Shown here: positions 1-64,000 of the stretch, piece after piece
How positions within the stretch are numbered: position 1 is the first letter of the stretch
How the letters are laid out: the number at the start of each line of letters is the position of its first letter
Source: Oscillospiraceae bacterium
GTDB lineage: Bacteria > Bacillota > Clostridia > Oscillospirales > Oscillospiraceae
DNA: 64,000 nucleotides
Direction of reading: 5' to 3'
Assembly: GCA_017501355.1 (NCBI GenBank)
Contig: JAFVXA010000037.1
Coordinates: 1 to 64,000 of the forward strand
Position numbers and translations under genes: made by a program
The notes under the pieces: generated by a model
What the model saw: only the letters and a program-made list of their open reading frames with translations
What the model was told of the DNA's origin: nothing
Database searches by the model: none

Positions 1-60
1 GCCGCCGAGCTAAATACGGCGTGGATACACTACTGGCTGGAGGGAGGGCATCAACTGTGA
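1..60 (+). CDS. C-terminal end of a gene upstream of the sensor kinase, probably its response regulator
   Basis: An open frame runs from base 1 to a TGA at 58-60 (19 residues, ending LEGGHQL). The TGA overlaps the GTG start of the sensor kinase as GTGA, a typical translational coupling. The position immediately before a GHKL kinase suggests a LytTR-type response regulator, but the fragment is too short to identify by sequence. Confidence 0.5.
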   Translation, partial: AAELNTAWIHYWLEGGHQL

Positions 61-1343
61 CTTTACTGGATTGGTCAACTGTGTGGTCATTGATCCACGT
101 ATTTGTGCTGAACGCACTTTTATATGAGCCCCGCCTGCCAAAGAAAAAGGCTCTGATCCTTACCATTGCTCTGATGGGGCCGCTGGCCGCTTACAACGCA
201 TGGTTTTTCGTGCACTTCGGCAACGAACTGGCGGGACAGTTGGTACTGTTTAACTGCACCATCCCCAGCCTCATTTTCTTTATGCTTATGGCAAAGCACC
301 GCAACGGACGGCTGCTGTTCACCTTCTGCCTGTCGGACACGATCTCTCTGGAGATCATCTGCATCACCCGCCTGATCGACGATGCCATTGGACTGCCCGA
401 TTTCTGGGTGCTGTTTATTCTGCGGCTAATCGTCTGGCCGGTGCTGGAGTTCGTAGTTATCAAATGGCTTCGTAAGCCCTATCTCGTCCTTCAGAATGCA
501 GTGCAGAAAGGCTGGGGCGGGTTCGCCGCCATCACACTGCTGTTTTATGTGATCCTGGTGGTCATGTCCAGCTATCCCACTGTCATTCAGAACCGTTTGG
601 AGGAGTTGCCTGCTCTGCTGCTGGTCATGGCTCTGATGCCGCTGATCTACTGGAATATCCTGACAACATTGTTCCGGCAGCAGGAACTCCACGAAACAAA
701 GCAGAAGGAACAGCTTTTACAGGTGCAAACTGCAATGCTGAAGCAGCGTATTGAACAAACCTTGGAAGCGGAAAATCAAATCTCCATCCATCGCCATGAC
801 CTGCACCATCAGTTGCAAGTCATCAAGACGATGCTGGAGAGCGGCGAGATCCATGAGGCGCAGGATTATATTGAGGCATCGCAGGAAACGCTGAACGGTA
901 CGAAAAGCAGACATTGGTGCCTGCATCCGGTATTGGATGCCGTATTTTCCGCCTATTTCCAGCGGGCAGAGGCGAAAGGGATCAAAGTCGAAGCAGACAT
1001 TGATATTCCTGCTGATATTCCGGTCAATGCTGTTGAACTGTCCACGGTCTTTGCCAATGCGTTGGAAAATGCGATCCATGCGGTCAGCAATCTCCCGCAG
1101 GAGCACCGGGTGATTCGCTGCCGGTGCATCTGCCAGCCGCAGCTGATGTTCTATGTTTCCAATCCCTATTCCGGCGAAGCGCGCTTCGATGAAAATAATC
1201 GCCCTGTTGCAGACAGTGCCATGCACGGCATTGGCACTCGCTCCATCGCCGCCTACTGTGAGAAGTACGGTGCGACCTGCGAGTACAGTGCGAAAGACGG
1301 CGTGTTTGTTATTCGGATCGCGCAGACGATATGGACGAACTAA
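57..1343 (+). CDS. GHKL-domain sensor histidine kinase (AgrC/HPK10-like)
   Basis: Membrane sensor kinase of a two-component system, probably controlling functions of the mobile element. About six hydrophobic segments fill the first ~200 residues. They are followed by a coiled-coil linker and the dimerisation/phosphoacceptor motif HRHDLHHQL, with His247 as the likely phosphorylated residue. An N-box with Asn at about 334 and 338 (ANALENAIHA) and a GIGTRSIAAYCEKYGA G-box complete the GHKL ATPase. I chose the GTG at 57 over the GTG at 21: a GGAGGGAGGG site lies 8 bases before it, and it overlaps the TGA of the preceding gene. The signal it senses cannot be read from the sequence; related kinases sense peptides. 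Confidence 0.88.
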   Translation: MTLLDWSTVWSLIHVFVLNALLYEPRLPKKKALILTIALMGPLAAYNAWFFVHFGNELAGQLVLFNCTIPSLIFFMLMAKHRNGRLLFTFCLSDTISLEIICITRLIDDAIGLPDFWVLFILRLIVWPVLEFVVIKWLRKPYLVLQNAVQKGWGGFAAITLLFYVILVVMSSYPTVIQNRLEELPALLLVMALMPLIYWNILTTLFRQQELHETKQKEQLLQVQTAMLKQRIEQTLEAENQISIHRHDLHHQLQVIKTMLESGEIHEAQDYIEASQETLNGTKSRHWCLHPVLDAVFSAYFQRAEAKGIKVEADIDIPADIPVNAVELSTVFANALENAIHAVSNLPQEHRVIRCRCICQPQLMFYVSNPYSGEARFDENNRPVADSAMHGIGTRSIAAYCEKYGATCEYSAKDGVFVIRIAQTIWTN

Positions 1344-1516
1344 AGGAAATATGCTTTTTGACGGCGCACCATTTCGGTGCGCCGTTTTGTCATTTTGTGC
1401 TCAATTGCCGTTCAATGTAGAAACCACCTCTTTTTGATACGATTTCGGTGCAGGGGGGAACCCCCACGGCAGATCCATCAAAGGAGACTGATTTTTATGG
1501 GAATGGAGGTGAGCAC

Positions 1517-1975
1517 ATGCCCTGCCTTTTGCGCAGAGACAGCCGAATTTCACCCTATATGGCATATCCGAGATTTTTGCTGACGATGGATATCAGCGAA
1601 ACAGCGAAGCTGATCTATGTACTGCTGCTGGATCGGGCGAGGCTGTCAATGAAAAATGATGGCTGGGAAGATGAAACGGGTTATGTGTTCATCTACTACA
1701 CGATCAAATCACTGGCGGCGGTCAGCGGCAAAAGCGAGATGACGGTGAAAAATGCACTGGCGGTGTTGGAACAAAAGGAAATCATCTGCCGACAGCGGCA
1801 GGGAGCAGGACTGCCCAGCAAAATCTATGTAAAGGTGCAGACAGAAAACTGTCCCGCCGAATGGACGAGCTTTGAGCCGCAGACAGACAAGAAACGATCT
1901 GCAAGTAATAAGCAAAGAAAAATGAGTGAGAAACCTATGAGAAATTATGACTATGAGGAGGGGGACAGTTTGTGA
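1517..1975 (+). CDS. Replication initiator protein A (RepA_N-type winged-helix protein)
   Basis: Short 152-residue form of the RepA N-terminal domain found on plasmids and integrative elements of Firmicutes. The N-terminus has the family pattern of basic residues followed by SPYMAYPRFLL. A winged-helix body follows, with a helix around VSGKSEMTVKNALAVLEQKEII that resembles a DNA-recognition helix and wing. The C-terminus is charged. The ATG at 1517 has GGAGG 7 bases upstream, so the longer frame beginning at 1448 is not used. Its TGA overlaps the GTG of the DnaC-like gene (GTGA), so initiator and helicase-loader homologue are coupled. This suggests that the excised element can replicate, which is inference. 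Confidence 0.78.
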   Translation: MPCLLRRDSRISPYMAYPRFLLTMDISETAKLIYVLLLDRARLSMKNDGWEDETGYVFIYYTIKSLAAVSGKSEMTVKNALAVLEQKEIICRQRQGAGLPSKIYVKVQTENCPAEWTSFEPQTDKKRSASNKQRKMSEKPMRNYDYEEGDSL

Positions 1976-2811
1976 AATCGATCTCCGTGAGCTTGGAGAA
2001 TTTTCTCCGACCGGTACAGCTCCGGGAGGATGAATATTTGGACGAAGAGACAAAGCTGATCTACTGCAGTCGATGCAGGACAGCGCGGCAGAAACGGTTT
2101 GAGCTGCCGGATAGACTCTTTGAACCTAGGTGTATGTGTGCCTGTGAAGCGGAGGCGTATGAGCAGCGGGAGAAGGAACGGAAGCAACGGGAGTTCCTGA
2201 GCAGAGTGGCAAAAAACCGAAGCGTGGGTTTGCCTGACCCAGAGCTGCGAAAGCATACCTTTGAAAATGACTTGGGGTACAACCCCAAACAGATGAACAT
2301 GGCAAAGCGCTTCGTAGAGAACTGGAGTGAGTTCCAAAAGAACTCCATGGGTCTGCTCCTGTGGGGAGATGTGGGAACAGGCAAAAGCTTTCTTGCCGGG
2401 TGCATCGCCAATGCGCTGCTTGACAAAGGGGTGCCGGTGATGATGACAAACTTCGCAAGACTGCTGAACAGGCTGACGGATATGTATTCCGGGGACCGAA
2501 ACGCGTATGTGGATAGCTTCCATTCCTTTCCGCTGCTGATCATCGATGATCTGGGTGTGGAGCGAAACTCGGAGTTTGCGAGAGAGCAGGTCTTCCACAT
2601 CATCGACAGTCGGTACCGCAGTCAGCTTCCCATGATCGTGACCACAAACTTGACGATGGAAGAACTGAAGAACCCGGCTGATCTTGCGAGGGCAAGAATC
2701 TATGATCGGGTGCTGGAACGATGCACACCGATCCGGGTAAACGATCAAAATATTCGGAACTTAAACACGAACGCAAACATGGCAAGAGCGAAGCAACTGT
2801 TGGGGAGGTGA
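1972..2811 (+). CDS. DnaC/IstB-like ATP-binding protein
   Basis: AAA+ ATPase of the DnaC/IstB helicase-loader family, 279 residues. Walker A is GDVGTGKS and Walker B is LLIIDDLG. A Cys-rich stretch (CSRC, then CMCAC) near residues 26-55 could bind zinc. The start is GTG at 1972, with GAGGAGGGGG upstream, overlapping the previous stop. In mobile elements such proteins usually act with a RepA-like initiator to load a replicative helicase. Transposon IstB is an alternative relative, but no IstA transposase is present, so the replication role is favoured. Confidence 0.85.
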   Translation: MKSISVSLENFLRPVQLREDEYLDEETKLIYCSRCRTARQKRFELPDRLFEPRCMCACEAEAYEQREKERKQREFLSRVAKNRSVGLPDPELRKHTFENDLGYNPKQMNMAKRFVENWSEFQKNSMGLLLWGDVGTGKSFLAGCIANALLDKGVPVMMTNFARLLNRLTDMYSGDRNAYVDSFHSFPLLIIDDLGVERNSEFAREQVFHIIDSRYRSQLPMIVTTNLTMEELKNPADLARARIYDRVLERCTPIRVNDQNIRNLNTNANMARAKQLLGR

Positions 2812-2815
2812 GAAC

Positions 2816-3037
2816 ATGACGGAGCAGACAAAGAAATTGCAGCAGGCAAAACACCGTATGGAAGAAGCCAGGGCACGAAACCGAAAGAAGGAACGCAGTG
2901 CCAGAACCCGAAGGCTCATTCAGGAAGGGGCGATTTTGGAAAGCGTATTTCCCCAAGCGAAATTTATGGAGCTGGAAGCGTTGAAGACGATTTTGGAACA
3001 GCGGTTGAGGGTGGAGAACACGAATAACGGAGGCTGA
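2816..3037 (+). CDS. DUF3847 family small basic protein
   Basis: A 73-residue, highly charged, mostly helical protein with many Arg and Lys residues in its first half (RARNRKKERSARTRRL). It starts five bases after the DnaC-like gene stop and precedes the oriT-like region and relaxase. I recognise it as DUF3847, a family commonly next to MobA/MobL relaxases in Clostridia. The composition and position suggest a DNA-binding mobilization accessory protein, but no function is established. Confidence 0.75.
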   Translation: MTEQTKKLQQAKHRMEEARARNRKKERSARTRRLIQEGAILESVFPQAKFMELEALKTILEQRLRVENTNNGG

Positions 3038-3041
3038 GGAA

Positions 3042-3290
3042 GGACGAAGTCCCTCCCGAAGGGCGCACTTACTCACCACCTCGTCGTCGCAAAGTCCACT
3101 TTGTTCCGTTTCCTCCTTGCGGCGAAAACTGCACGCGCTCCCTTGCTCCTCCTCTCCCCACAAAGTTTGCAACTTTGCGGGGACCCCAGCTCGGCGGTGA
3201 TATTGCCTGCGGCAACCGTGCGTTTATTTCCGCAAACAAATCTATCACAGGCAGCTTTGTTTGCGGAATGACCCTCAGTGAGACTGAGCG
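3042..3290 (+). other. Probable origin of transfer (oriT), MOBQ/RSF1010-like nick region
   Basis: This gene-free stretch lies directly upstream of the MobA/MobL relaxase. Read on the minus strand, 3071-3060 is TAAGTGCGCCCT, the RSF1010/MOBQ-type nick-region core. Further dyads follow: a GC-capped hairpin at about 3156-3182, a perfect 13-bp inverted repeat (3228-3240 with 3256-3268, 15-base loop), and a 6-bp dyad at 3274-3279/3283-3288. The match and the relaxase family agree. Nicking itself is inferred. Confidence 0.65.
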
Positions 3291-3344
3291 TCACTTTCTC
3301 TTTGAAAAGAGAAACAGAAACTTTGCGAAGGACGGTGAGAGCGA

Positions 3345-5036
3345 ATGGCGATTTATCATTTGGAAGCGAAGGTGATCAGTCGGGGTACAGGGCGATCAGC
3401 CGTAGCTGCGGCGGCATACATGAGTTGCTCCCAAATCCTGAATGACTACGATGGAGTGAAGCACGACTACACCAGAAAACGAGGACTTGTCTGGCAGCGG
3501 ATCTTCCTCCCGGAATATGCGCCAGCCGAGTGGTCGGACCGTGGTACACTTTGGAATGCCGTAGAGGAAGCCGAGAAAACCAAGGACAGTCGATTGGCAC
3601 GAGAGTTCGTCGTGGCGTTGCCTATTGAGATGGGGAAAACGGAATGGGAGAGTCTACTGACGAAATTTGTCAAAGATCAGCTTGTCTCAGATGGGATGTG
3701 TGCCGATGTGTGTATCCACGATACAGATGGGTATAACCCTCATGCTCATATCATGGTGACGGTACGGCCGCTGGCTGAAAACGGACAGTGGCAATACAAG
3801 ACAGAAAAAGAATATCTATGCATCCGTGATGGTGTGGAAATGGGCTTCACCGGAGCGGAGTTCAAGCAAGCTCAAAAAGAAGGCTGGGAGAAACAGTACC
3901 AATACAAGGTGGGAAGGAAAAAGGAATATATGACACCCTCTGCGGCGGAAGCGGCGGGATATGAACGGGCATCCAAGACACCAAAGAGTACCCGCTTTGG
4001 ACGGCAGAATCCCATTGCCGCCCGGTGGAACAGCGACGAGCAGTTGGTGCTGTGGCGTTCGGCCTGGGCAGATGTGACCAATCGCTATTTGGAGCGATAC
4101 GGACATGATGAGCGCATCGACCACTGCAGCCATGCAGCGCGTGGTATTTTGGAGCAACCCACCATTCATGAGGGCGTGACCGCGAGGGCTATGGAGGAGC
4201 AAGGCTTCATAGCAGATCGCTGCGAACTGAACCGACAGATCAAGGCAGATAACAAGCTGCTGCGGGAACTGCGAAGTATCCATGAAAAAATCGCAGAGGC
4301 GCTTAGGAATACGGTGTTTGCCCTTGCGGAAGCAATGGAAACGGTGCGTCGAAATATGCTGATTTTCCGGTATCAAATCCTGTACGCGCGATTTGGTCGG
4401 AGCAGTATGAGAGAAAAACTGGCAGGTGTAAAGCCGGTGCTCCGGCAGTATTCTGACATTGTGGGTCAAATCAAAACTTTAAGCCGGGAGCGGAAGGGAC
4501 TGCTGGATGAAAAGAAAGCAACCTCTGTACTGAATATTCTGAAGCAGCGGGAACTGGCAAAGCGGATTGCTCAGCTATCCGAGGATATTGAGGAACTGCG
4601 CAGCGAAAAAGCTATGATTCTCAGCCGCTTCGACAAGACGAATGATGACGGCATGAAGGAGGTAAAACAGTGGGTGACATCCATGGAAAGCTCCCTGCAG
4701 CGCTTGGAGCAGGCAGAAACAAAATACCAAGCAGAACTGGACGGGGCGCTGCGTCAGTTCCACGACCTGACGCAGGAAGCGGAAACTGTGGATAAGTCCG
4801 AGCTTCAGAATCAGCGACAGCTTCTGCGAAAGTCAAACACTCAGGATGCCAAATCCAAAATTCAGCAGGTTTATGGAAAGCAGTACCGTGCAATGACCAT
4901 GATGGATGCGGAGCGGGATGTGGAAAGCCTACTCAGGGATGACGAAAAACGGTTGAAACCTTTGGTGGAAAAAACATCTGTCAGACAAGAGGTGAAGCCC
5001 CGAAAAGAGCAGTCTGACCGGAGACATGAAAGGTAA
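3345..5036 (+). CDS. mobA: MobA/MobL family relaxase
   Basis: DNA strand transferase that nicks oriT and leads the transferred strand (MOBQ class), 563 residues. The N-terminal relaxase domain has Tyr25 (AAAAYMS), at the position of the catalytic tyrosine of RSF1010 MobA, and the metal-binding pair His133/His135 in NPHAHIMVTVRPL. Residues from about 290 to the end form long charged coiled coils rather than a recognisable primase or helicase. No type IV secretion genes or coupling protein are in the window. The element therefore either carries them further left or depends on another element for transfer. A terminal dyad (GCGTCCCA...TGGGACGC) follows the stop. Confidence 0.92.
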   Translation: MAIYHLEAKVISRGTGRSAVAAAAYMSCSQILNDYDGVKHDYTRKRGLVWQRIFLPEYAPAEWSDRGTLWNAVEEAEKTKDSRLAREFVVALPIEMGKTEWESLLTKFVKDQLVSDGMCADVCIHDTDGYNPHAHIMVTVRPLAENGQWQYKTEKEYLCIRDGVEMGFTGAEFKQAQKEGWEKQYQYKVGRKKEYMTPSAAEAAGYERASKTPKSTRFGRQNPIAARWNSDEQLVLWRSAWADVTNRYLERYGHDERIDHCSHAARGILEQPTIHEGVTARAMEEQGFIADRCELNRQIKADNKLLRELRSIHEKIAEALRNTVFALAEAMETVRRNMLIFRYQILYARFGRSSMREKLAGVKPVLRQYSDIVGQIKTLSRERKGLLDEKKATSVLNILKQRELAKRIAQLSEDIEELRSEKAMILSRFDKTNDDGMKEVKQWVTSMESSLQRLEQAETKYQAELDGALRQFHDLTQEAETVDKSELQNQRQLLRKSNTQDAKSKIQQVYGKQYRAMTMMDAERDVESLLRDDEKRLKPLVEKTSVRQEVKPRKEQSDRRHER

Positions 5037-5080
5037 AAGATAATGCGTCCCACCATGGGACGCATTAAATCATATACGGA

Positions 5081-5311
5081 TTAATCATTTTCCAAAAGCT
5101 TTGAGGGAGGAATCCCAAGAACGTCTGCGATTTTGAACAGCGTTTCCAGTGAAACACCTCTGACCGTTCCGGTGCCTTCAACTTGGCTCAAGAAGTTTAC
5201 GCTTTTGCCAATCTTCTCTGCGAAAACTTCCTGTGTGAATCCAGCCTTCTTGCGATAGTAGGCGATCTTCAAACCCATGGTAACATATCTTTCGGGGTAC
5301 TCAGTACGCAT
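5081..5311 (-). CDS. XRE-family helix-turn-helix repressor
   Basis: A 76-residue single-domain Cro/CI-type regulator. The helix-turn-helix lies in residues ~13-66 (LKIAYYRKKAGFTQEVFAEKIG, then SVNFLSQVEGTG). The start at 5311 is supported by GGAGGTGGG directly upstream. It is divergent from the SLOG gene. A palindrome in the shared intergenic region (5380-5396) is a plausible operator. A similar half-site lies beside the recombinase promoter, so it may restrain excision genes; this is inference. Confidence 0.88.
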   Translation of the reverse strand: MRTEYPERYVTMGLKIAYYRKKAGFTQEVFAEKIGKSVNFLSQVEGTGTVRGVSLETLFKIADVLGIPPSKLLEND

Positions 5312-5379
5312 TGTCCCACCTCCCGCTAATATGCTACCAAGTAATTAACAAAAGTATAACTTACTAAAAGTGTTGAAAT

Positions 5380-5396
5380 ATTTACTTTGAGTAAAT
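5380..5396. promoter_or_regulatory. Candidate operator for the XRE repressor
   Basis: Perfect inverted repeat ATTTACT-TTG-AGTAAAT between the divergent XRE and SLOG genes. A related half-site, GAGTAAAC, occurs next to the recombinase -10 box near 6050, pairing with GTTTAC at 6018. Binding by this repressor is inferred from position and repetition. Confidence 0.45.
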
Positions 5397-5445
5397 GTTT
5401 ATATATAATAAGGCAAAGGTTGGGTGCATTTGCGGGGGACGAAAG

Positions 5446-5952
5446 ATGAACACTTATACGGTCAGCTTCTTTGGGCATCGCGTGGTTGGAAACTCGATAG
5501 ATATTGCAAACAAAGTGGAACAGCTGGTACGGACTTTGCTGCGAGAACAGGAATATGTTGAGTTTTTGGTTGGCAGAGACGGAGATTTTGATCAGATCGT
5601 TTCTTCGACCATACGGCGGTGTAAGCATACTGTACGAGATGATAACAGTGCCCTTGTGTGGGTGTTGCCCTATCTCACCGCTGAGTTCCGGGACAATGAA
5701 GAATCCTTCCGGGACTATTACGATGAAATCGAAGTGTGCGAAGCTGCTGCGGGGTGCCACTACAAAAATGCCCACCAGACCCGAAACCGGGCAATGGTGG
5801 ACAGATCGGATTTGGTGGTATTCTGCATCCAGCATGCAAGCGGTGGCGCATGGCAAACTATGAAATACGTAAGGAAGCAAGGTGTCCCCTGTATCAATAT
5901 TGGGGATGGGGGACAGGATAGAGGTCTGATTGATAACGAGTATGATTTATGA
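5446..5952 (+). CDS. SLOG-superfamily (DUF1273-like) Rossmann-fold protein
   Basis: A 168-residue protein beginning with the FFGHR motif typical of the DUF1273/YspA branch of the SLOG superfamily. Later elements are GRDGDFDQIV, a polar NRAMVDRSDLVVFC segment and a SGGAWQTMKY loop. SLOG domains are Rossmann-like and are thought to bind nucleotide-derived ligands; no activity is known for this branch. The ATG at 5446 follows GCGGGGGAC, so the longer frame from 5395 is unlikely. It is divergent from the XRE gene and ends in a strong terminator. A second, unrelated-locus SLOG gene lies at 33375. Confidence 0.75.
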   Translation: MNTYTVSFFGHRVVGNSIDIANKVEQLVRTLLREQEYVEFLVGRDGDFDQIVSSTIRRCKHTVRDDNSALVWVLPYLTAEFRDNEESFRDYYDEIEVCEAAAGCHYKNAHQTRNRAMVDRSDLVVFCIQHASGGAWQTMKYVRKQGVPCINIGDGGQDRGLIDNEYDL

Positions 5953-5989
5953 AAACCTCCGATTCTCATTATAGGAATCGGAGGTTTTG
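5952..5989 (+). terminator. Terminator after the SLOG gene
   Basis: Stem AAAACCTCCGATTC paired with GAATCGGAGGTTTT, then TGTCAAG. The stem is long and perfect, and A/T tracts on both sides make it usable from either strand. Confidence 0.8.
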
Positions 5990-6018
5990 TCAAGCTTGCT
6001 GTAGATTTTGCCCTACCG

Positions 6019-6047
6019 TTTACATGATAGTTACCATGTGATATAAT
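6019..6047 (+). promoter_or_regulatory. Sigma-A type promoter of the serine recombinase
   Basis: TTTACA, 17-base spacer, TATAAT, about 40 bases before the recombinase start. The promoter is flanked by the dyad GTTTAC (6018-6023)/GTAAAC (6051-6056). The vegetative-type boxes suggest expression is not restricted to the mother cell, unlike Bacillus spoIVCA. Confidence 0.65.
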
Positions 6048-6086
6048 AGAGTAAACAATATCACATATCGAAGAAAGGAGAAACGG

Positions 6087-7895
6087 ATGAAAAGAAATGA
6101 AGACATGATCGCAATCTATTCCCGTAAATCCAAGTTCACCGGTAAGGGTGAGAGTATCGGCAATCAGGTGGAACTTTGCAAAGAGTATGTCCGAAATATG
6201 TTTGGCGAGGAATATGTGGATCGCTGCGTGGTGTTTGAGGATGAGGGATTCTCCGGCGGCAATCTGAAACGACCCGATTTTCAGCGGATGATGGCAGATG
6301 TGCGAAAGCGGAAGTTCAAGGCTATTGTAGTCTATCGTTTGGACAGAATCAGTCGAAATATCAGTGACTTCACCGGATTGATCGACGAATTGACGAAGTT
6401 GGACGTATCCTTTGTGTCCATCCGTGAACAGTTCGATACGAGCACCCCGATGGGCAGAGCCATGATGTACATCATCTCTGTGTTCTCTCAACTGGAGCGT
6501 GAAACCATCGCTGAGCGTATTCGGGATAACATGCATGAGCTGGCAAAGACGGGGCGCTGGCTGGGAGGCACTGCCCCTACGGGATTCAAGTCAGAAGCTG
6601 TCAGTAAGGTGACGGTGGATGGCAAAACCAGAAAGTCCTTTAAGCTCGTTCCGATCCCGGAGGAAGCGGAGATCCCCAAGCTGATTTTTGATCTCTACAC
6701 CGAAACGGATTCTTTGACCGCTGTGGAAGCGGAGCTGCTTCGCCGCAGAATAAAGACCAAGCAGGGGAAGGACTTTACCCGCTTTGCCATCAAAGGAATT
6801 TTGCAGAACCCGGTTTATATGGCGGCAGACGAGGATGCTTACCGGTACTTCATGGAGAGGGAAGCGGACGTGTGTTTCCCAAAAGAAGCCTTTGACGGAA
6901 CCTGTGGCATGATGGTGTATAACCGCACCGATCAGGAGAAGGGAAGAACGACCATCCTGCTTCCTGTGAGTGACTGGATCATTGCCATTGGTCAGCATCC
7001 GGGCTTGGTTCCTTCTAAACAGTGGATCAAGGTACAGGAATCGCTGGAGAGAAACAAGTCCAAGGCATACCGCAAGCCCCGAAACAACGAAGCCCTGCTG
7101 ACCGGGCTCCTGTTCTGTTCCTGCGGCGAAAGAATGTACCCCAAGCTGTCCCAGCGCAAGACCGCTGACGGAGAACCGATCTACACCTATGTATGTAAGA
7201 TGAAGGAACGCAGTAAGCGGGAACGGTGCAATCGACGCAATGCCAACGGCAATATTTTGGATGCATCGATCATTGAGCAGATTAAGTCCTTGTTGGAGCA
7301 CGACAGCAGCTTCATTACCCAGTTGGAAAAGAGCAGACAATTCTATACCGGCAATCGGGAACAGTATAAAACCCAGATGGATGAACTCAGAGCAGAATAT
7401 GCAGAGAATACAAAAAAGATCAATGGCTTGATCGATTCTTTGAGTATGGTGGGTGACTCCATTGCAAGACCTCATGTTCTCGGTCGCATTGAGGAACTGA
7501 CGCAGATCAACCGGGATGTGGAGAACCGCATCCATGAGCTGGAAGGGCTGATCAATGTCGATGCGCTCAATGATGCAGAGTTTGATTTGCTGCGGCAGAT
7601 GCTTTCCATGTTCCGCGCCAGCATCGATGATATGTCCATTGAAGAAAAACGGGCAGCCATCAGGACCGTCGTTCGCAAGGTGATTTGGGACGGAGTGAAT
7701 GCCCGTGTGGTGTTGTTTGGTGCAGATGAGGGCGAGATCGAGTTCCCTGATATGGTGGATCGCATTGGTCACATGGATGACGAAGAGAGCGAAGAAGGCC
7801 CCCTTGAAGCCTTTTTAGACGTGGATTATGAGGAGTTTGAGGACGAAAACTCTCTTGCGGAGCCTAAAACGCATTGGGGAGAGGATAGCAAATGA
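6087..7895 (+). CDS. Large serine recombinase (skin/ICE integrase, SpoIVCA/TndX-like)
   Basis: Site-specific recombinase of 602 residues that integrates and excises the element. The resolvase catalytic domain (about 7-155) carries the nucleophile Ser12 in IYSRKSK and the YRLDRISR and QLERETIAERIR motifs. It is followed by the recombinase domain (about 165-290), a zinc ribbon (CSCGERMYP through CNRRNANG, about 345-390) and a coiled coil (about 400-490). The C-terminus is acidic. The start has a GAAAGGAG site upstream. Its last sense codon and TGA fall in AAATGA, where AATGA is the junction core with sigK, so the attachment site supplies its stop codon. Confidence 0.95.
   Translation: MKRNEDMIAIYSRKSKFTGKGESIGNQVELCKEYVRNMFGEEYVDRCVVFEDEGFSGGNLKRPDFQRMMADVRKRKFKAIVVYRLDRISRNISDFTGLIDELTKLDVSFVSIREQFDTSTPMGRAMMYIISVFSQLERETIAERIRDNMHELAKTGRWLGGTAPTGFKSEAVSKVTVDGKTRKSFKLVPIPEEAEIPKLIFDLYTETDSLTAVEAELLRRRIKTKQGKDFTRFAIKGILQNPVYMAADEDAYRYFMEREADVCFPKEAFDGTCGMMVYNRTDQEKGRTTILLPVSDWIIAIGQHPGLVPSKQWIKVQESLERNKSKAYRKPRNNEALLTGLLFCSCGERMYPKLSQRKTADGEPIYTYVCKMKERSKRERCNRRNANGNILDASIIEQIKSLLEHDSSFITQLEKSRQFYTGNREQYKTQMDELRAEYAENTKKINGLIDSLSMVGDSIARPHVLGRIEELTQINRDVENRIHELEGLINVDALNDAEFDLLRQMLSMFRASIDDMSIEEKRAAIRTVVRKVIWDGVNARVVLFGADEGEIEFPDMVDRIGHMDDEESEEGPLEAFLDVDYEEFEDENSLAEPKTHWGEDSK
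7891..7895. other. Attachment-site core AATGA at the element-sigK junction
   Basis: AATGA completes the recombinase reading frame (A-AA TGA) and simultaneously starts the SigK-homologous frame as AAT GAA (Asn-Glu). SigK similarity (NELLMHFRAQKK) begins exactly here, and the residues before it do not match SigK. As I recall, the Bacillus subtilis skin element recombines in the same AATGA at the same Asn-Glu codons. The matching left attachment site is outside the window. Confidence 0.75.
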
Positions 7896-8256
7896 ACTGC
7901 TGATGCATTTTCGTGCCCAGAAGAAGCTGCAGGGGGAGGTGTCCCTGTCCGAGTCCATTGATACGGATAAGGACGGCAACTCCCTGATGCTGATGGATAT
8001 TGTAGGTGTGGAGGACACCATGCTGGAGGATCTGCAGGAGAAGGAGGATTGCCTGAAGCTGCGCAAACTGGTAAAAACCTGCCTCACTGAACAGGAAGCC
8101 TACATCATTCGCGAGCGCTACGGGCTGGACGGCGCAGCGCCGAAGATCCAGCGGGATATCGCAAAAGCCTGCGGAATTTCCAGAAGCTATATCTCCCGTA
8201 TCGAGAAACGGGCACTGCAAAAATTGCAGCAGGCATTGGAGGGGAGCGCGGATTGA
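7891..8256 (+). CDS. sigK: 3' segment of interrupted sigK (sporulation sigma factor K, regions 2.4 to 4.2)
   Basis: The 121 residues from the junction match the C-terminal part of mother-cell sigma factor SigK (SpoIIIC half). NELLMHFRAQKK is followed by SLSESIDTDKDGN and, near the end, the region 4 helix-turn-helix KIQRDIAKACGISRSYISRIEKRALQKL. There is no start codon or ribosome binding site for this part; it can only be expressed after joining to the 5' half. The open frame extends upstream to 7828 only by chance, overlapping the recombinase gene. The intact reading frame suggests the two halves are still under selection, so the arrangement may be a developmental gene interruption rather than a dead gene. 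Confidence 0.9.
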   Translation, partial: NELLMHFRAQKKLQGEVSLSESIDTDKDGNSLMLMDIVGVEDTMLEDLQEKEDCLKLRKLVKTCLTEQEAYIIRERYGLDGAAPKIQRDIAKACGISRSYISRIEKRALQKLQQALEGSAD

Positions 8257-8345
8257 CCCACAAGGTCTTGTTGTTTTTGTGCGAATGTGACATAAAATGC
8301 TGTATGCACTGGTGATATTTATTCAAAATGCAGATGCATAGACAG

Positions 8346-8374
8346 TTGACTTTTTGCCAAAAGAATCCTACAAT
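8346..8374 (+). promoter_or_regulatory. Sigma-A type promoter for the small membrane peptide gene
   Basis: TTGACT, 17-base spacer, TACAAT, ending 60 bases before the start codon at 8435. The spacing is optimal and the -35 box matches five of six consensus positions. Confidence 0.7.
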
Positions 8375-8434
8375 AAGTTCAACATTTGATAACGCTTTAA
8401 TGCGACAAAGAATTGGGAGAAAGGAGTCTCTACC

Positions 8435-8698
8435 ATGATGATGCAGTATCGTAACAGTGCGTATAATAACACCGCATCTGCCACTTTCGCAGAGGCTTCT
8501 TCCGCATGCGCTTGCGCCGCTATGCCTTCCAATAACGCCATTATGCTGATTATGGGCGCCATTATGATGGCGTCCATTATTATTTTCAGCAGCATGATGA
8601 TTCGCAGCATGATCGCTCTGCTGGTACTGGGCTTGCTGGGCATTATTGTACTGCTGGGGATCAGTGAACAATCGAATCAGCCAAAGGGCTGGGCATAA
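8435..8698 (+). CDS. Small Ala/Met/Ile-rich membrane protein of unknown function
   Basis: 87 residues, not recognised. The first third is Ala/Ser-rich with two cysteines (SSACACAAM). The rest is two adjoining hydrophobic segments rich in Met and Ile (NNAIMLIMGAIMMASIIIF and MIALLVLGLLGIIVLLG), so an integral membrane protein is likely. GAAAGGAG lies 8 bases before ATG 8435. It has its own vegetative-type promoter and terminator, so it is a monocistronic unit between sigK and the liv operon and not obviously tied to either. Confidence 0.7.
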   Translation: MMMQYRNSAYNNTASATFAEASSACACAAMPSNNAIMLIMGAIMMASIIIFSSMMIRSMIALLVLGLLGIIVLLGISEQSNQPKGWA

Positions 8699-8717
8699 TC
8701 GTTTACCTTTGTTACAG

Positions 8718-8750
8718 TAAGCGGCTCCGCTCGATGGCGGGGTCGCTTTT
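8718..8750 (+). terminator. Terminator after the small membrane protein gene
   Basis: Hairpin AAGCGGCTCCGC / GGCGGGGTCGCTT with a CGAT loop, followed by TTGTATATTTTTT. Confidence 0.75.
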
Positions 8751-8800
8751 GTATATTTTTTCGGTTTACCGAAAACTCCACCTGTGGAGCGGGAGAACCC

Positions 8801-8833
8801 GATAACAGGGAACAAACTCGTTATCATTTTTAT
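8801..8833 (+). promoter_or_regulatory. Small leader hairpin before livJ
   Basis: GATAAC pairs with GTTATC across a 14-base loop and is followed by ATTTTTAT, immediately before the livJ ribosome binding site. The stem is short, so an attenuator role is only a possibility. Confidence 0.3.
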
Positions 8834-8850
8834 AGAAGGAGATTGTGAAA

Positions 8851-10038
8851 ATGAAAAAGAAGGTATTTGCACTCGTAATGGCTATGGTTATGGTAGTCGG
8901 CTGTCTCGCAGGCTGCGGTGGCGGCAATGACGATGGCGGCGCATCCGAAGGCGGCGAGTCCTCCGGCGCAGCTGTTGTGAAGATCGGTGGTATCGGTCCT
9001 CTGACCGGCGCTGCTGCTACTTACGGCATTGCAACCAAGAACGGCGCACAGATCGCTGTTGACGAGATCAACGCACTCGGCGGCGTTCAGTTCGAGCTGA
9101 ACTTCCAGGATGACGAAGCTGACGGCGAGAAGGGCGTCAATGCTTACAACAACCTGAAGGACTGGGGCATGCACGTCCTCTATGGCTGCACCACCACCGG
9201 TTCCTGCGTGGCTGTTTCCGGTGAGACCTATGCTGACCGTTACTTCCAGCTGACCCCCTCCGCTTCCTCCACCGACGTCACTGCCGGCAAGGACAACGTG
9301 TTCCAGGTTTGCTTCACTGACCCCAACCAGGGCGTGACCGCAGCTGACTTCGTTAAGGATCTGGGCAACGTCTCCAAGGTTGGCGTTCTGTACAACAACG
9401 GTGACGCTTACTCCGCAGGTATCGCAGTGGCATTCGTTGCTCACGCTAAGGAAATCGGTCTGGAAATCGTGGCAGAGACCACCTTCCCCGATGACTCCAA
9501 CACTGACTTCTCCGCACAGCTGAACGAATGCAAGGCAAACGGCGCTGAGATGGTCTTCATGCCCATCTACTACACCCCCGCATCCCTCGTTCTCGCACAG
9601 GCTAAGTCCATGGGTTATGCTCCCGTGTTCTTCGGCGGTGACGGTATGGACGGTATCCTCGGCATGGAAGGCTTCGATGCTACCCTCGCTGAAGGTCTGA
9701 TGCTGATGACCCCCTTCAACGCTTCCGCTACCGATGAGCGCACCCAGAAGTTCGTTGAGACCTACACCAACAAGTACGGCACCGAAACCCTGAACCAGTT
9801 CGCAGCTGACGGTTATGACTGCATCTATGCGATCTACGAGGCATGGCAGGCAGCCGGCTGCTCCACCGATATGTCCGCACAGGATATCTGCGAGGCTATG
9901 GTGGCTCAGTTCACTTCCTCCTCTTTCAGCGTTGACGGTCTGACCGGTTCCGGCATGACTTGGGGCACCAATGGTGAAGTTTCCAAGGCTCCCATGGTCG
10001 TGAGAGTTGAAAGCGGCGCATATGTTACTGTTGAATAA
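8851..10038 (+). CDS. livJ: Branched-chain amino acid type ABC transporter substrate-binding lipoprotein
   Basis: Periplasmic-binding-protein type I (Leu/Ile/Val-binding family) receptor, 395 residues, anchored outside the membrane. Residues 1-22 form a lipoprotein signal ending in the lipobox LAGC. A Gly/Ser/Asp-rich linker follows, then IGGIGPLTGAAATYG at the start of the ligand-binding domain. AGAAGGAG precedes ATG 8851, so the GTG at 8845 is not chosen. It is the first gene of the livJHMGF cluster and is separated from the permease genes by a stable hairpin, which probably raises its transcript level. The exact amino acid or small amide bound cannot be decided from sequence. Confidence 0.93.
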   Translation: MKKKVFALVMAMVMVVGCLAGCGGGNDDGGASEGGESSGAAVVKIGGIGPLTGAAATYGIATKNGAQIAVDEINALGGVQFELNFQDDEADGEKGVNAYNNLKDWGMHVLYGCTTTGSCVAVSGETYADRYFQLTPSASSTDVTAGKDNVFQVCFTDPNQGVTAADFVKDLGNVSKVGVLYNNGDAYSAGIAVAFVAHAKEIGLEIVAETTFPDDSNTDFSAQLNECKANGAEMVFMPIYYTPASLVLAQAKSMGYAPVFFGGDGMDGILGMEGFDATLAEGLMLMTPFNASATDERTQKFVETYTNKYGTETLNQFAADGYDCIYAIYEAWQAAGCSTDMSAQDICEAMVAQFTSSSFSVDGLTGSGMTWGTNGEVSKAPMVVRVESGAYVTVE

Positions 10039-10083
10039 TCAGTAAATACATATTATAATTAAAGTCTCTTGTACTCAGCGGAA

Positions 10084-10111
10084 GGGATGGCTGTCATTTG
10101 GCAGCCATCCC
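10084..10111 (+). other. Intercistronic hairpin between livJ and livH
   Basis: Perfect 10-bp stem GGGATGGCTG/CAGCCATCCC with an 8-base loop and no following T tract. It would not terminate efficiently. A 3' end stabiliser or partial terminator giving more receptor than permease is the usual explanation in such operons. Confidence 0.6.
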
Positions 10112-10217
10112 CGCCCTGTATGAGGGCGAGAAGGATCTGATTCGTTGGAGTCATACCCTTCTTGCTCTCAATTCAATTGTGATGTAAGAAAAAGAAAGAA
10201 AGCAGGTGTCATTTTCT

Positions 10218-11102
10218 ATGATATCGATCCTGACCAATCTCATCAACGGCATCAGCCTTGGCAGTGTGTACGCCATCATTGCACTGGGCTATACCATGGT
10301 GTACGGCATCGCCAAGATGCTGAACTTCGCCCATGGTGACGTCATCATGGTGGGCGGCTATATCTGTTTTGTCTCCATGATGAATCTGGGACTGGGTGCG
10401 ATTCCCGCCCTCATTCTCGCAGTTATCGTCTGTACGCTGCTGGGCATGACCATTGAGACTCTCGCCTACAAGCCTTTGCGGCAGGCACCCAAGCTGGCAG
10501 TGCTGATCACCGCCATCGGCGTCAGCTACTTCCTGCAGAATGCGGCACTGCTCATTTGGGGCAGTGATGCCAAGGTGTTCCCCGAAGTGATCGCTCTGCC
10601 CTCCTTCACCATTCTGAACGGTCAGATCACTGTCAGCGGCACTTCTGTCATCACGGTGCTGACCTGCATTGTCACTATGATCGCGCTGACCATCTTCACC
10701 AACAAGACCAAGATGGGTAAGGCAATGCGTGCAGTGAGTGAGGACAAGGGGGCGGCGCAGCTCATGGGTATCAACGTCAACCGTACCATCTCCATGACCT
10801 TCGCCATCGGTTCCGCTCTTGCGGCTGTGGCAGGTGTGCTGCTTTGCTCTACTTATAAGGTGCTGATGCCCACCACCGGCTCCATGCCCGGTATCAAGGC
10901 ATTTACCGCAGCCGTCTTTGGCGGTATCGGTTCCATCCCCGGTGCCATGGTGGGTGGTCTGCTGCTGGGTATTATCGAGATTTTCTGCAACGCCTACATT
11001 TCCACCGAGCTTTCCAACGCCATCGTCTTTGCGGTGCTGATCGTGGTGCTGCTGGTGAAGCCCACGGGTCTGCTGGGCAAAGTCATTCAGGAGAAGGTGT
11101 AA
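10218..11102 (+). CDS. livH: Branched-chain amino acid ABC transporter permease LivH
   Basis: Integral membrane permease, about eight hydrophobic segments, 294 residues from ATG 10218. It begins with the family signature LINGISLGSVYAIIALGYTMVYGI and has the conserved cytoplasmic loop (MRAVSEDKGAAQLMGI) that contacts the ATPase. A GTG at 10206 could add four residues. ATG 10218 matches the usual family start, though the best ribosome binding site (GCAGG) is then 11 bases away. It pairs with LivM downstream to form the translocation channel. Confidence 0.93.
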   Translation: MISILTNLINGISLGSVYAIIALGYTMVYGIAKMLNFAHGDVIMVGGYICFVSMMNLGLGAIPALILAVIVCTLLGMTIETLAYKPLRQAPKLAVLITAIGVSYFLQNAALLIWGSDAKVFPEVIALPSFTILNGQITVSGTSVITVLTCIVTMIALTIFTNKTKMGKAMRAVSEDKGAAQLMGINVNRTISMTFAIGSALAAVAGVLLCSTYKVLMPTTGSMPGIKAFTAAVFGGIGSIPGAMVGGLLLGIIEIFCNAYISTELSNAIVFAVLIVVLLVKPTGLLGKVIQEKV

Positions 11103-11105
11103 GCT

Positions 11106-12194
11106 ATGAGTGAGAAAATGAAGATCAAACTGAAGACCAAGTCTCTTGGTCATAATGTCGTGACCTACGGCATTGTCATCCTCTTCTACGTGGCGATGAC
11201 CTTTATGAAGTCTGCGGGGATGCTTTCCAACTCCATGCAGGGCTTCCTCGTTCCCATCTGCGCGTATGTTGTCATGGCAGTTTCGCTGAACCTGACCGTC
11301 GGTATCATGGGCGAGCTGAGCCTCGGTCATGCGGGCTTTATGAGCGTTGGCGCATACACCGGCGTTGTGATCGCCGCGCTGCTGCAAAACGGCGTGGAAA
11401 GCGGTCCTATCCGCCTTGCCATTTCCATGCTCATCGGCGGTATCATGGCAGGTCTTGTGAGCCTCATCGTCGTGGTGCCGGTTCTCCGTCTCCGCGGTGA
11501 CTATCTTGCTATCGTCACCCTCGCCTTCGGTGAGATCATCCGCAATATCATTCAGTGTCTCTATGTGGGCGTGGATGAAAATGGTGTCCATGTCAGTATG
11601 AGAAGCGAAGCAGCTCTGGCTCTCGAAGAGGGCGGCAGAGTTGTGGTGCGTGGTCCCATGGGCGCCGTCGGTATTCAGAAGCTGTCCAGTCTCACTGCAG
11701 GCTTCATCCTCATTATGATCACCCTGCTGGTGGTGCTGAACCTCGTCAACAGCCGCCATGGTCGTTCCATCATGGCGATGCGTGACAACCGCATCGCTGC
11801 GGAGTCCATCGGTATTTCTCCCGTTCGTTACAAGATCATGGCTTTCGTGACCTCTGCTGTCCTCGCCGGTATGGCAGGTGCGCTCTATGCCATGAACTTC
11901 TCCTCCATCCTCGCCAAGAAGTTCGACTTCAACGCCTCCATTCTGGTGCTGGTGTTCGTGGTGCTGGGCGGCATGGGCAATATCCGTGGCTCTATCATTG
12001 CAGCCGCCGCACTGACCATTTTGCCGGAGCTGCTGCGTGAATACGCCGACTATCGTATGCTGGTGTACGCAGTGGTGCTGATCCTGGTGATGCTCGTCAC
12101 CAACAATCCTAAGCTGAAGACCATGGTGGACGAACTCAAGGAAAAGTTCACCCTGTCCGGTAAAAAATCCAAGAAAGGAGATCTGCAGGGATGA
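11106..12194 (+). CDS. livM: Branched-chain amino acid ABC transporter permease LivM
   Basis: Second permease subunit, 362 residues, about nine membrane segments. Family features are the GELSLGHAGFMSVGAY segment, LRGDYLAIVTLAFGEIIRNI and the coupling loop MAMRDNRIAAESIGI. It starts three bases after livH and overlaps livG by ATGA, indicating a single translationally coupled transcript. Confidence 0.94.
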   Translation: MSEKMKIKLKTKSLGHNVVTYGIVILFYVAMTFMKSAGMLSNSMQGFLVPICAYVVMAVSLNLTVGIMGELSLGHAGFMSVGAYTGVVIAALLQNGVESGPIRLAISMLIGGIMAGLVSLIVVVPVLRLRGDYLAIVTLAFGEIIRNIIQCLYVGVDENGVHVSMRSEAALALEEGGRVVVRGPMGAVGIQKLSSLTAGFILIMITLLVVLNLVNSRHGRSIMAMRDNRIAAESIGISPVRYKIMAFVTSAVLAGMAGALYAMNFSSILAKKFDFNASILVLVFVVLGGMGNIRGSIIAAAALTILPELLREYADYRMLVYAVVLILVMLVTNNPKLKTMVDELKEKFTLSGKKSKKGDLQG

Positions 12195-13039
12195 ATATTA
12201 AGCCCAATCGTGTGAAGCTGGTGCCGGTTCCTTCCAACGCACTGGTGCCGGATCGTGATGTTGGCAAGATGCCCGTTCTCGACTGCCGTAACCTCGGTAT
12301 CACCTTCGGTGGTCTGAAGGCAGTGGAAAATTTTAACCTGACCATCGGTCCCACTGAGATCGCAGGTCTCATCGGTCCCAACGGCGCAGGCAAGACCACC
12401 GTCTTTAACCTGCTGACCAAGGTGTATCAGCCCACCACCGGTACGATTCTGCTGAATGGTCGCGACACCCACAGCATGAACACCGTGCAGGTCAACCGTG
12501 CGGGTATCGCCCGTACCTTCCAGAATATCCGTCTGTTCAATAACCTGTCCGTGGCAGATAACGTCAAGGCAGGTATGGAGCATACCCTGCATTACGGCAT
12601 GGCAAGCGGCATCCTGCGCCTGCCCTCCTACTGGAAAGAGGAGAGAGCCGCACACTCCCGCGCACTGGAGCTGTTGGAGCTGTTCGATATGCAGGACATG
12701 GCAAACGCACAGGCAGGCAGCCTGCCTTACGGTGCCCAGCGCCGTCTGGAGATCGTCCGTGCCCTCGCGACCGGTCCGTCTCTGCTGCTGCTGGATGAGC
12801 CTGCAGCCGGCATGAACCCCTCTGAGACTGCGGAGCTGATGGAGACCATCCGTAAGATCCGCGATACCTTCCACATCGCCATCATGCTGATTGAGCATGA
12901 CATGAACCTCGTCATGAACGTCTGCGAGGGTATCTGCGTGCTGAACTTCGGTCGTGTCATCGCCAAGGGCGGTCCCGAGGACATCCAGCATGACCCCGCC
13001 GTGATCGAGGCTTACCTTGGTAAGCAGAAGGAGGCGTAA
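12191..13039 (+). CDS. livG: Branched-chain amino acid ABC transporter ATP-binding protein LivG
   Basis: Cytoplasmic ATPase subunit, 282 residues. Walker A GPNGAGKTT, signature LPYGAQRRLEI in place of LSGGQ, Walker B LLLLDEPAAG, and the LivG-type tail ending EAYLG. An extra segment of about 25 residues (INVRVKLVPV-like, basic then Pro-rich) precedes the usual start around PVLDCRNL. The ribosome binding site AAAGGAG is positioned for the upstream ATG at 12191, so I keep the extension. The ATG overlaps the livM TGA. Confidence 0.94.
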   Translation: MNIKPNRVKLVPVPSNALVPDRDVGKMPVLDCRNLGITFGGLKAVENFNLTIGPTEIAGLIGPNGAGKTTVFNLLTKVYQPTTGTILLNGRDTHSMNTVQVNRAGIARTFQNIRLFNNLSVADNVKAGMEHTLHYGMASGILRLPSYWKEERAAHSRALELLELFDMQDMANAQAGSLPYGAQRRLEIVRALATGPSLLLLDEPAAGMNPSETAELMETIRKIRDTFHIAIMLIEHDMNLVMNVCEGICVLNFGRVIAKGGPEDIQHDPAVIEAYLGKQKEA

Positions 13040-13042
13040 GGA

Positions 13043-13753
13043 ATGTCTACGATTCTGAAAGTTGATGATATCAACGTTTATTATGGCAGCATCCATGCCA
13101 TCAAGGGTGTGTCCTTCTCCGTGGAGGAGGGTGAGATCGTGACTCTGATCGGTGCCAACGGCGCCGGCAAGTCCACCACGCTGAATACCATTTCCGGCTT
13201 GCTGCATAGCCGCACCGGCTCTGTGTCCTTCCTCGGCGAGAATATCCACAAGGTTCCTCCCCACAAGATGGTGGAGAAGGGTCTCGCCCTTGTGCCCGAG
13301 GGACGCCGTGTGTTCCTGCAGATGACTGTGCAGGAAAATCTGGAGATGGGCGCTTATACCCAGCCTAAGAGCGGCATTGCCGCCGACCTCGAAATGGTCT
13401 TTGAGCTCTTCCCTCGTCTGGAGGAGCGCCGCCGTCAGGTGGCAGGTACTCTCTCCGGTGGTGAGCAGCAGATGCTGGCAATGGGTCGCGCACTGATGAG
13501 CCACCCCAAGCTCCTCATGCTGGATGAGCCCTCCATGGGTCTCGCTCCCATTCTGGTGGAGCAGATCTTCGAGATCATCAAGAACCTCCATAAGGCAGGT
13601 TCCACCATCCTGCTGGTGGAGCAGAACGCACAGGCGGCGCTCTCCATCGCAGACCGCGGCTACGTGCTGGAAACCGGTAAGATCGTCACCACCGGCACCG
13701 GCGCTGAGCTGCTCTCCAGCCCTGCCATCAAGAAGGCTTACCTCGGCGGCTAA
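13043..13753 (+). CDS. livF: Branched-chain amino acid ABC transporter ATP-binding protein LivF
   Basis: Second ATPase subunit, 236 residues, which forms a heterodimer with LivG. Walker A GANGAGKST, ABC signature LSGGEQQML, Walker B LLMLDEPSMG and the LivF-type VPEGRRVF motif are all intact. It is the last gene of the operon, three bases after livG, and is followed by a strong terminator. Confidence 0.95.
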   Translation: MSTILKVDDINVYYGSIHAIKGVSFSVEEGEIVTLIGANGAGKSTTLNTISGLLHSRTGSVSFLGENIHKVPPHKMVEKGLALVPEGRRVFLQMTVQENLEMGAYTQPKSGIAADLEMVFELFPRLEERRRQVAGTLSGGEQQMLAMGRALMSHPKLLMLDEPSMGLAPILVEQIFEIIKNLHKAGSTILLVEQNAQAALSIADRGYVLETGKIVTTGTGAELLSSPAIKKAYLGG

Positions 13754-13765
13754 GAACAAACAGAA

Positions 13766-13808
13766 ACAGAGCCTGCGTCTCTTTCGAGATGCAGGCTCTG
13801 TGTTTTTT
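13766..13808 (+). terminator. Terminator of the liv operon
   Basis: ACAGAGCCTGC... pairs with GCAGGCTCTGT (further pairing GTCTC/GAGAT inside), followed by GTTTTTT. It also abuts the stop codon of the convergent fprA gene. Confidence 0.88.
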
Positions 13809-14964
13809 ATTCGTTGGGCTGGCAAAGCTCCTCCGCAAGCGTCATGAGCTGCCGGGTGCTCTCCTCATTCAAGGCGGAGTGAATGGTTACTTCGTTTTGG
13901 AGATAGTGAAGATCCCTGCACTTTTCCAGCTGCATCTTCATATGGCGGATGGCAACAGGCGCCCAGCTGCCGTTTCCGATGAAACCGACTGTCCGATTCG
14001 TGAAGCCGCGCTCCTCCAAATGGTGGAGGAAGCTGTGCATGGCGGGGAAGATGCTGCCGCAGTAGGTGGTAGTCGCAAGGACGAGCTTACTGAAGCGGAA
14101 GGCATCCGCGACTGCGGCAAACACATCGCAGCGGGCAAGGTCGTAGACGACCACGGTCTCCGTCTCGCTCAGCTTTTCCGCCAGCTGCAGCGCGGCCTTC
14201 TTCGTGTTTCCGTAGACCGAGGTATAGGCGATCATGATGCCCTCCTCTTCGGGGGCGAAGCTGGACCAGGTGTGATAGAGGGAAATATACTGCTTCGTAT
14301 CGTCGGAAAGAACAGGACCGTGAAGGGGACAGATCGTCTGTATGTCAAACCCTTCCAGTTTTTTGAGCACAGCCTGTACGGCTGCGCCGAATTTTCCCAC
14401 AATGCCGATATAATAGCGGCGTGCCTCCGTCACCCAGTCCTGTGCCTCCACGTCCAGCGCACCGAAGGTGCCGAAGGCATCTGCGGAGAAGAGCGCCTTT
14501 TCCGTACTGTCGTAGGTCATGATGACTTCGGGCCAGTGGACCATGGTTGCCGTCACAAAGTGGAGCTCATGGCTGCCGAGGAAAAGGGTGTCGCCGTCTG
14601 TCACGACGATCTTCCGCTCGCCAAAGTTCACGCCAAAAAAGTTCCGAAGCATGTCAAAGGCGCGGGCAGAGGCAACGATCTTCGTCTCGGGATAGGTTCT
14701 CATAAAATGCAGAATACTGCCGGAGTGATCCGGCTCCATGTGCTGCACAATGATATAATCGGGGCTGCGGTTTTCCAAAGCCTCAGCGATATGGTTCAGC
14801 CATTCCTCGGCGAATTCCGCGTCCACAGAATCCATGACAGCGATTTTTTCGTCAAGGATGACGTAAGAATTATAGGACATCCCGTTTGGCACGGGATACT
14901 GACCTTCAAACAGATCAAGTTGATGGTCGTTCACACCAACATAACGAATATGGTTCAGAGACAT
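13807..14964 (-). CDS. fprA: FprA-family A-type flavodiiron protein
   Basis: Cytoplasmic enzyme that reduces oxygen to water and/or nitric oxide to nitrous oxide, protecting strict anaerobes. The N-terminal metallo-beta-lactamase fold has the di-iron ligand motif HMEPDHSGSI. The C-terminal flavodoxin domain (from about residue 245) begins IAYTSVYGNTKKAA for FMN binding. At 385 residues it is the simple two-domain class without a rubredoxin domain, so a separate rubredoxin or flavin reductase must supply electrons. None is adjacent. GGAGGGATCAC precedes the start. Confidence 0.93.
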   Translation of the reverse strand: MSLNHIRYVGVNDHQLDLFEGQYPVPNGMSYNSYVILDEKIAVMDSVDAEFAEEWLNHIAEALENRSPDYIIVQHMEPDHSGSILHFMRTYPETKIVASARAFDMLRNFFGVNFGERKIVVTDGDTLFLGSHELHFVTATMVHWPEVIMTYDSTEKALFSADAFGTFGALDVEAQDWVTEARRYYIGIVGKFGAAVQAVLKKLEGFDIQTICPLHGPVLSDDTKQYISLYHTWSSFAPEEEGIMIAYTSVYGNTKKAALQLAEKLSETETVVVYDLARCDVFAAVADAFRFSKLVLATTTYCGSIFPAMHSFLHHLEERGFTNRTVGFIGNGSWAPVAIRHMKMQLEKCRDLHYLQNEVTIHSALNEESTRQLMTLAEELCQPNE

Positions 14965-15054
14965 GTGATCCCTCCTTTCTGAGGTATTCCCATTTTAGCA
15001 TGAAAATAAACAGAAAAAAGTGATTTATGCAACCATTCCGATGAACTGGTGCAG

Positions 15055-15104
15055 CAAAAAACGAGCTATTCCACATGGTTGAACAGCGATAAGGAACTAA
15101 TTCG
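15055..15104 (+). repeat. Inverted repeat flanking the toxin island, left copy
   Basis: About 45-50 bases containing ACGAGCT, ATGGTTGAACAG and GATAAGGAACTAATT. The reverse complement of 18534-18578 matches with about three substitutions and a 2-base gap. Here it is not attached to a gene. A terminator follows it on its inner side, as with the right copy. Confidence 0.75.
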
Positions 15105-15144
15105 CTTATCAACTGTTAGCTGACGGTGCTAGATGCACGCAGAC

Positions 15145-15187
15145 AACTCCCAACTGATTTCTAACAGAAGTCGGTTGGGAGTTTTTT
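15145..15187 (+). terminator. Orphan terminator inside the left inverted repeat
   Basis: AACTCCCAAC pairs with GTTGGGAGTT over a 19-base loop, followed by TTTT. No plus-strand gene precedes it (fprA reads away). It therefore marks either an unannotated short RNA from roughly 15000-15187 or a copied 3' UTR. The rest of 14965-15482 shows only small dyads (15391-15405, 15435-15452). Confidence 0.7.
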
Positions 15188-15482
15188 GTGTAAGCTACGA
15201 AAAACATACATTGAACACCTCGCTGTCTTAAAAACACGCCGAATAAGACAGCTTCCAATTAGATGCCATCAAGAAGGTGAACGGCAATCCAAAAGAATTG
15301 TTCGTTCGCCTTTCTTTTTGCGTTTTTGGAGAGAGAAATATGAACAAAGTGTAAACTTTTCATAATTTTTTGTGAATTCTCAAAAAGTGTTGCACGTTTT
15401 CGTGCACCAAAAGCCGTTTGGGAGCCTAAGGGTGAAGGGATATATTTCCCTAAATCCAATTCAATCCGAAAAGGAGGTACTC

Positions 15483-17831
15483 ATGCAAAAACTCTTTAGC
15501 TCCGGCACAAACAAGAAGGTCACCGGAAAGGCTGCGGACAGTGGCTATAACGCAACGAAAACCACAACTCCAAAGCCGCAAGTGCAACTACCCAATTTGC
15601 AAAACCTGTTCCAATCAAACACATCCGGGACAGGCAGACAAGTCACAGGCAAAGCAGCGGATGCCCGCCCGCAGGTGGGGGTGCAAAGCACATCATCTTT
15701 GCCTCGTGTGCAGATGCCTTCTCTGCAAACCACCTCGCAGAATCTTGGTGCAATTGGAACAACCAAGCAAGTCACAGGTAAAGCTGCCGACAGCGGCTAC
15801 ACCCCGGCGAAGAAGCAGGCATCTCAGGCGGCAAATCGACAAACGGTGCAGAACGCGCTCCAGCCCATTACATTCGGGGCAGCCAATCAGAACACAGGAA
15901 AGGCCGCGGACAGTGGAATCACAACAGAGCTTCGCCGTGCACAACAACAGGCGAATCGACAAACAGTGGGCAATCTGTTTCAAGGAACACAAAGCGACTA
16001 TTCCCTTGCAAAAGGCACAGCGGGTGCGCTGCAAAAAGGCTTGCAGCAAATAGCCGAAGCAGGCGGCAATACATTTGCTTTTGCAGAGGATGCCGTACTG
16101 GCTCCGCTTGAACTGGCGTTCGGTCGGGATTTGGGTGAATTCTCGGACAATGCGCCGCTCAACCGATGGGCGCAGAAGATTCGTGAAGAGGGCGATGCTG
16201 TTAACGCGTATTACGCCGACAACATAAAGGCAGGCGGCAAAGCGGCAGAACTCTATGACTACTTCGGTTCTTCGCTGATTGCGGCAATACCGATGGCTGC
16301 AGCGGCATTTTACAGCGCTGGCACACCTGCAGTGGCAACACCTGCAAGCTTGCAGGCACAGGCTGCAGGTGCACTCTCTCCCGGACTTACCCAAACAGTC
16401 CGAGATGTTGCAAGAGGAGTGACAAAAGATCCTCAGTATTGGCTGTCACTCTTTCAGATGGTTGGCAATAACTATGAAAACGCCATCTCCGACATGGAGC
16501 AGCAGAACGCTATTGCGCAGCAGAGTGGCGGGAAAACTATGGACAGCAACAGCATCCGCACAAAAGCTGCTCTGCAAGCCATGGGAAGCGGGCTGATGGA
16601 CGCAGGTATTGAAGTGGGCGGTGGTTTGCAAACCCTGCCGAAAGAGCTGCGCCAAGGCGGAAATGTTTGGAAAGCATTGGCGAACAGCGGAATCGGAGAG
16701 GGTAAGGAAGAGGTTTTCCAAGGCATCGTTGACCGCGCATCGCAGAACTTGGTTTATGACAAAGGAAATCCTCTGATCTCTTTGACTGATCCGAATGCGG
16801 TATTCAGCTTGCCTGCTGCTGCCAATGAATTTACAGAAGGCTTTACTGTTGGCAGCATACTGGGTGGTGGACAAGCAGGGGTGCTCTCTGCTGCGCAGGC
16901 AATACAGAGCAGCCCTATTACCTCTTATGCCGATGCATTCCGTAGACTCATAGGCATGAAAACGGAAAGCACTGCGGCTTCGGAGACTACCCGCTATCAA
17001 GAACTGGAACGAAAATACCTTGATGGCTCCATCTCACCGGATGAAGCAGACGAACTGTGGAGATTGGAGCGCCTTCGGAGTCAGACTGAAATACGCAGAA
17101 AGAGCGCAGAGCGTACCGATATTTCAACGTATGAGCGCTATCGGGAACAGGAGCGTAAGTTCCTCGACGGCAGCATCAGTGAACAAGATGGAGACGAACT
17201 GCGGAAACTGGACAACTTTTTGGATCAAGAGCTTGGCAGACAAAAAAATCTCAAGGAAAAAGGGCTGAAAAGGTTTACTGGCGGTGATATAATGTTGGCA
17301 GGTGGAGTTCTTGATAACTTCGACAGAAAGTCAGCATTAACGGGATCTGATGAAGATCTTGCGTTAGTTAATCCGAGCTATTTTACGAAGGAATTTGAAT
17401 GGCAAAATAACTGCCAGCGCTGCGTTTCTGCTTACGAAATGCGACGAAGGGGGTTTGATGTTACGGCTAAACCTTTGCCTACTAAAAACCTTGCAGATGA
17501 TCCTTTGGCAAAAAATGCGGAGCATGCGTGGAAAAATGCGGTTCGGCGTTGGTGCTTGAAGGAAAATGGGAGAGCACAGGTAGAAGAATTTATGAAGAAT
17601 TGGGGTGACGGCGCTAGAGCGATTGTGGGTGTTGGGTTTAGCGGGAGATTTGGTCACGTATTTATAGCTGAACAAAGAAATGGAAGAACAATTTATATTG
17701 ATCCGCAGAATGGGTCTGTTGACTGTTCTTCTTATTTTGAATATGCAGTAAAGGGACAGACTTACATTGCAAGAATTGATACCCTAACCCCGACAGATGC
17801 TATTTTAGACTGTTGTAAAAATAGGAGATGA
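15483..17831 (+). CDS. Polymorphic toxin-like protein with C-terminal papain-fold (Tox-PL) glutamine deamidase domain
   Basis: 782 residues from ATG 15483 (AAAGGAGGT upstream; the GTG at 15372 has no such site). The first ~170 residues hold four copies of a VTGKAADSGY-type repeat separated by Gln-rich spacers. Residues about 175-510 are Ala/Gly-rich with one hydrophobic stretch and resemble phage-derived injected or virion proteins. Residues about 500-590 hold two LDGSIS repeats. The tip (about 600-782) matches papain-fold toxin 1: Cys644 in NCQRC, His725 in FGHVF and Asp740 in YIDPQNG form the expected triad. The known activity of this fold is glutamine deamidation. The tip is clearly AT-richer than the body, consistent with exchange. 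No secretion signal is visible. Confidence 0.85.
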   Translation: MQKLFSSGTNKKVTGKAADSGYNATKTTTPKPQVQLPNLQNLFQSNTSGTGRQVTGKAADARPQVGVQSTSSLPRVQMPSLQTTSQNLGAIGTTKQVTGKAADSGYTPAKKQASQAANRQTVQNALQPITFGAANQNTGKAADSGITTELRRAQQQANRQTVGNLFQGTQSDYSLAKGTAGALQKGLQQIAEAGGNTFAFAEDAVLAPLELAFGRDLGEFSDNAPLNRWAQKIREEGDAVNAYYADNIKAGGKAAELYDYFGSSLIAAIPMAAAAFYSAGTPAVATPASLQAQAAGALSPGLTQTVRDVARGVTKDPQYWLSLFQMVGNNYENAISDMEQQNAIAQQSGGKTMDSNSIRTKAALQAMGSGLMDAGIEVGGGLQTLPKELRQGGNVWKALANSGIGEGKEEVFQGIVDRASQNLVYDKGNPLISLTDPNAVFSLPAAANEFTEGFTVGSILGGGQAGVLSAAQAIQSSPITSYADAFRRLIGMKTESTAASETTRYQELERKYLDGSISPDEADELWRLERLRSQTEIRRKSAERTDISTYERYREQERKFLDGSISEQDGDELRKLDNFLDQELGRQKNLKEKGLKRFTGGDIMLAGGVLDNFDRKSALTGSDEDLALVNPSYFTKEFEWQNNCQRCVSAYEMRRRGFDVTAKPLPTKNLADDPLAKNAEHAWKNAVRRWCLKENGRAQVEEFMKNWGDGARAIVGVGFSGRFGHVFIAEQRNGRTIYIDPQNGSVDCSSYFEYAVKGQTYIARIDTLTPTDAILDCCKNRR

Positions 17832-17835
17832 TTTT

Positions 17836-18102
17836 ATGATTGATTTCAAAAAGGCTTGTGAGATTGCGAAGAGAATTCGAAATATTGATTTCCCCAGTTT
17901 GAAATATATTTATATTACGGAACTGGAGGATCGCTGGGCATTTACACTAAGTGTGTTTTCGCCTGAAGACAAAGAATACATGACACCTGCGCCTATGTTC
18001 TTCGTTTTTGAAGAGGACGGGCGTGTTGAATGGTTCACAGTTCCTCCTATCGAAAATCTGAAATTGCTTCAAAACGGCAAGGAAATAGGCTATCTTTGCT
18101 AA
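17836..18102 (+). CDS. Probable immunity protein for the Tox-PL toxin
   Basis: 88 residues starting four bases after the toxin stop, with GGAGATGATTTT upstream. The layout is an N-terminal helix (FKKACEIAKRIR), an aromatic strand pair (DRWAFTLSVF), then PAPMFFVFEEDGRVEWFTVPP. This resembles Imm35/YrhB-like immunity proteins in outline, which I cannot confirm. Its small size, acidic character, AT-rich composition like the toxin tip, and position directly after a toxin domain are the grounds for the call. Confidence 0.65.
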   Translation: MIDFKKACEIAKRIRNIDFPSLKYIYITELEDRWAFTLSVFSPEDKEYMTPAPMFFVFEEDGRVEWFTVPPIENLKLLQNGKEIGYLC

Positions 18103-18483
18103 ATAAACACTGTGATCCATTTACAATGGACTGTATCTGTCAGAGAGAAGAATATAATAAATGGATGCGAAAAATATCGGTCATTTTGATGATTACGGAG
18201 CTTTGGGACGAGGATGCAGTATTGGAAATGTTAGAGTTTTGCAGAAACAATCCAAACGCAAGCCAAGCGCAGCTTTAAAAAGCGTCCTCCACAATCTCTT
18301 CTCGATACGAGCAGAAAGAGTAAAGTAATTGGTTGGATACTAATGGCGCACTTCTATACGGGTTCCCCCGTATGTGCGCTCCGTGAGACAATGACAGCGC
18401 CCAAACCTCGACGGTTTGGGCGCTGTTGCATCACTGCGCTTAGAACAAGAACCTGCAGTTCTTGCGCCTGTGGCTATCTTGGC

Positions 18484-18528
18484 AAGAAAAGAAGAGGGCG
18501 GAGTGACCGACCGGTCACTCCACCCTCT
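18484..18528 (-). terminator. Terminator of the NYN-LOTUS gene
   Basis: On the minus strand AGAGGGTGGAGTGACC pairs with GGTCACTCCGCCCTCT, then TCTTTTCTT. It lies about 55 bases beyond the stop of the gene at 18583, with the right inverted repeat forming the 3' UTR in between. Confidence 0.75.
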
Positions 18529-18533
18529 GATGC

Positions 18534-18578
18534 AATTAGTTCCTTATCACTGTTCAACCATGGAAAAGCTCGTTTTTG
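18534..18578 (-). repeat. Inverted repeat flanking the toxin island, right copy
   Basis: Reverse complement of the left copy at 15055-15104 over about 45 bases (ACGAGCT, ATGGTTGAACAG, GATAAGGAACTAATT). It is placed between the stop codon and the terminator of the NYN-LOTUS gene. Confidence 0.75.
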
Positions 18579-18582
18579 TTCG

Positions 18583-19380
18583 TTATTTTTCTTCCTTCAG
18601 GCGCACATAGGCGATCTGAGAGTTGGGGCTCTTGGGATCGGGGTCTTTGCGCACCTCGAACAAGCCCATGGACTTGAGGAAAGGCACCATCTTCTTGAAG
18701 CTGTAATTGCGCACGTCAAAGTCGGCATAGCGCTTGGAGAGAATGCTGCCCACATCGCTCACAAGCATATAGCCATCCTCGTCGGAATTGTCCTGAATGA
18801 TGGAAACGATGGTGCTGCGGATGGTGCTGAAGGCGGTCTGGGAGGTAGAGGGCTCTTTGTGTGCTGCCTTCTTCTTTTCCTTTGCCTTCTGGGCGGCTTC
18901 CGCCTTGGCAGCAGCCCGTTCCGCAGCAGCGGCAAGCTCCGCTTCCTTCAGCAGCTTATCCACAAATTTGAACTCATTGCAGGCGGCGACAAAGGGGCGG
19001 GGGGTCTTTTCCTCGCCCATGCCCACCACTTCCATGCCGGATTCCCGCAGACGGGAGGCGAGCTTGGTGAAGTCACTGTCGGAGGTGGCAAGGCAGAAGC
19101 CGTCCACCTTGCCGCTGTAGAGAATGTCCATGGCATCGATGATCATGGCGGAGTCGGATGCATTCTTGCCCGTGGTGTAGCTGTATTGCTGCATGGGGGT
19201 GATGGAATAGCCGAGAAGGATGTCCTTCCACTTGGCGAGACCGGGCTTCGTCCAGTCGCCGTAAATGCGTTTGTAGGTGGCGATGCCCTTGGTGGAGATC
19301 TCATCGAGGATAATCTTGATGTAGCCGGAGGAGATGTTTTCGCCGTCGATGAGAATGGCAAAGCGTTTTTCTTCGTTCAT
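18583..19380 (-). CDS. NYN-domain (LabA/DUF88-like) protein with C-terminal OST-HTH/LOTUS domain
   Basis: 265 residues. The PIN-like NYN nuclease domain (about 5-135) shows the acidic residues expected for metal binding: ILIDGENI, NASDSAMIIDAMD and LATSDSDFTKLA. A Lys/Ala-rich coiled linker follows (about 145-175), then a LOTUS/OST-HTH RNA-binding domain (about 180-262). This architecture is widely taken as an RNA-processing or RNA-decay enzyme; the target is unknown. It begins shortly after the AAA+ gene on the same strand and probably shares its transcript. Confidence 0.85.
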   Translation of the reverse strand: MNEEKRFAILIDGENISSGYIKIILDEISTKGIATYKRIYGDWTKPGLAKWKDILLGYSITPMQQYSYTTGKNASDSAMIIDAMDILYSGKVDGFCLATSDSDFTKLASRLRESGMEVVGMGEEKTPRPFVAACNEFKFVDKLLKEAELAAAAERAAAKAEAAQKAKEKKKAAHKEPSTSQTAFSTIRSTIVSIIQDNSDEDGYMLVSDVGSILSKRYADFDVRNYSFKKMVPFLKSMGLFEVRKDPDPKSPNSQIAYVRLKEEK

Positions 19381-19419
19381 AGGGTTCCTTTCCTTAGGCG
19401 TTTGCGAATATTTGGTGTC

Positions 19420-21513
19420 TTATTCGCCCGATACATCGTCCAGATCGAAGTCGGTGGAGATCAGCAGGGACAAATCCGACTGAGGCTCCACCGCGAGACG
19501 GCGGGACTGGTTCAAAATGGCTTCCTCCACTTTGTTGCGGGCGAGACGACCGTTGCCTGCGGTGGCGGGGCGGAGAGCCTGTACGGCGTTGAAATAGGCG
19601 AGAAGGGCGCTGTCGCAGCCCTCGTCAATGGTGTAGCCCTTGCCCTTGGCGATACTCTTGGTGATCTTCAGCAGCTCCTCGCCGCTGTAATCGGGGAAGT
19701 GGATGAGGTTGGGGAAGCGGCTCTTGAGACCGGAGTTTGAACCGAGGAAATCCTCCATCTCCCGGGAGTAGCCCGCAAGGATGACGATGAGATCATCACG
19801 GTTGTCCTCAATGCCTTTCACAAGGGTGTCAATGGCTTCGAGACCGAAGCTGTCATCCTTGCCGCGATAGAGACTGTACGCCTCGTCAATGAACAACACA
19901 CCGCCGAGAGCAGACTGAATGACGCGGTTGGTGAGGGGAGCGGTGTGACCCACATAGCGTCCCACCAGATCCGCGCGGGAGACCTCCACCAGTTGACCGC
20001 CGCTGAGTACGCCAATGGCTTTGAGATAGCGGCTGACGATGCGGGCGATGGTGGTCTTGCCTGTGCCGGGGTTGCCGGTGAAGATCATGTGCTTGCTGAC
20101 TTCGTCTGCCCGCAAGCCCTGACGGCGGCGCAGCTGCTGCACCGCATAGTATTCCTCCAGCTGCAGAACGTAGTCCTTGACGCTGCCAAGTCCCACGATC
20201 TCGCTGAGCTCCTGCTTGATGGCGGCGAGGTCGCCGCAGTAACGTTCACCCAGCATGGACAGGCAGCTCACCGCCCCTGCGCCGAAATCGGCGCAGACCT
20301 TGCCCTCACTGATGGAGAGGATGACGGGGTGTTCCTTGGGGAGCTCCTGCTCCAGTCGCGCCTGTGCCAGTGCGCGGAGCAGGGAATCGTAAAAGTCCAG
20401 CAGGGCGGTGAGACCGCTGAGGTGATCCACCTGCTGCACCGCCAGCTCTGCAAGACCTTCCGGCAGGGTGAGAAGGAAGGAAAGCTGCTTTTTCGCCAGC
20501 TCCTTCAGTTCCTCCTGTTCGCGGCGGGCGATCTGCAGCATGGCATCCTCAGACAAAGGTGCCGTCTCGCATACATCGCCGAGGGCGTTGATAAAGGGGG
20601 CACCGAAGCTGCCTGCCAGCTTTTCGAGAGACTTTTCGCTGAGGAAAATGAGATATTTCCCCTCTGCGCTCAGCGAACCCACTGTGTCCGTCGCAAGGGC
20701 GTTGCTGACGCTGATGAGCTGTCCGTTTTGCAGAGTGTAGCGGCTGGAGAGAGGGCATTTGCCCGCCGTCACCAGCTGAGAGAGCATATTGAGATAGGCG
20801 GGGTGGCACTGCTCAAAGTGCTCAAAGCAGAGCACGTCGCTTTCGCTTTCGAGAGCCGCATAGAGGTCCTGCAAAAACAGCTTTTCCTCCCCCGTGCTGG
20901 GGTAGAGGGAGAGGTCCACATAGCGGATATTGGAACTGTGAAGAACCTTTCGCTGCTGCAGATCCTCCGCAAGGGCGTTGAGAGCGCTGTGCCGTCCTGT
21001 GTTATCCTTGCCGCAGACGTACACGGCGTTTTTGGGGAAACCGGGGGCAGGGGGCATGACCAGAGGGCGCTTGAAGGCGATGATGAGCTTCTTGAGGAAG
21101 CTCTCCTGCCCGTACACCTCTTCCGCAAGCTCCTCTGCAAGTCCGTCAAAGGCTTCCGTGCCGACAGTGATGGGATCTTCTGCCTTGACAGCGGCAGCGG
21201 GGGAAGCGAGCTCCCGCTCCAGTGCGTCCATCTGTTCCTCGGCTTCACGGCAGAGTGCCTGCAAATCGTCGGCAGTGGTGGTCTGTGCGGGCTTTGCTGC
21301 GGCACTTTGCGGGGCAGGCTTTGCTGCCTGCTTTTTCTGCGGCAGGTAATCGTTGATATCGGGGAGAGTACGCCCCGTCATCTCCTCCAGCGTCTGCAGC
21401 AGATTGCCGCCGCTGCGGCGCTTTTTCCGCTGTGCGGCACGGATCTCGTCCATGGTATAGTTGCTGCGCTTGCCAAGCAGACCTCCCAGCAGATCGTCAT
21501 AGGAATTGGGCAT
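19420..21513 (-). CDS. SpoVK/CbbX-like AAA+ ATPase with an additional degenerate AAA-like domain
   Basis: 697 residues. A basic N-terminal region and acidic coiled segment (to about 150) precede an AAA-like domain (about 150-400) with the altered P-loop VCGKDNTGRHSA, which lacks the GKT/S signature and is probably not catalytic. The second domain (about 430-690) is a full CbbX/SpoVK-type AAA+: Walker A TGNPGTGKTT, Walker B VLFIDEAYSL, sensor and arginine regions (ILAGYSREMEDFL, LKSRFPNLI). Such ATPases remodel protein partners; SpoVK acts in sporulation. The partner here is unknown, but the neighbouring NYN-LOTUS protein is on the same strand. Confidence 0.85.
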   Translation of the reverse strand: MPNSYDDLLGGLLGKRSNYTMDEIRAAQRKKRRSGGNLLQTLEEMTGRTLPDINDYLPQKKQAAKPAPQSAAAKPAQTTTADDLQALCREAEEQMDALERELASPAAAVKAEDPITVGTEAFDGLAEELAEEVYGQESFLKKLIIAFKRPLVMPPAPGFPKNAVYVCGKDNTGRHSALNALAEDLQQRKVLHSSNIRYVDLSLYPSTGEEKLFLQDLYAALESESDVLCFEHFEQCHPAYLNMLSQLVTAGKCPLSSRYTLQNGQLISVSNALATDTVGSLSAEGKYLIFLSEKSLEKLAGSFGAPFINALGDVCETAPLSEDAMLQIARREQEELKELAKKQLSFLLTLPEGLAELAVQQVDHLSGLTALLDFYDSLLRALAQARLEQELPKEHPVILSISEGKVCADFGAGAVSCLSMLGERYCGDLAAIKQELSEIVGLGSVKDYVLQLEEYYAVQQLRRRQGLRADEVSKHMIFTGNPGTGKTTIARIVSRYLKAIGVLSGGQLVEVSRADLVGRYVGHTAPLTNRVIQSALGGVLFIDEAYSLYRGKDDSFGLEAIDTLVKGIEDNRDDLIVILAGYSREMEDFLGSNSGLKSRFPNLIHFPDYSGEELLKITKSIAKGKGYTIDEGCDSALLAYFNAVQALRPATAGNGRLARNKVEEAILNQSRRLAVEPQSDLSLLISTDFDLDDVSGE

Positions 21514-21586
21514 GAATCACGCCACCTTTCGGAAATGGTATCATAATACTTTATTTTACACCGTTTTGCCCGGTCTTGGCAAGAAA

Positions 21587-21621
21587 AAAAGAGCACCTTC
21601 CCAAACGGGAAGGTGCTCTTT
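21587..21621 (-). terminator. Terminator of the glycine cleavage operon
   Basis: AGAGCACCTTCCC pairs with GGGAAGGTGCTCT around AAAC. On the minus strand it is followed by TTTTTTTCTT, directly after the glyA stop. Confidence 0.9.
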
Positions 21622-21633
21622 GCGAAACAAAGC

Positions 21634-22923
21634 TTATTCGTAGATGGGATACTTCTTGGTGATGGCAACGACAGCTTCCTGTGCCTTCTCCTTGTTGCCC
21701 TCGAAGTCGCGGGCGATCATGCCCATGACCTTTGCGAGCTCATACATGTCCTCTTCCACGAGACCGCGGGTGGTGACTGCGGGAGTACCCACGCGGATAC
21801 CGGAGGTGACAAAGGGCTTCTCGGGGTCGTTGGGGATGGAGTTCTTGTTGACGGTGATGTAGCACTCGTCCAGACGATGCTCCATCTCCTTGCCGGTGAT
21901 GCCGAAGTTGCGGACATCGACCAGCATCAGGTGGTTGTCGGTGCCGCCGGAAACGAGGCGGAAGCCTTCCTTTACGAGACCGTCAGCAAGAGCTGCAGCG
22001 TTCTTCACGATCTGCTCGCCGTAAGCCTTGAACTCGGGCTTGAGAGCCTCGCCGAAGCAGACAGCCTTAGCAGCGATGATGTGCTCCAGAGGACCGCCCT
22101 GAGTGCCGGGGAACACAGCGGAGTCGATCTTCTTAGCCAGGGGGAAGACTTCCTCTTCACCGGTCTCAGCGTTCTTTCTCACGACTTCCTTCTTGCAGAG
22201 GATCAGACCGCCGCGGGGACCACGCAGGGTCTTGTGGGTGGTGGAGGTGACCACGTCGGCATAGGGCACGGGATTCTCGTGCACGCCTGCTGCGATCAGA
22301 CCTGCGATGTGAGCCATGTCCACCATGAGGAATGCGCCGACCTCGTCTGCGATCTCACGGAACTTCTTGAAGTCAATCTTGCGGGGGTAAGCGGAACCGC
22401 CGGCAAGGATCATCTTGGGCTGGCACTCCTTGGCGACCTTGAGGATCTCGTCATAATCCAGCTCCTCGGTCTCGTCGTTGAGGGAGTAAGCCACGGGCTT
22501 GAAGTACTGACCGGAGATGTTCACGGGGCTGCCGTGAGACAGGTGACCGCCGTGAGCCAGGTTCAGACCCATGTAGGTGTCGCCGGGCTGCATCAGAGCC
22601 TTGAACACTGCGAGGTTAGCGGAAGCGCCGGAGTGGGGCTGAACGTTTGCGTGCTCAGCGCCGAACAGCTCGCAAGCGCGCTGACGAGCGATCTCCTCGG
22701 TCTCATCCACGCAATAGCAGCCGCCGTAGTAACGCTTGCCGGGATAACCCTCAGCGTACTTGTTGGTCAGGCAGGTACCCATTGCCATCATCACAGCGGG
22801 GGAGACGATGTTCTCGGATGCGATCAGCTCGATGTTGCGCTGCTGACGCTCATATTCGTTAACGATAGTCTTACCAATTTCGGGGTCATACTTGGAGATA
22901 AACTCCATGGATTCCTTAATCAT
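21634..22923 (-). CDS. glyA: Serine hydroxymethyltransferase
   Basis: PLP enzyme interconverting serine and glycine with transfer of a one-carbon unit to tetrahydrofolate, 429 residues (normal length). Substrate and cofactor motifs are present: [20 protein letters not shown], and the PLP-lysine motif [16 protein letters not shown]. It is the last gene of the gcv operon, 20 bases after lpdA, with AAGGAGG upstream. In this context it couples the 5,10-methylene-THF made by glycine cleavage to serine synthesis. Confidence 0.97.
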
Positions 22924-22943
22924 GGGACTGTTCCTCCTTGAAT

Positions 22944-24332
22944 TTATTTGTTGAGCTTTGCGAGAAGATCTTCCAGTGCATCGGTCAGACCTTCCTCAAA
23001 GGTGGGATGGGGGCGCAGCACCTTGAGCATCTGCTCCACGGTGAGGTGGTTCACGATGGCGGTGCTGAGCTCGGAGATCATGTCGGTGGAATGCTCGCAC
23101 ATGAGCTGTGCGCCAACGATCTCATGGGTCTCGGTATCAGCGACGACCTTCATGAAGGCGCGGTCGCCTTCCTTGATGACGGTCTTGCCGTTGGAGAACA
23201 TGACGTACTTGCCGGCAGCAACGCTGCGACCTGCAGCCTTCGCCTCGTCAGCGGTGAGACCCACGCAGGCGATCTCGGGCACGCAGTAGATGCAGCTGGG
23301 GATGGTGTTGATGTCCACCTTGCCGCCTTCCTTGCCGCAGATCAGATCCACGCAGTCCACGCCCTGTGCGGAAGCCACGTGTGCGAGAGGCACCTTGGCG
23401 CTCACGTCACCGATGGCATACACGCCGGGGATGGAGGTCTCGTAGCGGTCATTGACCACGAGACGGGCGCGGTCAAACTCGGGAGCAAGACCCTCGGCGA
23501 AGAGACCACCGGTATAGGGCTTACGACCGATGGCGCAGAGGACGCATTCGCCCTCAACGGACAGTTCCTGATCCTTGCACTTGAAGTTGACACGCAGACC
23601 CTTCTCGCCCTGCTCCACATTGGAGACGAGGGAGTTGGTGTGGACAGCGACACCCTTCTTCTTCAGGATCATGCCGAGGTTCTGACCGATCTCACGGTCG
23701 AGAGTGGGCATCAGACGATCCATGCCCTCAATGAGGGTCACGTTGCAGCCGAGATCATGGTAGAAGGTAGCGAACTCCACGCCGATGACACCACCACCAA
23801 TGATGATGATGGACTCATACAGGTGGTCGCAGCCCTCCAGCAGCTCGTCAGAGGTGACGACGCCGGGCAGATCCAGACCGGGGATGGGGGGACGTGCGGG
23901 CACGGAGCCGGTGGCTGCCATGATGTGGTCAGCGGTCAGTTCCTTTTCGCCGTCCTCGCCCTTGAACAGAACCTTGCCGGTGCCGAGAATGGTTCCGGTA
24001 CCGCGCAGCAGGTCGATCTTGGCAGCCTTGAACATACCCTCAATGCCGCCGCGGAGCTTGGCGCTGACATCGCGCTTGCGCTGGAAGATGGCGTTCATGT
24101 CGAAGTGGATGCCCTCTGCGCCCACGCCGAAGGGAGCGCCGTTCTTGATGCCTGCGATGATCTCAGAGGAGTGCAGCAGGGTCTTGGTGGGGATGCAGCC
24201 GCGGTTGAGGCAGGTGCCGCCCACGTCACGGTTTTCGATGACAGCGGTGCGAAGACCCTGCTTGGCAGCGTGCAGTGCTGCCACATAGCCGCCGGGACCT
24301 GCACCGATGACGATCAGCTGATAATCGGACAT
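22944..24332 (-). CDS. lpdA: Dihydrolipoyl dehydrogenase (L protein of glycine cleavage)
   Basis: FAD enzyme, 462 residues, that reoxidises the dihydrolipoyl arm of GcvH with NAD. FAD-binding [17 protein letters not shown], redox disulfide [14 protein letters not shown]-binding [13 protein letters not shown], and the C-terminal [14 protein letters not shown] dimer motif ([10 protein letters not shown]) are intact. I chose ATG 24332 (AGGAGATG upstream) rather than the longer frame from 24395, which overlaps an intercistronic hairpin. Confidence 0.96.
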
Positions 24333-24360
24333 TGGAATCATCTCCTGTTTGGTATGTTTC

Positions 24361-24391
24361 AGAAAAGCGGCTGGGTCGCAGCCGCTTTTCT
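24361..24391 (-). other. Intercistronic hairpin between gcvPB and lpdA
   Basis: Perfect 13-bp stem AGAAAAGCGGCTG/CAGCCGCTTTTCT with a 5-base loop and only a weak U stretch within the arm. Probably a partial terminator or transcript-end stabiliser. Confidence 0.6.
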
Positions 24392-24406
24392 GCATTGTTT
24401 TGTTTT

Positions 24407-25831
24407 TTAGAAGGTGTAGCGCACGATGGGGTTACGCGCAGCGCCGACTTCGTCGAGGCGGCGGCAGTTTGCCTTCACGGGAGCTGCGTGCAGAGCCTCG
24501 GGATCGGTCTTGGCGAGATCATACAGCTTGAGATAGGTCTCTGCTGCCTCGTCCATGCTTTCCTTGGACTCGGTCTCGGTGGGCTCGATCATGAGAGCCT
24601 CGTGGACGATGAGGGGGAAGTACATCGTGGGGGGATGCTGACCGTTGTCCAGCAGACCCTTGGAGATGTCCAGAGCAGACACGCCGGTCTCGTCGTGCAG
24701 ATCCACCAGGCACATGACGAACTCGTGCATGCAGATCTCGTCGTAAGCCATGGTGTACTTTTCCTTCAGCAGGCTCATCATGTAGTTGGCGTTGAGCACT
24801 GCGTTCATGGAAGCCTCGGGAATGCCTTCCTTACCGAGAGTCATGATGTAGGTCATTGCCTTCAGCACCACGGTGAAGTTGCCCCAGAAGGAACGAACAC
24901 GACCGAAGGACTTCTCGGGATATGCGAAGTCGTACTTATCGCCGTCCTTCACGATGATGGGACCGGGCAGGTACTTCTTCAGGAACTCCTTGCAGCCGAC
25001 AGCGCCGGAGCCGGGGCCGCCGCCGCCGTGAGGAGTGGAGAAGGTCTTGTGGAGGTTAGAGTGGATGCAGTCGAAGCCCATGTCGCCGGGACGGACAACG
25101 CCCATGACAGCGTTGAGGTTCGCACCGTCGTAGTAGCAGAGACCGCCTGCATCGTGGACGATCTGCGTAATCTCCAGAATGTTCTTGTCGAAGATACCAA
25201 CGGTGTTGGGGTTGGTGAGCATCAGACCTGCGGTGTCGGGACCGACAGCAGCGCGCAGCGCATCCAGATCCACACAGCCATCCTCACCGGAGGGGATGTT
25301 CACCACCTGGAAGCCGCACATAGCAGCGGTGGCGGGGTTGGTGCCGTGGGCGGAGTCGGGGACGATGATCTTGTTACGGGCAAGATCGCCGCGGTCGGTG
25401 TGATAAGCCTTAATCAGCATGACGCCGGTGAACTCACCGTGCGCGCCTGCGGAGGGCTGCAGGGTGATGCCGTCCATGCCGAAGATGTCGCTCAGGCTCT
25501 CACCGATGGTGTACAGAGCTTCCATAGCACCCTGCACGGTTTCCACATCCTGCAGAGGATGGATCTTGGTGAAGCCGGGCAGAGCTGCCATATCTTCGTT
25601 GATCTTGGGGTTGTACTTCATGGTGCAGGAACCGAGGGGATAGAAACCGTCGTTGACACCGTGGACGCGCTTGGCGATCTCGGTGTAGTGGCGGGTCAGC
25701 TCGTTCTCGCACAGGTGGGGCAGGTGCAGTTCCTTCTGGCGCTCCTGCTCAAAGTGCACTTCGGGCACATCGCATGCGGGCAGCAGAGTGAGATGCTGTT
25801 CAGCGCTGCCTCTTTCGAAAATCAGCTTCAT
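24407..25831 (-). CDS. gcvPB: Glycine dehydrogenase (decarboxylating) subunit 2
   Basis: C-terminal half of the P protein, 474 residues, carrying the PLP-binding lysine in the motif NLHKTFSTPHGGGGPGSG. It also contains the glycine-rich GSCTMKYNPK segment. Together with GcvPA it decarboxylates glycine and passes the aminomethyl group to lipoyl-GcvH. The start follows the gcvPA stop after a single base, so the two subunits are translationally coupled. Confidence 0.97.
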   Translation of the reverse strand: MKLIFERGSAEQHLTLLPACDVPEVHFEQERQKELHLPHLCENELTRHYTEIAKRVHGVNDGFYPLGSCTMKYNPKINEDMAALPGFTKIHPLQDVETVQGAMEALYTIGESLSDIFGMDGITLQPSAGAHGEFTGVMLIKAYHTDRGDLARNKIIVPDSAHGTNPATAAMCGFQVVNIPSGEDGCVDLDALRAAVGPDTAGLMLTNPNTVGIFDKNILEITQIVHDAGGLCYYDGANLNAVMGVVRPGDMGFDCIHSNLHKTFSTPHGGGGPGSGAVGCKEFLKKYLPGPIIVKDGDKYDFAYPEKSFGRVRSFWGNFTVVLKAMTYIMTLGKEGIPEASMNAVLNANYMMSLLKEKYTMAYDEICMHEFVMCLVDLHDETGVSALDISKGLLDNGQHPPTMYFPLIVHEALMIEPTETESKESMDEAAETYLKLYDLAKTDPEALHAAPVKANCRRLDEVGAARNPIVRYTF

Positions 25832-25832
25832 A

Positions 25833-27146
25833 TTAGAGCACCTCCTTGATGATAGCGACAGCCTTGTCCAGCTCAGCCTTGGTGACGACCTCAGTCACAC
25901 ACCAGAGGATGCCGCCGTCCACGGCGAGACCGCCGAGAATGTTGTTCTCTGCAAGAGCGTCGTTGATGCGCTTTGCGCAGTTGGGGCAGGCAACTTCGGT
26001 GACGAACTCGTGGAAGAACTCACCCTCATACTTGCGCTTGAGACCGATCTTCTCCAGCTCGGATGCGAAGTAGTGAGCCTTGGACATGGACAGGGTTGCT
26101 GCCTGCTTCATGCCGACAGTGCCCATAGCTGCCATGTAAACGCCTGCGGTGAAGGCGCACAGCTGCTGGTTGGAGCAGATGTTGGAGGATGCGCGCTCAC
26201 GGCGGATGTGCTGCTCACGTGCGGTGAGGGTCAGAACGTAGCCGGTGTTGCCGTCTGCGTCCTTGGTCTGACCGACGATACGACCGGGCAGCTTACGCAT
26301 GAGAGCGTTGGTGGTGCACATGAAGCCGAGGTAGGGACCGCCGAAAGCGATGTCGAGACCGAGGGGCTGACCTTCGCCGACTGCGATATCTGCACCGTAC
26401 TCAGCGGGAGTCTTCATGTTGGCAAGTGCGATGGGGTTGCAGCCCATGACGAACTTGGCGCCGGCTGCGTGGACGATCTCTGCGATGGCGTCAGCATCTT
26501 CCATCAGACCGTTGTAGTTGGGCTGCTGGATGTAGAAGCAGGCGGCATCGTCACCGAGAGCGGTCTTGAGAGCCTCCAGGTCGGTCTTACCGTCCTTGGC
26601 GGGCAGAACCACAAGCTCGGTGTTGTTGGCGAAGCAGTAGGTCTGCATAACACCAATGGTGTGGGGATGAGCGGTAGCGGAAACGTAAGCCTTGGTGCGC
26701 TTACGGTCCTTGCACATGGGGATGGTCTCGGCTGCGGCGGTAGCACCGTCGTAGTGGGAAGCGGTGGAGACCTCCATGCCGGTCAGCTCGCACATCATGG
26801 TCTGAAACTCGAAGATGGACTGCAGCACGCCCTGGCTGATCTCAGCCTGATAGGGGGTGTAGCAGGTGAGGATCTCCTCGCGGGAGGTCACGGACTTGAC
26901 CACTGCGGGGATGAAATGGTTGTAAGCGCCGGCGCCGCGGAGAATGGTCTTGTAGACCTTGTTCTTCTCGGCCATAGCGGTGACAGCAGCGCGAACTTCC
27001 AGCTCGCTCATGCCGGTGGGGATATTCAGTTCCTTGACAAACATATCAGAGGGAACGTTCTTGTAAAGATCCTTCAGAGTACCCACGCCGACGCGCTTGA
27101 GCATTTCTTCGCGCTCAGAGGGGGTAGTAGGGACATAAGAACCCAT
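25833..27146 (-). CDS. gcvPA: Glycine dehydrogenase (decarboxylating) subunit 1
   Basis: N-terminal half of the split P protein, 437 residues. It begins MGSYVPTTPSEREEML and contains the family's YTPYQAEISQG and SNICSNQQLCAF motifs. ATG 27146 is chosen because GAAAGGAAG precedes it, whereas the ATG at 27170 has no site. The split form is typical of Firmicutes and many archaea. It is separated from gcvH by a GC-rich hairpin. Confidence 0.96.
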   Translation of the reverse strand: MGSYVPTTPSEREEMLKRVGVGTLKDLYKNVPSDMFVKELNIPTGMSELEVRAAVTAMAEKNKVYKTILRGAGAYNHFIPAVVKSVTSREEILTCYTPYQAEISQGVLQSIFEFQTMMCELTGMEVSTASHYDGATAAAETIPMCKDRKRTKAYVSATAHPHTIGVMQTYCFANNTELVVLPAKDGKTDLEALKTALGDDAACFYIQQPNYNGLMEDADAIAEIVHAAGAKFVMGCNPIALANMKTPAEYGADIAVGEGQPLGLDIAFGGPYLGFMCTTNALMRKLPGRIVGQTKDADGNTGYVLTLTAREQHIRRERASSNICSNQQLCAFTAGVYMAAMGTVGMKQAATLSMSKAHYFASELEKIGLKRKYEGEFFHEFVTEVACPNCAKRINDALAENNILGGLAVDGGILWCVTEVVTKAELDKAVAIIKEVL

Positions 27147-27176
27147 GGTTGAGGCACTTCCTTTCTTCATAAATGT

Positions 27177-27208
27177 GACCGCGGGGGGCGGGTATGCTCC
27201 CCGCGGTC
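27177..27208 (-). other. Intercistronic hairpin between gcvH and gcvPA
   Basis: Perfect 10-bp GC-rich stem GACCGCGGGG/CCCCGCGGTC with a 12-base loop and no U tract. Likely a processing or stability element allowing more GcvH than GcvP. Confidence 0.6.
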
Positions 27209-27227
27209 TTTCAAGCGTTGGGAAAAA

Positions 27228-27602
27228 TCAGATACCGCGATATTCCTTGTATTCGTCAGCGCTCATCAGCTCTGCGAAGTCGGTGATGTTCTCGATCTTA
27301 GCGATCCATGCGCCGTAGGGATCAGCGTTCAGAGTCTCGGGAGCGTCCAGCAGAGCCTCGTTGACCTCAGCGACAACGCCGGAAACGGGGGAAATAACGT
27401 CAGCGACAGCCTTGACGGACTCAATGTCGCACATCATTTCGTCCTTGGTGACAGCATCGCCCACCACGGGGAGGTTGATGAACACCAGATCGCCCATCTC
27501 GCTCTGTGCATAGTCGGAGATACCGACAAGAGCGGTGGTATCGTCGATCATCTGGACCCACTCATCGTCTCTGGAATACTTCAGTTCAACAGGAAAGTTC
27601 AT
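27228..27602 (-). CDS. gcvH: Glycine cleavage system H protein
   Basis: 124-residue lipoyl carrier protein shuttling the aminomethyl intermediate between the P, T and L enzymes. The lipoylated lysine is in DIESVKAVADV, flanked by the usual beta-barrel sequence GDLVFINLPVVGD and SPVSGVVAEVNEAL. ATG 27602 has GGAGGATATTACC upstream; the five-residue longer frame does not. Confidence 0.97.
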   Translation of the reverse strand: MNFPVELKYSRDDEWVQMIDDTTALVGISDYAQSEMGDLVFINLPVVGDAVTKDEMMCDIESVKAVADVISPVSGVVAEVNEALLDAPETLNADPYGAWIAKIENITDFAELMSADEYKEYRGI

Positions 27603-27687
27603 GGTAATATCCTCCAATTAAAATAATTTGTGGTTTGTTGGTGTGCGGGGGATTATTGGCTCGCTTCGCGGATCAGTCCGCGGAACG

Positions 27688-28788
27688 TTAGCGCTCGATC
27701 TTGTAGAAGGGGAGCTTGACGATCTCGACCTCGACCATGCGGCCGCGGACATCAGCGTTCAGGTGCTTGCCGATCTCGATCTCTTCCACGGGGATGTAAC
27801 CCATAGCGACGCCCTTGCCGATGAAGGGGCAGTGAGTACCGGAGGAGACCCAGCCGATCTTCTTGCCGTCCATGGTGTACAGGTCGCAGTGCTCGCGGGG
27901 GATACCGCGACCGACGACAGTCATGCCGATGCGCTTGATGGTGGGAGCACCGAGTGCGACCATAGCGTCACGACCGATGAAGTCCTTGCCATCCAGCTTG
28001 CAGGGCAGACCTGCCATCTTGGGGGTGATATCGTCGGTCATTTCGTGACCGTACAGGGGCATGGAAGCTTCCAGACGCAGGGTATCACGAGCGCCCAGAC
28101 CGCAGGGGATGCAGCCATCGTCCGCGCCGACTTCCAGCAGAGTGTTCCACAGATCCACGGTGTCTGCTGCGTCGCAGTAGATCTCGTAGCCGTGCTCGCC
28201 GGTGTAACCGGTCTGGGAGATGATTGCCTTGATCTCACGGCCGCCGCTGACACGGATCACGCCGTTCTCGATGAAGGTATAGTACTTCTCGGGGATGTAC
28301 TGATCGTCGCAGATCTTGCGGAGGATCTTATCAGCGTTGGGACCCTGCAGAGCCAGCTGACCGACTTCGTTGCCGATGTCCTTGTACTCCACGTCGCCGA
28401 AGAGGTGAGATTCGACCCATGCTGCGTCCTTGTCACGGTTGCCTGCGTTGACCACCAGCAGATAGTCCTCAGCGCCCTTGCGGTAAACCAGAATGTCGTC
28501 CACGATGCCGCCCTTGTCGTTGCAGAACATAGCGTACTTGACCTGACCGTCCACCATGCCGGAGATGTCGGTGGTGACCAGCTTCTGGATGTTGGCGACT
28601 GCATCGGGACCCTTCAGGGAGAGTTCGCCCATGTGGGACACGTCGAACAGACCGCACTCCTTGCGCACTGCCATGTGCTCAGCCACCACGCCTGCGCCGT
28701 ACTGCACGGGCATCAGGAAACCGCCGAATTCGACGATCTTGCCGCCCATTTCAACATGGCGGTCATACAGGGGAGTTTTCTTTTCCAT
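27688..28788 (-). CDS. gcvT: Aminomethyltransferase (T protein of glycine cleavage)
   Basis: Tetrahydrofolate-dependent enzyme, 366 residues, releasing ammonia and forming 5,10-methylene-THF. Characteristic segments are CGLFDVSHMGE, the folate-site region around QTGYTGEHGYEIY, and LGARDTLRLEASMPLYGHEM. It is the first gene of the operon, with AGGAGG before ATG 28788. A long structured leader with a terminator lies upstream. Confidence 0.97.
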   Translation of the reverse strand: MEKKTPLYDRHVEMGGKIVEFGGFLMPVQYGAGVVAEHMAVRKECGLFDVSHMGELSLKGPDAVANIQKLVTTDISGMVDGQVKYAMFCNDKGGIVDDILVYRKGAEDYLLVVNAGNRDKDAAWVESHLFGDVEYKDIGNEVGQLALQGPNADKILRKICDDQYIPEKYYTFIENGVIRVSGGREIKAIISQTGYTGEHGYEIYCDAADTVDLWNTLLEVGADDGCIPCGLGARDTLRLEASMPLYGHEMTDDITPKMAGLPCKLDGKDFIGRDAMVALGAPTIKRIGMTVVGRGIPREHCDLYTMDGKKIGWVSSGTHCPFIGKGVAMGYIPVEEIEIGKHLNADVRGRMVEVEIVKLPFYKIER

Positions 28789-28846
28789 TGGTAATTGCCT
28801 CCTATAAATTATTTTATCGATGGTTAAATTTTCAACAAAAAAGCAA

Positions 28847-28883
28847 GGCACATTGTTTCCGTGAGACCACGAAACGATGTGCC
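28847..28883 (-). terminator. Leader terminator upstream of gcvT
   Basis: On the minus strand GGCACAT...CGTTTCGTG pairs with CGGAAACA...ATGTGCC around a GTCTCA loop, followed by TTGCTTTTTTG. It ends about 58 bases before gcvT, so readthrough must be controlled. The apical bases GTGGTCTC are perfectly complementary to GAGACCAC (complement of 28966-28973), the 5' side of the upstream stem. Confidence 0.85.
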
Positions 28884-29026
28884 ATAACTATTCAAACCAA
28901 AGAGACTCCGTTCCCTTTTTCCGGCGGGGAAGGGGAACGGCTGGCACGCTCTCAGGCGGTGCGAAGTGGTCTCTCCTTACTTTCTATATTTGAAATTTTT
29001 ACAAGTGAAACAGCGTCCTGCTCACT
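28847..29026 (-). promoter_or_regulatory. Structured gcvT leader, candidate riboswitch-type attenuator of unassigned class
   Basis: The transcript from the promoter at 29032-29060 would contain a compact three-way junction (28901-28974). It has P1 AGAGAC/GUCUCU, a stem GCACCGC/GCGUGC with loop CUGAGA, and a long stem CCGUUCCC/GGGAACGG. The terminator follows. The 5' strand of P1 can instead pair with the terminator apex, giving two exclusive folds. A glycine riboswitch would be expected for this operon, but its conserved core was not found. Confidence 0.6.
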
Positions 29027-29031
29027 TTTTC

Positions 29032-29060
29032 AGAATAGCAAATTATGAGATATTAGTCAA
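29032..29060 (-). promoter_or_regulatory. Sigma-A type promoter of the gcv operon
   Basis: On the minus strand TTGACT, 17-base spacer, TATTCT. Transcription would start near 29025, giving a leader of about 235 bases before gcvT. Confidence 0.7.
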
Positions 29061-29118
29061 CAAAATTGACGAGGGTATTTCATAATAAAATGGAGAAAAC
29101 AAAGGAGAAAAATTTGAA

Positions 29119-29700
29119 TTATACCTTGTCTCCGCAATTGTGGACACCTGTCTCTGTCACGAGCAGGGGGAGACGGAAATCGTGGGCTTCCACAGGGATC
29201 TCTTCCACAACAGCCGCCTCACGGCAGAGCAGAAGCAGCGCGCCGCGGTAACGGGTGAGGAAGGTGTCATAATACCCGCCGCCCTGACCGAGACGCCGAC
29301 CGGTTTTGTCTGCACCGACACAGGGAATGAGGGCAAGATCCACCTCGTCTGCCGTCAGCACGGGAGCGTTGCGGGGAGGCTCGGGAATATTGTATTTGCC
29401 GTCCACCAATTCATCGAGAGAGCGGATATGGCAGAGCGCCATTTCATGCTCCGCCACGCACAGAGGCAGGCACAGCCGTTTGCCGTCCGCAAGGATTCTT
29501 TCCAGCAGAGGGCGGGTGTTGATCTCCCAGTCAACGCCGAGATAGGCGAAGATCGTATCGGCTTTGGCGTAGAGGGGACTTTCCAGTACGGCGCTGCGGA
29601 TGGCAGCATCGGCAGCGCTGCGATATGCGGGTGCAAGAGTGCGGCTTTTGGCGCGCAGAGACTTGCGCAGTGCGGCTTTTTGCTGCTTGATATCGCTCAC
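29119..29700 (-). CDS. 5-formyltetrahydrofolate cyclo-ligase
   Basis: ATP-dependent enzyme (MTHFS, YgfA/FAU family), 193 residues, returning 5-formyl-THF to the active folate pool as 5,10-methenyl-THF. The N-terminal KQQKAALRKSLRAK lysine-rich start, an IPCVGAD segment and the signature GRRLGQGGGYYDTFL are present. The start is GTG 29700 with AAAGGGGCG upstream; the longer frame to 29745 lacks a site. Placement upstream of the gcv operon fits, since 5-formyl-THF is a side product of serine hydroxymethyltransferase. Confidence 0.92.
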   Translation of the reverse strand: MSDIKQQKAALRKSLRAKSRTLAPAYRSAADAAIRSAVLESPLYAKADTIFAYLGVDWEINTRPLLERILADGKRLCLPLCVAEHEMALCHIRSLDELVDGKYNIPEPPRNAPVLTADEVDLALIPCVGADKTGRRLGQGGGYYDTFLTRYRGALLLLCREAAVVEEIPVEAHDFRLPLLVTETGVHNCGDKV

Positions 29701-29836
29701 ACGGATCGCCCCTTTCTGTCGCATCTGACCTAAATATGGTATCACACTTTTTAATAGGGTACAACAGAAAGTTCCGCATCAAGGGGACTGGATTTTTCAG
29801 AGGGGATATGATATACTCTCATTACAACCAAATCGG

Positions 29837-30026
29837 CTCAGGATCATCCTGCAAGGGATGTCAACAGGGAAATGGAAGTGGGAATCTTCCGCGAGGCCGT
29901 CACTGTGAAACGGTGCGAATGCACCTGAAGTCAGAAGACCTGCCTGAGTATTCGTACAAAGAACCGCGGCACCCGGTCGAATTTGTGGGCGTACTGCGTC
30001 CGGACCTCTCTTTTTCTTTGTACGAA
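29837..30026 (+). promoter_or_regulatory. Cobalamin riboswitch with expression platform
   Basis: P1 CTCAGG (29837-29842) pairs with CCTGAG (29943-29948). The conserved CAACAGGGAA, CCGCGAGGCCGTCACTGT-type core and the B12 box AGTCAGAAGACCTGCC are all present. Downstream, a perfect 12-bp inverted repeat (29951-29962 with 30015-30026, TTCGTACAAAGA) forms the probable expression platform just before the DUF4430 gene ribosome binding site. Confidence 0.93.
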
Positions 30027-30052
30027 AACGTACAGAAAAGGAGAGATTTTTT

Positions 30053-30460
30053 ATGTCCAAAAAGAAAAGTGTAGTCGCCGCCCTTGTGCTGGTGGTGCTG
30101 GTGCTGATCGCCCTGCTCTGCTGGAAGAGCTTTGCACCGGAAGCGGTAGCGGGTGACAAAACCATCACGGTGGAAGTGGTCCACAGCGATGGCAGCAGCA
30201 AGAGCTTTACCGTCCATACCGACAGTGAGACCCTCGGCGCGGCACTGACGGAAGAAGGTCTGCTGGTGGGTGAGGACGGACCCTACGGCATCTTTGTCCG
30301 CGCTGTAGACGGGGAGACTGTGGATGAAGCGAAGGAACAGTGGTGGTGCTTCATGAAGGACGGCGAAATGCTGATGACGGGTGTGGACATGACCATGATC
30401 ATGGACGGCGAGCAGTACAGCGCCGTGTTTACCGAAGGCTATGAAAATCTCTATCAGTAA
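30053..30460 (+). CDS. Membrane-anchored DUF4430 protein, probable cobalamin-binding component
   Basis: 135 residues: a single N-terminal membrane segment (about 6-27, ALVLVVLVLIALLCW) and an extracellular DUF4430 domain. This domain is related to the C-terminal beta domain of transcobalamin and intrinsic factor (ITVEVVHSDGSSKSFTVHT through WWCFMKDGEMLMTGVD). The cobalamin riboswitch directly upstream and the overlapping ECF S-component gene downstream both support a role in capturing corrinoids at the cell surface. Binding to cobalamin itself is inference. Confidence 0.82.
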   Translation: MSKKKSVVAALVLVVLVLIALLCWKSFAPEAVAGDKTITVEVVHSDGSSKSFTVHTDSETLGAALTEEGLLVGEDGPYGIFVRAVDGETVDEAKEQWWCFMKDGEMLMTGVDMTMIMDGEQYSAVFTEGYENLYQ

Positions 30461-30971
30461 GGGGCAGCTTTCGGCACGGGAGCTGACTGCCCTCGCCGCC
30501 ATGGGCGCGCTGATGTTTGCGCTGAAGCTGGCGGTGGCGGCGCTGCCGAATATCCACCCTGTTGCCATGCTGGTGATTTTGACGGCGCTGCACTTTTCGT
30601 GGCGCTCCCTCTACGCCATTGCCATCTATGTGCTGCTGGAGGGGATGATCTTCGGCTTCGGACTCTGGTGGGTGAGCTACCTGTATGCATGGCCTCTGCT
30701 GGCGGTACTGACCATTCTGCTGCGGAAAAGCGGCGGAGGGCGTATGTTCTGGGCGTGCCTTGCAGGGGGCTTTGGACTGAGCTTCGGTGCTCTCTGCGCG
30801 ATTCCCTATCTCTTCATCGGCGGCGTGCCCATGGCATTTTCCTACTGGGTCAGCGGCATCCCCTTTGATTTGCTGCACTGCGGCGGCAACTTCGCCGTGA
30901 CCTTTGCGCTGCTGCCCACCCTGCAGCGTTTGATGGAGCGGATCGCGTCGGTGGAACGAAAAATTGCATAA
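30441..30971 (+). CDS. ECF transporter S component, probably for cobalamin or a corrinoid
   Basis: 176-residue membrane protein with about six hydrophobic segments, the size and layout of ECF substrate-binding (S) subunits. The N-terminal SARELTALAAMGALMFALKLAVA resembles the motif that contacts the energizing T subunit. Its start lies inside the end of the DUF4430 gene (20-base overlap), so it is translationally coupled and under the same cobalamin riboswitch. The shared EcfA/A'/T module is not in the window and must be encoded elsewhere. CbrT-type cobalamin S components are the closest functional precedent. Confidence 0.82.
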   Translation: MKISISKGQLSARELTALAAMGALMFALKLAVAALPNIHPVAMLVILTALHFSWRSLYAIAIYVLLEGMIFGFGLWWVSYLYAWPLLAVLTILLRKSGGGRMFWACLAGGFGLSFGALCAIPYLFIGGVPMAFSYWVSGIPFDLLHCGGNFAVTFALLPTLQRLMERIASVERKIA

Positions 30972-31007
30972 ACAAAAGGAGAAAGACGGCTGTCTTTCTC
31001 CTTTTGT
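30972..31007. terminator. Bidirectional terminator between the ECF S gene and dinB
   Basis: Sixteen-bp perfect stem ACAAAAGGAGAAAGAC/GTCTTTCTCCTTTTGT with loop GGCT. The T-rich arms serve both convergent genes. Confidence 0.85.
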
Positions 31008-32224
31008 CATTCCTCGTCCTGCCGCAGCAGGTCGGTTTTCGGTGTGCCGTAGGCGATGCTGCCGTGTCCGAATTTTTCGCGGATGCCGTCCATGGCTTTT
31101 TCCAGCTTTTCCCGCTTGGCGTTGCTCTGCCTGTCGCTGCCCGACTGTAACAGATCCATCTGCTGATAGCTCTCCGCCTCCTCTGTGATGTAGAGGGCGG
31201 TGACTGTCAGCATACGGATGGGGGCGGGGGCGGCCCAGAGGGCTTTTGTCAGCGACAGTGCTTCCTCGTAGATGTCCTTCATCAGATGGGTGGATGTGCT
31301 GAGACGAGACTGCCGCGAGACGGTCTTGAAATCGGCATAGCGGAGCGTTACCTGCACGCCGCCGCAGTAGAGACCCTGCTTGCGCAGCCGCATGGCGACG
31401 GAGTCGGAGAGCAGGGCGAGACCTGTGCGGACTTCATCCATCTGGGTGAGGTTTTTTGGGAAGGTGGTGCCGTTACCCACGGACTTCACAGGCTCCCGAT
31501 CTGCATCGCCGATAACGGGGGAGTGGTCCATACCGCTGGCGTATTCATGCAGCTGCAGCCCGATTTTGCCGAGGAGACGTTCCAGAAGCTCCTGCGGTGC
31601 ATTGGCAATGTCGCCGATGGTGCGGATGCTGTATTTTGCAAGGGTAGTCTCTGCCGCGTGACCCACGCCCAGCATGGCTTTCGCGGGCAGGGGGTGGACG
31701 ATCTCGCGCCAGTTTTCCCGGGAAATGACGGTGGTGGCATCGGGCTTTTGATAGTCGCTGCCGAGCTTTGCAAAGACCTTGTTGAAGGAGACACCTACGG
31801 AGAGGGTCAGACCCAGCTCCTCCCGCACTCTTTTGCGCAGCGTGTCCGCGAGGGCTTTTGCATCGCCACCGAAGAGGTGCAGTGTGCCGCTCACATCCAG
31901 CCAGCTTTCGTCGATGCCGAAGGGCTCTACCAAATCGGTATATTCCCGATAGATATTGTTGACGAGGACGGAGTAGCGGCGGTACAGGTCGTGATGGGGC
32001 GGCAGCAGCACCAGATCGGGGCATTTTTTCTTCGCCTGCCAGATGGTTTCTGCTGTCTGCACACCATAACGTTTGGCGCTCTCATTTTTCGCGAGGATGA
32101 TGCCGTGGCGGCTGTTCGGGTCGCCGCAGACCGCTGTGGGGACATCCCTCAGCTCCGGGTGGGAGAGCAGCTCCACCGAAGCATAAAAACAGTTCAGATC
32201 GCAGTGCAGAATGATGCGTTCCAT
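31007..32224 (-). CDS. dinB: DNA polymerase IV
   Basis: Y-family translesion polymerase, 405 residues. Catalytic motifs are HCDLNCFYASVE, then FGIDESWLDV with the paired acidic residues, and SVGVSFNKVFAKLGSDYQKP, followed by helix-hairpin-helix and little-finger domains. ATG 32224 has AAAGGAGAACACCC upstream; the 18-residue longer frame is not favoured. A beta-clamp binding tail is not obvious at the very C-terminus (KTDLLRQDEE). Confidence 0.95.
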   Translation of the reverse strand: MERIILHCDLNCFYASVELLSHPELRDVPTAVCGDPNSRHGIILAKNESAKRYGVQTAETIWQAKKKCPDLVLLPPHHDLYRRYSVLVNNIYREYTDLVEPFGIDESWLDVSGTLHLFGGDAKALADTLRKRVREELGLTLSVGVSFNKVFAKLGSDYQKPDATTVISRENWREIVHPLPAKAMLGVGHAAETTLAKYSIRTIGDIANAPQELLERLLGKIGLQLHEYASGMDHSPVIGDADREPVKSVGNGTTFPKNLTQMDEVRTGLALLSDSVAMRLRKQGLYCGGVQVTLRYADFKTVSRQSRLSTSTHLMKDIYEEALSLTKALWAAPAPIRMLTVTALYITEEAESYQQMDLLQSGSDRQSNAKREKLEKAMDGIREKFGHGSIAYGTPKTDLLRQDEE

Positions 32225-32329
32225 GGGTGTTCTCCTTTCCGAAAGAATCGTGTTGAAAACAGCCGCCGTGCGACCCACGGCGGCTTGGTTTTCTTAACGC
32301 GTTTGCCGTGATCGGCGGTAAAGAATTTC

Positions 32330-32457
32330 AATCATTTTTGCCCGCGGCATGTACGTGGGCAAAAATACTTCTCGCCCTGCAAACGTGCGAGCGAAGCGCA
32401 GTGCGCTGCAGCAGGGTGCAAAAGAATTCGCAGAAAACACGCAGTTTTTTCGCGAGG
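32330..32457 (-). repeat. Structured 3' UTR repeat element, copy after ribU
   Basis: Lies immediately downstream of the ribU stop. It has three parts in transcript order: an A/T hairpin, a large stem closed by GCACCCTGC... (plus strand ACTTCTCGCCCTGCAAACGT and GCAGCAGGGTGCAAA), and a terminator-like hairpin TTTTTGCCC/GGGCAAAAA (about 32336-32367). The same three-part order and about 55 bases of close sequence recur after pheT at 38571-38690. Confidence 0.7.
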
Positions 32458-33042
32458 TCATCTGTGCAGCAGGGGAGAGAGAGATTTGTAGATCAGGAAG
32501 CAAACAGCTGCCACAAGGATACCCTTGACAAAGGTGAAGGGCATATTGAACAGCAGCAGGCACTGCAGCAGACCATTCGCGCCGGGGCGGATGGAGGCAT
32601 AGGCTTCCATGATCGCTTCAAGGGGCATGAGCTTGGTGTAGAAGGGATAGGTGATGAAATAGTTGATGGGCACAGAAGCCACTGCCATGGCAACAGAGCC
32701 GAGAGCGCTTCCGATCAGTGCGCCCCTGCGGGTCTTGATGCGGCGATAGATCACGCCTGCCACCCATACATAGGCAGCGCCCATGAGGAAATTGCCCAGC
32801 TCACCAATGCCGCCGCTGTAGGTGGTGAGAAGCTTGAAGCAGTTTTTCAGCAGGCACACGGCAACGCCGTACACAGGACCGAGACTGAAGGAGGCAAGAA
32901 GCGCGGGCAGCTCCGAAAAGTCCATCTTCACGAAGGGGGGAACGAGGAAGGGCATGGGAAACTCCAGAAACTGGAGCAGCACGCCAACGGCTGCCATCAT
33001 GGCGGTGATGGTGATCTTGTGTGTTTTTTTCTGTGTGGTCAT
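32458..33042 (-). CDS. ribU: ECF transporter S component RibU (riboflavin)
   Basis: 194-residue, six-segment membrane protein of the RibU family. It begins with a short basic N-terminus (TTQKKTHKITITAMMAAVGVLLQFLEFP) and includes the KMDFSELPALLASFSLGP segment conserved in riboflavin S components. The FMN riboswitch and terminator upstream confirm the substrate class: uptake is repressed when FMN is plentiful. ATG 33042 is preceded by AAGGAGAATTGTTCC. It needs the shared ECF module encoded elsewhere. Confidence 0.93.
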   Translation of the reverse strand: MTTQKKTHKITITAMMAAVGVLLQFLEFPMPFLVPPFVKMDFSELPALLASFSLGPVYGVAVCLLKNCFKLLTTYSGGIGELGNFLMGAAYVWVAGVIYRRIKTRRGALIGSALGSVAMAVASVPINYFITYPFYTKLMPLEAIMEAYASIRPGANGLLQCLLLFNMPFTFVKGILVAAVCFLIYKSLSPLLHR

Positions 33043-33062
33043 GGAACAATTCTCCTTGGAAA

Positions 33063-33102
33063 AAAGTAAAAACACCCCGGAATCCATGTCTTCCAAGGTG
33101 TT
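33063..33102 (-). terminator. Terminator of the FMN riboswitch
   Basis: AACACC..GGAA pairs with TTCC..GGTGTT on the minus strand, followed by TTTTACTTTTTT, between the aptamer and ribU. It forms the ligand-controlled expression platform. Confidence 0.8.
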
Positions 33103-33123
33103 GACAAAAATCGTATTTGCCGC

Positions 33124-33234
33124 CCTATCTTCTCTCATCCAGACTATACTGTCGGTACCGGAATCGCACCGGTTCCTGCGCTGCTGCGCTCGCGGACTAT
33201 ACCGCCGGTGGGGAATTGCGCCCCGCCCCGAAGA
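33124..33234 (-). promoter_or_regulatory. FMN riboswitch (RFN element)
   Basis: Minus-strand conserved blocks are present in order: TTCGGGGCGGGG, TTCCCCACCGGCGGT, GAACCGGTGCGATTCCGGTACCGAC and AGTCTGGATGAGAGAAGAT. The class is unambiguous, and the gene controlled is ribU. Confidence 0.96.
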
Positions 33235-33374
33235 CACGCTGTTCACTTGTGTTTTCCTGCGCTCATTATACGACAGGGATTTAGCGATTGCAACAGGATT
33301 TTTCCGGAAGAAACTCGCGGTTTACAAGGGGGAAGAAAAGGGACTATAATGAAGCAGAGAAAGGGGGGAGCGCC

Positions 33375-33875
33375 ATGCGGGGAAGACCCACAAGCTGCTG
33401 CTTCACGGGGCATCGTCCCACCAAGCTCCCGTGGGGCTTTGATGAGACAGACGAGCGCTGTACTGCGCTGAAAAAACGCATCCTTGACGCGGTGGAGGCT
33501 GCCTGCGAGGAAGGCTATACCCACTTCATCTGTGGCATGGCAATGGGCTGCGATCTCTATTTCGCGGAGGCAGTGCTTGCCGCGAAGGAGCGCTTTCCCC
33601 ATATCACGCTGGAGGCGGCAATCCCCTGTCTGACCCAGACCGATGGCTGGCCTGACGAGCAAAAGGAACGCTACGCCCGCATTCTTGCCGCCTGCGACTA
33701 TGAAACCGTGGTACAGGAGCAGTACAGCCGGGACTGTATGCAGCGGCGCAACCGCTACATGGTGGATCATGCGGCGCTGCTCATTGCGGTGCATGACGGA
33801 CTTCCCGGCGGGACCCGCAGCACAGTGCTGTATGCCATGCGGCGAAAGCTCATGGTAGTCAATCTCCCAATATAA
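33375..33875 (+). CDS. SLOG-family (DUF1273-like) protein
   Basis: 166 residues. The start motif CCFTGHRPTKLPWG, the GMAMGCDLYFAEAVL helix and the C-terminal NRYMVDHAALLIAVHDGLPGGTRSTVLYA segment define the DUF1273/YpsA-like branch of the SLOG Rossmann superfamily. Ligand and role are unknown. ATG 33375 follows AAGGGGGGAG; the upstream in-frame codons from 33288 have no such site. The methyltransferase gene starts 11 bases later and is probably co-transcribed. Confidence 0.82.
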   Translation: MRGRPTSCCFTGHRPTKLPWGFDETDERCTALKKRILDAVEAACEEGYTHFICGMAMGCDLYFAEAVLAAKERFPHITLEAAIPCLTQTDGWPDEQKERYARILAACDYETVVQEQYSRDCMQRRNRYMVDHAALLIAVHDGLPGGTRSTVLYAMRRKLMVVNLPI

Positions 33876-33886
33876 GGAGAAAAAAG

Positions 33887-34555
33887 ATGAAAAAATTGTT
33901 TTTGCAGGCGATTTTGAAATTTTCTCTCGGCGTTGTCATGGTCGGCGGACTGATCTTTCTTCCGGCGGGGACACTGCACTTTCCTGCAGGCTGGCTGCTG
34001 ATGGGCATATTGTTTGTCCCCATGTTCGGCGCGGGATTGGTGATGATGGCGAAGAACCCCGCCCTGCTGCGCAGCCGTTTGAAGGCGAAGGAGACCCGGG
34101 GCGAGCAGGGAATGGTGGTGAAGCTGAGCGGACTGATGTTCCTGCTTGGCTTCGTGTTGGCGGGACTGGACTTCCGCTTTGGCTGGCCGCCACTGCCGTG
34201 GACGGTTTCTCTCGCCTCTGCGGCACTGTTCCTCGTCGCCTATCTGCTCTATGCGGAGGTCCTGCGGGAAAACACATGGCTTTCCCGCACCATTGAGGTG
34301 CAGGAGGGGCAGACCGTGGTGGACACGGGACTCTACGGCATCGTTCGCCACCCTATGTACAGTGTGACGCTGCTGCTGTTCCTCTCCATGCCTCTGGTGC
34401 TGGGCTCGCTGATCGCTTTGCCTGTGTTTTTGACCTATCCGCTGATCATCGCCCGCCGCATCCGCGACGAGGAACTGTTCCTTGAAGCGGAGCTCAAAGG
34501 TTACGCAGACTATAAGAAAAAAGTGAAATATCGTCTGATCCCGCTGATTTGGTAA
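33887..34555 (+). CDS. Isoprenylcysteine carboxyl methyltransferase-like membrane methyltransferase
   Basis: 222-residue integral membrane protein with about five hydrophobic segments and the family signature YGIVRHPMYSVTLLLF near residue 145. RIRDEELFLEAELKGYADY at the C-terminus is the usual SAM-pocket and active-site end. Bacterial members of the ICMT/PEMT-type family have largely unknown substrates, so no specific reaction is assigned. It ends in a strong terminator and likely shares a transcript with the SLOG gene. Confidence 0.82.
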   Translation: MKKLFLQAILKFSLGVVMVGGLIFLPAGTLHFPAGWLLMGILFVPMFGAGLVMMAKNPALLRSRLKAKETRGEQGMVVKLSGLMFLLGFVLAGLDFRFGWPPLPWTVSLASAALFLVAYLLYAEVLRENTWLSRTIEVQEGQTVVDTGLYGIVRHPMYSVTLLLFLSMPLVLGSLIALPVFLTYPLIIARRIRDEELFLEAELKGYADYKKKVKYRLIPLIW

Positions 34556-34558
34556 TGA

Positions 34559-34590
34559 AAAATCCCGCTGCTTCAAGCAGCGGGATTTTT
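34559..34590. terminator. Terminator between the methyltransferase and the NlpC/P60 gene
   Basis: AAATCCCGCTGC pairs with GCAGCGGGATTT around TTCAA, followed by TTTGTG; suitable for the plus-strand gene and near the end of the convergent one. Confidence 0.85.
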
Positions 34591-34603
34591 GTGTACTTTG
34601 TGT

Positions 34604-35590
34604 TTACTGTACGATCAGACGGCGACCGACGGTAAAGACGCGGCTGTGATAAGCCTCGTTCAGACTGTCGATGTCCACGTACTTGCCGCCTCTGCTGGAG
34701 GTGGCGTGGATGAACTGGCTGTTGCCGATGTAAATGCCCACATGGGACGCTGCCTTGGTGGAGTAGTTGGTGTCACGGAAGAACACCAGATCACCAGGCT
34801 GCAGCTCTTCGCGGGTGACGGGGATACCGTAACCGAGCTGGCTGGTAGCGGAGTGGGGCAGGTTGATGCCGAAGTGCTTGAAGATGTACATGGTGTAGCC
34901 GGAGCAGTCGAAGCCTCTTGCGGAAGCGCCGCCATAGACATAGGGCACACCGAGGTAGCTCTTGGCATACGCGATCAGATCGCTGACGGTGGAGCTGATG
35001 GTGTAGGTCTGACCGTTGCTCACTGCGCTTGCAGCGGGGATGGAAGAAGCTGCGCTATTGCTGCTGCCGCCTGCGGAAGAGGAAGTGCCGGAGGGACGGC
35101 TTGCATACAGATCCACATAGTCGCTGCGGATCCAGCCGGTCTTACCGCTGACGTTGATCTGATACCAGCCGCTCTTGAAGCCGGTGACGGTAACGGATGC
35201 GCCCTTCTTCACCGCGGTGACCTTGGCAAAATCGGTGCCGGCATCGCTGCGGACATTCACGCTGCTGCCGGTAACCTTGCCGTAGGTGCTGATGCCTTCG
35301 GCAGTGTTCGCCACAGTGAGGTAATCGCCGCTGACATAGCCGCTCTTGCCGCCGTATGCCACCTGATACCAGCCGTTGCTTTCACCCAGCACGCTGACAA
35401 CAGTGTTGCGAGCGAGGTTCATCACAACGGAGTTGGAGGTGGATGCACCGTTTCTCATGCGGAGAGACGATGCCGTCACAGTACCCACGCCGATGCCCTG
35501 TGTGCCCGCGAAAGCGGAAACACTGCACAGCATGGTCAGCAGCAGGGACAGAAACAGAGCTCGTCCTGCGTTTTTCCAAAAGTATTTCAT
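34604..35590 (-). CDS. Secreted NlpC/P60 peptidoglycan endopeptidase with SH3b repeats
   Basis: 328 residues. The signal peptide ends at AFA (about residue 29). Two bacterial SH3 domains follow (about 33-92 and 100-165), then a Ser/Ala-rich linker and a C-terminal NlpC/P60 cysteine peptidase (about 205-328). The catalytic Cys is in RGFDCSGYTMY, with His residues in ASHVGIYIG and FIHATS. The family cleaves gamma-D-Glu-diamino acid bonds in wall peptides. ATG 35590 has AAAGGGA upstream. Confidence 0.93.
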   Translation of the reverse strand: MKYFWKNAGRALFLSLLLTMLCSVSAFAGTQGIGVGTVTASSLRMRNGASTSNSVVMNLARNTVVSVLGESNGWYQVAYGGKSGYVSGDYLTVANTAEGISTYGKVTGSSVNVRSDAGTDFAKVTAVKKGASVTVTGFKSGWYQINVSGKTGWIRSDYVDLYASRPSGTSSSAGGSSNSAASSIPAASAVSNGQTYTISSTVSDLIAYAKSYLGVPYVYGGASARGFDCSGYTMYIFKHFGINLPHSATSQLGYGIPVTREELQPGDLVFFRDTNYSTKAASHVGIYIGNSQFIHATSSRGGKYVDIDSLNEAYHSRVFTVGRRLIVQ

Positions 35591-35635
35591 GCTTATCCCT
35601 TTCTTTTCAATATCCCGTGCCAATTGTTTTTTTCT

Positions 35636-35941
35636 TTACAGCTTGCCTGCGAGGGCACGCTCCAGCCACACGCAGCCCACATCCATGGCAGCGTAAAGGC
35701 TGTCCTTCTCGCTCTTCTTGACCACCACATCACGGGACTTGACGGCGGGATCGGTGAGCTGCAGCTGGATGGAAACGCGGGTAGCCACGTCCATATCGTC
35801 CACTTTCTTGGTTTCCTTGACCTGCATGAGGATGATGTACTTATCCGCCATGCTGCCGTAATAGATCATATTGCCCACTCGACGGAGGGGGTGGTTTTTG
35901 TAAACGAGACCCTTGCTCGCTGCGTTGTTCATTTCAGACAT
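35636..35941 (-). CDS. Conserved hypothetical protein of 101 residues
   Basis: Not recognised. A compact soluble protein predicted from sequence to be mainly beta strands (NMIYYGSMADKYIILMQVKE, then VATRVSIQLQLTDP) with a C-terminal helix (SLYAAMDVGCVWLERALAG). AAAGGATG precedes ATG 35941. It lies upstream of the NlpC gene on the same strand with a 45-base gap and no terminator between, so the two may be co-transcribed. Confidence 0.75.
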   Translation of the reverse strand: MSEMNNAASKGLVYKNHPLRRVGNMIYYGSMADKYIILMQVKETKKVDDMDVATRVSIQLQLTDPAVKSRDVVVKKSEKDSLYAAMDVGCVWLERALAGKL

Positions 35942-36084
35942 GATAACATCCTTTCATAATTGTAACCGAATTGTAACATTAATGGAAAAGCTTTGTCAAC
36001 AGCATTTCCCATAAAACGGACAGGAAAATTGTGGCAGAAACCTGTTTTTTGCCAAAAAGAAGGACAGAAGTTGTCGAATCGCGG

Positions 36085-36113
36085 AAAAAACCCGCCCGTA
36101 ATGGACGGGCGGG
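36085..36113 (-). terminator. Terminator of ireB
   Basis: On the minus strand CCCGCCCG pairs with CGGGCGGG around a 7-base loop, followed by TTTTTT. Confidence 0.88.
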
Positions 36114-36127
36114 CTGTAAAAACCCGT

Positions 36128-36373
36128 TTACTTGCCGAGATAATTCTTCAGCAGAGCCTGCAGCAGCTCATCGCGGTCGATGCGGCGGATGATGGTGCGG
36201 GCGTGATTATGATTGGTGATATAGGTGGGGTCTTCCGAGAGGATGTAGCCCACGATCTGATTGATGGGGTTGTAGCCCTTTTCTTCCAGCGCGTGATACA
36301 CCGTGGAGAGCACCTCATGGATTTCCTTGTCCTTATCATCCAGCACATTGAACTTACGGGTGAATTCGCTCAT
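36128..36373 (-). CDS. ireB: IreB family regulatory phosphoprotein (UPF0297)
   Basis: 81 residues. The core [50 protein letters not shown] matches IreB, which in Enterococcus is phosphorylated by the PASTA kinase IreK and affects cell-wall antibiotic tolerance. The usual partners yqgF and DUF1292 are not next to it here. ATG 36373 is favoured by the distance to AAAGGCGG; an ATG two codons earlier is possible. Confidence 0.9.
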
Positions 36374-36487
36374 GACCATTGACCGCCTTTCTTCAAAAGT
36401 TAGGAATATACCAAATAGGAACTTATCATATAGTATAATCAATTTCCGGCGCAAAGTAAAGGGGCGAAGTCGATAAATATCGGAAAT

Positions 36488-37321
36488 TTATTCTGATTTG
36501 TTATTGGTTTTGGGGGATTCTTCGTCGGTGCTGCCGTCCTCGGGGGTGAAATTTTCGTTGATCTCGGGCATGACCGCCTTGACCTTTGCCCGGAACTCTG
36601 CGGAAAAAAGACCTCGCAGGATCGCCCATACACTTTCAGGGGCGGCATGATCCAGATGCTTATAAAGAATGCGGTGGGTAATGGCAGTGAGAATCAACCC
36701 AAGAATCAGCCACAGCGCTGCAATCGGGTAGTACTCGCTGTAAACTTGAATCGTATTGCCGAGAGGAGTGCCCTGATATTCAAAGCCATAGGTGGCTTGC
36801 AGCTGAAAGTTTTGAAAAGTAGACATGAATTGTTCCGTCTTGAGAAGGGTGAGACTGGTGGCAAACCACGGAAGAGTTGCCAACAGACTGAGGTTGACCG
36901 TGAAATTTGTCAGCAGATGGAAGCGGTAGAACCAGTCGCTGCGATAGGTGTAGCGGGACTGGAGATACACGCCGTAGCCCATGACACCGAGATAAATGGC
37001 ATAGCAAAGGATGGTGGGGGTGAAGAGCTTCAGCAAAAAGAACAGCACACCGCCGCCGATGGCAAAGGCGAAGGACAGCATATTCTGCCAGTCAAAGGCA
37101 GAAAGGCGGCGCACAGGTGTGTCGCTCAGCAGTTCATCCACCGTCACGCCCAGTGCTTTCGCAAGTGCGGGAAGAACTTCGATATCGGGATAACCGCCAG
37201 CGCTTTCCCAGCGGGAGACGGACTTGTTGGAGACATTCAGCAGGTCAGCCAGCTGTTGCTGGGTCAGCCCCTTTTGCTTGCGGAAGGTTTTCAGCCGTTC
37301 GGAAAAATTCTGTTCGTTCAT
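36488..37321 (-). CDS. XRE-family regulator with C-terminal membrane domain
   Basis: 277 residues. The helix-turn-helix domain (about 6-64, LKTFRKQKGLTQQQLADLLNVSNKSVSRWES) is followed by four to five membrane segments (about 75-215) and a short acidic soluble tail. This layout suggests a DNA-binding protein that responds to a membrane signal. No target or partner is evident; it stands alone between ireB and the kinase-like gene. Confidence 0.85.
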   Translation of the reverse strand: MNEQNFSERLKTFRKQKGLTQQQLADLLNVSNKSVSRWESAGGYPDIEVLPALAKALGVTVDELLSDTPVRRLSAFDWQNMLSFAFAIGGGVLFFLLKLFTPTILCYAIYLGVMGYGVYLQSRYTYRSDWFYRFHLLTNFTVNLSLLATLPWFATSLTLLKTEQFMSTFQNFQLQATYGFEYQGTPLGNTIQVYSEYYPIAALWLILGLILTAITHRILYKHLDHAAPESVWAILRGLFSAEFRAKVKAVMPEINENFTPEDGSTDEESPKTNNKSE

Positions 37322-37416
37322 AACACAGCCTCCTTGCTTTGGTTTCTTTTATCGTAGCATTTCGGCAGTACTTGGTCTATCCTGTGCCGAGGGAATCCGC
37401 TCCCGCGCTGCGGGAA

Positions 37417-38463
37417 TCAGATGTCGTTGCGGATCACAAGGTCTGCGTTTTCGGAGATTCTGCATTCTGCGAAGTACCGCTCCTCCATGGGGATCCAGCG
37501 GCTGCGGAACATTTCCAGCATCCGCTCACCGTTGCGGGCGAGGATACGGCGCTGCTGTTCCTCACTCTCCACATGGAAGAAAATGCGCACATCGGCATAG
37601 TGTCCAAGGGCGGGGTGGTGGCTGTATGAGCCTTCCACAACACGGAAGCAGGAAGCCTTTACAGAACGCAGCTCATCCATGTCCATGCGGCTGCAGTCGA
37701 AACGGCGATAGGAAAATGCTTCGCGGCTCCGCAGCTTCGGCAGCACCTCTTCCGCGAAGCGCTCGTGGTGGACGTTGCCGCCCGCCACGGCAAGGCGATC
37801 TTCCGTGCGCAGAGCGGGAGGCAGGAAGAAATCATCCATCTGGATGAGCCCCGCATCCAGCACCGCGGTCAGCAGCTGCGCCGCCGAGGTCTTGCCTGAT
37901 GCCGCCCGCCCGTCGATGGCGATGACCTGTACCTCCTGCTCGGGCAGTGCGGCGATGTGTTCAAAGATCGGCAGCAGGGGGAGGAAGCGGGCGCTGACCA
38001 CCCGATAGGCAGGATGCTCGGCGGCGCGATAGGCTTCGCTGTGGTGGACAGGGTGAAGCCCATCCGCGCGGTAGCTGTGAAGATATGATTCCCACTCGAT
38101 GATGCCCTGTTCGCGGGCAATGGTATCTGCCGACGCAAGGTATTCCTCAAATGCCCCTTCGCCCGGCTGCTCCATGGCGGCAGAAAGGGAGAAAATGCGC
38201 CACAGCCAATGACTGGGAAGGTTTTTGGCTTTCCATGCCTTTAAGCTGATCCTCGCGGCAAAGGGGGAAAGCGGCTCGAACGGTTCGCCCTCCTCGGCGG
38301 GGACGGCAGCGTATTCCTGCTCAAAACAGGTCTGCGCCCGCTGGGCATTCTCCAGTATGTGCGCCCCGCCGAAGGCTGCCTGATAGCAGTGCTTGACGAT
38401 ATCCTGTGGCTGCACGGCGCTGTGGCGGTGCAGAGCCTGCTTGAGATATGCGGAAAATTCCAT
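37417..38463 (-). CDS. Uridine kinase-like P-loop protein with an N-terminal extension domain
   Basis: 348 residues. The C-terminal half (about 170-348) is a nucleoside/uridine-kinase-type P-loop domain with Walker A AIDGRAASGKTSA, an IQMDDFFLPP acidic motif and the HYADVRIFFHVESEEQQRRILARNG lid region. The N-terminal half (about 1-165) is a mostly helical domain (QALHRHSAVQPQDIVKHCYQAAFGGAHIL) I do not recognise as an enzyme. Such proteins are usually annotated as uridine kinase; the real substrate is open because of the extension. The terminator of pheST lies upstream. Confidence 0.78.
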   Translation of the reverse strand: MEFSAYLKQALHRHSAVQPQDIVKHCYQAAFGGAHILENAQRAQTCFEQEYAAVPAEEGEPFEPLSPFAARISLKAWKAKNLPSHWLWRIFSLSAAMEQPGEGAFEEYLASADTIAREQGIIEWESYLHSYRADGLHPVHHSEAYRAAEHPAYRVVSARFLPLLPIFEHIAALPEQEVQVIAIDGRAASGKTSAAQLLTAVLDAGLIQMDDFFLPPALRTEDRLAVAGGNVHHERFAEEVLPKLRSREAFSYRRFDCSRMDMDELRSVKASCFRVVEGSYSHHPALGHYADVRIFFHVESEEQQRRILARNGERMLEMFRSRWIPMEERYFAECRISENADLVIRNDI

Positions 38464-38531
38464 AGTATCTCCCCTTCAAAAGCTTTGTTTATTCACCATT
38501 CAGTATAATATCTTCGCCCCTCAAAGGCAAG

Positions 38532-38569
38532 AAAAAGGTCAGTGCCGAAGCACTGACCTTTTGTTTTTT
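38532..38569 (-). terminator. Terminator downstream of pheT
   Basis: AAAAGGTCAGTGC pairs with GCACTGACCTTTT around CGAA. U-rich sequence follows on the minus strand. Confidence 0.8.
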
Positions 38570-38570
38570 A

Positions 38571-38690
38571 TTGGTGAAATCCGGGGGCGTGTACCTCGGA
38601 TTTTACACTTCTCACCCTGCAAACGTGCAAGCGGAGCGTGTGCGATGCAGCAGGGTGCAAACTCGGGAAAATACTTGTATTTTTCCGAAA
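38571..38690 (-). repeat. Structured 3' UTR repeat element, copy after pheT
   Basis: Starts directly at the stop codon of pheT. It comprises the hairpin TCGGGAAAATAC/GTATTTTTCCGA, a stem closed by CACCCTG/CAGGGTG, and a hairpin AAATCCG/CGGATTT. About 55 bases (plus strand ACTTCTCACCCTGCAAACGT through GCAGCAGGGTGCAAA) closely match the copy after ribU. Confidence 0.7.
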
Positions 38691-41381
38691 TTATCTCAGC
38701 TTCGCGCCGCAGTCTGCTTCGAGCGCAGCGAGGATATCCTTCACATCGGCATCTGCATCCTCACCGGTGAGGCTGCGGTCATCGGCACGCAGCACCAGAG
38801 AGAAGGCAACGCTCTTCATGCCCTCGGGCACGCCGGTACCGGTGTAGATATCGAAGAGCTTCACTTCCTTGAGGAAGGACTTACCGCCGCGGCGGATGGC
38901 ATCCTCCAGAGCGCCCACGGTCACAGCCTTATCGCAGACAACAGCGATGTCGCGCTACACTGCAGGGAACTTGGGCAGGGGCTGGTAGATGGGATCTGCG
39001 CCCTTGAGGGCGAACAGCTTCTCGAAGGAGAGCTCGGTGCAGTAGAACTCGGCATCCACGCCGTAGTTGCGGCTGACCAGAGGATGGATCTGACCGAACA
39101 CGCCGAGGTTTTCCTCGCCCACCCAAACGGTAGCGCAGCGACCGGGATGATAGGAGGGATTGTCGTTGCAGGGCAGGAAGCGGACGTTTTCAATGCGGAG
39201 ATCCTGCAGTACGGACTCTACCACGCCCTTCATGGCGTAGAAGTCCATGTCGTCGCCGTAAGCGCCGAGGGAGAGAACCTTCTTCTCGATGGCAAGACCG
39301 TCCTCACCGCCCTTGAGATAGATGCGACCCAGCTCATACAGCTTCACGTTCTTGTTGCGGTAGTTGTAGTTGCGATTCAGGATCTCCAGCATGGAGGGCA
39401 GAGTGGTGGTGCGCATGATGGAGGTATCTTCGCCGAGGGGGTTCAGGATCTTGAAGCTCTCGCGGCGGGAATCCTTCTCATCCCAGCGGATCTTGTCATA
39501 GTAGGTGGGGGAGATGAAAGAATAGGTGATGATCTCGTTGAAACCGCAGGTGCGGCAGAATGCGCCGATGCGGTTTTCCACCACCTGCACGTCGGAATAA
39601 CCACCCTGGGTGGTCTCGCCGCGCTGCAGGGTGCAGGGGATGTTGTTGTAGCCGAAGAAACGAGCCACTTCCTCTGCAAGGTCAGCCATTGCCTTCACGT
39701 CGCCGCGCCAGGAGGGGACGGTGACCATGTCGCCGTCGAGGGTGAAGCCCAGCTTTTCGAGGATGCGGCGCATCTCAGCGGGTGCAACATCGGTGCCGAG
39801 GAGGGCATTGATGCGGTCGTACTCAAGAGGCAGCACAGTGGGCTGGGGCACATAGTTCAGGATGTCGATCACGCCGTCGAGGACTTCGCCTGCGCCGAGC
39901 ATTTCGACGAGCTCGCAGGCACGATCCACTGCGGGCAGGGTGTTGAGGGGATCGAGACCCTTCTCGAACTTGGCGGAAGCCTCGGTACGCATACCGAGCG
40001 CGAGAGCGCCCTTGCGGATGCAGGTGCCGTCGAAGGTGGCGGACTCGAACACCACGTCCACGGTGTCGTCCACGATCTCACTGTTGAGACCGCCCATGAT
40101 GCCTGCAAGACCCACAGCGCGGGTATCGTCAGCAATGACAAGGTGATCGCGGGTGAGCTTGCGGAGGTTGCCGTCGAGGGTGGTCAGCTCTTCGCCCTCT
40201 TCTGCACGGCGGACGATGATCTTGCCGCCCTTGACGTAGCGATAGTCAAATGCGTGCATGGGCTGACCGTATTCGAGCATGACATAGTTGGTGATGTCAA
40301 CGATGTTGTTGATAGGACGCACACCCATGGAACGCAGGCGCTCGCGCATCCACTTGGGGGAGGGAGCGATCTTCACATTGCGCACCATGCGGGCGGTGTA
40401 GCGGGGGCAGAGCTCGGGATCGGGCGTCTCCACGTCCAGCAGCTCCACGAGGCTGCCCTCTGCGCCGCCCTTGACGACCGGGGTATGGAGGGTCAGCTCT
40501 GCATTGAAGGTAGCGGCAGCCTCGCGGGCAAGACCGATCACGCTCAGGCAGTCGGGACGGTTGGGAGTGATCTCAAATTCCACCACGTGGTCATCAGCGT
40601 TGATGATGGGCTTGAGGTCGTCGCCGCAGGCGATGCCCTCTTCATGCAGGATGAAGATACCGTCTGCGATGCAGTGGGGGAACTCTGCCTGCTGTGCGTG
40701 CAGGTCAGCGAGGGTGCAGATGGTTGCGGACTTGGTGTTGTAGGCAACCATGTCGCCCACGTGCAGGTTCACGCAGGGAGTCACGATCTCAGCGGTGCTT
40801 GCACCGTCGTTCACAGCCACCTTCCAGAGGTTCACGCCTGCATTCTCCACGCTCTCCACCTTGGCAGCCACCACGGGACCGAACACCTTGTGACCTGCCT
40901 CGATGTCAGCGGGGATGGAGGGCTTTTCGGGGTCGAGGGGCTTATAGTCGTTCAGCAGTGCTGCGGCGGTGATAGCGGCATAGGGGAAGTCGCGCTCATC
41001 GAGACCCAGCTCGCTCAGACCGCAGAGCATACCGCAGGATGCGACACCGCGGAGCTTGCCCTTCTCGATCTTCACGCCGCCGGGGAGAGTGGACTTGTGC
41101 TTGGCAACAGGCACCATATCGCCCACGTGGACGTTCCATGCGCCGGTGACGATCTGCACGGGTTCTTCTGCACCGATGTCGATCTGGCAGACCCACATGT
41201 GGTCAGAGTCGGGGTGACGCTCCATGGAGAGAACCTTACCCACGACCACGTTGTTGATTTCTGCGCCGAGATCCTCGGTACCCTCCACCTTGGAGCCGGA
41301 GAGGGTCATTGCCTCGGCGAAATCTCTGTCATTGGCATCTACGCTGACAAATTCGCTCAGCCATTTTCTACTCAGATTCAT
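38691..41381 (-). CDS. pheT: Phenylalanyl-tRNA synthetase beta subunit, interrupted by an in-frame TAG before the last domain
   Basis: Beta subunit of the alpha2-beta2 PheRS. Codons 1-808 read from ATG 41381 to TAG at 38957-38955, after KFPAV. The same frame then continues for 87 codons (RDIAVVCDKAVTVGALEDAI onward) to TAA at 38691 and encodes the complete FDX-ACB anticodon-binding domain. In relatives this point is normally a variable sense residue in FPAV-x-RDIA. The reading frame on both sides is well conserved. Residues about 40-150 form the usual tRNA-binding OB fold, and about 165-265 look like a second, diverged copy (IVT..NVHVGDMV versus IVT..NLHVGDMV), explaining a full length near 896. 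A sequencing error, a recent nonsense mutation or stop readthrough are all possible. Confidence 0.85.
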
Positions 41382-41405
41382 ATATGATATCCTCCTGGAA
41401 CTGTT

Positions 41406-42431
41406 TTAAAATTGAGAGAGGAAGCGAACATCATTTTCAAAAATGAGTCGCAGGTCTGCGATTTTGAAGCGGCGCATTGCCATACGTTCCAGACCCATAC
41501 CGAATGCCCAGCCGGTGTAGACGGTGGGATCAATGCCGCTCATTTCCAGCACACGGGGATGGATCATACCTGCGCCCAGCAGCTCGATCCAGCCTTCGCC
41601 CTTGCAGGTGGGGCAGCCCACGCCGCCGCACTTGTGGCACTGCACGTCCATTTCGCAGGAGGGCTCGGTGAAGGGGAAGTGGTGGGGGCGGAAGCGGGTG
41701 ACGGTGTTCTCGCCGTAGAGCTTGCGCACCACGGTGTTCAGCGTACCCTTCAGATCAGCCATGGTCACGCCCTTGTCGATGACCATGCCTTCCACCTGAT
41801 GGAACATGGGGGAGTGGGTAGCATCCACTTCGTCCTTGCGGTACACGCGACCGGGAGCGACGATGCGGATGGGCAGTTCCATGGTATCCATGGCGCGAAC
41901 CTGCATGGGGGAGGTCTGGCTGCGCAGCATCACGCGGCTGTCGGTATCAAAATAGAAGGTGTCGGACCAGTCGCGGGAGGGGTGACCCTCTTCTGCGTTC
42001 AGACGGTCAAAGTTGTTGACGGCAAGCTCCACCTCGGGACCATCGAGAATGGTGAAGCCCATGCCGATGAAGATCTCCTTCAGCTCATCCAGTGCCACAT
42101 ACATGGGATGCTTGTGACCCACCTCTGCCTTCTTGCCGGGGATGGTCACGTCGACGGCTTCTTCCACGAGACGGCGCTGCAGCGCCTTTTCTGCGAGAAT
42201 CGCGCTCTGCTCTTCCACTGCCTTTTCCAGGTCTGCGCGCACAGAGTTGGCGAGCTGACCCATGACGGGACGCTCCTCGGCGCTGAGACCGCCCATCTGC
42301 TTGAGAACGGCGGTCAGTTCGCCCTTCTTGCCGAGATACTTCACGCGCAGGGCATCGAGACCCTCAGCATCGTCAGCGGCGAGGATGGCTTCCAGCGCTG
42401 CCGCGCGAATGGCTTCCAGTTGCTGTTTCAT
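41406..42431 (-). CDS. pheS: Phenylalanyl-tRNA synthetase alpha subunit
   Basis: Catalytic subunit of PheRS, 341 residues. An N-terminal coiled coil (about 1-90) is followed by the class II aminoacylation core: motif 2 around SPMFHQVEGMVIDKG and motif 3 in the GWAFGMGLERMAMRRF end. The phenylalanine pocket segment FPFTEPSCEMDVQC is intact. ATG 42431 follows AAGGAGCAAGGAAGT. It is first in the pheST operon, controlled by a T-box leader. Confidence 0.97.
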   Translation of the reverse strand: MKQQLEAIRAAALEAILAADDAEGLDALRVKYLGKKGELTAVLKQMGGLSAEERPVMGQLANSVRADLEKAVEEQSAILAEKALQRRLVEEAVDVTIPGKKAEVGHKHPMYVALDELKEIFIGMGFTILDGPEVELAVNNFDRLNAEEGHPSRDWSDTFYFDTDSRVMLRSQTSPMQVRAMDTMELPIRIVAPGRVYRKDEVDATHSPMFHQVEGMVIDKGVTMADLKGTLNTVVRKLYGENTVTRFRPHHFPFTEPSCEMDVQCHKCGGVGCPTCKGEGWIELLGAGMIHPRVLEMSGIDPTVYTGWAFGMGLERMAMRRFKIADLRLIFENDVRFLSQF

Positions 42432-42495
42432 ACTTCCTTGCTCCTTATATGAATAAATGATGTTTTGTGGGGGAAAACGGTTTTGAAAATAATAA

Positions 42496-42728
42496 AAGCC
42501 CTTCGTCCCCACTGATTTGGGACGAAAGGCAAACCTTCCGCGGTACCACCCGCATTCGCGCAATTTCTGCGCGCACTCATAGCCCTGTAACGGTGGCGAA
42601 CCGACCGCGCATTTCCTCGCGATAGCTCCCGGGCGAACCAAACGCGCCTTGACAGACCGGCTTTCAGCCGACGACCGATCCTCTCTTGGAAAAGGTGAAG
42701 CGTTATTTTCCCGTTCGTTGCTCTTACC
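42496..42728 (-). promoter_or_regulatory. T-box leader of pheST
   Basis: The minus strand contains the T-box GGGTGGTACCGCGG (complement of 42538-42551), followed by a terminator CCTTTCGTCCC/GGGGACGAAGGG and TTTTATTATTTT (42496-42530). A possible Phe specifier codon TTC followed by A occurs in the early stem I region (CGCTTCACC). Uncharged tRNA-Phe should allow readthrough. Confidence 0.9.
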
Positions 42729-42734
42729 TTTCCA

Positions 42735-42763
42735 CTTATATCACAAGCGGACAAAACTTGCAA
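42735..42763 (-). promoter_or_regulatory. Sigma-A type promoter of the pheST T-box transcript
   Basis: On the minus strand TTGCAA, 17-base spacer, TATAAG, placing the transcript start just before the T-box leader. Confidence 0.65.
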
Positions 42764-42868
42764 GGATAATTTTCCTCAAAGTACATTTCGTTTTGACTTG
42801 TGCAAAGATATTTTTTTCTTCCCCGTCATAAGCATGAAGGAAGAGTTCAAAACGGAGGAGGAGCAAGG

Positions 42869-43462
42869 ATGAAACGGTGGATGGCGGTGCTCACAGCAAT
42901 GCTGCTGCTTCTGACGGGCTGCGAAAAAGAGGACGACAGTCTGCAGCGCATACTGCAGCAGTATGCAGGCATGAACGCCTGCAGCATGGAGGCGGTGGTG
43001 CGCTGCGAGTATGAAAGCGAGAGTCGGGAATATACGCTGGGCTGCACCTATGAAGCGGGAGGGAAAAGCACGGTGACGGTTCATGAGCCCGATCTGCTGC
43101 AGGGCGTGTCGATCGTGTATGACGGTGCGCAGCGGCAGGTGGTCTGTGACGATCTGGTGCTGGATGCCCCCATGCTTGGGCAAAACCGCCTTTCTGCGGC
43201 GGTTATTCTGCCGCGGCTGATGGATGCGGTGAAGCAAGGCTGGCTGTTGGAGGAAAGCGCGGAGCAGGAAGGGGAGGAAGCACTGCGGCGTGTGACCTTC
43301 GAGACGGAGGAAAAGGACGTGAAGCTCTATTGGACGGTGTGGTTCGATGAAGTGACGGGGACACCGCGATATGCGGAAGTGTCAGAAGATAAACAATTAT
43401 TTTTCACAATGGAGTTTACGAACTTTTCATTTGATGATATAATGATTCCAATCGAACATTGA
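42869..43462 (+). CDS. Putative lipoprotein of unknown function
   Basis: 197 residues from ATG 42869 (GGAGGAGGAGCAAGG upstream). The lipoprotein signal MAVLTAMLLLLTGC gives a lipidated Cys at about residue 17. The mature part alternates charged and hydrophobic residues typical of a beta-rich fold, resembling LolA-like outer-surface lipoproteins of Firmicutes (CSMEAVVRCEYESESREYTLGCTYEAGGKSTVTV). No specific role is assigned. It precedes alr on the same strand and could be co-transcribed with it, as in some clostridial alr loci. Confidence 0.78.
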   Translation: MKRWMAVLTAMLLLLTGCEKEDDSLQRILQQYAGMNACSMEAVVRCEYESESREYTLGCTYEAGGKSTVTVHEPDLLQGVSIVYDGAQRQVVCDDLVLDAPMLGQNRLSAAVILPRLMDAVKQGWLLEESAEQEGEEALRRVTFETEEKDVKLYWTVWFDEVTGTPRYAEVSEDKQLFFTMEFTNFSFDDIMIPIEH

Positions 43463-43539
43463 AAAGAATAAGAGTCACTGAGAAAAGAGAAACGACGACC
43501 CCTTGAGATGAAAGAAACAAAAAAGGAGCAACACAGATT

Positions 43540-44751
43540 ATGGACCTTGAGCTGGAAAAGAAAGCAGAAAAGCAAGAGCAGAAACTGATGCGCACCTGGG
43601 CCGAAATCAATCTGGACAATCTGACTCATAACATTGAGGTGATCCGCCGTCAGGTCGGTCCCAAGACCAAGATCCTGGGCGTGGTCAAGGGTGATGCTTA
43701 TGGTCATGGTGCAGTGCGTGTGGCGAAGCATCTGGAGTCCATCGGCGCGGATTATATCGCCGTGTCCAATATCGACGAGTGTGAGGAGCTGCGTGTCAAC
43801 GGCATCAAGCTGCCCATCCTGATGCTGGGCTATACCCCGTCCTATGAGGCGGACCGCATTCTGCGTCTGGATATGACCGAAGCCATTCAGAACCTTCGCA
43901 TCGCAAGAGCCTTCAGCGAGAAGGCACTTACCCTCGGCAAGAAGATGAAAGTCCATGTGAAGCTGGATACCGGTATGGGTCGTCTCGGCTTCCAGTGTGA
44001 CGATGCCCATTTTAACCAGAGCCTGCAGGATATTCTGGAGATCGTGAAGCTGCCCGGTCTTGACGTGGAGGGCATTTTTACCCACTTCTGCGTCTCCGAT
44101 GAGGATGCAGAGGAGCACGTGGCATTTACCAGGCTGCAGTATGAGCGCTTCCGCAAGATGATCGATGCCATTGAAAGCGGCAGTGACGGTTTCAAGTTCC
44201 GCATCAAGCATTGCTGCAATGCCGGTGCGATCTGCTCTTACACCGACTTTATCGAAGAGGGCGACATGGTGCGCTGCGGTATCATCATGTATGGCACTGG
44301 TGAGATCGCCGAGCAGATGGGCATGAAGCCTCTGATGACGGTCAAGAGCACCGTTTCTACCATCAAGCTCTTTGACAAGGATGCCAGCATCAGCTATGGC
44401 CGCACCTACTTTACCGACCGTCCCAGCCGCATCGGTGTCATGCCCATCGGCTATGCCGATGGTTTCTTCCGAAACCTCAGCAACAAGTTCTCCGTCATGA
44501 CTCCCTCCGGTCCTGCGCCCATCACGGGTCGCATCTGCATGGATATGACCATGATCGACCTGACCGACCATCCCGAAGTGGGCATTGGTGACGTGATCGA
44601 GATCTACGGTGAGAAGAACCTCATCAATGAGGCGGCGAAGATCTGCAACACCATCAGCTATGAGCTGCTGTGCGCTGTCAGCAAGCGCGTGCCCCGCTAT
44701 TATATCAAGGGCGGCGAAGTGGTGGACTACAATCTGCAGCTGCTGTATTAA
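43540..44751 (+). CDS. alr: Alanine racemase
   Basis: PLP enzyme making D-alanine for peptidoglycan, 403 residues. The PLP lysine is in VVKGDAYGHGAVRVA near residue 56. The second-subunit catalytic tyrosine region SISYGRTYFTDRPSRIGVMPIGYADG and the GRICMDMTMIDL motif are intact. AAAGGAG lies 11 bases before the start, a little far but the only candidate. A terminator follows, then mazF, the usual Firmicutes order. Confidence 0.96.
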   Translation: MDLELEKKAEKQEQKLMRTWAEINLDNLTHNIEVIRRQVGPKTKILGVVKGDAYGHGAVRVAKHLESIGADYIAVSNIDECEELRVNGIKLPILMLGYTPSYEADRILRLDMTEAIQNLRIARAFSEKALTLGKKMKVHVKLDTGMGRLGFQCDDAHFNQSLQDILEIVKLPGLDVEGIFTHFCVSDEDAEEHVAFTRLQYERFRKMIDAIESGSDGFKFRIKHCCNAGAICSYTDFIEEGDMVRCGIIMYGTGEIAEQMGMKPLMTVKSTVSTIKLFDKDASISYGRTYFTDRPSRIGVMPIGYADGFFRNLSNKFSVMTPSGPAPITGRICMDMTMIDLTDHPEVGIGDVIEIYGEKNLINEAAKICNTISYELLCAVSKRVPRYYIKGGEVVDYNLQLLY

Positions 44752-44774
44752 GTCGAAACAATGCGTATCTGAGG

Positions 44775-44808
44775 AAATCCCGCGCGGAAGCACCGCGCGG
44801 GATTTTTT
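44775..44808 (+). terminator. Terminator of alr
   Basis: AAATCCCGCGCGG pairs with CCGCGCGGGATTT around AAGCA, followed by TTT. Confidence 0.88.
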
Positions 44809-44975
44809 GCACCTGTGCCGCAGATTTGACATAAGATGAATTGGGGTCGTCGGCAGGGAAAACCGCCGCCAAGGCGGGTATATTTTTCTAAGGCGCGTGG
44901 GAGAATGATAGTGGCCCCGCTCCTCGCAGGAACGAAGAGCGGCGGGTACTTCATAGCGGCGGAGTGTGAACGAAC

Positions 44976-45341
44976 GTGGATACGAGCGTAAGACGCGGTG
45001 AGATCTATTACGCGGATCTCAGTCCGGTGGTGGGCAGCGAGCAGGGGGGCGTGCGCCCGGTACTCATTGTGCAGAATGATACCGGCAATCGACACAGTCC
45101 CACAGTCATCGCTGCGGCCATCACATCACAGATCAACAAGGCAAAGCTGCCTACCCATATCGAACTTTCTTCCGGTACCTATGGACTCACACGGGATTCT
45201 GTGGTATTATTGGAACAGATCCGGACGCTGGATAAGCGGCGTCTCAGGGAGCGAATGGGCAGGGTCGATGACAGATTGATGGAGAAGATCGACGGCGCCA
45301 TTGCGGTGAGCTTTGGTCTGCCCCACGACGAACTCGTCTGA
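44976..45341 (+). CDS. mazF: MazF/PemK family mRNA interferase (EndoA)
   Basis: 121 residues of the EndoA/NdoA type: [31 protein letters not shown] at the N-terminus and [30 protein letters not shown] in the middle. It cleaves mRNA at specific short sequences when active. Start GTG 44976 with a GGAG site 11 bases upstream. In Bacillus the antitoxin EndoAI lies between alr and this gene. Here the 224-base gap contains only the alr terminator and small dyads (such as 44914-44945), with no antitoxin frame seen. Confidence 0.93.
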
Positions 45342-45346
45342 ACGCA

Positions 45347-45382
45347 CCCCAGAGGTGGATCGAATCCCCCTCTGGGGGCTTT
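45347..45382 (+). terminator. Hairpin after mazF, weak terminator
   Basis: CCCCAGAGG pairs with CCTCTGGGG, followed by GGCTTTGC; the T stretch is short. Confidence 0.5.
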
Positions 45383-45420
45383 GCATGAAATGACGCTTTT
45401 GGGCGATGGAGGAACACGCA

Positions 45421-45975
45421 ATGAAGAGAAAACTGATGAAATGGACAGCTGTGCTGGCACTGGTGCTGGTGGTCGCAGGGGTGAGCGCTTATGCCACTGC
45501 CGGCGGTCAAAATGACCCGCTGGTTTCGCTGAGCTATCTGAATGAGACTTTTCTGACCACTGTGACGGAAAAGGTGCAGGAGCTGATCGGCAGCCGTGAT
45601 GCTGAACTGAAAACCGCATTTTCCGAAGAGATCGCGGCGGCGGAGAGAGAGATCGCCGCAGAATACGGCAGCGGCAGCGAGGGTTCCAACCTTCCCGGCG
45701 AGTATGAGACCACCACCTTTGTGGTGGTGACGCTGGAAAAGGGACAGACGCTGGTTGGTAAGATCGGCTGTGAACTGATGCTCCGTGTGGGCAGCGCAAG
45801 CTGTGTGGCAGACTCCTCTCCCGGGCTTGTGGATACCACGGCAGGCAGTACCCTCGGCGGCGGCAAGGCGCTGGCGGCAAACCACCTCTATATGGCAACG
45901 GTGGATGGTCGCGGTCTCACGGCAACGGCAAATACGGTGAAGGTTCTTGTTCGCGGTCCTTATACCATTTATTAA
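45421..45975 (+). CDS. Secreted or membrane-anchored hypothetical protein
   Basis: 184 residues from ATG 45421 (GATGGAGGAACACGC upstream). An N-terminal hydrophobic segment (KWTAVLALVLVVAGVSAYA) acts as signal peptide or anchor. NDPLVSLSYLNETFL is followed by a helical region and a Thr/Val-rich C-terminal beta region (TLVGKIGCELMLRVGSASCV, then TAGSTLGGGKALAANHLYM). Proteins of this outline are common in Clostridia near spore and wall genes, but I do not recognise a named family. Confidence 0.75.
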   Translation: MKRKLMKWTAVLALVLVVAGVSAYATAGGQNDPLVSLSYLNETFLTTVTEKVQELIGSRDAELKTAFSEEIAAAEREIAAEYGSGSEGSNLPGEYETTTFVVVTLEKGQTLVGKIGCELMLRVGSASCVADSSPGLVDTTAGSTLGGGKALAANHLYMATVDGRGLTATANTVKVLVRGPYTIY

Positions 45976-45989
45976 ATACATAATGAAGG

Positions 45990-46028
45990 ATCCCTCGTGC
46001 ATAAACTGGCACGAGGGATTTCGTTTTC
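45990..46028 (+). terminator. Terminator after the secreted protein gene
   Basis: TCCCTCGTGC pairs with GCACGAGGGA around an 8-base loop, followed by TTTCGTTTT. Confidence 0.85.
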
Positions 46029-46059
46029 CCTCTCTTTTGCAAGGAAAAAGGAGGAGAAT

Positions 46060-46566
46060 ATGAACGAATTACCGCTGTTTACAGAAAATGGAGTCACCGC
46101 GGGGAAGCTCCTCTGGTCGCGGGAGGGGCTGTATTTTCAGCTGGAGGTGCGGACAGAGCGCCGCTTCGATGGGATCTGCCGCGCCTATCTCAAGGGGGAA
46201 GCGGGAGAGCAGCTGCTGGGCGTTTTGGAACCTGAGGGACAGGGCATGGTCTGCCGCAAGCGTTTTGCCGAGCCGCAGCTGCGTTATCTTGGGCGCTGGC
46301 AGGGAGCGGTGCTGCGAAAAAACGGGGAACGGGGCTGGCAGCCATACTGCGGCGAGGTCGCGGGGAACTGGGGGAAACGTCTTGCGCGGGAGGGAACGCT
46401 TATTCGGCGGCAGGGAGAGCTGCTGCTGGCGGCGCTGCCCTATCCGCCGGGGGGAGAGTTCCCCTTTACGGAGCTGTTCTGCCTTGCGGAGATTTTCGAG
46501 ATCGGCGGGCTGCGCTATGTGGTTTACAGCTTCACGGAGGAGGGGAAACCCACGCTGCGGCGATAA
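46060..46566 (+). CDS. Hypothetical protein of 168 residues
   Basis: Not recognised. Arg- and Leu-rich soluble protein with repeated aromatic-hydrophobic strands (GKLLWSREGLYFQLEVRTERRF, LRYLGRWQGAVLRKNGERGW). ATG 46060 has AAGGAGGAGAAT upstream, so translation is well supported. It stands between two terminated units and shows no link to neighbours. Confidence 0.72.
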   Translation: MNELPLFTENGVTAGKLLWSREGLYFQLEVRTERRFDGICRAYLKGEAGEQLLGVLEPEGQGMVCRKRFAEPQLRYLGRWQGAVLRKNGERGWQPYCGEVAGNWGKRLAREGTLIRRQGELLLAALPYPPGGEFPFTELFCLAEIFEIGGLRYVVYSFTEEGKPTLRR

Positions 46567-46691
46567 AAAATTTTTCTTCATGACTACCAAATGTGGGGAT
46601 GCTGTGGTATAATAATCAGCATATATGGGTGAACAGAATATCACCCTGTCAATGAACGTGAATGATTGAGAGAAACGAGGAGGACCGCACT

Positions 46692-47141
46692 ATGAAATGC
46701 CCGTTCTGCGGATACCAGGAAAGCAAGGTGGTGGATTCCCGCCCGGCAGAGGAGAGCATCCGTCGCCGCAGAGAGTGCCTTGCCTGCGAAAAGCGCTTTA
46801 CCACCTATGAAACGGTGGAGAGTCTGCCCATGGTCGTGATCAAGAAGGATGGCAGCCGCCAGAGCTTTGACCGTCAGAAGGTTTTCAACGGTATGCTGCG
46901 TGCCTGCGAAAAGCGTCCCGTGTCCGTGGATCAGATCGAGAAAATGGCATTGGAGATCGAGCAGAGCCTGCAGAACTCTCTCGAGCGTGAGATCCGCACC
47001 GAAGAGGTCGGTCAGCTCGTCATGGAAAAGCTTAAGAGCGTGGACGAGGTGGCGTATGTCCGCTTTGCGTCTGTCTATCGCCAGTTTAAGGATATCAACA
47101 CCTTTATGGAGGAACTGAGCAAGATCCTCGCGGAGAAGTAA
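46692..47141 (+). CDS. nrdR: Transcriptional repressor NrdR
   Basis: 149 residues: an N-terminal zinc ribbon (CPFCG ... [12 protein letters not shown], with RRRREC between) and an ATP-cone (about 49-139, [17 protein letters not shown]) that senses ATP and dATP. It represses ribonucleotide reductase genes. ATG 46692 follows GAGGAGGACCGCACT. No ribonucleotide reductase gene is in the window. Confidence 0.96.
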
Positions 47142-47143
47142 AC

Positions 47144-47818
47144 CTATCGCCCCTTGGGGATGAGAAAGGCGCGTTTTTTGCTGTCTACGCTGAGGAGAAA
47201 GACCTGTCGGTGGTGACTGAGCCCGTGCTGCTTCAGCAGCTTTTGCAGCCATCCCCGGTCAAGCCCCTGCGCAGCAAGGGCTTCTCGCAGCAGTCGTCCG
47301 TCATTGATCAGCAGGACGGGGGGCGTATTGTCCTCGGTTTCGATGCCCATGTCTCCCGCGGTGAGGGGCTGCTGCTCCGCTGCGGGCAGGATGGAGAGCT
47401 GACCGTTGGTTTCGAGGATCGCGTATTTCACACTGCGAAGATCCATGATGCCCTGCACCCGCAGCTCCCCAAGAAGCTCATCCACCGTAAAGCGATTGCG
47501 CCGCATGGCGCTTTGGATGAGCCTTCCGTTTTCAATGATAACCGTTGGTGTTCCATAGAAAGCCGTGCGAAAACGGAGACTTTTCAAACTGATGAATGAG
47601 AACAGCAGTGAAAGCAGCAGCAGCGTCAGCGCGGATGCGATGCCGTAATACAGCGGCATATTGAGATCCTGCAGCGGGGTGGAGGCGAAGTCCGACACCA
47701 GCATGGCGATGACCAGCTCGTTGAGTTCCAATTCGCCCAGCTGCCGTTTGCCCAGCAGACGGAAGCCAGCCAGCAGCACCAGATAGATGATCGTGCTGCG
47801 CAATATGACCTGAAGCAT
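47144..47818 (-). CDS. DUF421 (YetF/YrbG-like) membrane protein
   Basis: 224 residues. Three N-terminal membrane segments precede a cytoplasmic DUF421 domain. The family motif GKRQLGELELNELVIAMLVSDFASTPLQD lies near the start and the paired-domain region GELRVQGIMDLRSVKYAILETNGQLSIL further on. ATG 47818 is preceded by GGTGGAGGTGG. It ends with TAG, the only clear TAG stop I noted in the window apart from pheT. In Bacillus some members are forespore-expressed; role unknown. Confidence 0.85.
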   Translation of the reverse strand: MLQVILRSTIIYLVLLAGFRLLGKRQLGELELNELVIAMLVSDFASTPLQDLNMPLYYGIASALTLLLLSLLFSFISLKSLRFRTAFYGTPTVIIENGRLIQSAMRRNRFTVDELLGELRVQGIMDLRSVKYAILETNGQLSILPAAEQQPLTAGDMGIETEDNTPPVLLINDGRLLREALAAQGLDRGWLQKLLKQHGLSHHRQVFLLSVDSKKRAFLIPKGR

Positions 47819-47954
47819 AAAACCACCTCCACCGTGAGTATTTGCACGGATGAGGTGGTTTATCCCCGTGAGGGACAGATAACAAATCACAGGCAAAAGA
47901 GAACCTCTCTTTTGCCTGTCAGCCTATATGTGGGCGGCGGGAAGGGGGAGGCAA

Positions 47955-48680
47955 ATGGACAAGCAAACGGCAGAAAAAGAGCAGCAGTATCTTGCCTGTG
48001 AAAAAAACTGGGTATTTCTGACACTGATGTTTGTGGGCGGATGCCTCGGCGCCTTTACTTACTCCATTCGCGGCGGTGTTTTTTGCAATGCACAGACGGG
48101 AAACATGCTGCTCATGGGAATGGCACTTGGGCGGGGGGCGTGGAGCGAAGCACTGTATTATTTCATCCCGCTCAGTGCCTACACCTTGGGCAGTTTCCTT
48201 TCGGAAAGCATTGCCGGACCCATCAAAAAATTGAAGCTGATCCGATGGGACACTCTGTTTGTGATGATCGAGATTGCAGCGGTGGTATTTTTGGGACTGC
48301 TGCCGGAGACGGCGCCCTTTCAGATCACGCAGGTGACGGTAAACTTCATCTGCTCCATGCAGTATAACACCTTCCGTCAGGCGGAGGGAGTACCCATGGC
48401 GACCACATTCTGTACCAATCATGTGCGGCAGATGGGCATTGCCATGAGCAAGGCGCTTCGAGGCAAGGGAGAGAAGAACTGGGAACGCAGCGGAAAACAC
48501 GCGGCGATGCTTTTGTCCTTTGTCGCGGGTGCGGCAACGGGGGTGATTGCTTGTCAACGCTGGCTTGGCAGGGGAATTTTTGTCGCATTGCTGCCACTGA
48601 GTGTGGTGCTGGCAGAGTTGATGTATGCGGATCTGAAGAAGGAAAAGGGCAATTTTCAACGTGTGCCCCGCGGTCATTGA
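47955..48680 (+). CDS. DUF1275 (YoaK-like) membrane protein
   Basis: 241 residues with six hydrophobic segments. The family hallmark near the N-terminus is present: GGCLGAFTYSIRGGVFCNAQTGNMLLMGMALG. A second conserved stretch, CSMQYNTFRQAEGVPMATTFCTNHVRQMG, lies in the middle. ATG 47955 has AAGGGGGAGG upstream. No function is established for the family; transporter-like topology only. The pseudouridine synthase gene begins 12 bases later. Confidence 0.85.
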   Translation: MDKQTAEKEQQYLACEKNWVFLTLMFVGGCLGAFTYSIRGGVFCNAQTGNMLLMGMALGRGAWSEALYYFIPLSAYTLGSFLSESIAGPIKKLKLIRWDTLFVMIEIAAVVFLGLLPETAPFQITQVTVNFICSMQYNTFRQAEGVPMATTFCTNHVRQMGIAMSKALRGKGEKNWERSGKHAAMLLSFVAGAATGVIACQRWLGRGIFVALLPLSVVLAELMYADLKKEKGNFQRVPRGH

Positions 48681-48692
48681 TGAGGAGGTTAT

Positions 48693-49349
48693 ATGGAGAT
48701 CCTGTTTGAAAACCGGGAGTGTCTTGCCTGTGTGAAAGAACCGGGCATCCTCTCGCAGAAGGGGAAACCCGGCGAAAAGGATATGGTGACGGAGCTTCAG
48801 CGGCAGCACAGCGGCTTCGGCGGCATTTATCTCATCCACCGACTGGATAAAGAGGTGGGCGGCGTGATGGTGTTCTGCAAGACCCACGGTGCGGCAGAGC
48901 TGCTTGCGACCGCATCCGAGCAGCACAAGCTCTGCAAGGAATATCTCGCCGTGGTGCGGGGCGTTCCCGCACAGGCAGAGGGTGAGCTGAAGGATTACCT
49001 TGCCCGCAGTGATGCCCTGCGAAAAACCGTGACGGTGGACAAATCCTTCCGCGGCGCGAAGGAGGCACGTCTCAGCTACCGCGTGGTGGAGACGAAGGAG
49101 ATGGCAGAGGGGGCGCTCACACTGGTGCAGATTCGCCTGCATACCGGGCGAAACCATCAGATCCGCGTGCAGTTTTCCTCCCGTGGGCTTCCCATTGTGG
49201 GGGACGAGCGCTACGGCAGCGGCGGTGAGCAGATGGCGCTCTGGGCATTCCGCTTGACCTTCCCCGACCCCTGCGGCGGCAGCAAAACGGTGATGAAACT
49301 GCCCGGCGGTGGCGTTTGGGAGCAGTTTTCCTTTGAAAATATTCGATAA
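48693..49349 (+). CDS. RluA-family pseudouridine synthase
   Basis: 218 residues, a minimal catalytic domain without an S4 domain. The catalytic Asp is in IYLIHRLDKEVGGVM; QIRLHTGRNHQIRVQFSSRGLPIVGDERYG is the second family motif. It isomerises uridine in rRNA or tRNA; the target site cannot be inferred. The start lies 12 bases after the DUF1275 gene, with GAGGAGG upstream. Confidence 0.9.
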   Translation: MEILFENRECLACVKEPGILSQKGKPGEKDMVTELQRQHSGFGGIYLIHRLDKEVGGVMVFCKTHGAAELLATASEQHKLCKEYLAVVRGVPAQAEGELKDYLARSDALRKTVTVDKSFRGAKEARLSYRVVETKEMAEGALTLVQIRLHTGRNHQIRVQFSSRGLPIVGDERYGSGGEQMALWAFRLTFPDPCGGSKTVMKLPGGGVWEQFSFENIR

Positions 49350-49391
49350 ATACGAAAAAATGAGCTAAAACACAGCCGTTAAGATGATGTT

Positions 49392-49710
49392 TCATTCTTG
49401 ACGGCTGACAACATCCATTCTCAGACCATCGAAGTGGTATTCTTTGAGCCAATAGTTTGCGGCAGATTGCAGGAAACAGGCAACCTCTCTGCGGGAATGC
49501 ATGAAGTTGTAGCTGCCCCATTCGCTTTCGCCCACATCCTTATGCGGATATTCGTAGAGTGCTGTACCGTCAAATTCTTTCAGACTATAAGCGTCCACCG
49601 CGAAATGCAACACCATGACCCTCCAAATGTGCGCCGAAGTATTCGTAAGCATCGAATGCTTCACCCATATAAAACTTTTGAAGATCCAATGGACTAACGC
49701 AGTTGGCGTA
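49392..49710 (-). pseudogene. glgB: Remnant of glycogen branching enzyme glgB
   Basis: Two pieces in different frames on the minus strand. The first (about 49610-49700) reads SPLDLQKFYMGEAFDAYEYFGAH, the GlgB N-terminus. The second (49392-about 49630) reads HFAVDAYSLKEFDGTALYEY and YWLKEYHFDGLRMD, from the catalytic barrel. Some 200 or more codons between them are missing, the frame shifts at the join, and the C-terminal half is absent. This is a decayed gene copy. Confidence 0.82.
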
Positions 49711-49915
49711 TGATAAATTTCGGGTACTCCGACCGGATGTGATGCCCGTCTGGTCAGAAGATCCTGTAGAACAGGAGTATCGCTGCGAATATGTTGTTGC
49801 GGGAATTGAAGCGATCCAACGTGTTTGGGTCAGTAAGGGATGTAAGGAGAGCATTGACGAGATCGTGGAGATCGCCCGCCGCGTACAGGAGAAGCAGGTC
49901 CCGATTGAGAATTAG
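49703..49915 (+). pseudogene. Remnant of a TetR-family regulator (C-terminal part)
   Basis: Seventy codons ending KQVPIEN. The segment EYRCEYVVAGIEAIQRVWVSKGCKESIDEIVEIAR resembles the C-terminal ligand-binding end of TetR-type regulators. There is no helix-turn-helix and no ribosome binding site, and it adjoins the glgB remnant, so it is most likely a truncated leftover. The identity is moderate because the fragment is short. Confidence 0.5.
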
Positions 49916-49941
49916 GATAGTCAGTTTTGACAGGCTGCTGC

Positions 49942-49986
49942 AAAAAATGGAAAGAGGACTTGCCCGGTAAGACAAGTCCTCTTTCC
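49942..49986 (-). terminator. Terminator of pfk
   Basis: GGAAAGAGGACTTG pairs with CAAGTCCTCTTTCC around a 10-base loop. On the minus strand it is followed by ATTTTTT. Confidence 0.88.
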
Positions 49987-50006
49987 ATTTTTTTGTTTTG
50001 TAACGA

Positions 50007-51092
50007 TCAGTCACCGAAGGTGACGCCCACATCTCTTGCGGTCTGGATCAGAGGATGATCCACGGGCAGGAACTTGGTCTTGCTGGCTGCGGTTTCGAGG
50101 GGAACAGCAACGATCTCGTCCTTCACAATGCCCACCATGTAGCCGTACTTCTTTTCCATCACGAGACGGGCAGCGGCAGTACCGAAGCGGGTTGCCAGCA
50201 CGCGGTCGCGGGGGCAGGGAGAGCCGCCGCGCTGATAGTGACCGGGGATGACCACGCGGGTCTCCTGTCCGGTGAGCTTTTCCAGCTTGTCAGCCAGCTC
50301 GTAGGAGACGGAGGAGAACTTGTTCTCCTTCTTCAGCTGACGGCGCTCATCTTCGCTGAGCTGCTTTGCCTCGCGGGAGAGGGCACCCTCTGCCATGGCG
50401 ATGATGGAGAAGCGGCGACCCTTGCGGCGGCGACCGTCGATGTACGCTGCAAGCTTGTTGATGTCATAGGGGATCTCGGGGATGAGGATGGCGTCGGCGC
50501 CTGCGGCGATGCCTGCGCTGAGGGTCAGCCAGCCTGCGTCACGACCCATGCACTCCACCACGAAAATGCGGCTGTGGGCGGTGGCAGTGGTGTGGATGGA
50601 GTCCATGACATCGGTGGCGATGTCCACGGCGCTCTGGAAACCAAAGGTCTCATCGGTGCCGAAAATGTCGTTGTCAATGGTCTTGGGCAGGGTGATGATG
50701 TTCATGCCCGCATCCTGCAGCAGCTTTGCGCTCTTCTGGGTGCCGTTGCCGCCAAGGCAGATGATGCAGTCAAGGTTCAGACGGTTATAGGTGGCAAGCA
50801 TCTGATCCATCACATCGTTGCCCTCGTCATCCAGCAGCGCCTTGCCGGGGACGAAGTTCAGACGGGAGGTACCGAGGATGGTACCGCCAAGGTTGATGAT
50901 GCCGGAGAAGTTGTCGGCATCCATATAAAGGTAGTCGCCCTCGATCAGACCGCGGTAGCCGTCATACATACCGTAGATCTCCAGATTATCCACATACTGG
51001 AACAGGGTCTTGCCAATGGCGCGGATGGTGGCGTTCAGACCTTGGCAGTCACCACCGCTGGTGAGGAGTGCAACTCTGGTTTTACGTTTCAT
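50007..51092 (-). CDS. pfkA: 6-phosphofructokinase
   Basis: 361 residues, phosphorylates fructose 6-phosphate. TSGGDCQGLNATIRA opens the protein. The catalytic stretch PKTIDNDIFGTDETFGFQSA and the substrate loop ECMGRDAGWL are present. The phosphoryl-donor motif is GGNGTQKSA (about 113-121). Asn replaces the usual Asp of GGDGT/S, the following Gly is of the ATP type, and the Lys of PKTIDND is of the pyrophosphate-related type. The donor is therefore uncertain from sequence alone. It is monocistronic with a terminator. Confidence 0.92.
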   Translation of the reverse strand: MKRKTRVALLTSGGDCQGLNATIRAIGKTLFQYVDNLEIYGMYDGYRGLIEGDYLYMDADNFSGIINLGGTILGTSRLNFVPGKALLDDEGNDVMDQMLATYNRLNLDCIICLGGNGTQKSAKLLQDAGMNIITLPKTIDNDIFGTDETFGFQSAVDIATDVMDSIHTTATAHSRIFVVECMGRDAGWLTLSAGIAAGADAILIPEIPYDINKLAAYIDGRRRKGRRFSIIAMAEGALSREAKQLSEDERRQLKKENKFSSVSYELADKLEKLTGQETRVVIPGHYQRGGSPCPRDRVLATRFGTAAARLVMEKKYGYMVGIVKDEIVAVPLETAASKTKFLPVDHPLIQTARDVGVTFGD

Positions 51093-51169
51093 AGCAATCG
51101 ATCCTTTCTCAAAGCAGAATAGTTGTCCATGGCAAGTATAGCATATGCCATGGCATTGTCAACGCAGCA

Positions 51170-52123
51170 TCAGTTTACTTTTTCGCTTTTTCGGTCTCCA
51201 TAGCGGCTGACGATGAAGATGCCGAGGGAGACCATCGCCAGAGCCAGCAGGGTAGAGGGGCGCAGCGCCTGTTCCGTCTCCCCCAGCAGCAGCGCGGCAA
51301 ACACCACGCCGAAGAAGGGATTGAGACTGTTGAACACCAGAATACGGGAGACGGGATTATACTTGAGCAGCACGCTCCACACACCGTAGGCGAAGGCAGA
51401 GAGAAAGCCGAGGTACAGCAGGATCGGCAGTGCCGCACTGCTGTAACCGAAGTCCAGCTTGCCACCCAGCGCGAGCCCCGTCAGCGCCAGCGCCATGCCG
51501 CCGCAGGTGAACTGCCAGCCGGAGAGCACCACGGGGTCATCCTCGGCGGAGAACCGCTTGATGAGATTTGCCGACAGCACGCAGGAGATGATGGAGCCAA
51601 ATACCAGCCCCTCGCCCGCAAGGGTGAAGCGGATATTCTGGGTTAGACCGGAGAGATTCGTCAGCAGCACGGCGAAAAAGCCCAGCAGACAGCCAACGAC
51701 CTTATAACGGTTCAGCTTTTCCGTGCGGAACACCAGTGCCGCCACCAAAATGGTGGCAAAGGCGTTGGTGCCGCTGATGATGGCAACATTGGTGCCGGAG
51801 GTGTGGGCAACGCCCACATAAAAGCAGACGTACTGCGCGAAGGTCTGGGTCAGTGCCAGCAGACCCACCCGCCTGACACAGCCATCCTTTTTCGGCAGGG
51901 GCAGCTGCTTTCGGACAAGAGCGATGAAAACGAGGGTCATCAGACCCGCAAGAGTGAAGCGGCAGCCTGCAAAAAGGAGTTGACTTGCGGTGTCCGCTTC
52001 CGCAATATTCATGGCAGCATAGCCCAACTTGATGGTGGCGGCGGCGCTGCCCCAGAGGGCTGTACACGCCAGTGCCAGCAGCGTCATGGGCGCTGTGCGC
52101 TGAAAAAGATTCTTCTGTTCCAT
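51170..52123 (-). CDS. EamA-family (DMT) transporter
   Basis: 317 residues, ten hydrophobic segments in two EamA repeats, typical of drug/metabolite exporters. Repeat ends show the family's LLGFFAVLLTNL and NPFFGVVFAALLLGE motifs. Substrate unknown. It follows the phosphodiesterase gene on the same strand by about 25 bases, and the two may be one transcript. A second EamA protein is at 62933. Confidence 0.88.
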   Translation of the reverse strand: MEQKNLFQRTAPMTLLALACTALWGSAAATIKLGYAAMNIAEADTASQLLFAGCRFTLAGLMTLVFIALVRKQLPLPKKDGCVRRVGLLALTQTFAQYVCFYVGVAHTSGTNVAIISGTNAFATILVAALVFRTEKLNRYKVVGCLLGFFAVLLTNLSGLTQNIRFTLAGEGLVFGSIISCVLSANLIKRFSAEDDPVVLSGWQFTCGGMALALTGLALGGKLDFGYSSAALPILLYLGFLSAFAYGVWSVLLKYNPVSRILVFNSLNPFFGVVFAALLLGETEQALRPSTLLALAMVSLGIFIVSRYGDRKSEKVN

Positions 52124-52147
52124 AAAAGGGTCACTTCCTTTGGTATA

Positions 52148-52615
52148 TCAGAGCGTGAGCAGTGCGCAGCGAAGCTTGCCGTCCCCGGTCTCTGCCACGG
52201 CGAAATCGCCGTTTCCGATGCTGCCGGGATTCAGCAGGGTCAGACCATCCAGCTGCTGCAGATGGGGAATATGGGTGTGCCCGAACAGGCAAAGCTCCGC
52301 TTCCGCCTCCCGCGCGGCATAACTGAGGGAAAGCAGACTGCTTTTTACATGGTAGCGGTGTCCGTGTGTGAGCAGGGTGCGGTGTCCATCCAGCGTAAGG
52401 AGAAGCTGATCCTTTCCCGCTCTGGCGCTGAAATCGTAAAGATCGCAGTTGCCGATGACCTGTGCCACGGGCAGCAGAGGAAAGGCTTCCTTCAGCGCTT
52501 CGCCGTCCCGGAAATGATCTCCGAGATGGATGATCTGGTCGGGCTTCGTGCGCTCGGCAGCCAGCTTCATGTTTTTTACATTGCCGTGAGAATCGGAAAG
52601 AATCAGAATGCGCAT
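52148..52615 (-). CDS. YfcE/MJ0936-family metallophosphoesterase
   Basis: 155 residues. All di-metal ligand motifs are in order: ILSDSHGN, HLGDHFRDGE, IGNCD, LTHGHRYHV and LFGHTHIP, with a closing LLNPGSIG. Family members are manganese-dependent phosphodiesterases with unresolved natural substrates. ATG 52615 has GAGGAAACCTTCC upstream; an in-frame start 30 bases earlier is less likely. Confidence 0.9.
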   Translation of the reverse strand: MRILILSDSHGNVKNMKLAAERTKPDQIIHLGDHFRDGEALKEAFPLLPVAQVIGNCDLYDFSARAGKDQLLLTLDGHRTLLTHGHRYHVKSSLLSLSYAAREAEAELCLFGHTHIPHLQQLDGLTLLNPGSIGNGDFAVAETGDGKLRCALLTL

Positions 52616-52783
52616 GGAAGGTTTCCTCATTTTCTGCAAAATCAATCATATTTTATCATATTTCCATGAAAAGGACAAGAAAAAAGCGACTTCTCCCCTT
52701 GCAAAAAGCAGGGGATGTTATATAATATAAATGTTATGGATTATTGTCAGTACCATTACTGATTATTATGGAGGGAAGAAACG

Positions 52784-54307
52784 ATGAGAGGCGTACACAG
52801 TTATGTGGATGATATTCGCCGCGATGTATTCAAAGAGGTGGCGCGTTTGGCATACAGTCAGGATGACCTGCAGAGGGTGGATATGATCCCCTACAAGCTG
52901 GTTCCCGGTGAAATCGCCCACCACCTGCACGATGTGTTTCTGGAGCGTGCCGTTGTGGCAGCCCGCGTGCGTCTGGCACTGGGTATGGACATCAATCCCG
53001 GCGGTCCCCGTATGCCCCTGAGTGCGCTGATTCAGGAGGCTGCCACCGATCAGAAGTATTTTGAGGAGCCGCTGGTCAATATCATTCCCTATGCCTGCAA
53101 CTCCTGCCCCACCAAGCAGCTCCGCATCACCGACAGCTGCCAGGGCTGCATTTCTCACCCCTGCATGAACAGCTGCCCTGTGGATGCCATCTATCTTGAC
53201 AAGGACAAGCGCTGCCACATCGACCAGAATAAGTGCATCAAGTGCGGCAAGTGTTTCAACCAGTGCCCCTATCGTGCCATCTCCAAGATGGAGCGTCCCT
53301 GCGCCATGGCGTGCGGCATGGATGCCATCGAATCCGATGAGTATGGTCGTGCAAAGATCAATTATGATAAGTGCGTCTCCTGCGGTCAGTGCATCGTGAA
53401 CTGCCCCTTCGGTGCGATCGCAGACAAGAGCCAGATCCTGCAGATCATCACTGCCATCAAGCACAATGAGGAAGTCATTGCCTGCGTGGCACCTGCCTTC
53501 GTCGGTCAGTTCGGTGCAGATGCGACCCCTGCCAAGCTGAAGGCTGCCATGCGTGTGTTGGGCTTCAGTGATGTGGTGGAGGTTGCCATCGGTGCTGACC
53601 TCTGCGCGGTGGAGGAGACCAAGGACTTCCTCGAGGAGGTTCCTGCCAAGCAGCCCTTCATGGGCACCTCCTGCTGCCCTGCATGGTCTGTCATGGCAAA
53701 GACCGTGTTCCCCGAGTTCAAGGACTATATCTCCATGGCACTGACCCCCATGGTCATCACCGCTCGCATGGTGAAGAAGGATCATCCCAATGCCCGCATC
53801 TGCTTCATTGGTCCCTGCTCTGCCAAGAAGCTGGAGGCAAACCGCCGCTCCGTCCGCTCGGATGTGGACTTCGTGCTGACCTTTGAAGAGCTGCAGGGTA
53901 TGTTCGATGCCAAGAAGGTGGACTTCAAGACCATTGAATTTGATCCTGAGGACACGCTGGATGAAGGCTCTGCCATGGCAAGAGGCTTCGCTGTCAGCGG
54001 CGGTGTTGCCGCAGCCGTGGTGGAAGCGGTCAAGCATATTGCACCCGAGACTGAGGTCAAGGTGCAGTATGCGGATGGTCTGCGTGAGTGCCGCAAGATG
54101 CTGACCATTGCCAAGACCGGTAAGTTCAATGGGTATCTTCTGGAGGGTATGGCTTGCCCCGGCGGCTGCGTGGCAGGCGCGGGTACGATCCGTCCTGTGA
54201 AGGAGAGCGCGAAGAACGTGGAGAACTTCAAGAAGGAAGCGGTGGAGGTCAGTACCACCGCCAGCCCCTTCCTCGATCGTCTGGAGGAAGTGGAGGAGCG
54301 CGACTGA
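52784..54307 (+). CDS. [FeFe]-hydrogenase-like protein, monomeric group B type
   Basis: 507 residues. The N-terminal part has a Cys-rich region (CNSCPTKQLRITDSCQGC) and two ferredoxin-type 4Fe-4S motifs (CIKCGKCFNQCP and CVSCGQCIVNCP). The H-cluster domain follows with L1 TSCCPAW (about 295-301), L2 GPCSAKK (replacing MPCxxK) and L3 EGMACPGGCVAGAG. These variants fit the group B branch, whose role in hydrogen metabolism of gut anaerobes is not fully settled. GGAGGGAAGAAACG precedes the start. It is a single-gene unit with a terminator; maturases HydEFG are not in the window. Confidence 0.9.
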   Translation: MRGVHSYVDDIRRDVFKEVARLAYSQDDLQRVDMIPYKLVPGEIAHHLHDVFLERAVVAARVRLALGMDINPGGPRMPLSALIQEAATDQKYFEEPLVNIIPYACNSCPTKQLRITDSCQGCISHPCMNSCPVDAIYLDKDKRCHIDQNKCIKCGKCFNQCPYRAISKMERPCAMACGMDAIESDEYGRAKINYDKCVSCGQCIVNCPFGAIADKSQILQIITAIKHNEEVIACVAPAFVGQFGADATPAKLKAAMRVLGFSDVVEVAIGADLCAVEETKDFLEEVPAKQPFMGTSCCPAWSVMAKTVFPEFKDYISMALTPMVITARMVKKDHPNARICFIGPCSAKKLEANRRSVRSDVDFVLTFEELQGMFDAKKVDFKTIEFDPEDTLDEGSAMARGFAVSGGVAAAVVEAVKHIAPETEVKVQYADGLRECRKMLTIAKTGKFNGYLLEGMACPGGCVAGAGTIRPVKESAKNVENFKKEAVEVSTTASPFLDRLEEVEERD

Positions 54308-54325
54308 TTCTCTCAAACGCAACAA

Positions 54326-54358
54326 ACGCCCTTCGCCGTTTGGCGAAGGGCGTTTTCC
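54326..54358 (+). terminator. Terminator of the hydrogenase-like gene
   Basis: AACGCCCTTCGCC pairs with GGCGAAGGGCGTT, followed by TTCC; strong stem with a short T stretch. Confidence 0.8.
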
Positions 54359-54362
54359 TGTT

Positions 54363-55136
54363 TCAGTGGTTCAGCAGCAGGGAAACGATGCTGACAAGCA
54401 GCAGAACGACACCTGCGCAGCGGCTCATCTGCTTTTCACTGATTCGGTTGGCGAGTTTGGCGGAGCTGACAGCACCGACAGTACAGGAAATGGTAATGAC
54501 AGCTGCGGGGAGCGGGTCAATGACTGCACCCATCATCAGATGGCTTACTGCGCCTGTCAGAGCGACCAGTGTCATCACCACACTGCCGCTGCCAACTGCT
54601 TCTCTGGTGTTCATGCCAAGAACCAAAGTCAGCACCATCAGCATTATCATGCCGCCCGCACTGCCCATAAAGCCGCATTCCGCACCGATCAGAAAGCTGA
54701 GCAGCAGAGCCAGTGCGGTTTTGCGCATCTCGTCGGTGCGCTGCGCTTCTTTGGCAGTGCCCTTCTTGTCCTTGGCGGGATGTAAGAATTTATATGCCAT
54801 GCCAAGGTTCCCGGCGATAACCAGATAGCTGATCCCGCCTTCGGAGACCCTGCTGAAAAGATATCCCATCCAGCTGCCGGCTACCGCACCGATGAACGCG
54901 GACATGGATACGGTTTTGCTTCGTCGAATGTCGACGTTGCCATTTTTATAGTAGGTATAGGATGTGACAATGGCAGAGGGGATGTTGGCAAGGAGGGACA
55001 TGGTGGTGGCATCGTATCCCTTCCAGCCGCAGATGCCGGTCAAAATGGGGGTCAATACCATGGCTGCGGTCAAGCCGGACATACCGATGAGAATACCGCC
55101 GACAAGTCCTGCCATGATATATACTATGTACAGCAT
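54363..55136 (-). CDS. TSUP family (TauE/SafE) membrane transporter
   Basis: 257 residues, about eight membrane segments in two repeats. N-terminal GGILIGMSGLTAAMVLTPIL and C-terminal GAECGFMGSAGGMIMLMVLTLVLGM are the two family signatures. These transporters move sulfur-containing anions, carboxylates or uncharacterised substrates. It begins one base after the acyltransferase stop (GGAGAGGAGG upstream) and is thus in the same TetR-controlled unit. Confidence 0.88.
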   Translation of the reverse strand: MLYIVYIMAGLVGGILIGMSGLTAAMVLTPILTGICGWKGYDATTMSLLANIPSAIVTSYTYYKNGNVDIRRSKTVSMSAFIGAVAGSWMGYLFSRVSEGGISYLVIAGNLGMAYKFLHPAKDKKGTAKEAQRTDEMRKTALALLLSFLIGAECGFMGSAGGMIMLMVLTLVLGMNTREAVGSGSVVMTLVALTGAVSHLMMGAVIDPLPAAVITISCTVGAVSSAKLANRISEKQMSRCAGVVLLLVSIVSLLLNH

Positions 55137-55137
55137 G

Positions 55138-56415
55138 TCAGACCTCCTCTCCATAGGACGCAAGCTCCTGCCGCATCCCGTACAAAAAATGCTGCAAAGA
55201 ATCAAGATCCTCGTCTGTAAAATCTCCGAGGATGGTCAGCTCCGCTGTGCCGTCGAAGCTGGCGGCACACACCTGTACGGAGGGCTTTCGCTTCAGCGGT
55301 CCGCCGAAGATCCCCTTATTCGGTGTGAGATCGCCCATGGAGAGGGGAGTGAGGGGAATGTTTCCTAAATTTGTCAGACTGAGGGACATGCTGCTGTAGA
55401 CGATGTCTGCCGCTCGCAGCAGCAGCCACATGGGGAATGCTTTCGTGGCGGCATGGAGCGCGGGAATACCGCTAAGACCTGCAAGCGGATCGCTTTTTGC
55501 CTGCGTTGTCTGTGTGGCGATGCTTTGAAGGTCATCGGAAAAGCTGTGCTCCTCGGAAACCTCCAAGGTGGTGGAGAGACCGCCGGACATATTGCTCAGA
55601 CCCTCGGAGACACCGTCCTTGCAGTGCTGCCGCAGGTCCATCATGGAAGAGATGCTCATCTTGCCCTGTCGGTCGACTGCTTTCGCAAAGCTGCGGTAAC
55701 AGGCAGTCAGCAGCAGATCGTTCACCGTCGCGCCCTGTGCTTTCGCCTTCTGCCGCGCGGCGGCAAGCAGGTCAGCGGGGATGGTACAGTGCAGCATACG
55801 GGGCAGAGCATGGTCTGTGGGTGTGGTGAAAGGATATTCCGTTTTGACCCCGTGAAAAGGGGACTTGAGCAGCGATGCAAGCTCTTTTTTGCTGAGTTCG
55901 TTGTAGGCGTTCATGGCGGAGCGGCTGCCATCTTTGACCGTCAGACGTTCCGTGTTTTCTGTCTGTTCGATTAAGCGGTAACTCTCCGCAAGCTTGCCCA
56001 TGAGATAGATGCCGTCGCTGCCGTCCACCACCAGATGACTGATGCGGACAAGCACTGCAGTGTTCCAGCTTCCGTTGATCTGCGTCACATGAAGCTGGCA
56101 TTTTGCCCCGTGCGCTATGGACTGCAGCGCAAGACTTTTTGCGGGCTTCAGGGGATCGCCGTCGCAGTCGATCAAAGCGAAATAGTCGGATACCGCATAG
56201 TCTTTATTGACCTGCCAGTGGGCAGAACGGAAATTTGCAAGGAAAGAGGCGTGCAGCACATCCACACTGCCGACCACTGCCTTCGTGGCGGCGCAGAGGG
56301 TTTTGCTGTCAAGAAGCCCCGGATACTGCAAAATAAAGCGGATGGTGGTGTCGTTATAATTGTGGGCGAGATATTGCATGCGTTCGCCAACGCCTGCCGA
56401 GATCGTGTGAGCCAT
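55138..56415 (-). CDS. Condensation/WS-DGAT-like acyltransferase
   Basis: 425 residues of the CoA-dependent acyltransferase superfamily (condensation, alcohol acetyltransferase and wax-ester synthase relatives). The active-site motif is SHLVVDGSDG (HxxxDG), in the middle of the N-terminal lobe; the C-terminal lobe has a SLTNLGNIPL strand typical of the latch region. No carrier protein is nearby, so a free lipid, alcohol or CoA substrate is likely; identity unknown. ATG 56415 follows GGAGGAAATTATGGC-type sequence, and the longer frame to 56586 overlaps the promoter. It is divergent from the TetR gene and followed by the TSUP transporter. Confidence 0.78.
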   Translation of the reverse strand: MAHTISAGVGERMQYLAHNYNDTTIRFILQYPGLLDSKTLCAATKAVVGSVDVLHASFLANFRSAHWQVNKDYAVSDYFALIDCDGDPLKPAKSLALQSIAHGAKCQLHVTQINGSWNTAVLVRISHLVVDGSDGIYLMGKLAESYRLIEQTENTERLTVKDGSRSAMNAYNELSKKELASLLKSPFHGVKTEYPFTTPTDHALPRMLHCTIPADLLAAARQKAKAQGATVNDLLLTACYRSFAKAVDRQGKMSISSMMDLRQHCKDGVSEGLSNMSGGLSTTLEVSEEHSFSDDLQSIATQTTQAKSDPLAGLSGIPALHAATKAFPMWLLLRAADIVYSSMSLSLTNLGNIPLTPLSMGDLTPNKGIFGGPLKRKPSVQVCAASFDGTAELTILGDFTDEDLDSLQHFLYGMRQELASYGEEV

Positions 56416-56465
56416 AATTTCCTCCGTTTGATTGTGAGATAATTGACATTTGTTACGGTATCTAT

Positions 56466-56493
56466 CATAATAAAAACACGAAAAAGTACAACG
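56466..56493 (-). promoter_or_regulatory. Promoter of the acyltransferase-TSUP unit
   Basis: On the minus strand TTGTAC, 16-base spacer, TATGAT. The palindromic operator abuts the -35 box. Confidence 0.6.
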
Positions 56494-56510
56494 CTCAAAT
56501 ATTGAGCGAA
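56494..56510. promoter_or_regulatory. Candidate TetR operator
   Basis: Perfect palindrome CGCTCAA-ATA-TTGAGCG located between the divergent tetR-type gene and the acyltransferase, immediately upstream of the latter's -35 box. Confidence 0.65.
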
Positions 56511-56560
56511 TGTATGTTAATTGACAAATTGCGGAAAATGTTTCCGAACAGGAGGTCATC

Positions 56561-57136
56561 ATGGAAAAGCCGTTGGATTTGCGCATTCAAAAGACCCATA
56601 CGGCGCTGATGGACGCGTTTTGGCATCTGCTTGAAACCAAGCGCTTTGAGCAGATCACGGTCAATGAGCTGTGCGAGCTTGCCATGGTGCGCCGTGCGAC
56701 CTTCTATAAGCACTTTGCCGATAAGTACGAATTTTTTACCTTCTTTGTGCAGTCTGTCCAAAGTGACTTTCTGTACCGTATCGTGCCCACAGAACAGGAG
56801 GGCACTGCATCATCTCCCTATATTCATATCATCCGCTTTGCACTTGATTTTTTGGATGAGAACGATGCCCTTGTGCGCTCTCTCATGAAGAGCACGGCGT
56901 TTCCCCTTCTGCTGGATATTGTCTCCGAGCAGATCATCCGTGATGTGAAGGAACGCTTTGAAAAAGACTGGGATGAGGGCAAAGAGCTTCTTCTCTCGCC
57001 AGAGCTCATGGCGTTTTCCTATACGGGGGCGCTGCTGAATATTCTGCGGTGGTGGATCGAACATAAGGAGCAGATGTCGAAAGAGGAGATCGTGGCGCAG
57101 ATGCGGAAGGTATTCGACAAGCTCTATGCCGCGTAA
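56561..57136 (+). CDS. TetR-family transcriptional regulator
   Basis: 191 residues. The N-terminal helix-turn-helix reads KTHTALMDAFWHLLETKRFEQITVNELCELAMVRRATFYKHF. The C-terminal helical ligand domain ends ILRWWIEHKEQMSKEEIVAQMRKVF, of the TetR_C type seen with dihydroxyacetone kinase or acyltransferase regulators. It reads away from the acyltransferase-TSUP unit across a palindromic operator, so it most likely represses that unit and itself. AGGAGGTCATC precedes the start. Confidence 0.9.
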   Translation: MEKPLDLRIQKTHTALMDAFWHLLETKRFEQITVNELCELAMVRRATFYKHFADKYEFFTFFVQSVQSDFLYRIVPTEQEGTASSPYIHIIRFALDFLDENDALVRSLMKSTAFPLLLDIVSEQIIRDVKERFEKDWDEGKELLLSPELMAFSYTGALLNILRWWIEHKEQMSKEEIVAQMRKVFDKLYAA

Positions 57137-57137
57137 A

Positions 57138-57180
57138 AAAACAGCCCCGCAACCTCTGTCGGTGTGCGGGACTGTTTTTA
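57138..57180. terminator. Terminator between tetR and the Asn-rich gene
   Basis: AACAGCCCCGC pairs with GCGGGACTGTT, with T tract TTTTTA on the plus strand and TTTTTTT on the minus strand; serves both convergent genes. Confidence 0.82.
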
Positions 57181-57195
57181 TAGGAAGTATGCAGT

Positions 57196-57342
57196 TTACT
57201 TGCAGTTCTTGCTGTTCTTGGCGTTCTTGTTTTCGGAATCGGTGGTGTTCTTGGTATTCTTGCTGTTTTGATTGCTGGTCTGGTTGGTGCTGTTCTGATT
57301 GGTGCTGCTGTAAGAGTTGGTCTTGTTGTTCTTGTTCTCCAT
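57196..57342 (-). CDS. Asn/Lys/Ser/Thr-rich 48-residue protein
   Basis: Reads MENKNNKTNSYSS through NSKNCK; about one third of residues are Asn, with Lys, Ser and Thr making up most of the rest, and a single Cys near the end. TAGGAGGTGAACCGCAG upstream is an excellent ribosome binding site, and a shared terminator lies after the stop. Such composition recalls small coat-like or spore-associated peptides of Clostridia, but I do not recognise a family. The TATAGT-like box 70 bases upstream lacks a clear -35. Confidence 0.68.
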   Translation of the reverse strand: MENKNNKTNSYSSTNQNSTNQTSNQNSKNTKNTTDSENKNAKNSKNCK

Positions 57343-57455
57343 CTGCGGTTCACCTCCTAAGGTGCTTCTATTTTGCCCGCGGGATCAAAAACTATACCGC
57401 TTAGGCAAATGGATTCGCACAGGGAAAAATGTACAAAAAATTTTCAAAAAACTTG

Positions 57456-57484
57456 TTGACATTTCCTTTTTGCCATGGTACACT
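57456..57484 (+). promoter_or_regulatory. Sigma-A type promoter of the infC operon
   Basis: TTGACA, 17-base spacer, TACACT. The -35 box is consensus. Confidence 0.8.
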
Positions 57485-57648
57485 ACATGAGCAAAAACAA
57501 AGAAGGCTACGCATCCGCCTCACCTCCAGCGCAGAGCAAAGAGGTTAACAACGTTTCTCTCACCACTCGTAACAGGGTTGGTGTGTGTTGGCGCGGGTGC
57601 TGGTGTGCATCCGCGTTTTGTTATTTTCCGATAGGAGGTGCTTTAGCC
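57485..57648 (+). promoter_or_regulatory. infC leader with attenuator-like hairpin (L20-leader type)
   Basis: About 150 bases precede infC and include the stem CGCGGGTGC/GTGCATCCGCG followed by TTTTGTTATTTT and then the ribosome binding site AGGAGG. In Firmicutes ribosomal protein L20 controls this operon by terminating transcription in the leader; the position and structure fit, but the L20 binding motif was not traced. Confidence 0.6.
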
Positions 57649-58167
57649 ATCGCTAACGTAGTGCATCAACTCAACGAAGAGATCACGGATAAGGAAGTCC
57701 GACTGATCGGCGATCAGGGTGAGCAGCTGGGTATTCTTTCCTCTCAGCAGGCTCTTGCTATCGCAGAGGAGAAGGGCCTCGATCTGGTGAAGATCTCCCC
57801 GCAGGCAGTTCCCCCTGTGTGCAAGCTCATGGATTACGGCAAGTTCCGTTTCGAGCAGAGCAAGAAGGAAAAGGAAGCCCGCAAGAATCAGCACGTGGTG
57901 GAAATCAAGGAAGTCCGCATGTCTCCCAACATTGATGTGGGCGATTTCAACACCAAGCTGAAGAACGCTCAGAAATTTATCAGTGACGGCAATCGCGTCA
58001 AGGTCTCCGTCCGCTTCCGCGGTCGCGAGATGGCGCATACCGAAATTGGTCGTGGCATTCTGGATCGTTTCGCTGAGGCCTGCGCCGAGACGGCTGTTCT
58101 GGATAAGCCCTGCAAGATGGAGGGTCGGAGCATGGTGATGTTCCTCGCCCCCAAGAATAACAAGTGA
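57649..58167 (+). CDS. infC: Translation initiation factor IF-3
   Basis: 172 residues from an ATC start codon at 57649 (AGGAGG 10 bases upstream, sequence IANVVHQLNEEI). An ATG-type start is absent near the family's N-terminus, and rare AUU/AUC/AUA starts are a hallmark of infC, used for autoregulation. The N-domain EVRLIGDQGEQLGILSSQQAL, linker and C-domain (KEVRMSPNIDVGDFNTKLKNAQKFI) are complete. The open frame extends upstream to 57475 only across the leader. Confidence 0.93.
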   Translation: MANVVHQLNEEITDKEVRLIGDQGEQLGILSSQQALAIAEEKGLDLVKISPQAVPPVCKLMDYGKFRFEQSKKEKEARKNQHVVEIKEVRMSPNIDVGDFNTKLKNAQKFISDGNRVKVSVRFRGREMAHTEIGRGILDRFAEACAETAVLDKPCKMEGRSMVMFLAPKNNK

Positions 58168-58203
58168 TTAAATAAGTCCAAACGGACGAAAGGAGATTCT
58201 ACT

Positions 58204-58401
58204 ATGCCTAAGATGAAGACTCACTCCGGTGCAAAGAAGAGATTTAACCTCACCAAGAGCGGCAAGGTTAAGCGTGCAAAGGCCTTCAAGAGCCACATCC
58301 TGACCAAGAAGGATACCAAGCGCACTCGTCGTCTGCGTGCAGGTGGTTATGCTGATATCACCAATCAGGCTACCATCCGCGAGATGATCCCCTACAAGTA
58401 A
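58204..58401 (+). CDS. rpmI: 50S ribosomal protein L35
   Basis: 65 residues, highly basic, beginning [27 protein letters not shown] and ending PYK; full family length. It is second in the infC-rpmI-rplT operon, with AAAGGAGATTCTACT upstream. Confidence 0.98.
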
Positions 58402-58442
58402 ACAATACTACCAAGGCTTTAGAAATAGGAGGCTAACGAAAA

Positions 58443-58793
58443 ATGGCACGTGTTAAAGGCGCAATGATGACGCGCAAGAGAAGAAGCAAGATCATGAAGA
58501 TGGCCAAGGGCTATTGGGGTTCCAAGTCCAAGCACTTCCGTGTTGCCAACCAGGCTGTCATGAAGTCCCTGACCTACGCTTATGTGGGTCGTAAGAACAA
58601 GAAGCGTGATTTCCGCCAGCTGTGGATCACCCGCATCTCCGCTGCTTGCAAGATGAACGGCATGAACTACTCCAGCTTCATGCACGGTCTGAAGGTTGCC
58701 GGCATCGAGATCAACCGCAAGATGCTCTCCGAGATGGCAATTCACGACGCTGCTGCTTTCACCGCACTCTGCGAGATCGCAAAGAAGGCGTAA
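58443..58793 (+). CDS. rplT: 50S ribosomal protein L20
   Basis: 116 residues, basic N-terminal helix ([29 protein letters not shown]) and globular C-domain ([23 protein letters not shown]). It assembles early into the 50S subunit and is the known repressor of this operon in Firmicutes. ATAGGAGGCTAACGAAA lies upstream. Confidence 0.98.
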
Positions 58794-58807
58794 GTTACAT
58801 CGCAATC

Positions 58808-58843
58808 AAAAATTCCGCAGCGAAAAGCTGCGGAATTTTTTTA
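58808..58843 (+). terminator. Terminator of the infC operon
   Basis: AAAAATTCCGCAGC pairs with GCTGCGGAATTTTT around GAAAA, followed by TT; overlaps the stop of the convergent cysK-like gene. Confidence 0.9.
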
Positions 58844-59767
58844 TCCATATAACGCATCGGACAGATAGCGTTCACCGCTGTCGGGGAGGAGAACGGCGAC
58901 GCTCTCACCCCGGCGGCATTTTTTTGCAATTTCCACTGCCGCATGAAGGGCAGCGCCGCCGGAAAAGCCGCAGAGCAGTCCTTCCTTTTGCGCAAGTAAC
59001 GCCGCCGCAGCGGTGGCATCTTCGCCGCAGACAGGGTGGATGCAGTCTATGACCCGCCGATCCAGTGTGTTCGGCACAAATCCCGCCCCGATGCCCTGCA
59101 GCTTGTGCCGACCTGCTGCGCCGCCGCTGAGAACGGGCGCTTCTGCGGGCTCCACTGCCACGATACGGATATGGGGATTTCGCTCCTTGAGATAGCGTCC
59201 CACACCGCTGATGGTGCCGCCGCTGCCGACTCCTGCCACGAATACCTGCAGATGACCGCCGCTGTCTCGCCAGAGCTCGGGGGCAGTGGTGCAGTAGTGG
59301 GCGCGGGGATTGGCAGAGTTTTCAAATTGTCCGAGTGAGAGGGAAGCAGGAGTACTTTGCAGCAACTCTTCTGCGGTTTTCATAGCGCCTGCCATGCCGC
59401 TTGCGGCATCGGTCAGGATCAGCTCTGCACCATAGGCGCGGATGAGCTGCTGCCGCTCGCGGCTCATGTGCTCCGGCATGACGATGATCGCCCGAATGCC
59501 TCTTCGCGCGGCGAGGAGCGCAAGGGCAATGCCTGTGTTGCCGCTGCTGGCTTCGATGATGGTGGAATCCTGATGGAGTCGTCCCTGTTTGACCGCATCG
59601 TCCAGCATAAATTTGACAGCGCGGGTCTTACTGCTGCCGCCGATTTGGCAGCCTTCTAATTTCGCCAGCAGGCGACAGGAGAGTTGATACTGCGCTTCCA
59701 TTCGTTTCAGCCGTACCAGCGGCGTGTGACCGATGAGCCCCGCAGGGGTGGGGTAAAATGCCATCAT
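58841..59767 (-). CDS. cysK: Cysteine synthase family protein (O-acetylserine sulfhydrylase)
   Basis: 308 residues, PLP-dependent beta-replacement enzyme. It begins with the family opening IGHTPLVRLKR. The PLP lysine is in GGSSKTRAVKFML, and the substrate loop EASSGNTGIALA and cofactor phosphate loop VAGVGSGGTISGVG are intact. The Lys motif differs from the common NPxGSVKDR, so a variant donor such as O-phosphoserine or homoserine derivatives cannot be excluded. ATG 59767 has GGAGGATAAC upstream; the long upstream frame is not used. Confidence 0.9.
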   Translation of the reverse strand: MMAFYPTPAGLIGHTPLVRLKRMEAQYQLSCRLLAKLEGCQIGGSSKTRAVKFMLDDAVKQGRLHQDSTIIEASSGNTGIALALLAARRGIRAIIVMPEHMSRERQQLIRAYGAELILTDAASGMAGAMKTAEELLQSTPASLSLGQFENSANPRAHYCTTAPELWRDSGGHLQVFVAGVGSGGTISGVGRYLKERNPHIRIVAVEPAEAPVLSGGAAGRHKLQGIGAGFVPNTLDRRVIDCIHPVCGEDATAAAALLAQKEGLLCGFSGGAALHAAVEIAKKCRRGESVAVLLPDSGERYLSDALYG

Positions 59768-59921
59768 GTTATCCTCCAAATTTGATTTTTCTACAGGATA
59801 GCGCACCATGGCAAGGGAAACATAGGGAAAAAGGGAAGAGACATGCGAAATAGAGCAAGAATGATGAAAACGGAGCGGATATCTTTTGTTACAATACCTT
59901 TGGTCGAAGGGAGGAGACACT

Positions 59922-60761
59922 GTGAAGGATCGTATTGTGAATCTGGAAAGCGTCATCGATTATATCGAGACCCATCTTGCGGGAAAGATTGATCTGGAGC
60001 AGGTTGCGGAAGCGGTGAATTACTCAAAGTATCATCTGCACCGCATGTTTTCTGCGACACTTGGCATGACCATCCATGATTATGTGCAGCGACGCCAGCT
60101 GACGGAAGCTGCAAAGCTTTTGGTGTTTTCAGGAAAAACTGTTATTGAAATCGCCCTTCTTTGTGGCTACGAGAGCCAGCAGGCGTTTTCCACTGCCTTT
60201 AAGTCCATGTATAAGATCCCTCCTGCGGAGTATCGGGACAAGGGGACATTTTATCCTTTGCAGCTGCGCTTTACGCTGCACAGGACAGCAGAGCGCAGAG
60301 TTTTTACAAAGAATGATATCTGTTTGGCTGAACAGGCAGATCTCCCTGCATGGATGCATTTGATGCGGCTGGTGATCGATGGATACCCTGTCATGGACGA
60401 AACCGACTATCGAAATGCGATCAGCAGGTCTATCGATGAAAAACGAGCCCTTGTGCTGAAAGATGGGGATATTTTGGTCGGGGCTATGGCTTTTTCAGCC
60501 TTTGGTATCGATTTTTGGGGCATACATCCGCAATACCGTCATCAAAACATCCGAAAGCTGTTTTTGGATGTCTTGATGGAACAATATCTGCCCGGACAGG
60601 AAATCAGCATGACCACCTATCGGGAAGGGGATAAGGCAGACACGGGACAGAGAAATTTGCTCAAGCAGCTGGGCTTTGCCGAGCGGGAACTGTTGGTGGA
60701 ATTTGGCTATCCGACACAGCGCTTTGTGCTCTCACCAAAAGGAAAGGAAGATGCGCCATGA
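59922..60761 (+). CDS. AraC-family regulator fused to a GNAT acetyltransferase domain
   Basis: 279 residues from GTG 59922 (GGGAGGAGACACT upstream). Residues about 5-105 form the paired AraC helix-turn-helix domain (IDYIETHLAGKIDLEQVAEAVNYSKYHLHRMF and FSGKTVIEIALLCGYESQQAFSTAFK). The C-terminal part (about 135-275) has GNAT features: the acetyl-CoA strand-loop region FWGIHPQYRHQNIRKLFLDVLM. The AraC domain at the N-terminus is the MarA/Rob-like order. Its stop overlaps the next gene (ATGA). Confidence 0.82.
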   Translation: MKDRIVNLESVIDYIETHLAGKIDLEQVAEAVNYSKYHLHRMFSATLGMTIHDYVQRRQLTEAAKLLVFSGKTVIEIALLCGYESQQAFSTAFKSMYKIPPAEYRDKGTFYPLQLRFTLHRTAERRVFTKNDICLAEQADLPAWMHLMRLVIDGYPVMDETDYRNAISRSIDEKRALVLKDGDILVGAMAFSAFGIDFWGIHPQYRHQNIRKLFLDVLMEQYLPGQEISMTTYREGDKADTGQRNLLKQLGFAERELLVEFGYPTQRFVLSPKGKEDAP

Positions 60762-61381
60762 GAAGAGAGATCGATCCAAAGGATACAACAAGAGCTATAG
60801 CGTATGAGCTTTGGATGAAAGCACCGAACCCTATGGTGAGTTTTTTTAAGACCGTTGATGTGACGAATCTCATCCGCGTCAGCAAAAGACGGGGCATGAA
60901 GTTCAATATGCTGCTTACTTACTGCATCGGCAGGGCTGCGGTGGGGATAAAGGAGTTTTACATCCTTCCTGTGGGAGAAAAACTGATGCAGTATGATAGC
61001 CTTGCGGTCAATACCATTGTGGAAAATCAGCGCGGTGAAGTGAGTTCCTGTGACGTTTTATATACAGAAGATCTGAGGGAATACAATCGCAGATATATAA
61101 GCGCTACGGTTGAAGTTTCCGAGAGCTGCCGCGACAGAGATTTGTCGGAGGAGAGTATGGTGATCGGAACATCTGCCATCATCCATACGGAGCTTGATGG
61201 TGCGGTTGGCATGAACAGCGGCATATTCAACAATCCATTTATCATTTGGGGGAAATATCGAAGGAAATGGCTGCGCTATGAACTGCCTCTGTCCTTCCAG
61301 TTTCACCATACCCAGATGGATGGTGCGCACGCAGGAAAATTTTTGGCGGAGCTGCAAAGGGAAATCAAGAATCTACGATAA
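60758..61381 (+). CDS. CatA-like (chloramphenicol acetyltransferase family) acyltransferase
   Basis: 207 residues, trimeric CAT-fold acetyltransferase family. The catalytic motif FHHTQMDGAHAGKFL near the C-terminus retains His and Asp; other family strands (FKTVDVTNLI, FNMLLTYCIGRAAVGIKEF) are present. Several substitutions from classical CatA in the substrate region leave chloramphenicol as substrate unproven. The ATGA overlap with the AraC-GNAT gene suggests a regulator-enzyme unit, perhaps drug or metabolite acetylation. Confidence 0.82.
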   Translation: MRREIDPKDTTRAIAYELWMKAPNPMVSFFKTVDVTNLIRVSKRRGMKFNMLLTYCIGRAAVGIKEFYILPVGEKLMQYDSLAVNTIVENQRGEVSSCDVLYTEDLREYNRRYISATVEVSESCRDRDLSEESMVIGTSAIIHTELDGAVGMNSGIFNNPFIIWGKYRRKWLRYELPLSFQFHHTQMDGAHAGKFLAELQREIKNLR

Positions 61382-61385
61382 AAAT

Positions 61386-61428
61386 GAAAAATTCCCATCT
61401 GCTTTTGCAAGGCAGATGGGATTTTTTG
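61386..61428 (+). terminator. Terminator of the CatA-like gene
   Basis: AAATTCCCATCTGC pairs with GCAGATGGGATTT around a 9-base loop, then TTTTG. Confidence 0.88.
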
Positions 61429-61434
61429 TGTTAT

Positions 61435-62253
61435 TTATGAACCGATCAGCGTTTCCAGCAGATGATACAGTTCCTCTTCGCTGATTCCCTCGGTTTCGAT
61501 GTCGTACCATACGCCATCATGTTCAAAGCGGGTGAAGAACGCTGTTCGATCCGGCAGCTTCATCCCGTGAATGACCATTTCCACACCCTGTACAGTGGAG
61601 AGAAGGGGATCTTCGTCCAGAAGCAGACAGCAGCGAAGAGGCCAGCCTTCGCGGCTCACGCTAAGCGTTGCCGTGCCGCCGCTGCCTGTCTGCAGCTCCA
61701 GACAGTGATCGTGGGCGAGGTCATAGGTTTCGCTTTCGCGGTTGCTCCGTACCCAAAGGACGTAGTAGCTGTCAATGGTGAATCTCTCCTGCAGTGCAGG
61801 ATAGAACTCATCACCATTGACACCTGCCGCCTGTGCGAACTGAGCGGGAACGGTCAGCTCATCCGTCACCGGCTGATTGGGCAGATGGATGAGAGGGGGA
61901 TCGCCCCGCAGGGGAGCGGGAGACCATTCTTCCCATCGGTAGCCGTCTATCTTTGCATCGTATCGCATCTCCGGCAGCAGATCCATGTCGGCTTCTGTGT
62001 TGCTTGCGTTTTCCATCCAGTTGATTTGCAGTTTGGTCTGCTGGATGTCGTCCTGCTCCGTAATGGGTTCATCCGGCACAACAGTTGGCTCAGGCTGCGG
62101 CAGTGCCATGATGACCAGTGCCAGTGCTGCCGCGGCGATCAGTCCTGCCGCCCAGGGGCGGCGGGAGCGCTTGCGTGTCTGCTCGGCTTCCTGTATCAGA
62201 TCTTCGCCGATGAAGCTCATGGCGCTGAGCAGATCTTCAGATCGGTATGTCAT
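61435..62253 (-). CDS. Anti-sigma factor-like membrane protein
   Basis: 272 residues. A short cytoplasmic N-terminal helix (SEDLLSAMSFIGEDLIQEAEQTRKRSRR) precedes one membrane segment (about 35-51, AAGLIAAAALALVIMALP) and a large extracytoplasmic domain of unknown fold. It overlaps the ECF sigma gene by four bases (ATGA), the typical arrangement of a sigma factor with its membrane anti-sigma. The partner is inferred from this context, not from a recognised zinc anti-sigma motif. Confidence 0.8.
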   Translation of the reverse strand: MTYRSEDLLSAMSFIGEDLIQEAEQTRKRSRRPWAAGLIAAAALALVIMALPQPEPTVVPDEPITEQDDIQQTKLQINWMENASNTEADMDLLPEMRYDAKIDGYRWEEWSPAPLRGDPPLIHLPNQPVTDELTVPAQFAQAAGVNGDEFYPALQERFTIDSYYVLWVRSNRESETYDLAHDHCLELQTGSGGTATLSVSREGWPLRCCLLLDEDPLLSTVQGVEMVIHGMKLPDRTAFFTRFEHDGVWYDIETEGISEEELYHLLETLIGS

Positions 62254-62804
62254 ACGTTGTAACCCTCGCTTTCCAAATATGTCCGCAGCTTTTCCCGCGT
62301 GCGGAAGAGGGAGGTCTTGACCTTGCTCTCGCTGATGGCGCAGTGTGCCGCCACCTCCTTGACGGTCTCGGCGAACCAGTAGCGCCTGAGAAAAATGCGA
62401 CGCTGTTCTTTGCCGAGGGTGCGGAGAAAACGGTCCAGTGTCCGTCCCAGCTCCCGCAGATCCAGTTCCTCTTCGGTGCTGCGGTCACCGACACAGCTTT
62501 GCAGCTCCTCTGTCAGTTCCACGATCTCCGCGCTGCGTTTTTTGGCGTGGCGGCGATCCAGACGGTCAAAGGCAAAGTAGCGGCAGATGGCAGCAAGATA
62601 AGCTTTGAAATGCTGTGGCTCGTCGGGCGGGATGCGCTGCCAGATCTGCCAATAGGTGTCGCTGACGCATTCCTCCGCATCGGCGCTGTCTCCCAAAATG
62701 CGGAGCGCCAGAGAGGAAAGATAGCTGTCGTATTCTTTGCGGCAGGCAGCAATGGCATCCTCACGGCGTTGCTGAAACAGGGCGATGATCGCCTGATCTT
62801 CCAT
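62250..62804 (-). CDS. ECF-type RNA polymerase sigma factor
   Basis: 184 residues. Region 2 (about 23-85, SLALRILGDSADAEECVSDTYWQIWQRIPP) and region 4 (about 120-178, RYWFAETVKEVAAHCAISESKVKTSLFRTREKL) are recognisable, with no region 1.1 or 3. ATG 62804 follows AGGAGGTGAAATTC. It reads into the anti-sigma-like gene, so the two are probably co-regulated and released by an envelope signal. Confidence 0.9.
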   Translation of the reverse strand: MEDQAIIALFQQRREDAIAACRKEYDSYLSSLALRILGDSADAEECVSDTYWQIWQRIPPDEPQHFKAYLAAICRYFAFDRLDRRHAKKRSAEIVELTEELQSCVGDRSTEEELDLRELGRTLDRFLRTLGKEQRRIFLRRYWFAETVKEVAAHCAISESKVKTSLFRTREKLRTYLESEGYNV

Positions 62805-62885
62805 GAATTTCACCTCCTAAGTCCCGTTAATTACTGCGAAAGACCTTCACCCTGCAAGAGGGAAAAGGAAGAGAAAAGGTTACAA

Positions 62886-62913
62886 AACGCGCAGGGAAAA
62901 TCTCCCTGCGCGT
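62886..62913 (-). terminator. Terminator of the EamA gene
   Basis: ACGCGCAGGGA pairs with TCCCTGCGCGT, followed by TTTGTAACC on the minus strand. Confidence 0.75.
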
Positions 62914-62932
62914 AAAATTTGCGAATGCGTAT

Positions 62933-63796
62933 TTATGATTTGTCGCTGCTGCGGCAGTAGAGGGTGACGCCGCCCACCACAATGCAGCCGCCGATGACCA
63001 CTGTGAGACTGGGGATCTCGCGGAAGAGCAGAATGCCCAGCACCGTGGCAAACACGGGCTCGAGAGACTGGATGGTTGCCACCAGTGCGGGGGTCTCATA
63101 CTTCAGACCCCACGAGAAGATACTGTGCCCCATAAAGGTGCAGAAAATCGTCATGCCGCCTGCGGTGAGCCAGTTGATGGGCTCGTGTCCAAAGAGGGGA
63201 ATGCCCTGCAGCAGCACCGCCAGCGTCAGGTTCACGGATGCAGCGGTATAGACGAGAAAGACATAGACGGTGTTGGGCAGATCCTTGCGGCAGAAGCGAC
63301 CGATGACGGCGTAGATTGCCATAAACACGGCGCTCAGCAGGGCAATCAGGTTGCCCTCCAGTGTCACACCGCCGCCGCTGCTGCCAAGGGCGATGATCAT
63401 GCCGCCGACGAAGGTGAGAAGGATGCCCAGCCAGCAGGTTTTCGAGAGCTTTTCCCGCAGCGCCACCAGCATGATCAGTGCCACGAAAAACACCTGCGTG
63501 TTGGTGAGAATGGTGGCGGCAGCGATCGACGTGCGGTAGACAGATTCCAGATAGAACGCGAAGTGCAGCGCGAGAAACACGCCGCTTGCCATGCACAGCG
63601 AGAACTGACGGCGGGTCAGCGCCTTGAGATCGTCGCGGTGCTTCGCAAAAATCACGGGCAGCAGCGCCAGCACGGCGAGAGCGTTGCGGTACAGTGCCAG
63701 TACCAGAGACGGCGCGGTGGAAATACGGGTCAGCGGAGCGGAAATGGAAATACCGATCGCACCCAGCAGAATGATCAGTTTTGTGAAGCGTTTCAT
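62933..63796 (-). CDS. EamA-family (DMT) transporter
   Basis: 287 residues from ATG 63796, ten hydrophobic segments in two EamA repeats. Each repeat has the usual ALYRNALAVLALL and MVALREKLS / LLFREIPSLTVVIGGCIVV ends. Substrate unknown. It is a single-gene unit with its own terminator and no visible regulator. Confidence 0.88.
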   Translation of the reverse strand: MKRFTKLIILLGAIGISISAPLTRISTAPSLVLALYRNALAVLALLPVIFAKHRDDLKALTRRQFSLCMASGVFLALHFAFYLESVYRTSIAAATILTNTQVFFVALIMLVALREKLSKTCWLGILLTFVGGMIIALGSSGGGVTLEGNLIALLSAVFMAIYAVIGRFCRKDLPNTVYVFLVYTAASVNLTLAVLLQGIPLFGHEPINWLTAGGMTIFCTFMGHSIFSWGLKYETPALVATIQSLEPVFATVLGILLFREIPSLTVVIGGCIVVGGVTLYCRSSDKS

Positions 63797-63890
63797 GGAA
63801 GGACCTCGCAGATTTGTTTGTTGAGAAATGTGCAAGGCTATTGTAAGAATTAGAGGTATTTTTGTCAAGCACAGGGACAGGACATAAAAA

Positions 63891-63918
63891 ATCGTCCCCC
63901 GCCAACAAGCGGGGGACG
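63891..63918 (-). terminator. Terminator of the gene at the right edge
   Basis: CGTCCCCCGC pairs with GCGGGGGACG around CAACAA. On the minus strand it is followed by ATTTTTTATG. Confidence 0.82.
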
Positions 63919-63927
63919 GGGGGGCAT

Positions 63928-64000
63928 TTACAGACCGAACTTTTCGATGAGCTCTTCCTTGCTGCGAAGACCGATGCTGCGACCTGCCAGCTTGCCGTCC
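63928..64000 (-). CDS. C-terminal end of a thioredoxin-like gene (partial)
   Basis: Only the last 23 codons are inside the window: DGKLAGRSIGLRSKEELIEKFGL then TAA. The pattern resembles the end of thioredoxin (G..VGARPKEEL..), but is too short for certainty. Confidence 0.45.
   Translation of the reverse strand, partial: DGKLAGRSIGLRSKEELIEKFGL

Follow-up and report, generated by a model that had tools for sequence, protein, structure and literature searches.

A putative mobilizable element between the two halves of sigK and a possible reciprocal gene-splitting switch with its serine recombinase

Results

A recombinase gene that runs into half of sigK

The window, by which we mean the whole stretch of DNA that was analysed, spans 64 kb from base 1 of contig C35, in a draft genome (G000) of 2.15 Mb on 62 contigs that is estimated to be 95% complete. 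Its left end carries genes for a sensor kinase, a replication initiator, a DnaC-like ATPase, a relaxase and, at the end of the element, a large serine recombinase, and the 3' half of sigK follows (Table 1). The stop codon of the recombinase, the TGA at 7893-7895, overlaps the Asn-Glu codons of sigK. The frame opened at 7894 reads ELLMHFRAQKK... and matches the SigK models best (NF004471, model positions 114-229, 1e-35; TIGR02846, 112-226, 2e-33), which bears out the preliminary description, where the recombinase gene was said to end as the C-terminal half of SigK continues. An assignment of the fragment to SigE was considered and rejected: the SigE model matches it more weakly (6e-26 vs 1e-35 for NF004471), and SigE is a separate gene at C35:99100.

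Table 1. Features at the left end of the window (coordinates of the window; a slash marks the crossover)
Feature	Position	Strand	Basis
Response-regulator-like gene, 3' end; start at the end of C47	1..60	+	Read by eye from contig ends
GHKL-type sensor kinase	3..1343	+	Pfam HATPase_c_5, 3e-14
RepA_N replication initiator	1448..1975	+	Pfam, 2.8e-12
DnaC/IstB-like ATPase	1972..2811	+	Pfam IstB_IS21, 1e-17
DUF3847 protein	2816..3037	+	Pfam, 4e-10, 40.1 bits vs cut-off 40
MobA/MobL (MOBQ-type) relaxase	3345..5036	+	Pfam MobA_MobL, 6.5e-87
Small HTH_3 protein	5081..5311	-	Pfam, 1e-11
Predicted sigma-A-like promoter of the recombinase, TTTACA-17-TATAAT	6019..6047	+	Pattern reading
Large serine recombinase, 602 aa	6087..7895	+	Resolvase, Recombinase and zinc-ribbon domains (Pfam)
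attR core, GGATAGCAAAT/GA	7882..7895	+	Junction reading
sigK 3' half	7894..8256	+	SigK profile match; 5' half at G000:C47 744-1079 (L099)

Because the window opens at a contig end, the left part of the element was sought on other contigs. On C47, a sigK 5' half ends in ...CIEN and is followed by foreign DNA; its match (C47:759-1115, SigK profile 6-123) is the sole other SigK-type match ending at the crossover codon, and the two halves placed together read CIEN-ELLMHFR in frame. A search of the whole genome with SigK models at E<=1e-30 returned three places, namely SigE at C35:99100, the 3' half and one 5' half, and thus no second sigK in this genome of 95% estimated completeness. The preliminary description had held that an intact sigK elsewhere, together with a missing 5' half, would speak against an interrupted gene; the search found no intact copy, and the 5' half is present. 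sigK is split between the same two codons as in relatives, with both halves left in the genome, and an uninterrupted sigK of the same type occurs in 73 of 80 related loci. The left junction reads GAAAAT/CCTATCC and the right junction GGATAGCAAAT/GAAC, with AAAT as the core common to both. A second AATGA had been expected at the far junction; it reads AAATCC instead.

C47 terminates inside a response-regulator-like gene, and C35 opens with the 3' end of such a gene and then its kinase, as judged by eye. The two contigs therefore likely carry parts of a single element of about 22 kb, some 13.35 kb on C47 and 7.89 kb on C35, separated by an estimated 0.6 kb or so. What divides the sigK halves is most likely a mobile element that has a relaxase gene.

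The RepA, DnaC-like, DUF3847, relaxase and sensor kinase genes reported earlier in the interrupting DNA are all matched by Pfam (DUF3847 just above its cut-off), and the window side has in addition a 185-aa protein with no Pfam match. On the C47 side, a double HTH_3 protein comes first from the sigK junction, followed by an AAA_11/AAA_12 helicase, whose best PADLOC match is MkoA (3e-37); further on, a Phd-like antitoxin (below cut-off) accompanies a Fic/Doc protein, and there are also an NB-ARC/TPR protein and a protein of 1969 aa that has both SLH and Listeria-Bacteroides repeats. The relaxase is 28-39% identical to MobQ relaxases of plasmids among the matches listed (12 rows), and in several of the listed MOBQ-type mobilizable plasmids the relaxase likewise has a DUF3847 neighbour; the G000 element is integrated in sigK instead. 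The element had been called an ICE or IME. A mobilizable character is supported by the predicted relaxase gene, which marks an integrative and mobilizable element, and by the mobilization genes of some relatives at the same site. The scan gave no conjugation or phage structural domain among the proteins covered (Pfam, both sides; the gap of about 0.6 kb and small ORFs lie outside it), so "mobilizable" is the most that holds and the term ICE does not.

An inverted repeat, ATGTGATAT and ATATCACAT (6036-6044 and 6058-6066, by eye), lies on both sides of the -10 element of the predicted recombinase promoter. A pattern of the TTTACA-17-TATAAT type precedes the recombinase in 4 of the 15 stretches examined (G000, G115, L087 and G392).

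Elsewhere in the window, an FMN riboswitch (33123-33239, minus strand) and a cobalamin riboswitch (29823-29961, plus strand) were observed, and just 3' of sigK lies a small hydrophobic ORF of 87 aa (8435-8698, plus strand) with no Pfam match.

The recombinase family adjoins sigK in related genomes

At E<=1e-150 the recombinase was found in 24 of 394 genomes of the order, G000 included, and all 24 adjoin part of SigK, which is the 3' half in 23 of them and, in G069, the 5' half in opposite orientation. Both sigK halves are on one contig in ten of these genomes (G126, G366, G373, G377, G435, G475, G511, G567, G606 and G632), as they are in L025. Among 80 sigK loci taken from named genome records, 7 are interrupted; in 6 of these the 3' half immediately follows the recombinase. 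In L032 (Papillibacter cinnamivorans DSM 12816) the SigK 3' half follows a ATAGCAAAT arm at position 10001; no recombinase was seen within 10 kb there, and no adjacent 5' half.

At class level, 44 of 391 genomes pass E<=1e-90. Among the 27 new loci read, 17 have a same-strand SigK 3' half downstream, 4 face a 5' half (L279, L293, L294 and L296), and for 6 the sequence fetched contains nothing that matches SigK. The recombinase stop codon is at the junction in 11 of the 17, and several class-level recombinases at sigK are broken or contain stops. The tie to sigK holds throughout the close clade and loosens outside it. Relatives on viral contigs have a SigK half within the fetched stretch in 4 of 41 cases; many of these contigs end near the recombinase, so the remainder are uninformative on sigK.

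Some arrangements deserve a record of their own. In L134/L157 (G069), L227, L279, L293, L294 and L296 the element looks inverted, its recombinase facing the SigK 5' half. In four class-level loci (L287, L288, L289 and L290) the sigK halves are about 1.65 kb apart with little beyond the recombinase between them, which makes these near-minimal sigK elements. In G129 the SigK 5' half is itself on two contigs, C2 and C21 (L221, L222), and another recombinase (24%) lies near the first piece.

The attachment site lies within the recombinase gene

In 29 of the 31 elements whose right junction could be read, the recombinase stop is an out-of-frame TGA contributed by the AAT-GAR codons of sigK: its T is the final base at the Asn codon position, and its GA comes from the Glu codon. 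Two elements differ, G115 because it has AAC at this codon and L025 because its recombinase stops 60 nt earlier. The public relatives P0070, P0047 and P0096 continue past EDSK into other sequence, as is expected where the crossover codon is AAC. The circular form was simulated by a script that joined the two element ends and followed the recombinase frame across attP. Among the 23 elements with a visible left end, the joined frame continues for 164-215 codons into the double-HTH gene in 15; six others stop 8-37 codons past attP (G126, G366, G406, G563, G567 and G582), L025 stops before attP, and G525 runs off the contig after 34 open codons. A homologue of this tail is in the recombinase frame in all 15 order-level elements that have one, G585 showing a frameshift further on; at class level the tail is in frame in G727 and out of frame in G773, giving 16 of 17 combined.

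Such a fusion is also present in public data. P0083, a protein of 813 aa from a contig of 6391 nt, is a natural recombinase-HTH fusion that reads ...RWGEDSK/CNPIAKDF... across the join and then continues into the HTH tail. None of the other 119 relatives among the matches listed (of 7995) has an HTH domain in the Pfam column, which is consistent with mostly integrated copies, and a search for fused proteins only, which relies on exact words, gave P0083 alone among 1045 candidates. The same type of tail is joined to sigK-derived sequence in P0223.

The conserved ends, typically AGGATAGCAAAT/GA at attR and GAAAAT/GCTATCCT at attL, give a palindromic attP; the left arm of the G000 element is the variant CCTATCC. 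A search for the attP pattern, which would miss this variant arm, gave 0 matches in 394 order genomes, and its three matches on viral contigs were rejected as unrelated hairpin-like stretches. As reconstructed from the joined ends, attP lies inside the recombinase gene, and integration splits sigK and the recombinase gene reciprocally; excision would restore both.

In one scan the crossover codon is AAT in all 7 interrupted loci vs 29 of the 73 intact ones (Fisher p 0.003), and the enlarged set has AAT in 30 of 31; at class level AAC is found at 2 of 17 right junctions (L271 and L274). The preference for AAT could stem from selection for the stop codon or from a base that the recombinase needs, two effects that are not separable here.

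As a separate observation, the public protein P0123 (322 aa) consists of the SigK N-terminal half fused in frame to the HTH tail.

The double-HTH tail is conserved and follows truncated sigK

The tail is under constraint, with dN/dS values of 0.12, 0.12, 0.17, 0.22 and 0.34 in five pairs and saturation in two further pairs. The linker before the HTH domains, that is, the first 45 codons, is weakly constrained (0.26-1.15), and a YAPLYI-type motif stands exactly 45 codons past attP in 9 of the 13 elements in which it was located.

In the integrated element the tail and sigK share a strand. Reading of the truncated SigK frame ends 4 codons past the junction in 13 of 23 elements, and after 43 in G000; in G475 and G606 its stop overlaps an ATG of the tail. 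Within the element, a tail start first becomes possible 12-279 nt past the junction (within 100 nt in 13 of 15). In 6 of 15, sigK itself offers an ATG or GTG, out of frame and 12 nt before the tail codons of attL, from which the tail could start. There is little room for a separate tail promoter, and transcription from the sigK promoter is thus the economical reading. By published accounts sigK is under sigma-E control; a strict sigma-E pattern had 0 matches upstream of sigK here, and 18 of 500 shuffles had one.

An AlphaFold model of the tail alone has a mean pLDDT of 82.5 and matches HTH domains of the SinR/Cro type, with 1 PDB match at E<=0.001; against a viral library it gave 8 matches, which are repressor or HTH proteins where named. 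As modelled, the tail is a tandem XRE-type DNA-binding protein, a fold that does not separate a directionality factor from a regulator. The model of the 813-aa fusion has a mean pLDDT of 41, too low to read a contact between tail and recombinase. A scan of viral contigs for the tail found 3 loci, one of them after a SigK 5' half and 0 fused to a recombinase. In L318 and L319 (IMG/VR contigs), the HTH tail with the left arm of attP stands behind a phage terminase gene, not sigK.

Element and host gene probably have separate histories

Recombinase and SigK 3'-half identities are weakly correlated (Spearman 0.16; 378 pairs from 28 loci). The genomes G129 and G511, of different families, share 97% identity in the recombinase vs 39% in SigK; for G373 and G377, also of different families, the values are 95% vs 43%, and for G000 and G115, 85% vs 59%. 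Considering that the two identities are decoupled, the sigK elements likely move horizontally.

The cargo was surveyed by a Pfam scan of nine elements, partly pooled and on a subset of ORFs, with L079 and L087 covered up to 10 kb. Mobilization genes are present in four of the nine: G000 (MobA_MobL), G392, G435 and G511. G392, from another family, has RepA_N, DnaC-like and MobL genes in the same order as G000; a PF03432 relaxase from the G435/G373 pool was placed at L173:14228-15175 by its HIDRNHIHNH motif; and G511 has a MobC/NikA-like gene together with a BrxL-type ATPase. Other cargo includes rhamnose-catabolism genes (G435/G373 pool), EutB and molybdenum-cofactor genes in a 78-kb element (G366), and methylase/helicase genes with TnpV (G115). 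No phage structural family is among the matches listed for the scanned elements (best 25 families in three of the scans).

Discussion

Skin elements are usually taken as domesticated prophage remnants. The C. difficile skin element resembles the element described here in its place in sigK, its large serine recombinase (CD1231) and its sigma-A-type promoter (PMC5025042). According to the published description, that recombinase is constitutively expressed, a factor under sigma-E and SpoIIID control (CD1234) starts excision, and excision restores sigK (PMC5025042). In C. difficile the factor is encoded apart, by a gene of 72 aa under a sigma-E promoter of its own, whereas the candidate here is the severed tail of the recombinase itself, placed behind sigK; the relaxase further sets the G000 element apart from C. 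difficile skin as described. Transferable DNA in sigK is not unprecedented, since the phages MMB025 (Alicyclobacillus) and phiS63 (Clostridium perfringens, as cited there) occupy this gene (PMC13141910). MMB025, however, has phage particles, phage genes and a TCTC core according to that report (PMC13141910), unlike the G000 element, and its recombinase is 24% identical to that of G000. The gin element of Bacillus cereus is likewise a non-phage element in a mother-cell gene that is excised in sporulation, but it lies in gerE and has three recombinases, and the passages on it describe no split recombinase (PMC5595907).

As in G000, the suicidal (SSV-type) integrases of archaea have attP inside the integrase gene, which integration splits (PMC8371274). 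Those are tyrosine recombinases; the serine recombinase of G000 keeps its catalytic, recombinase and zinc domains in one piece, and we therefore regard it as working like a suicidal integrase and not as a member of that class. In the integration-dependent immunity described for mycobacteriophages, attP also lies inside an element gene and a shorter protein is made when integrated; the gene cut there is a repressor, and the part lost is a degradation tag (PMC4557955). We recognised no prior report of a relaxase-bearing sigK element or of a self-split serine recombinase in the literature, judged on titles and abstract openings.

We lean towards the explanation that a relaxase-bearing element splits two genes reciprocally at the skin site and that the severed double-HTH tail, predicted to be made together with sigK in the mother cell, would likely trigger excision. 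In growing cells, the short recombinase would be made from its sigma-A-like promoter and would not excise alone. When mother-cell regulators switch on sigK, the transcript would pass through truncated sigK into the tail gene, and the tail would act in trans as a directionality factor, a candidate excision trigger. Excision would leave a restored sigK on the chromosome and a full-length recombinase-tail gene on the circle. The relaxase could nick this circle and a helper mobilize it, and it could integrate into the sigK of another cell. The directionality-factor role is suggested by the position and frame of the tail, and the element would in this way serve as a developmental switch. In support, Spo0A and SpoIIID are above cut-off in the G000 genome. 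Against it, the fusion is known from one protein, the C47-C35 link is our own reconstruction, and excision, circle and transfer are predicted from sequence. The 0 matches to the attP pattern (which would miss the variant arm of G000), the absence of a strict sigma-E match upstream of sigK, the SinR/Cro-type fold, which is no mark of a directionality factor, and the weak constraint on the linker also count against it. Engineered integrase-RDF fusions integrate less well (PMC5737554), and a circle that encodes a fused enzyme would thus be poorly suited to enter a new host. Of the 23 elements whose left end is visible, 7 lack the tail (G525 being undecided), and G773 has it out of frame, so not every sigK element needs it.

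Other explanations deserve to be weighed. The tail may be part of the integrating enzyme or an autoregulator, such that the full-length fusion, made from the circle alone, integrates, loses its HTH part through that integration, and leaves the start of excision to another element or host factor. The tandem XRE-type fold and the persistence of elements with no tail agree with this, and since engineered integrase-RDF fusions are described as integrating poorly (PMC5737554), the fused form fits an integrase better if the tail is no RDF; alone, however, such a role leaves the conservation of the tail and its place on the sigK strand after truncated sigK unexplained, and we consider it unlikely. 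It is also conceivable that reading through attP is incidental, attP overlapping the 3' end of the recombinase gene and the tail being an independent neighbouring regulator whose frame is inherited. The elements share ancestry, so their agreement in frame does not amount to 15 independent events; seven of the 23 have a short extension or none in place of a tail, G773 is out of frame, and the linker is weakly constrained. But all 15 order-level tails are in frame behind open linkers, the motif stands at codon 45 in 9 of 13 located cases, and a natural recombinase-tail fusion is predicted in P0083, which make coincidence quite unlikely.

The element may instead be a simple parasite that no longer leaves and whose insertion has put an end to sporulation in the lineage. 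The broken or stop-containing recombinases at class level would fit this, and the departure of the element is itself our reading of the sequence. The open recombinase, relaxase and sigK halves, the in-frame halves and the retention of Spo0A, SpoIIID and SigE argue against such decay, which we judge very unlikely. That the split is an artefact of assembly or binning could be suspected in a 62-contig draft whose C47 and C35 pieces have no sequence link, but the same junctions recur across many genomes, and L025 and 10 of 24 order genomes have the two halves on a single contig; an artefact is extremely improbable.

Returning to the reciprocal split, we propose tentatively, and with somewhat less than even confidence, that sigK and the serine recombinase form one gene-splitting switch: integrated, a host stop codon would shorten the recombinase and the sigK promoter would drive the tail; excised, an intact sigK would be left and the fusion would be carried on a transferable circle. 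If true, the element would sense the developmental state of its host through its own severed part, placed behind the promoter of the interrupted gene, and excision, rejoining both genes, is predicted to tie movement of the element to spore formation. This would be a route for transfer elements to occupy an essential developmental gene harmlessly. It would also be the first self-splitting serine recombinase and the first self-splitting integrase in Bacteria, contradicting the statement in a review that self-splitting integrases are exclusively archaeal (PMC8371274), and a natural counterpart of the engineered integrase-RDF fusions (PMC5737554). More broadly, what appears here is a family of sigK elements that moves horizontally, carries varied cargo (relaxases, metabolic islands and defence-like genes) and repeatedly lands in one sporulation gene of distant Clostridia.

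Apart from sigK, a related recombinase (37%) was observed in a C. difficile record, L265 (NZ_CP149669.1). Entered as a "plasmid", this circular sequence of 24 kb consists of an ethanolamine-utilization cluster and this one recombinase and looks like an excised chromosomal circle.
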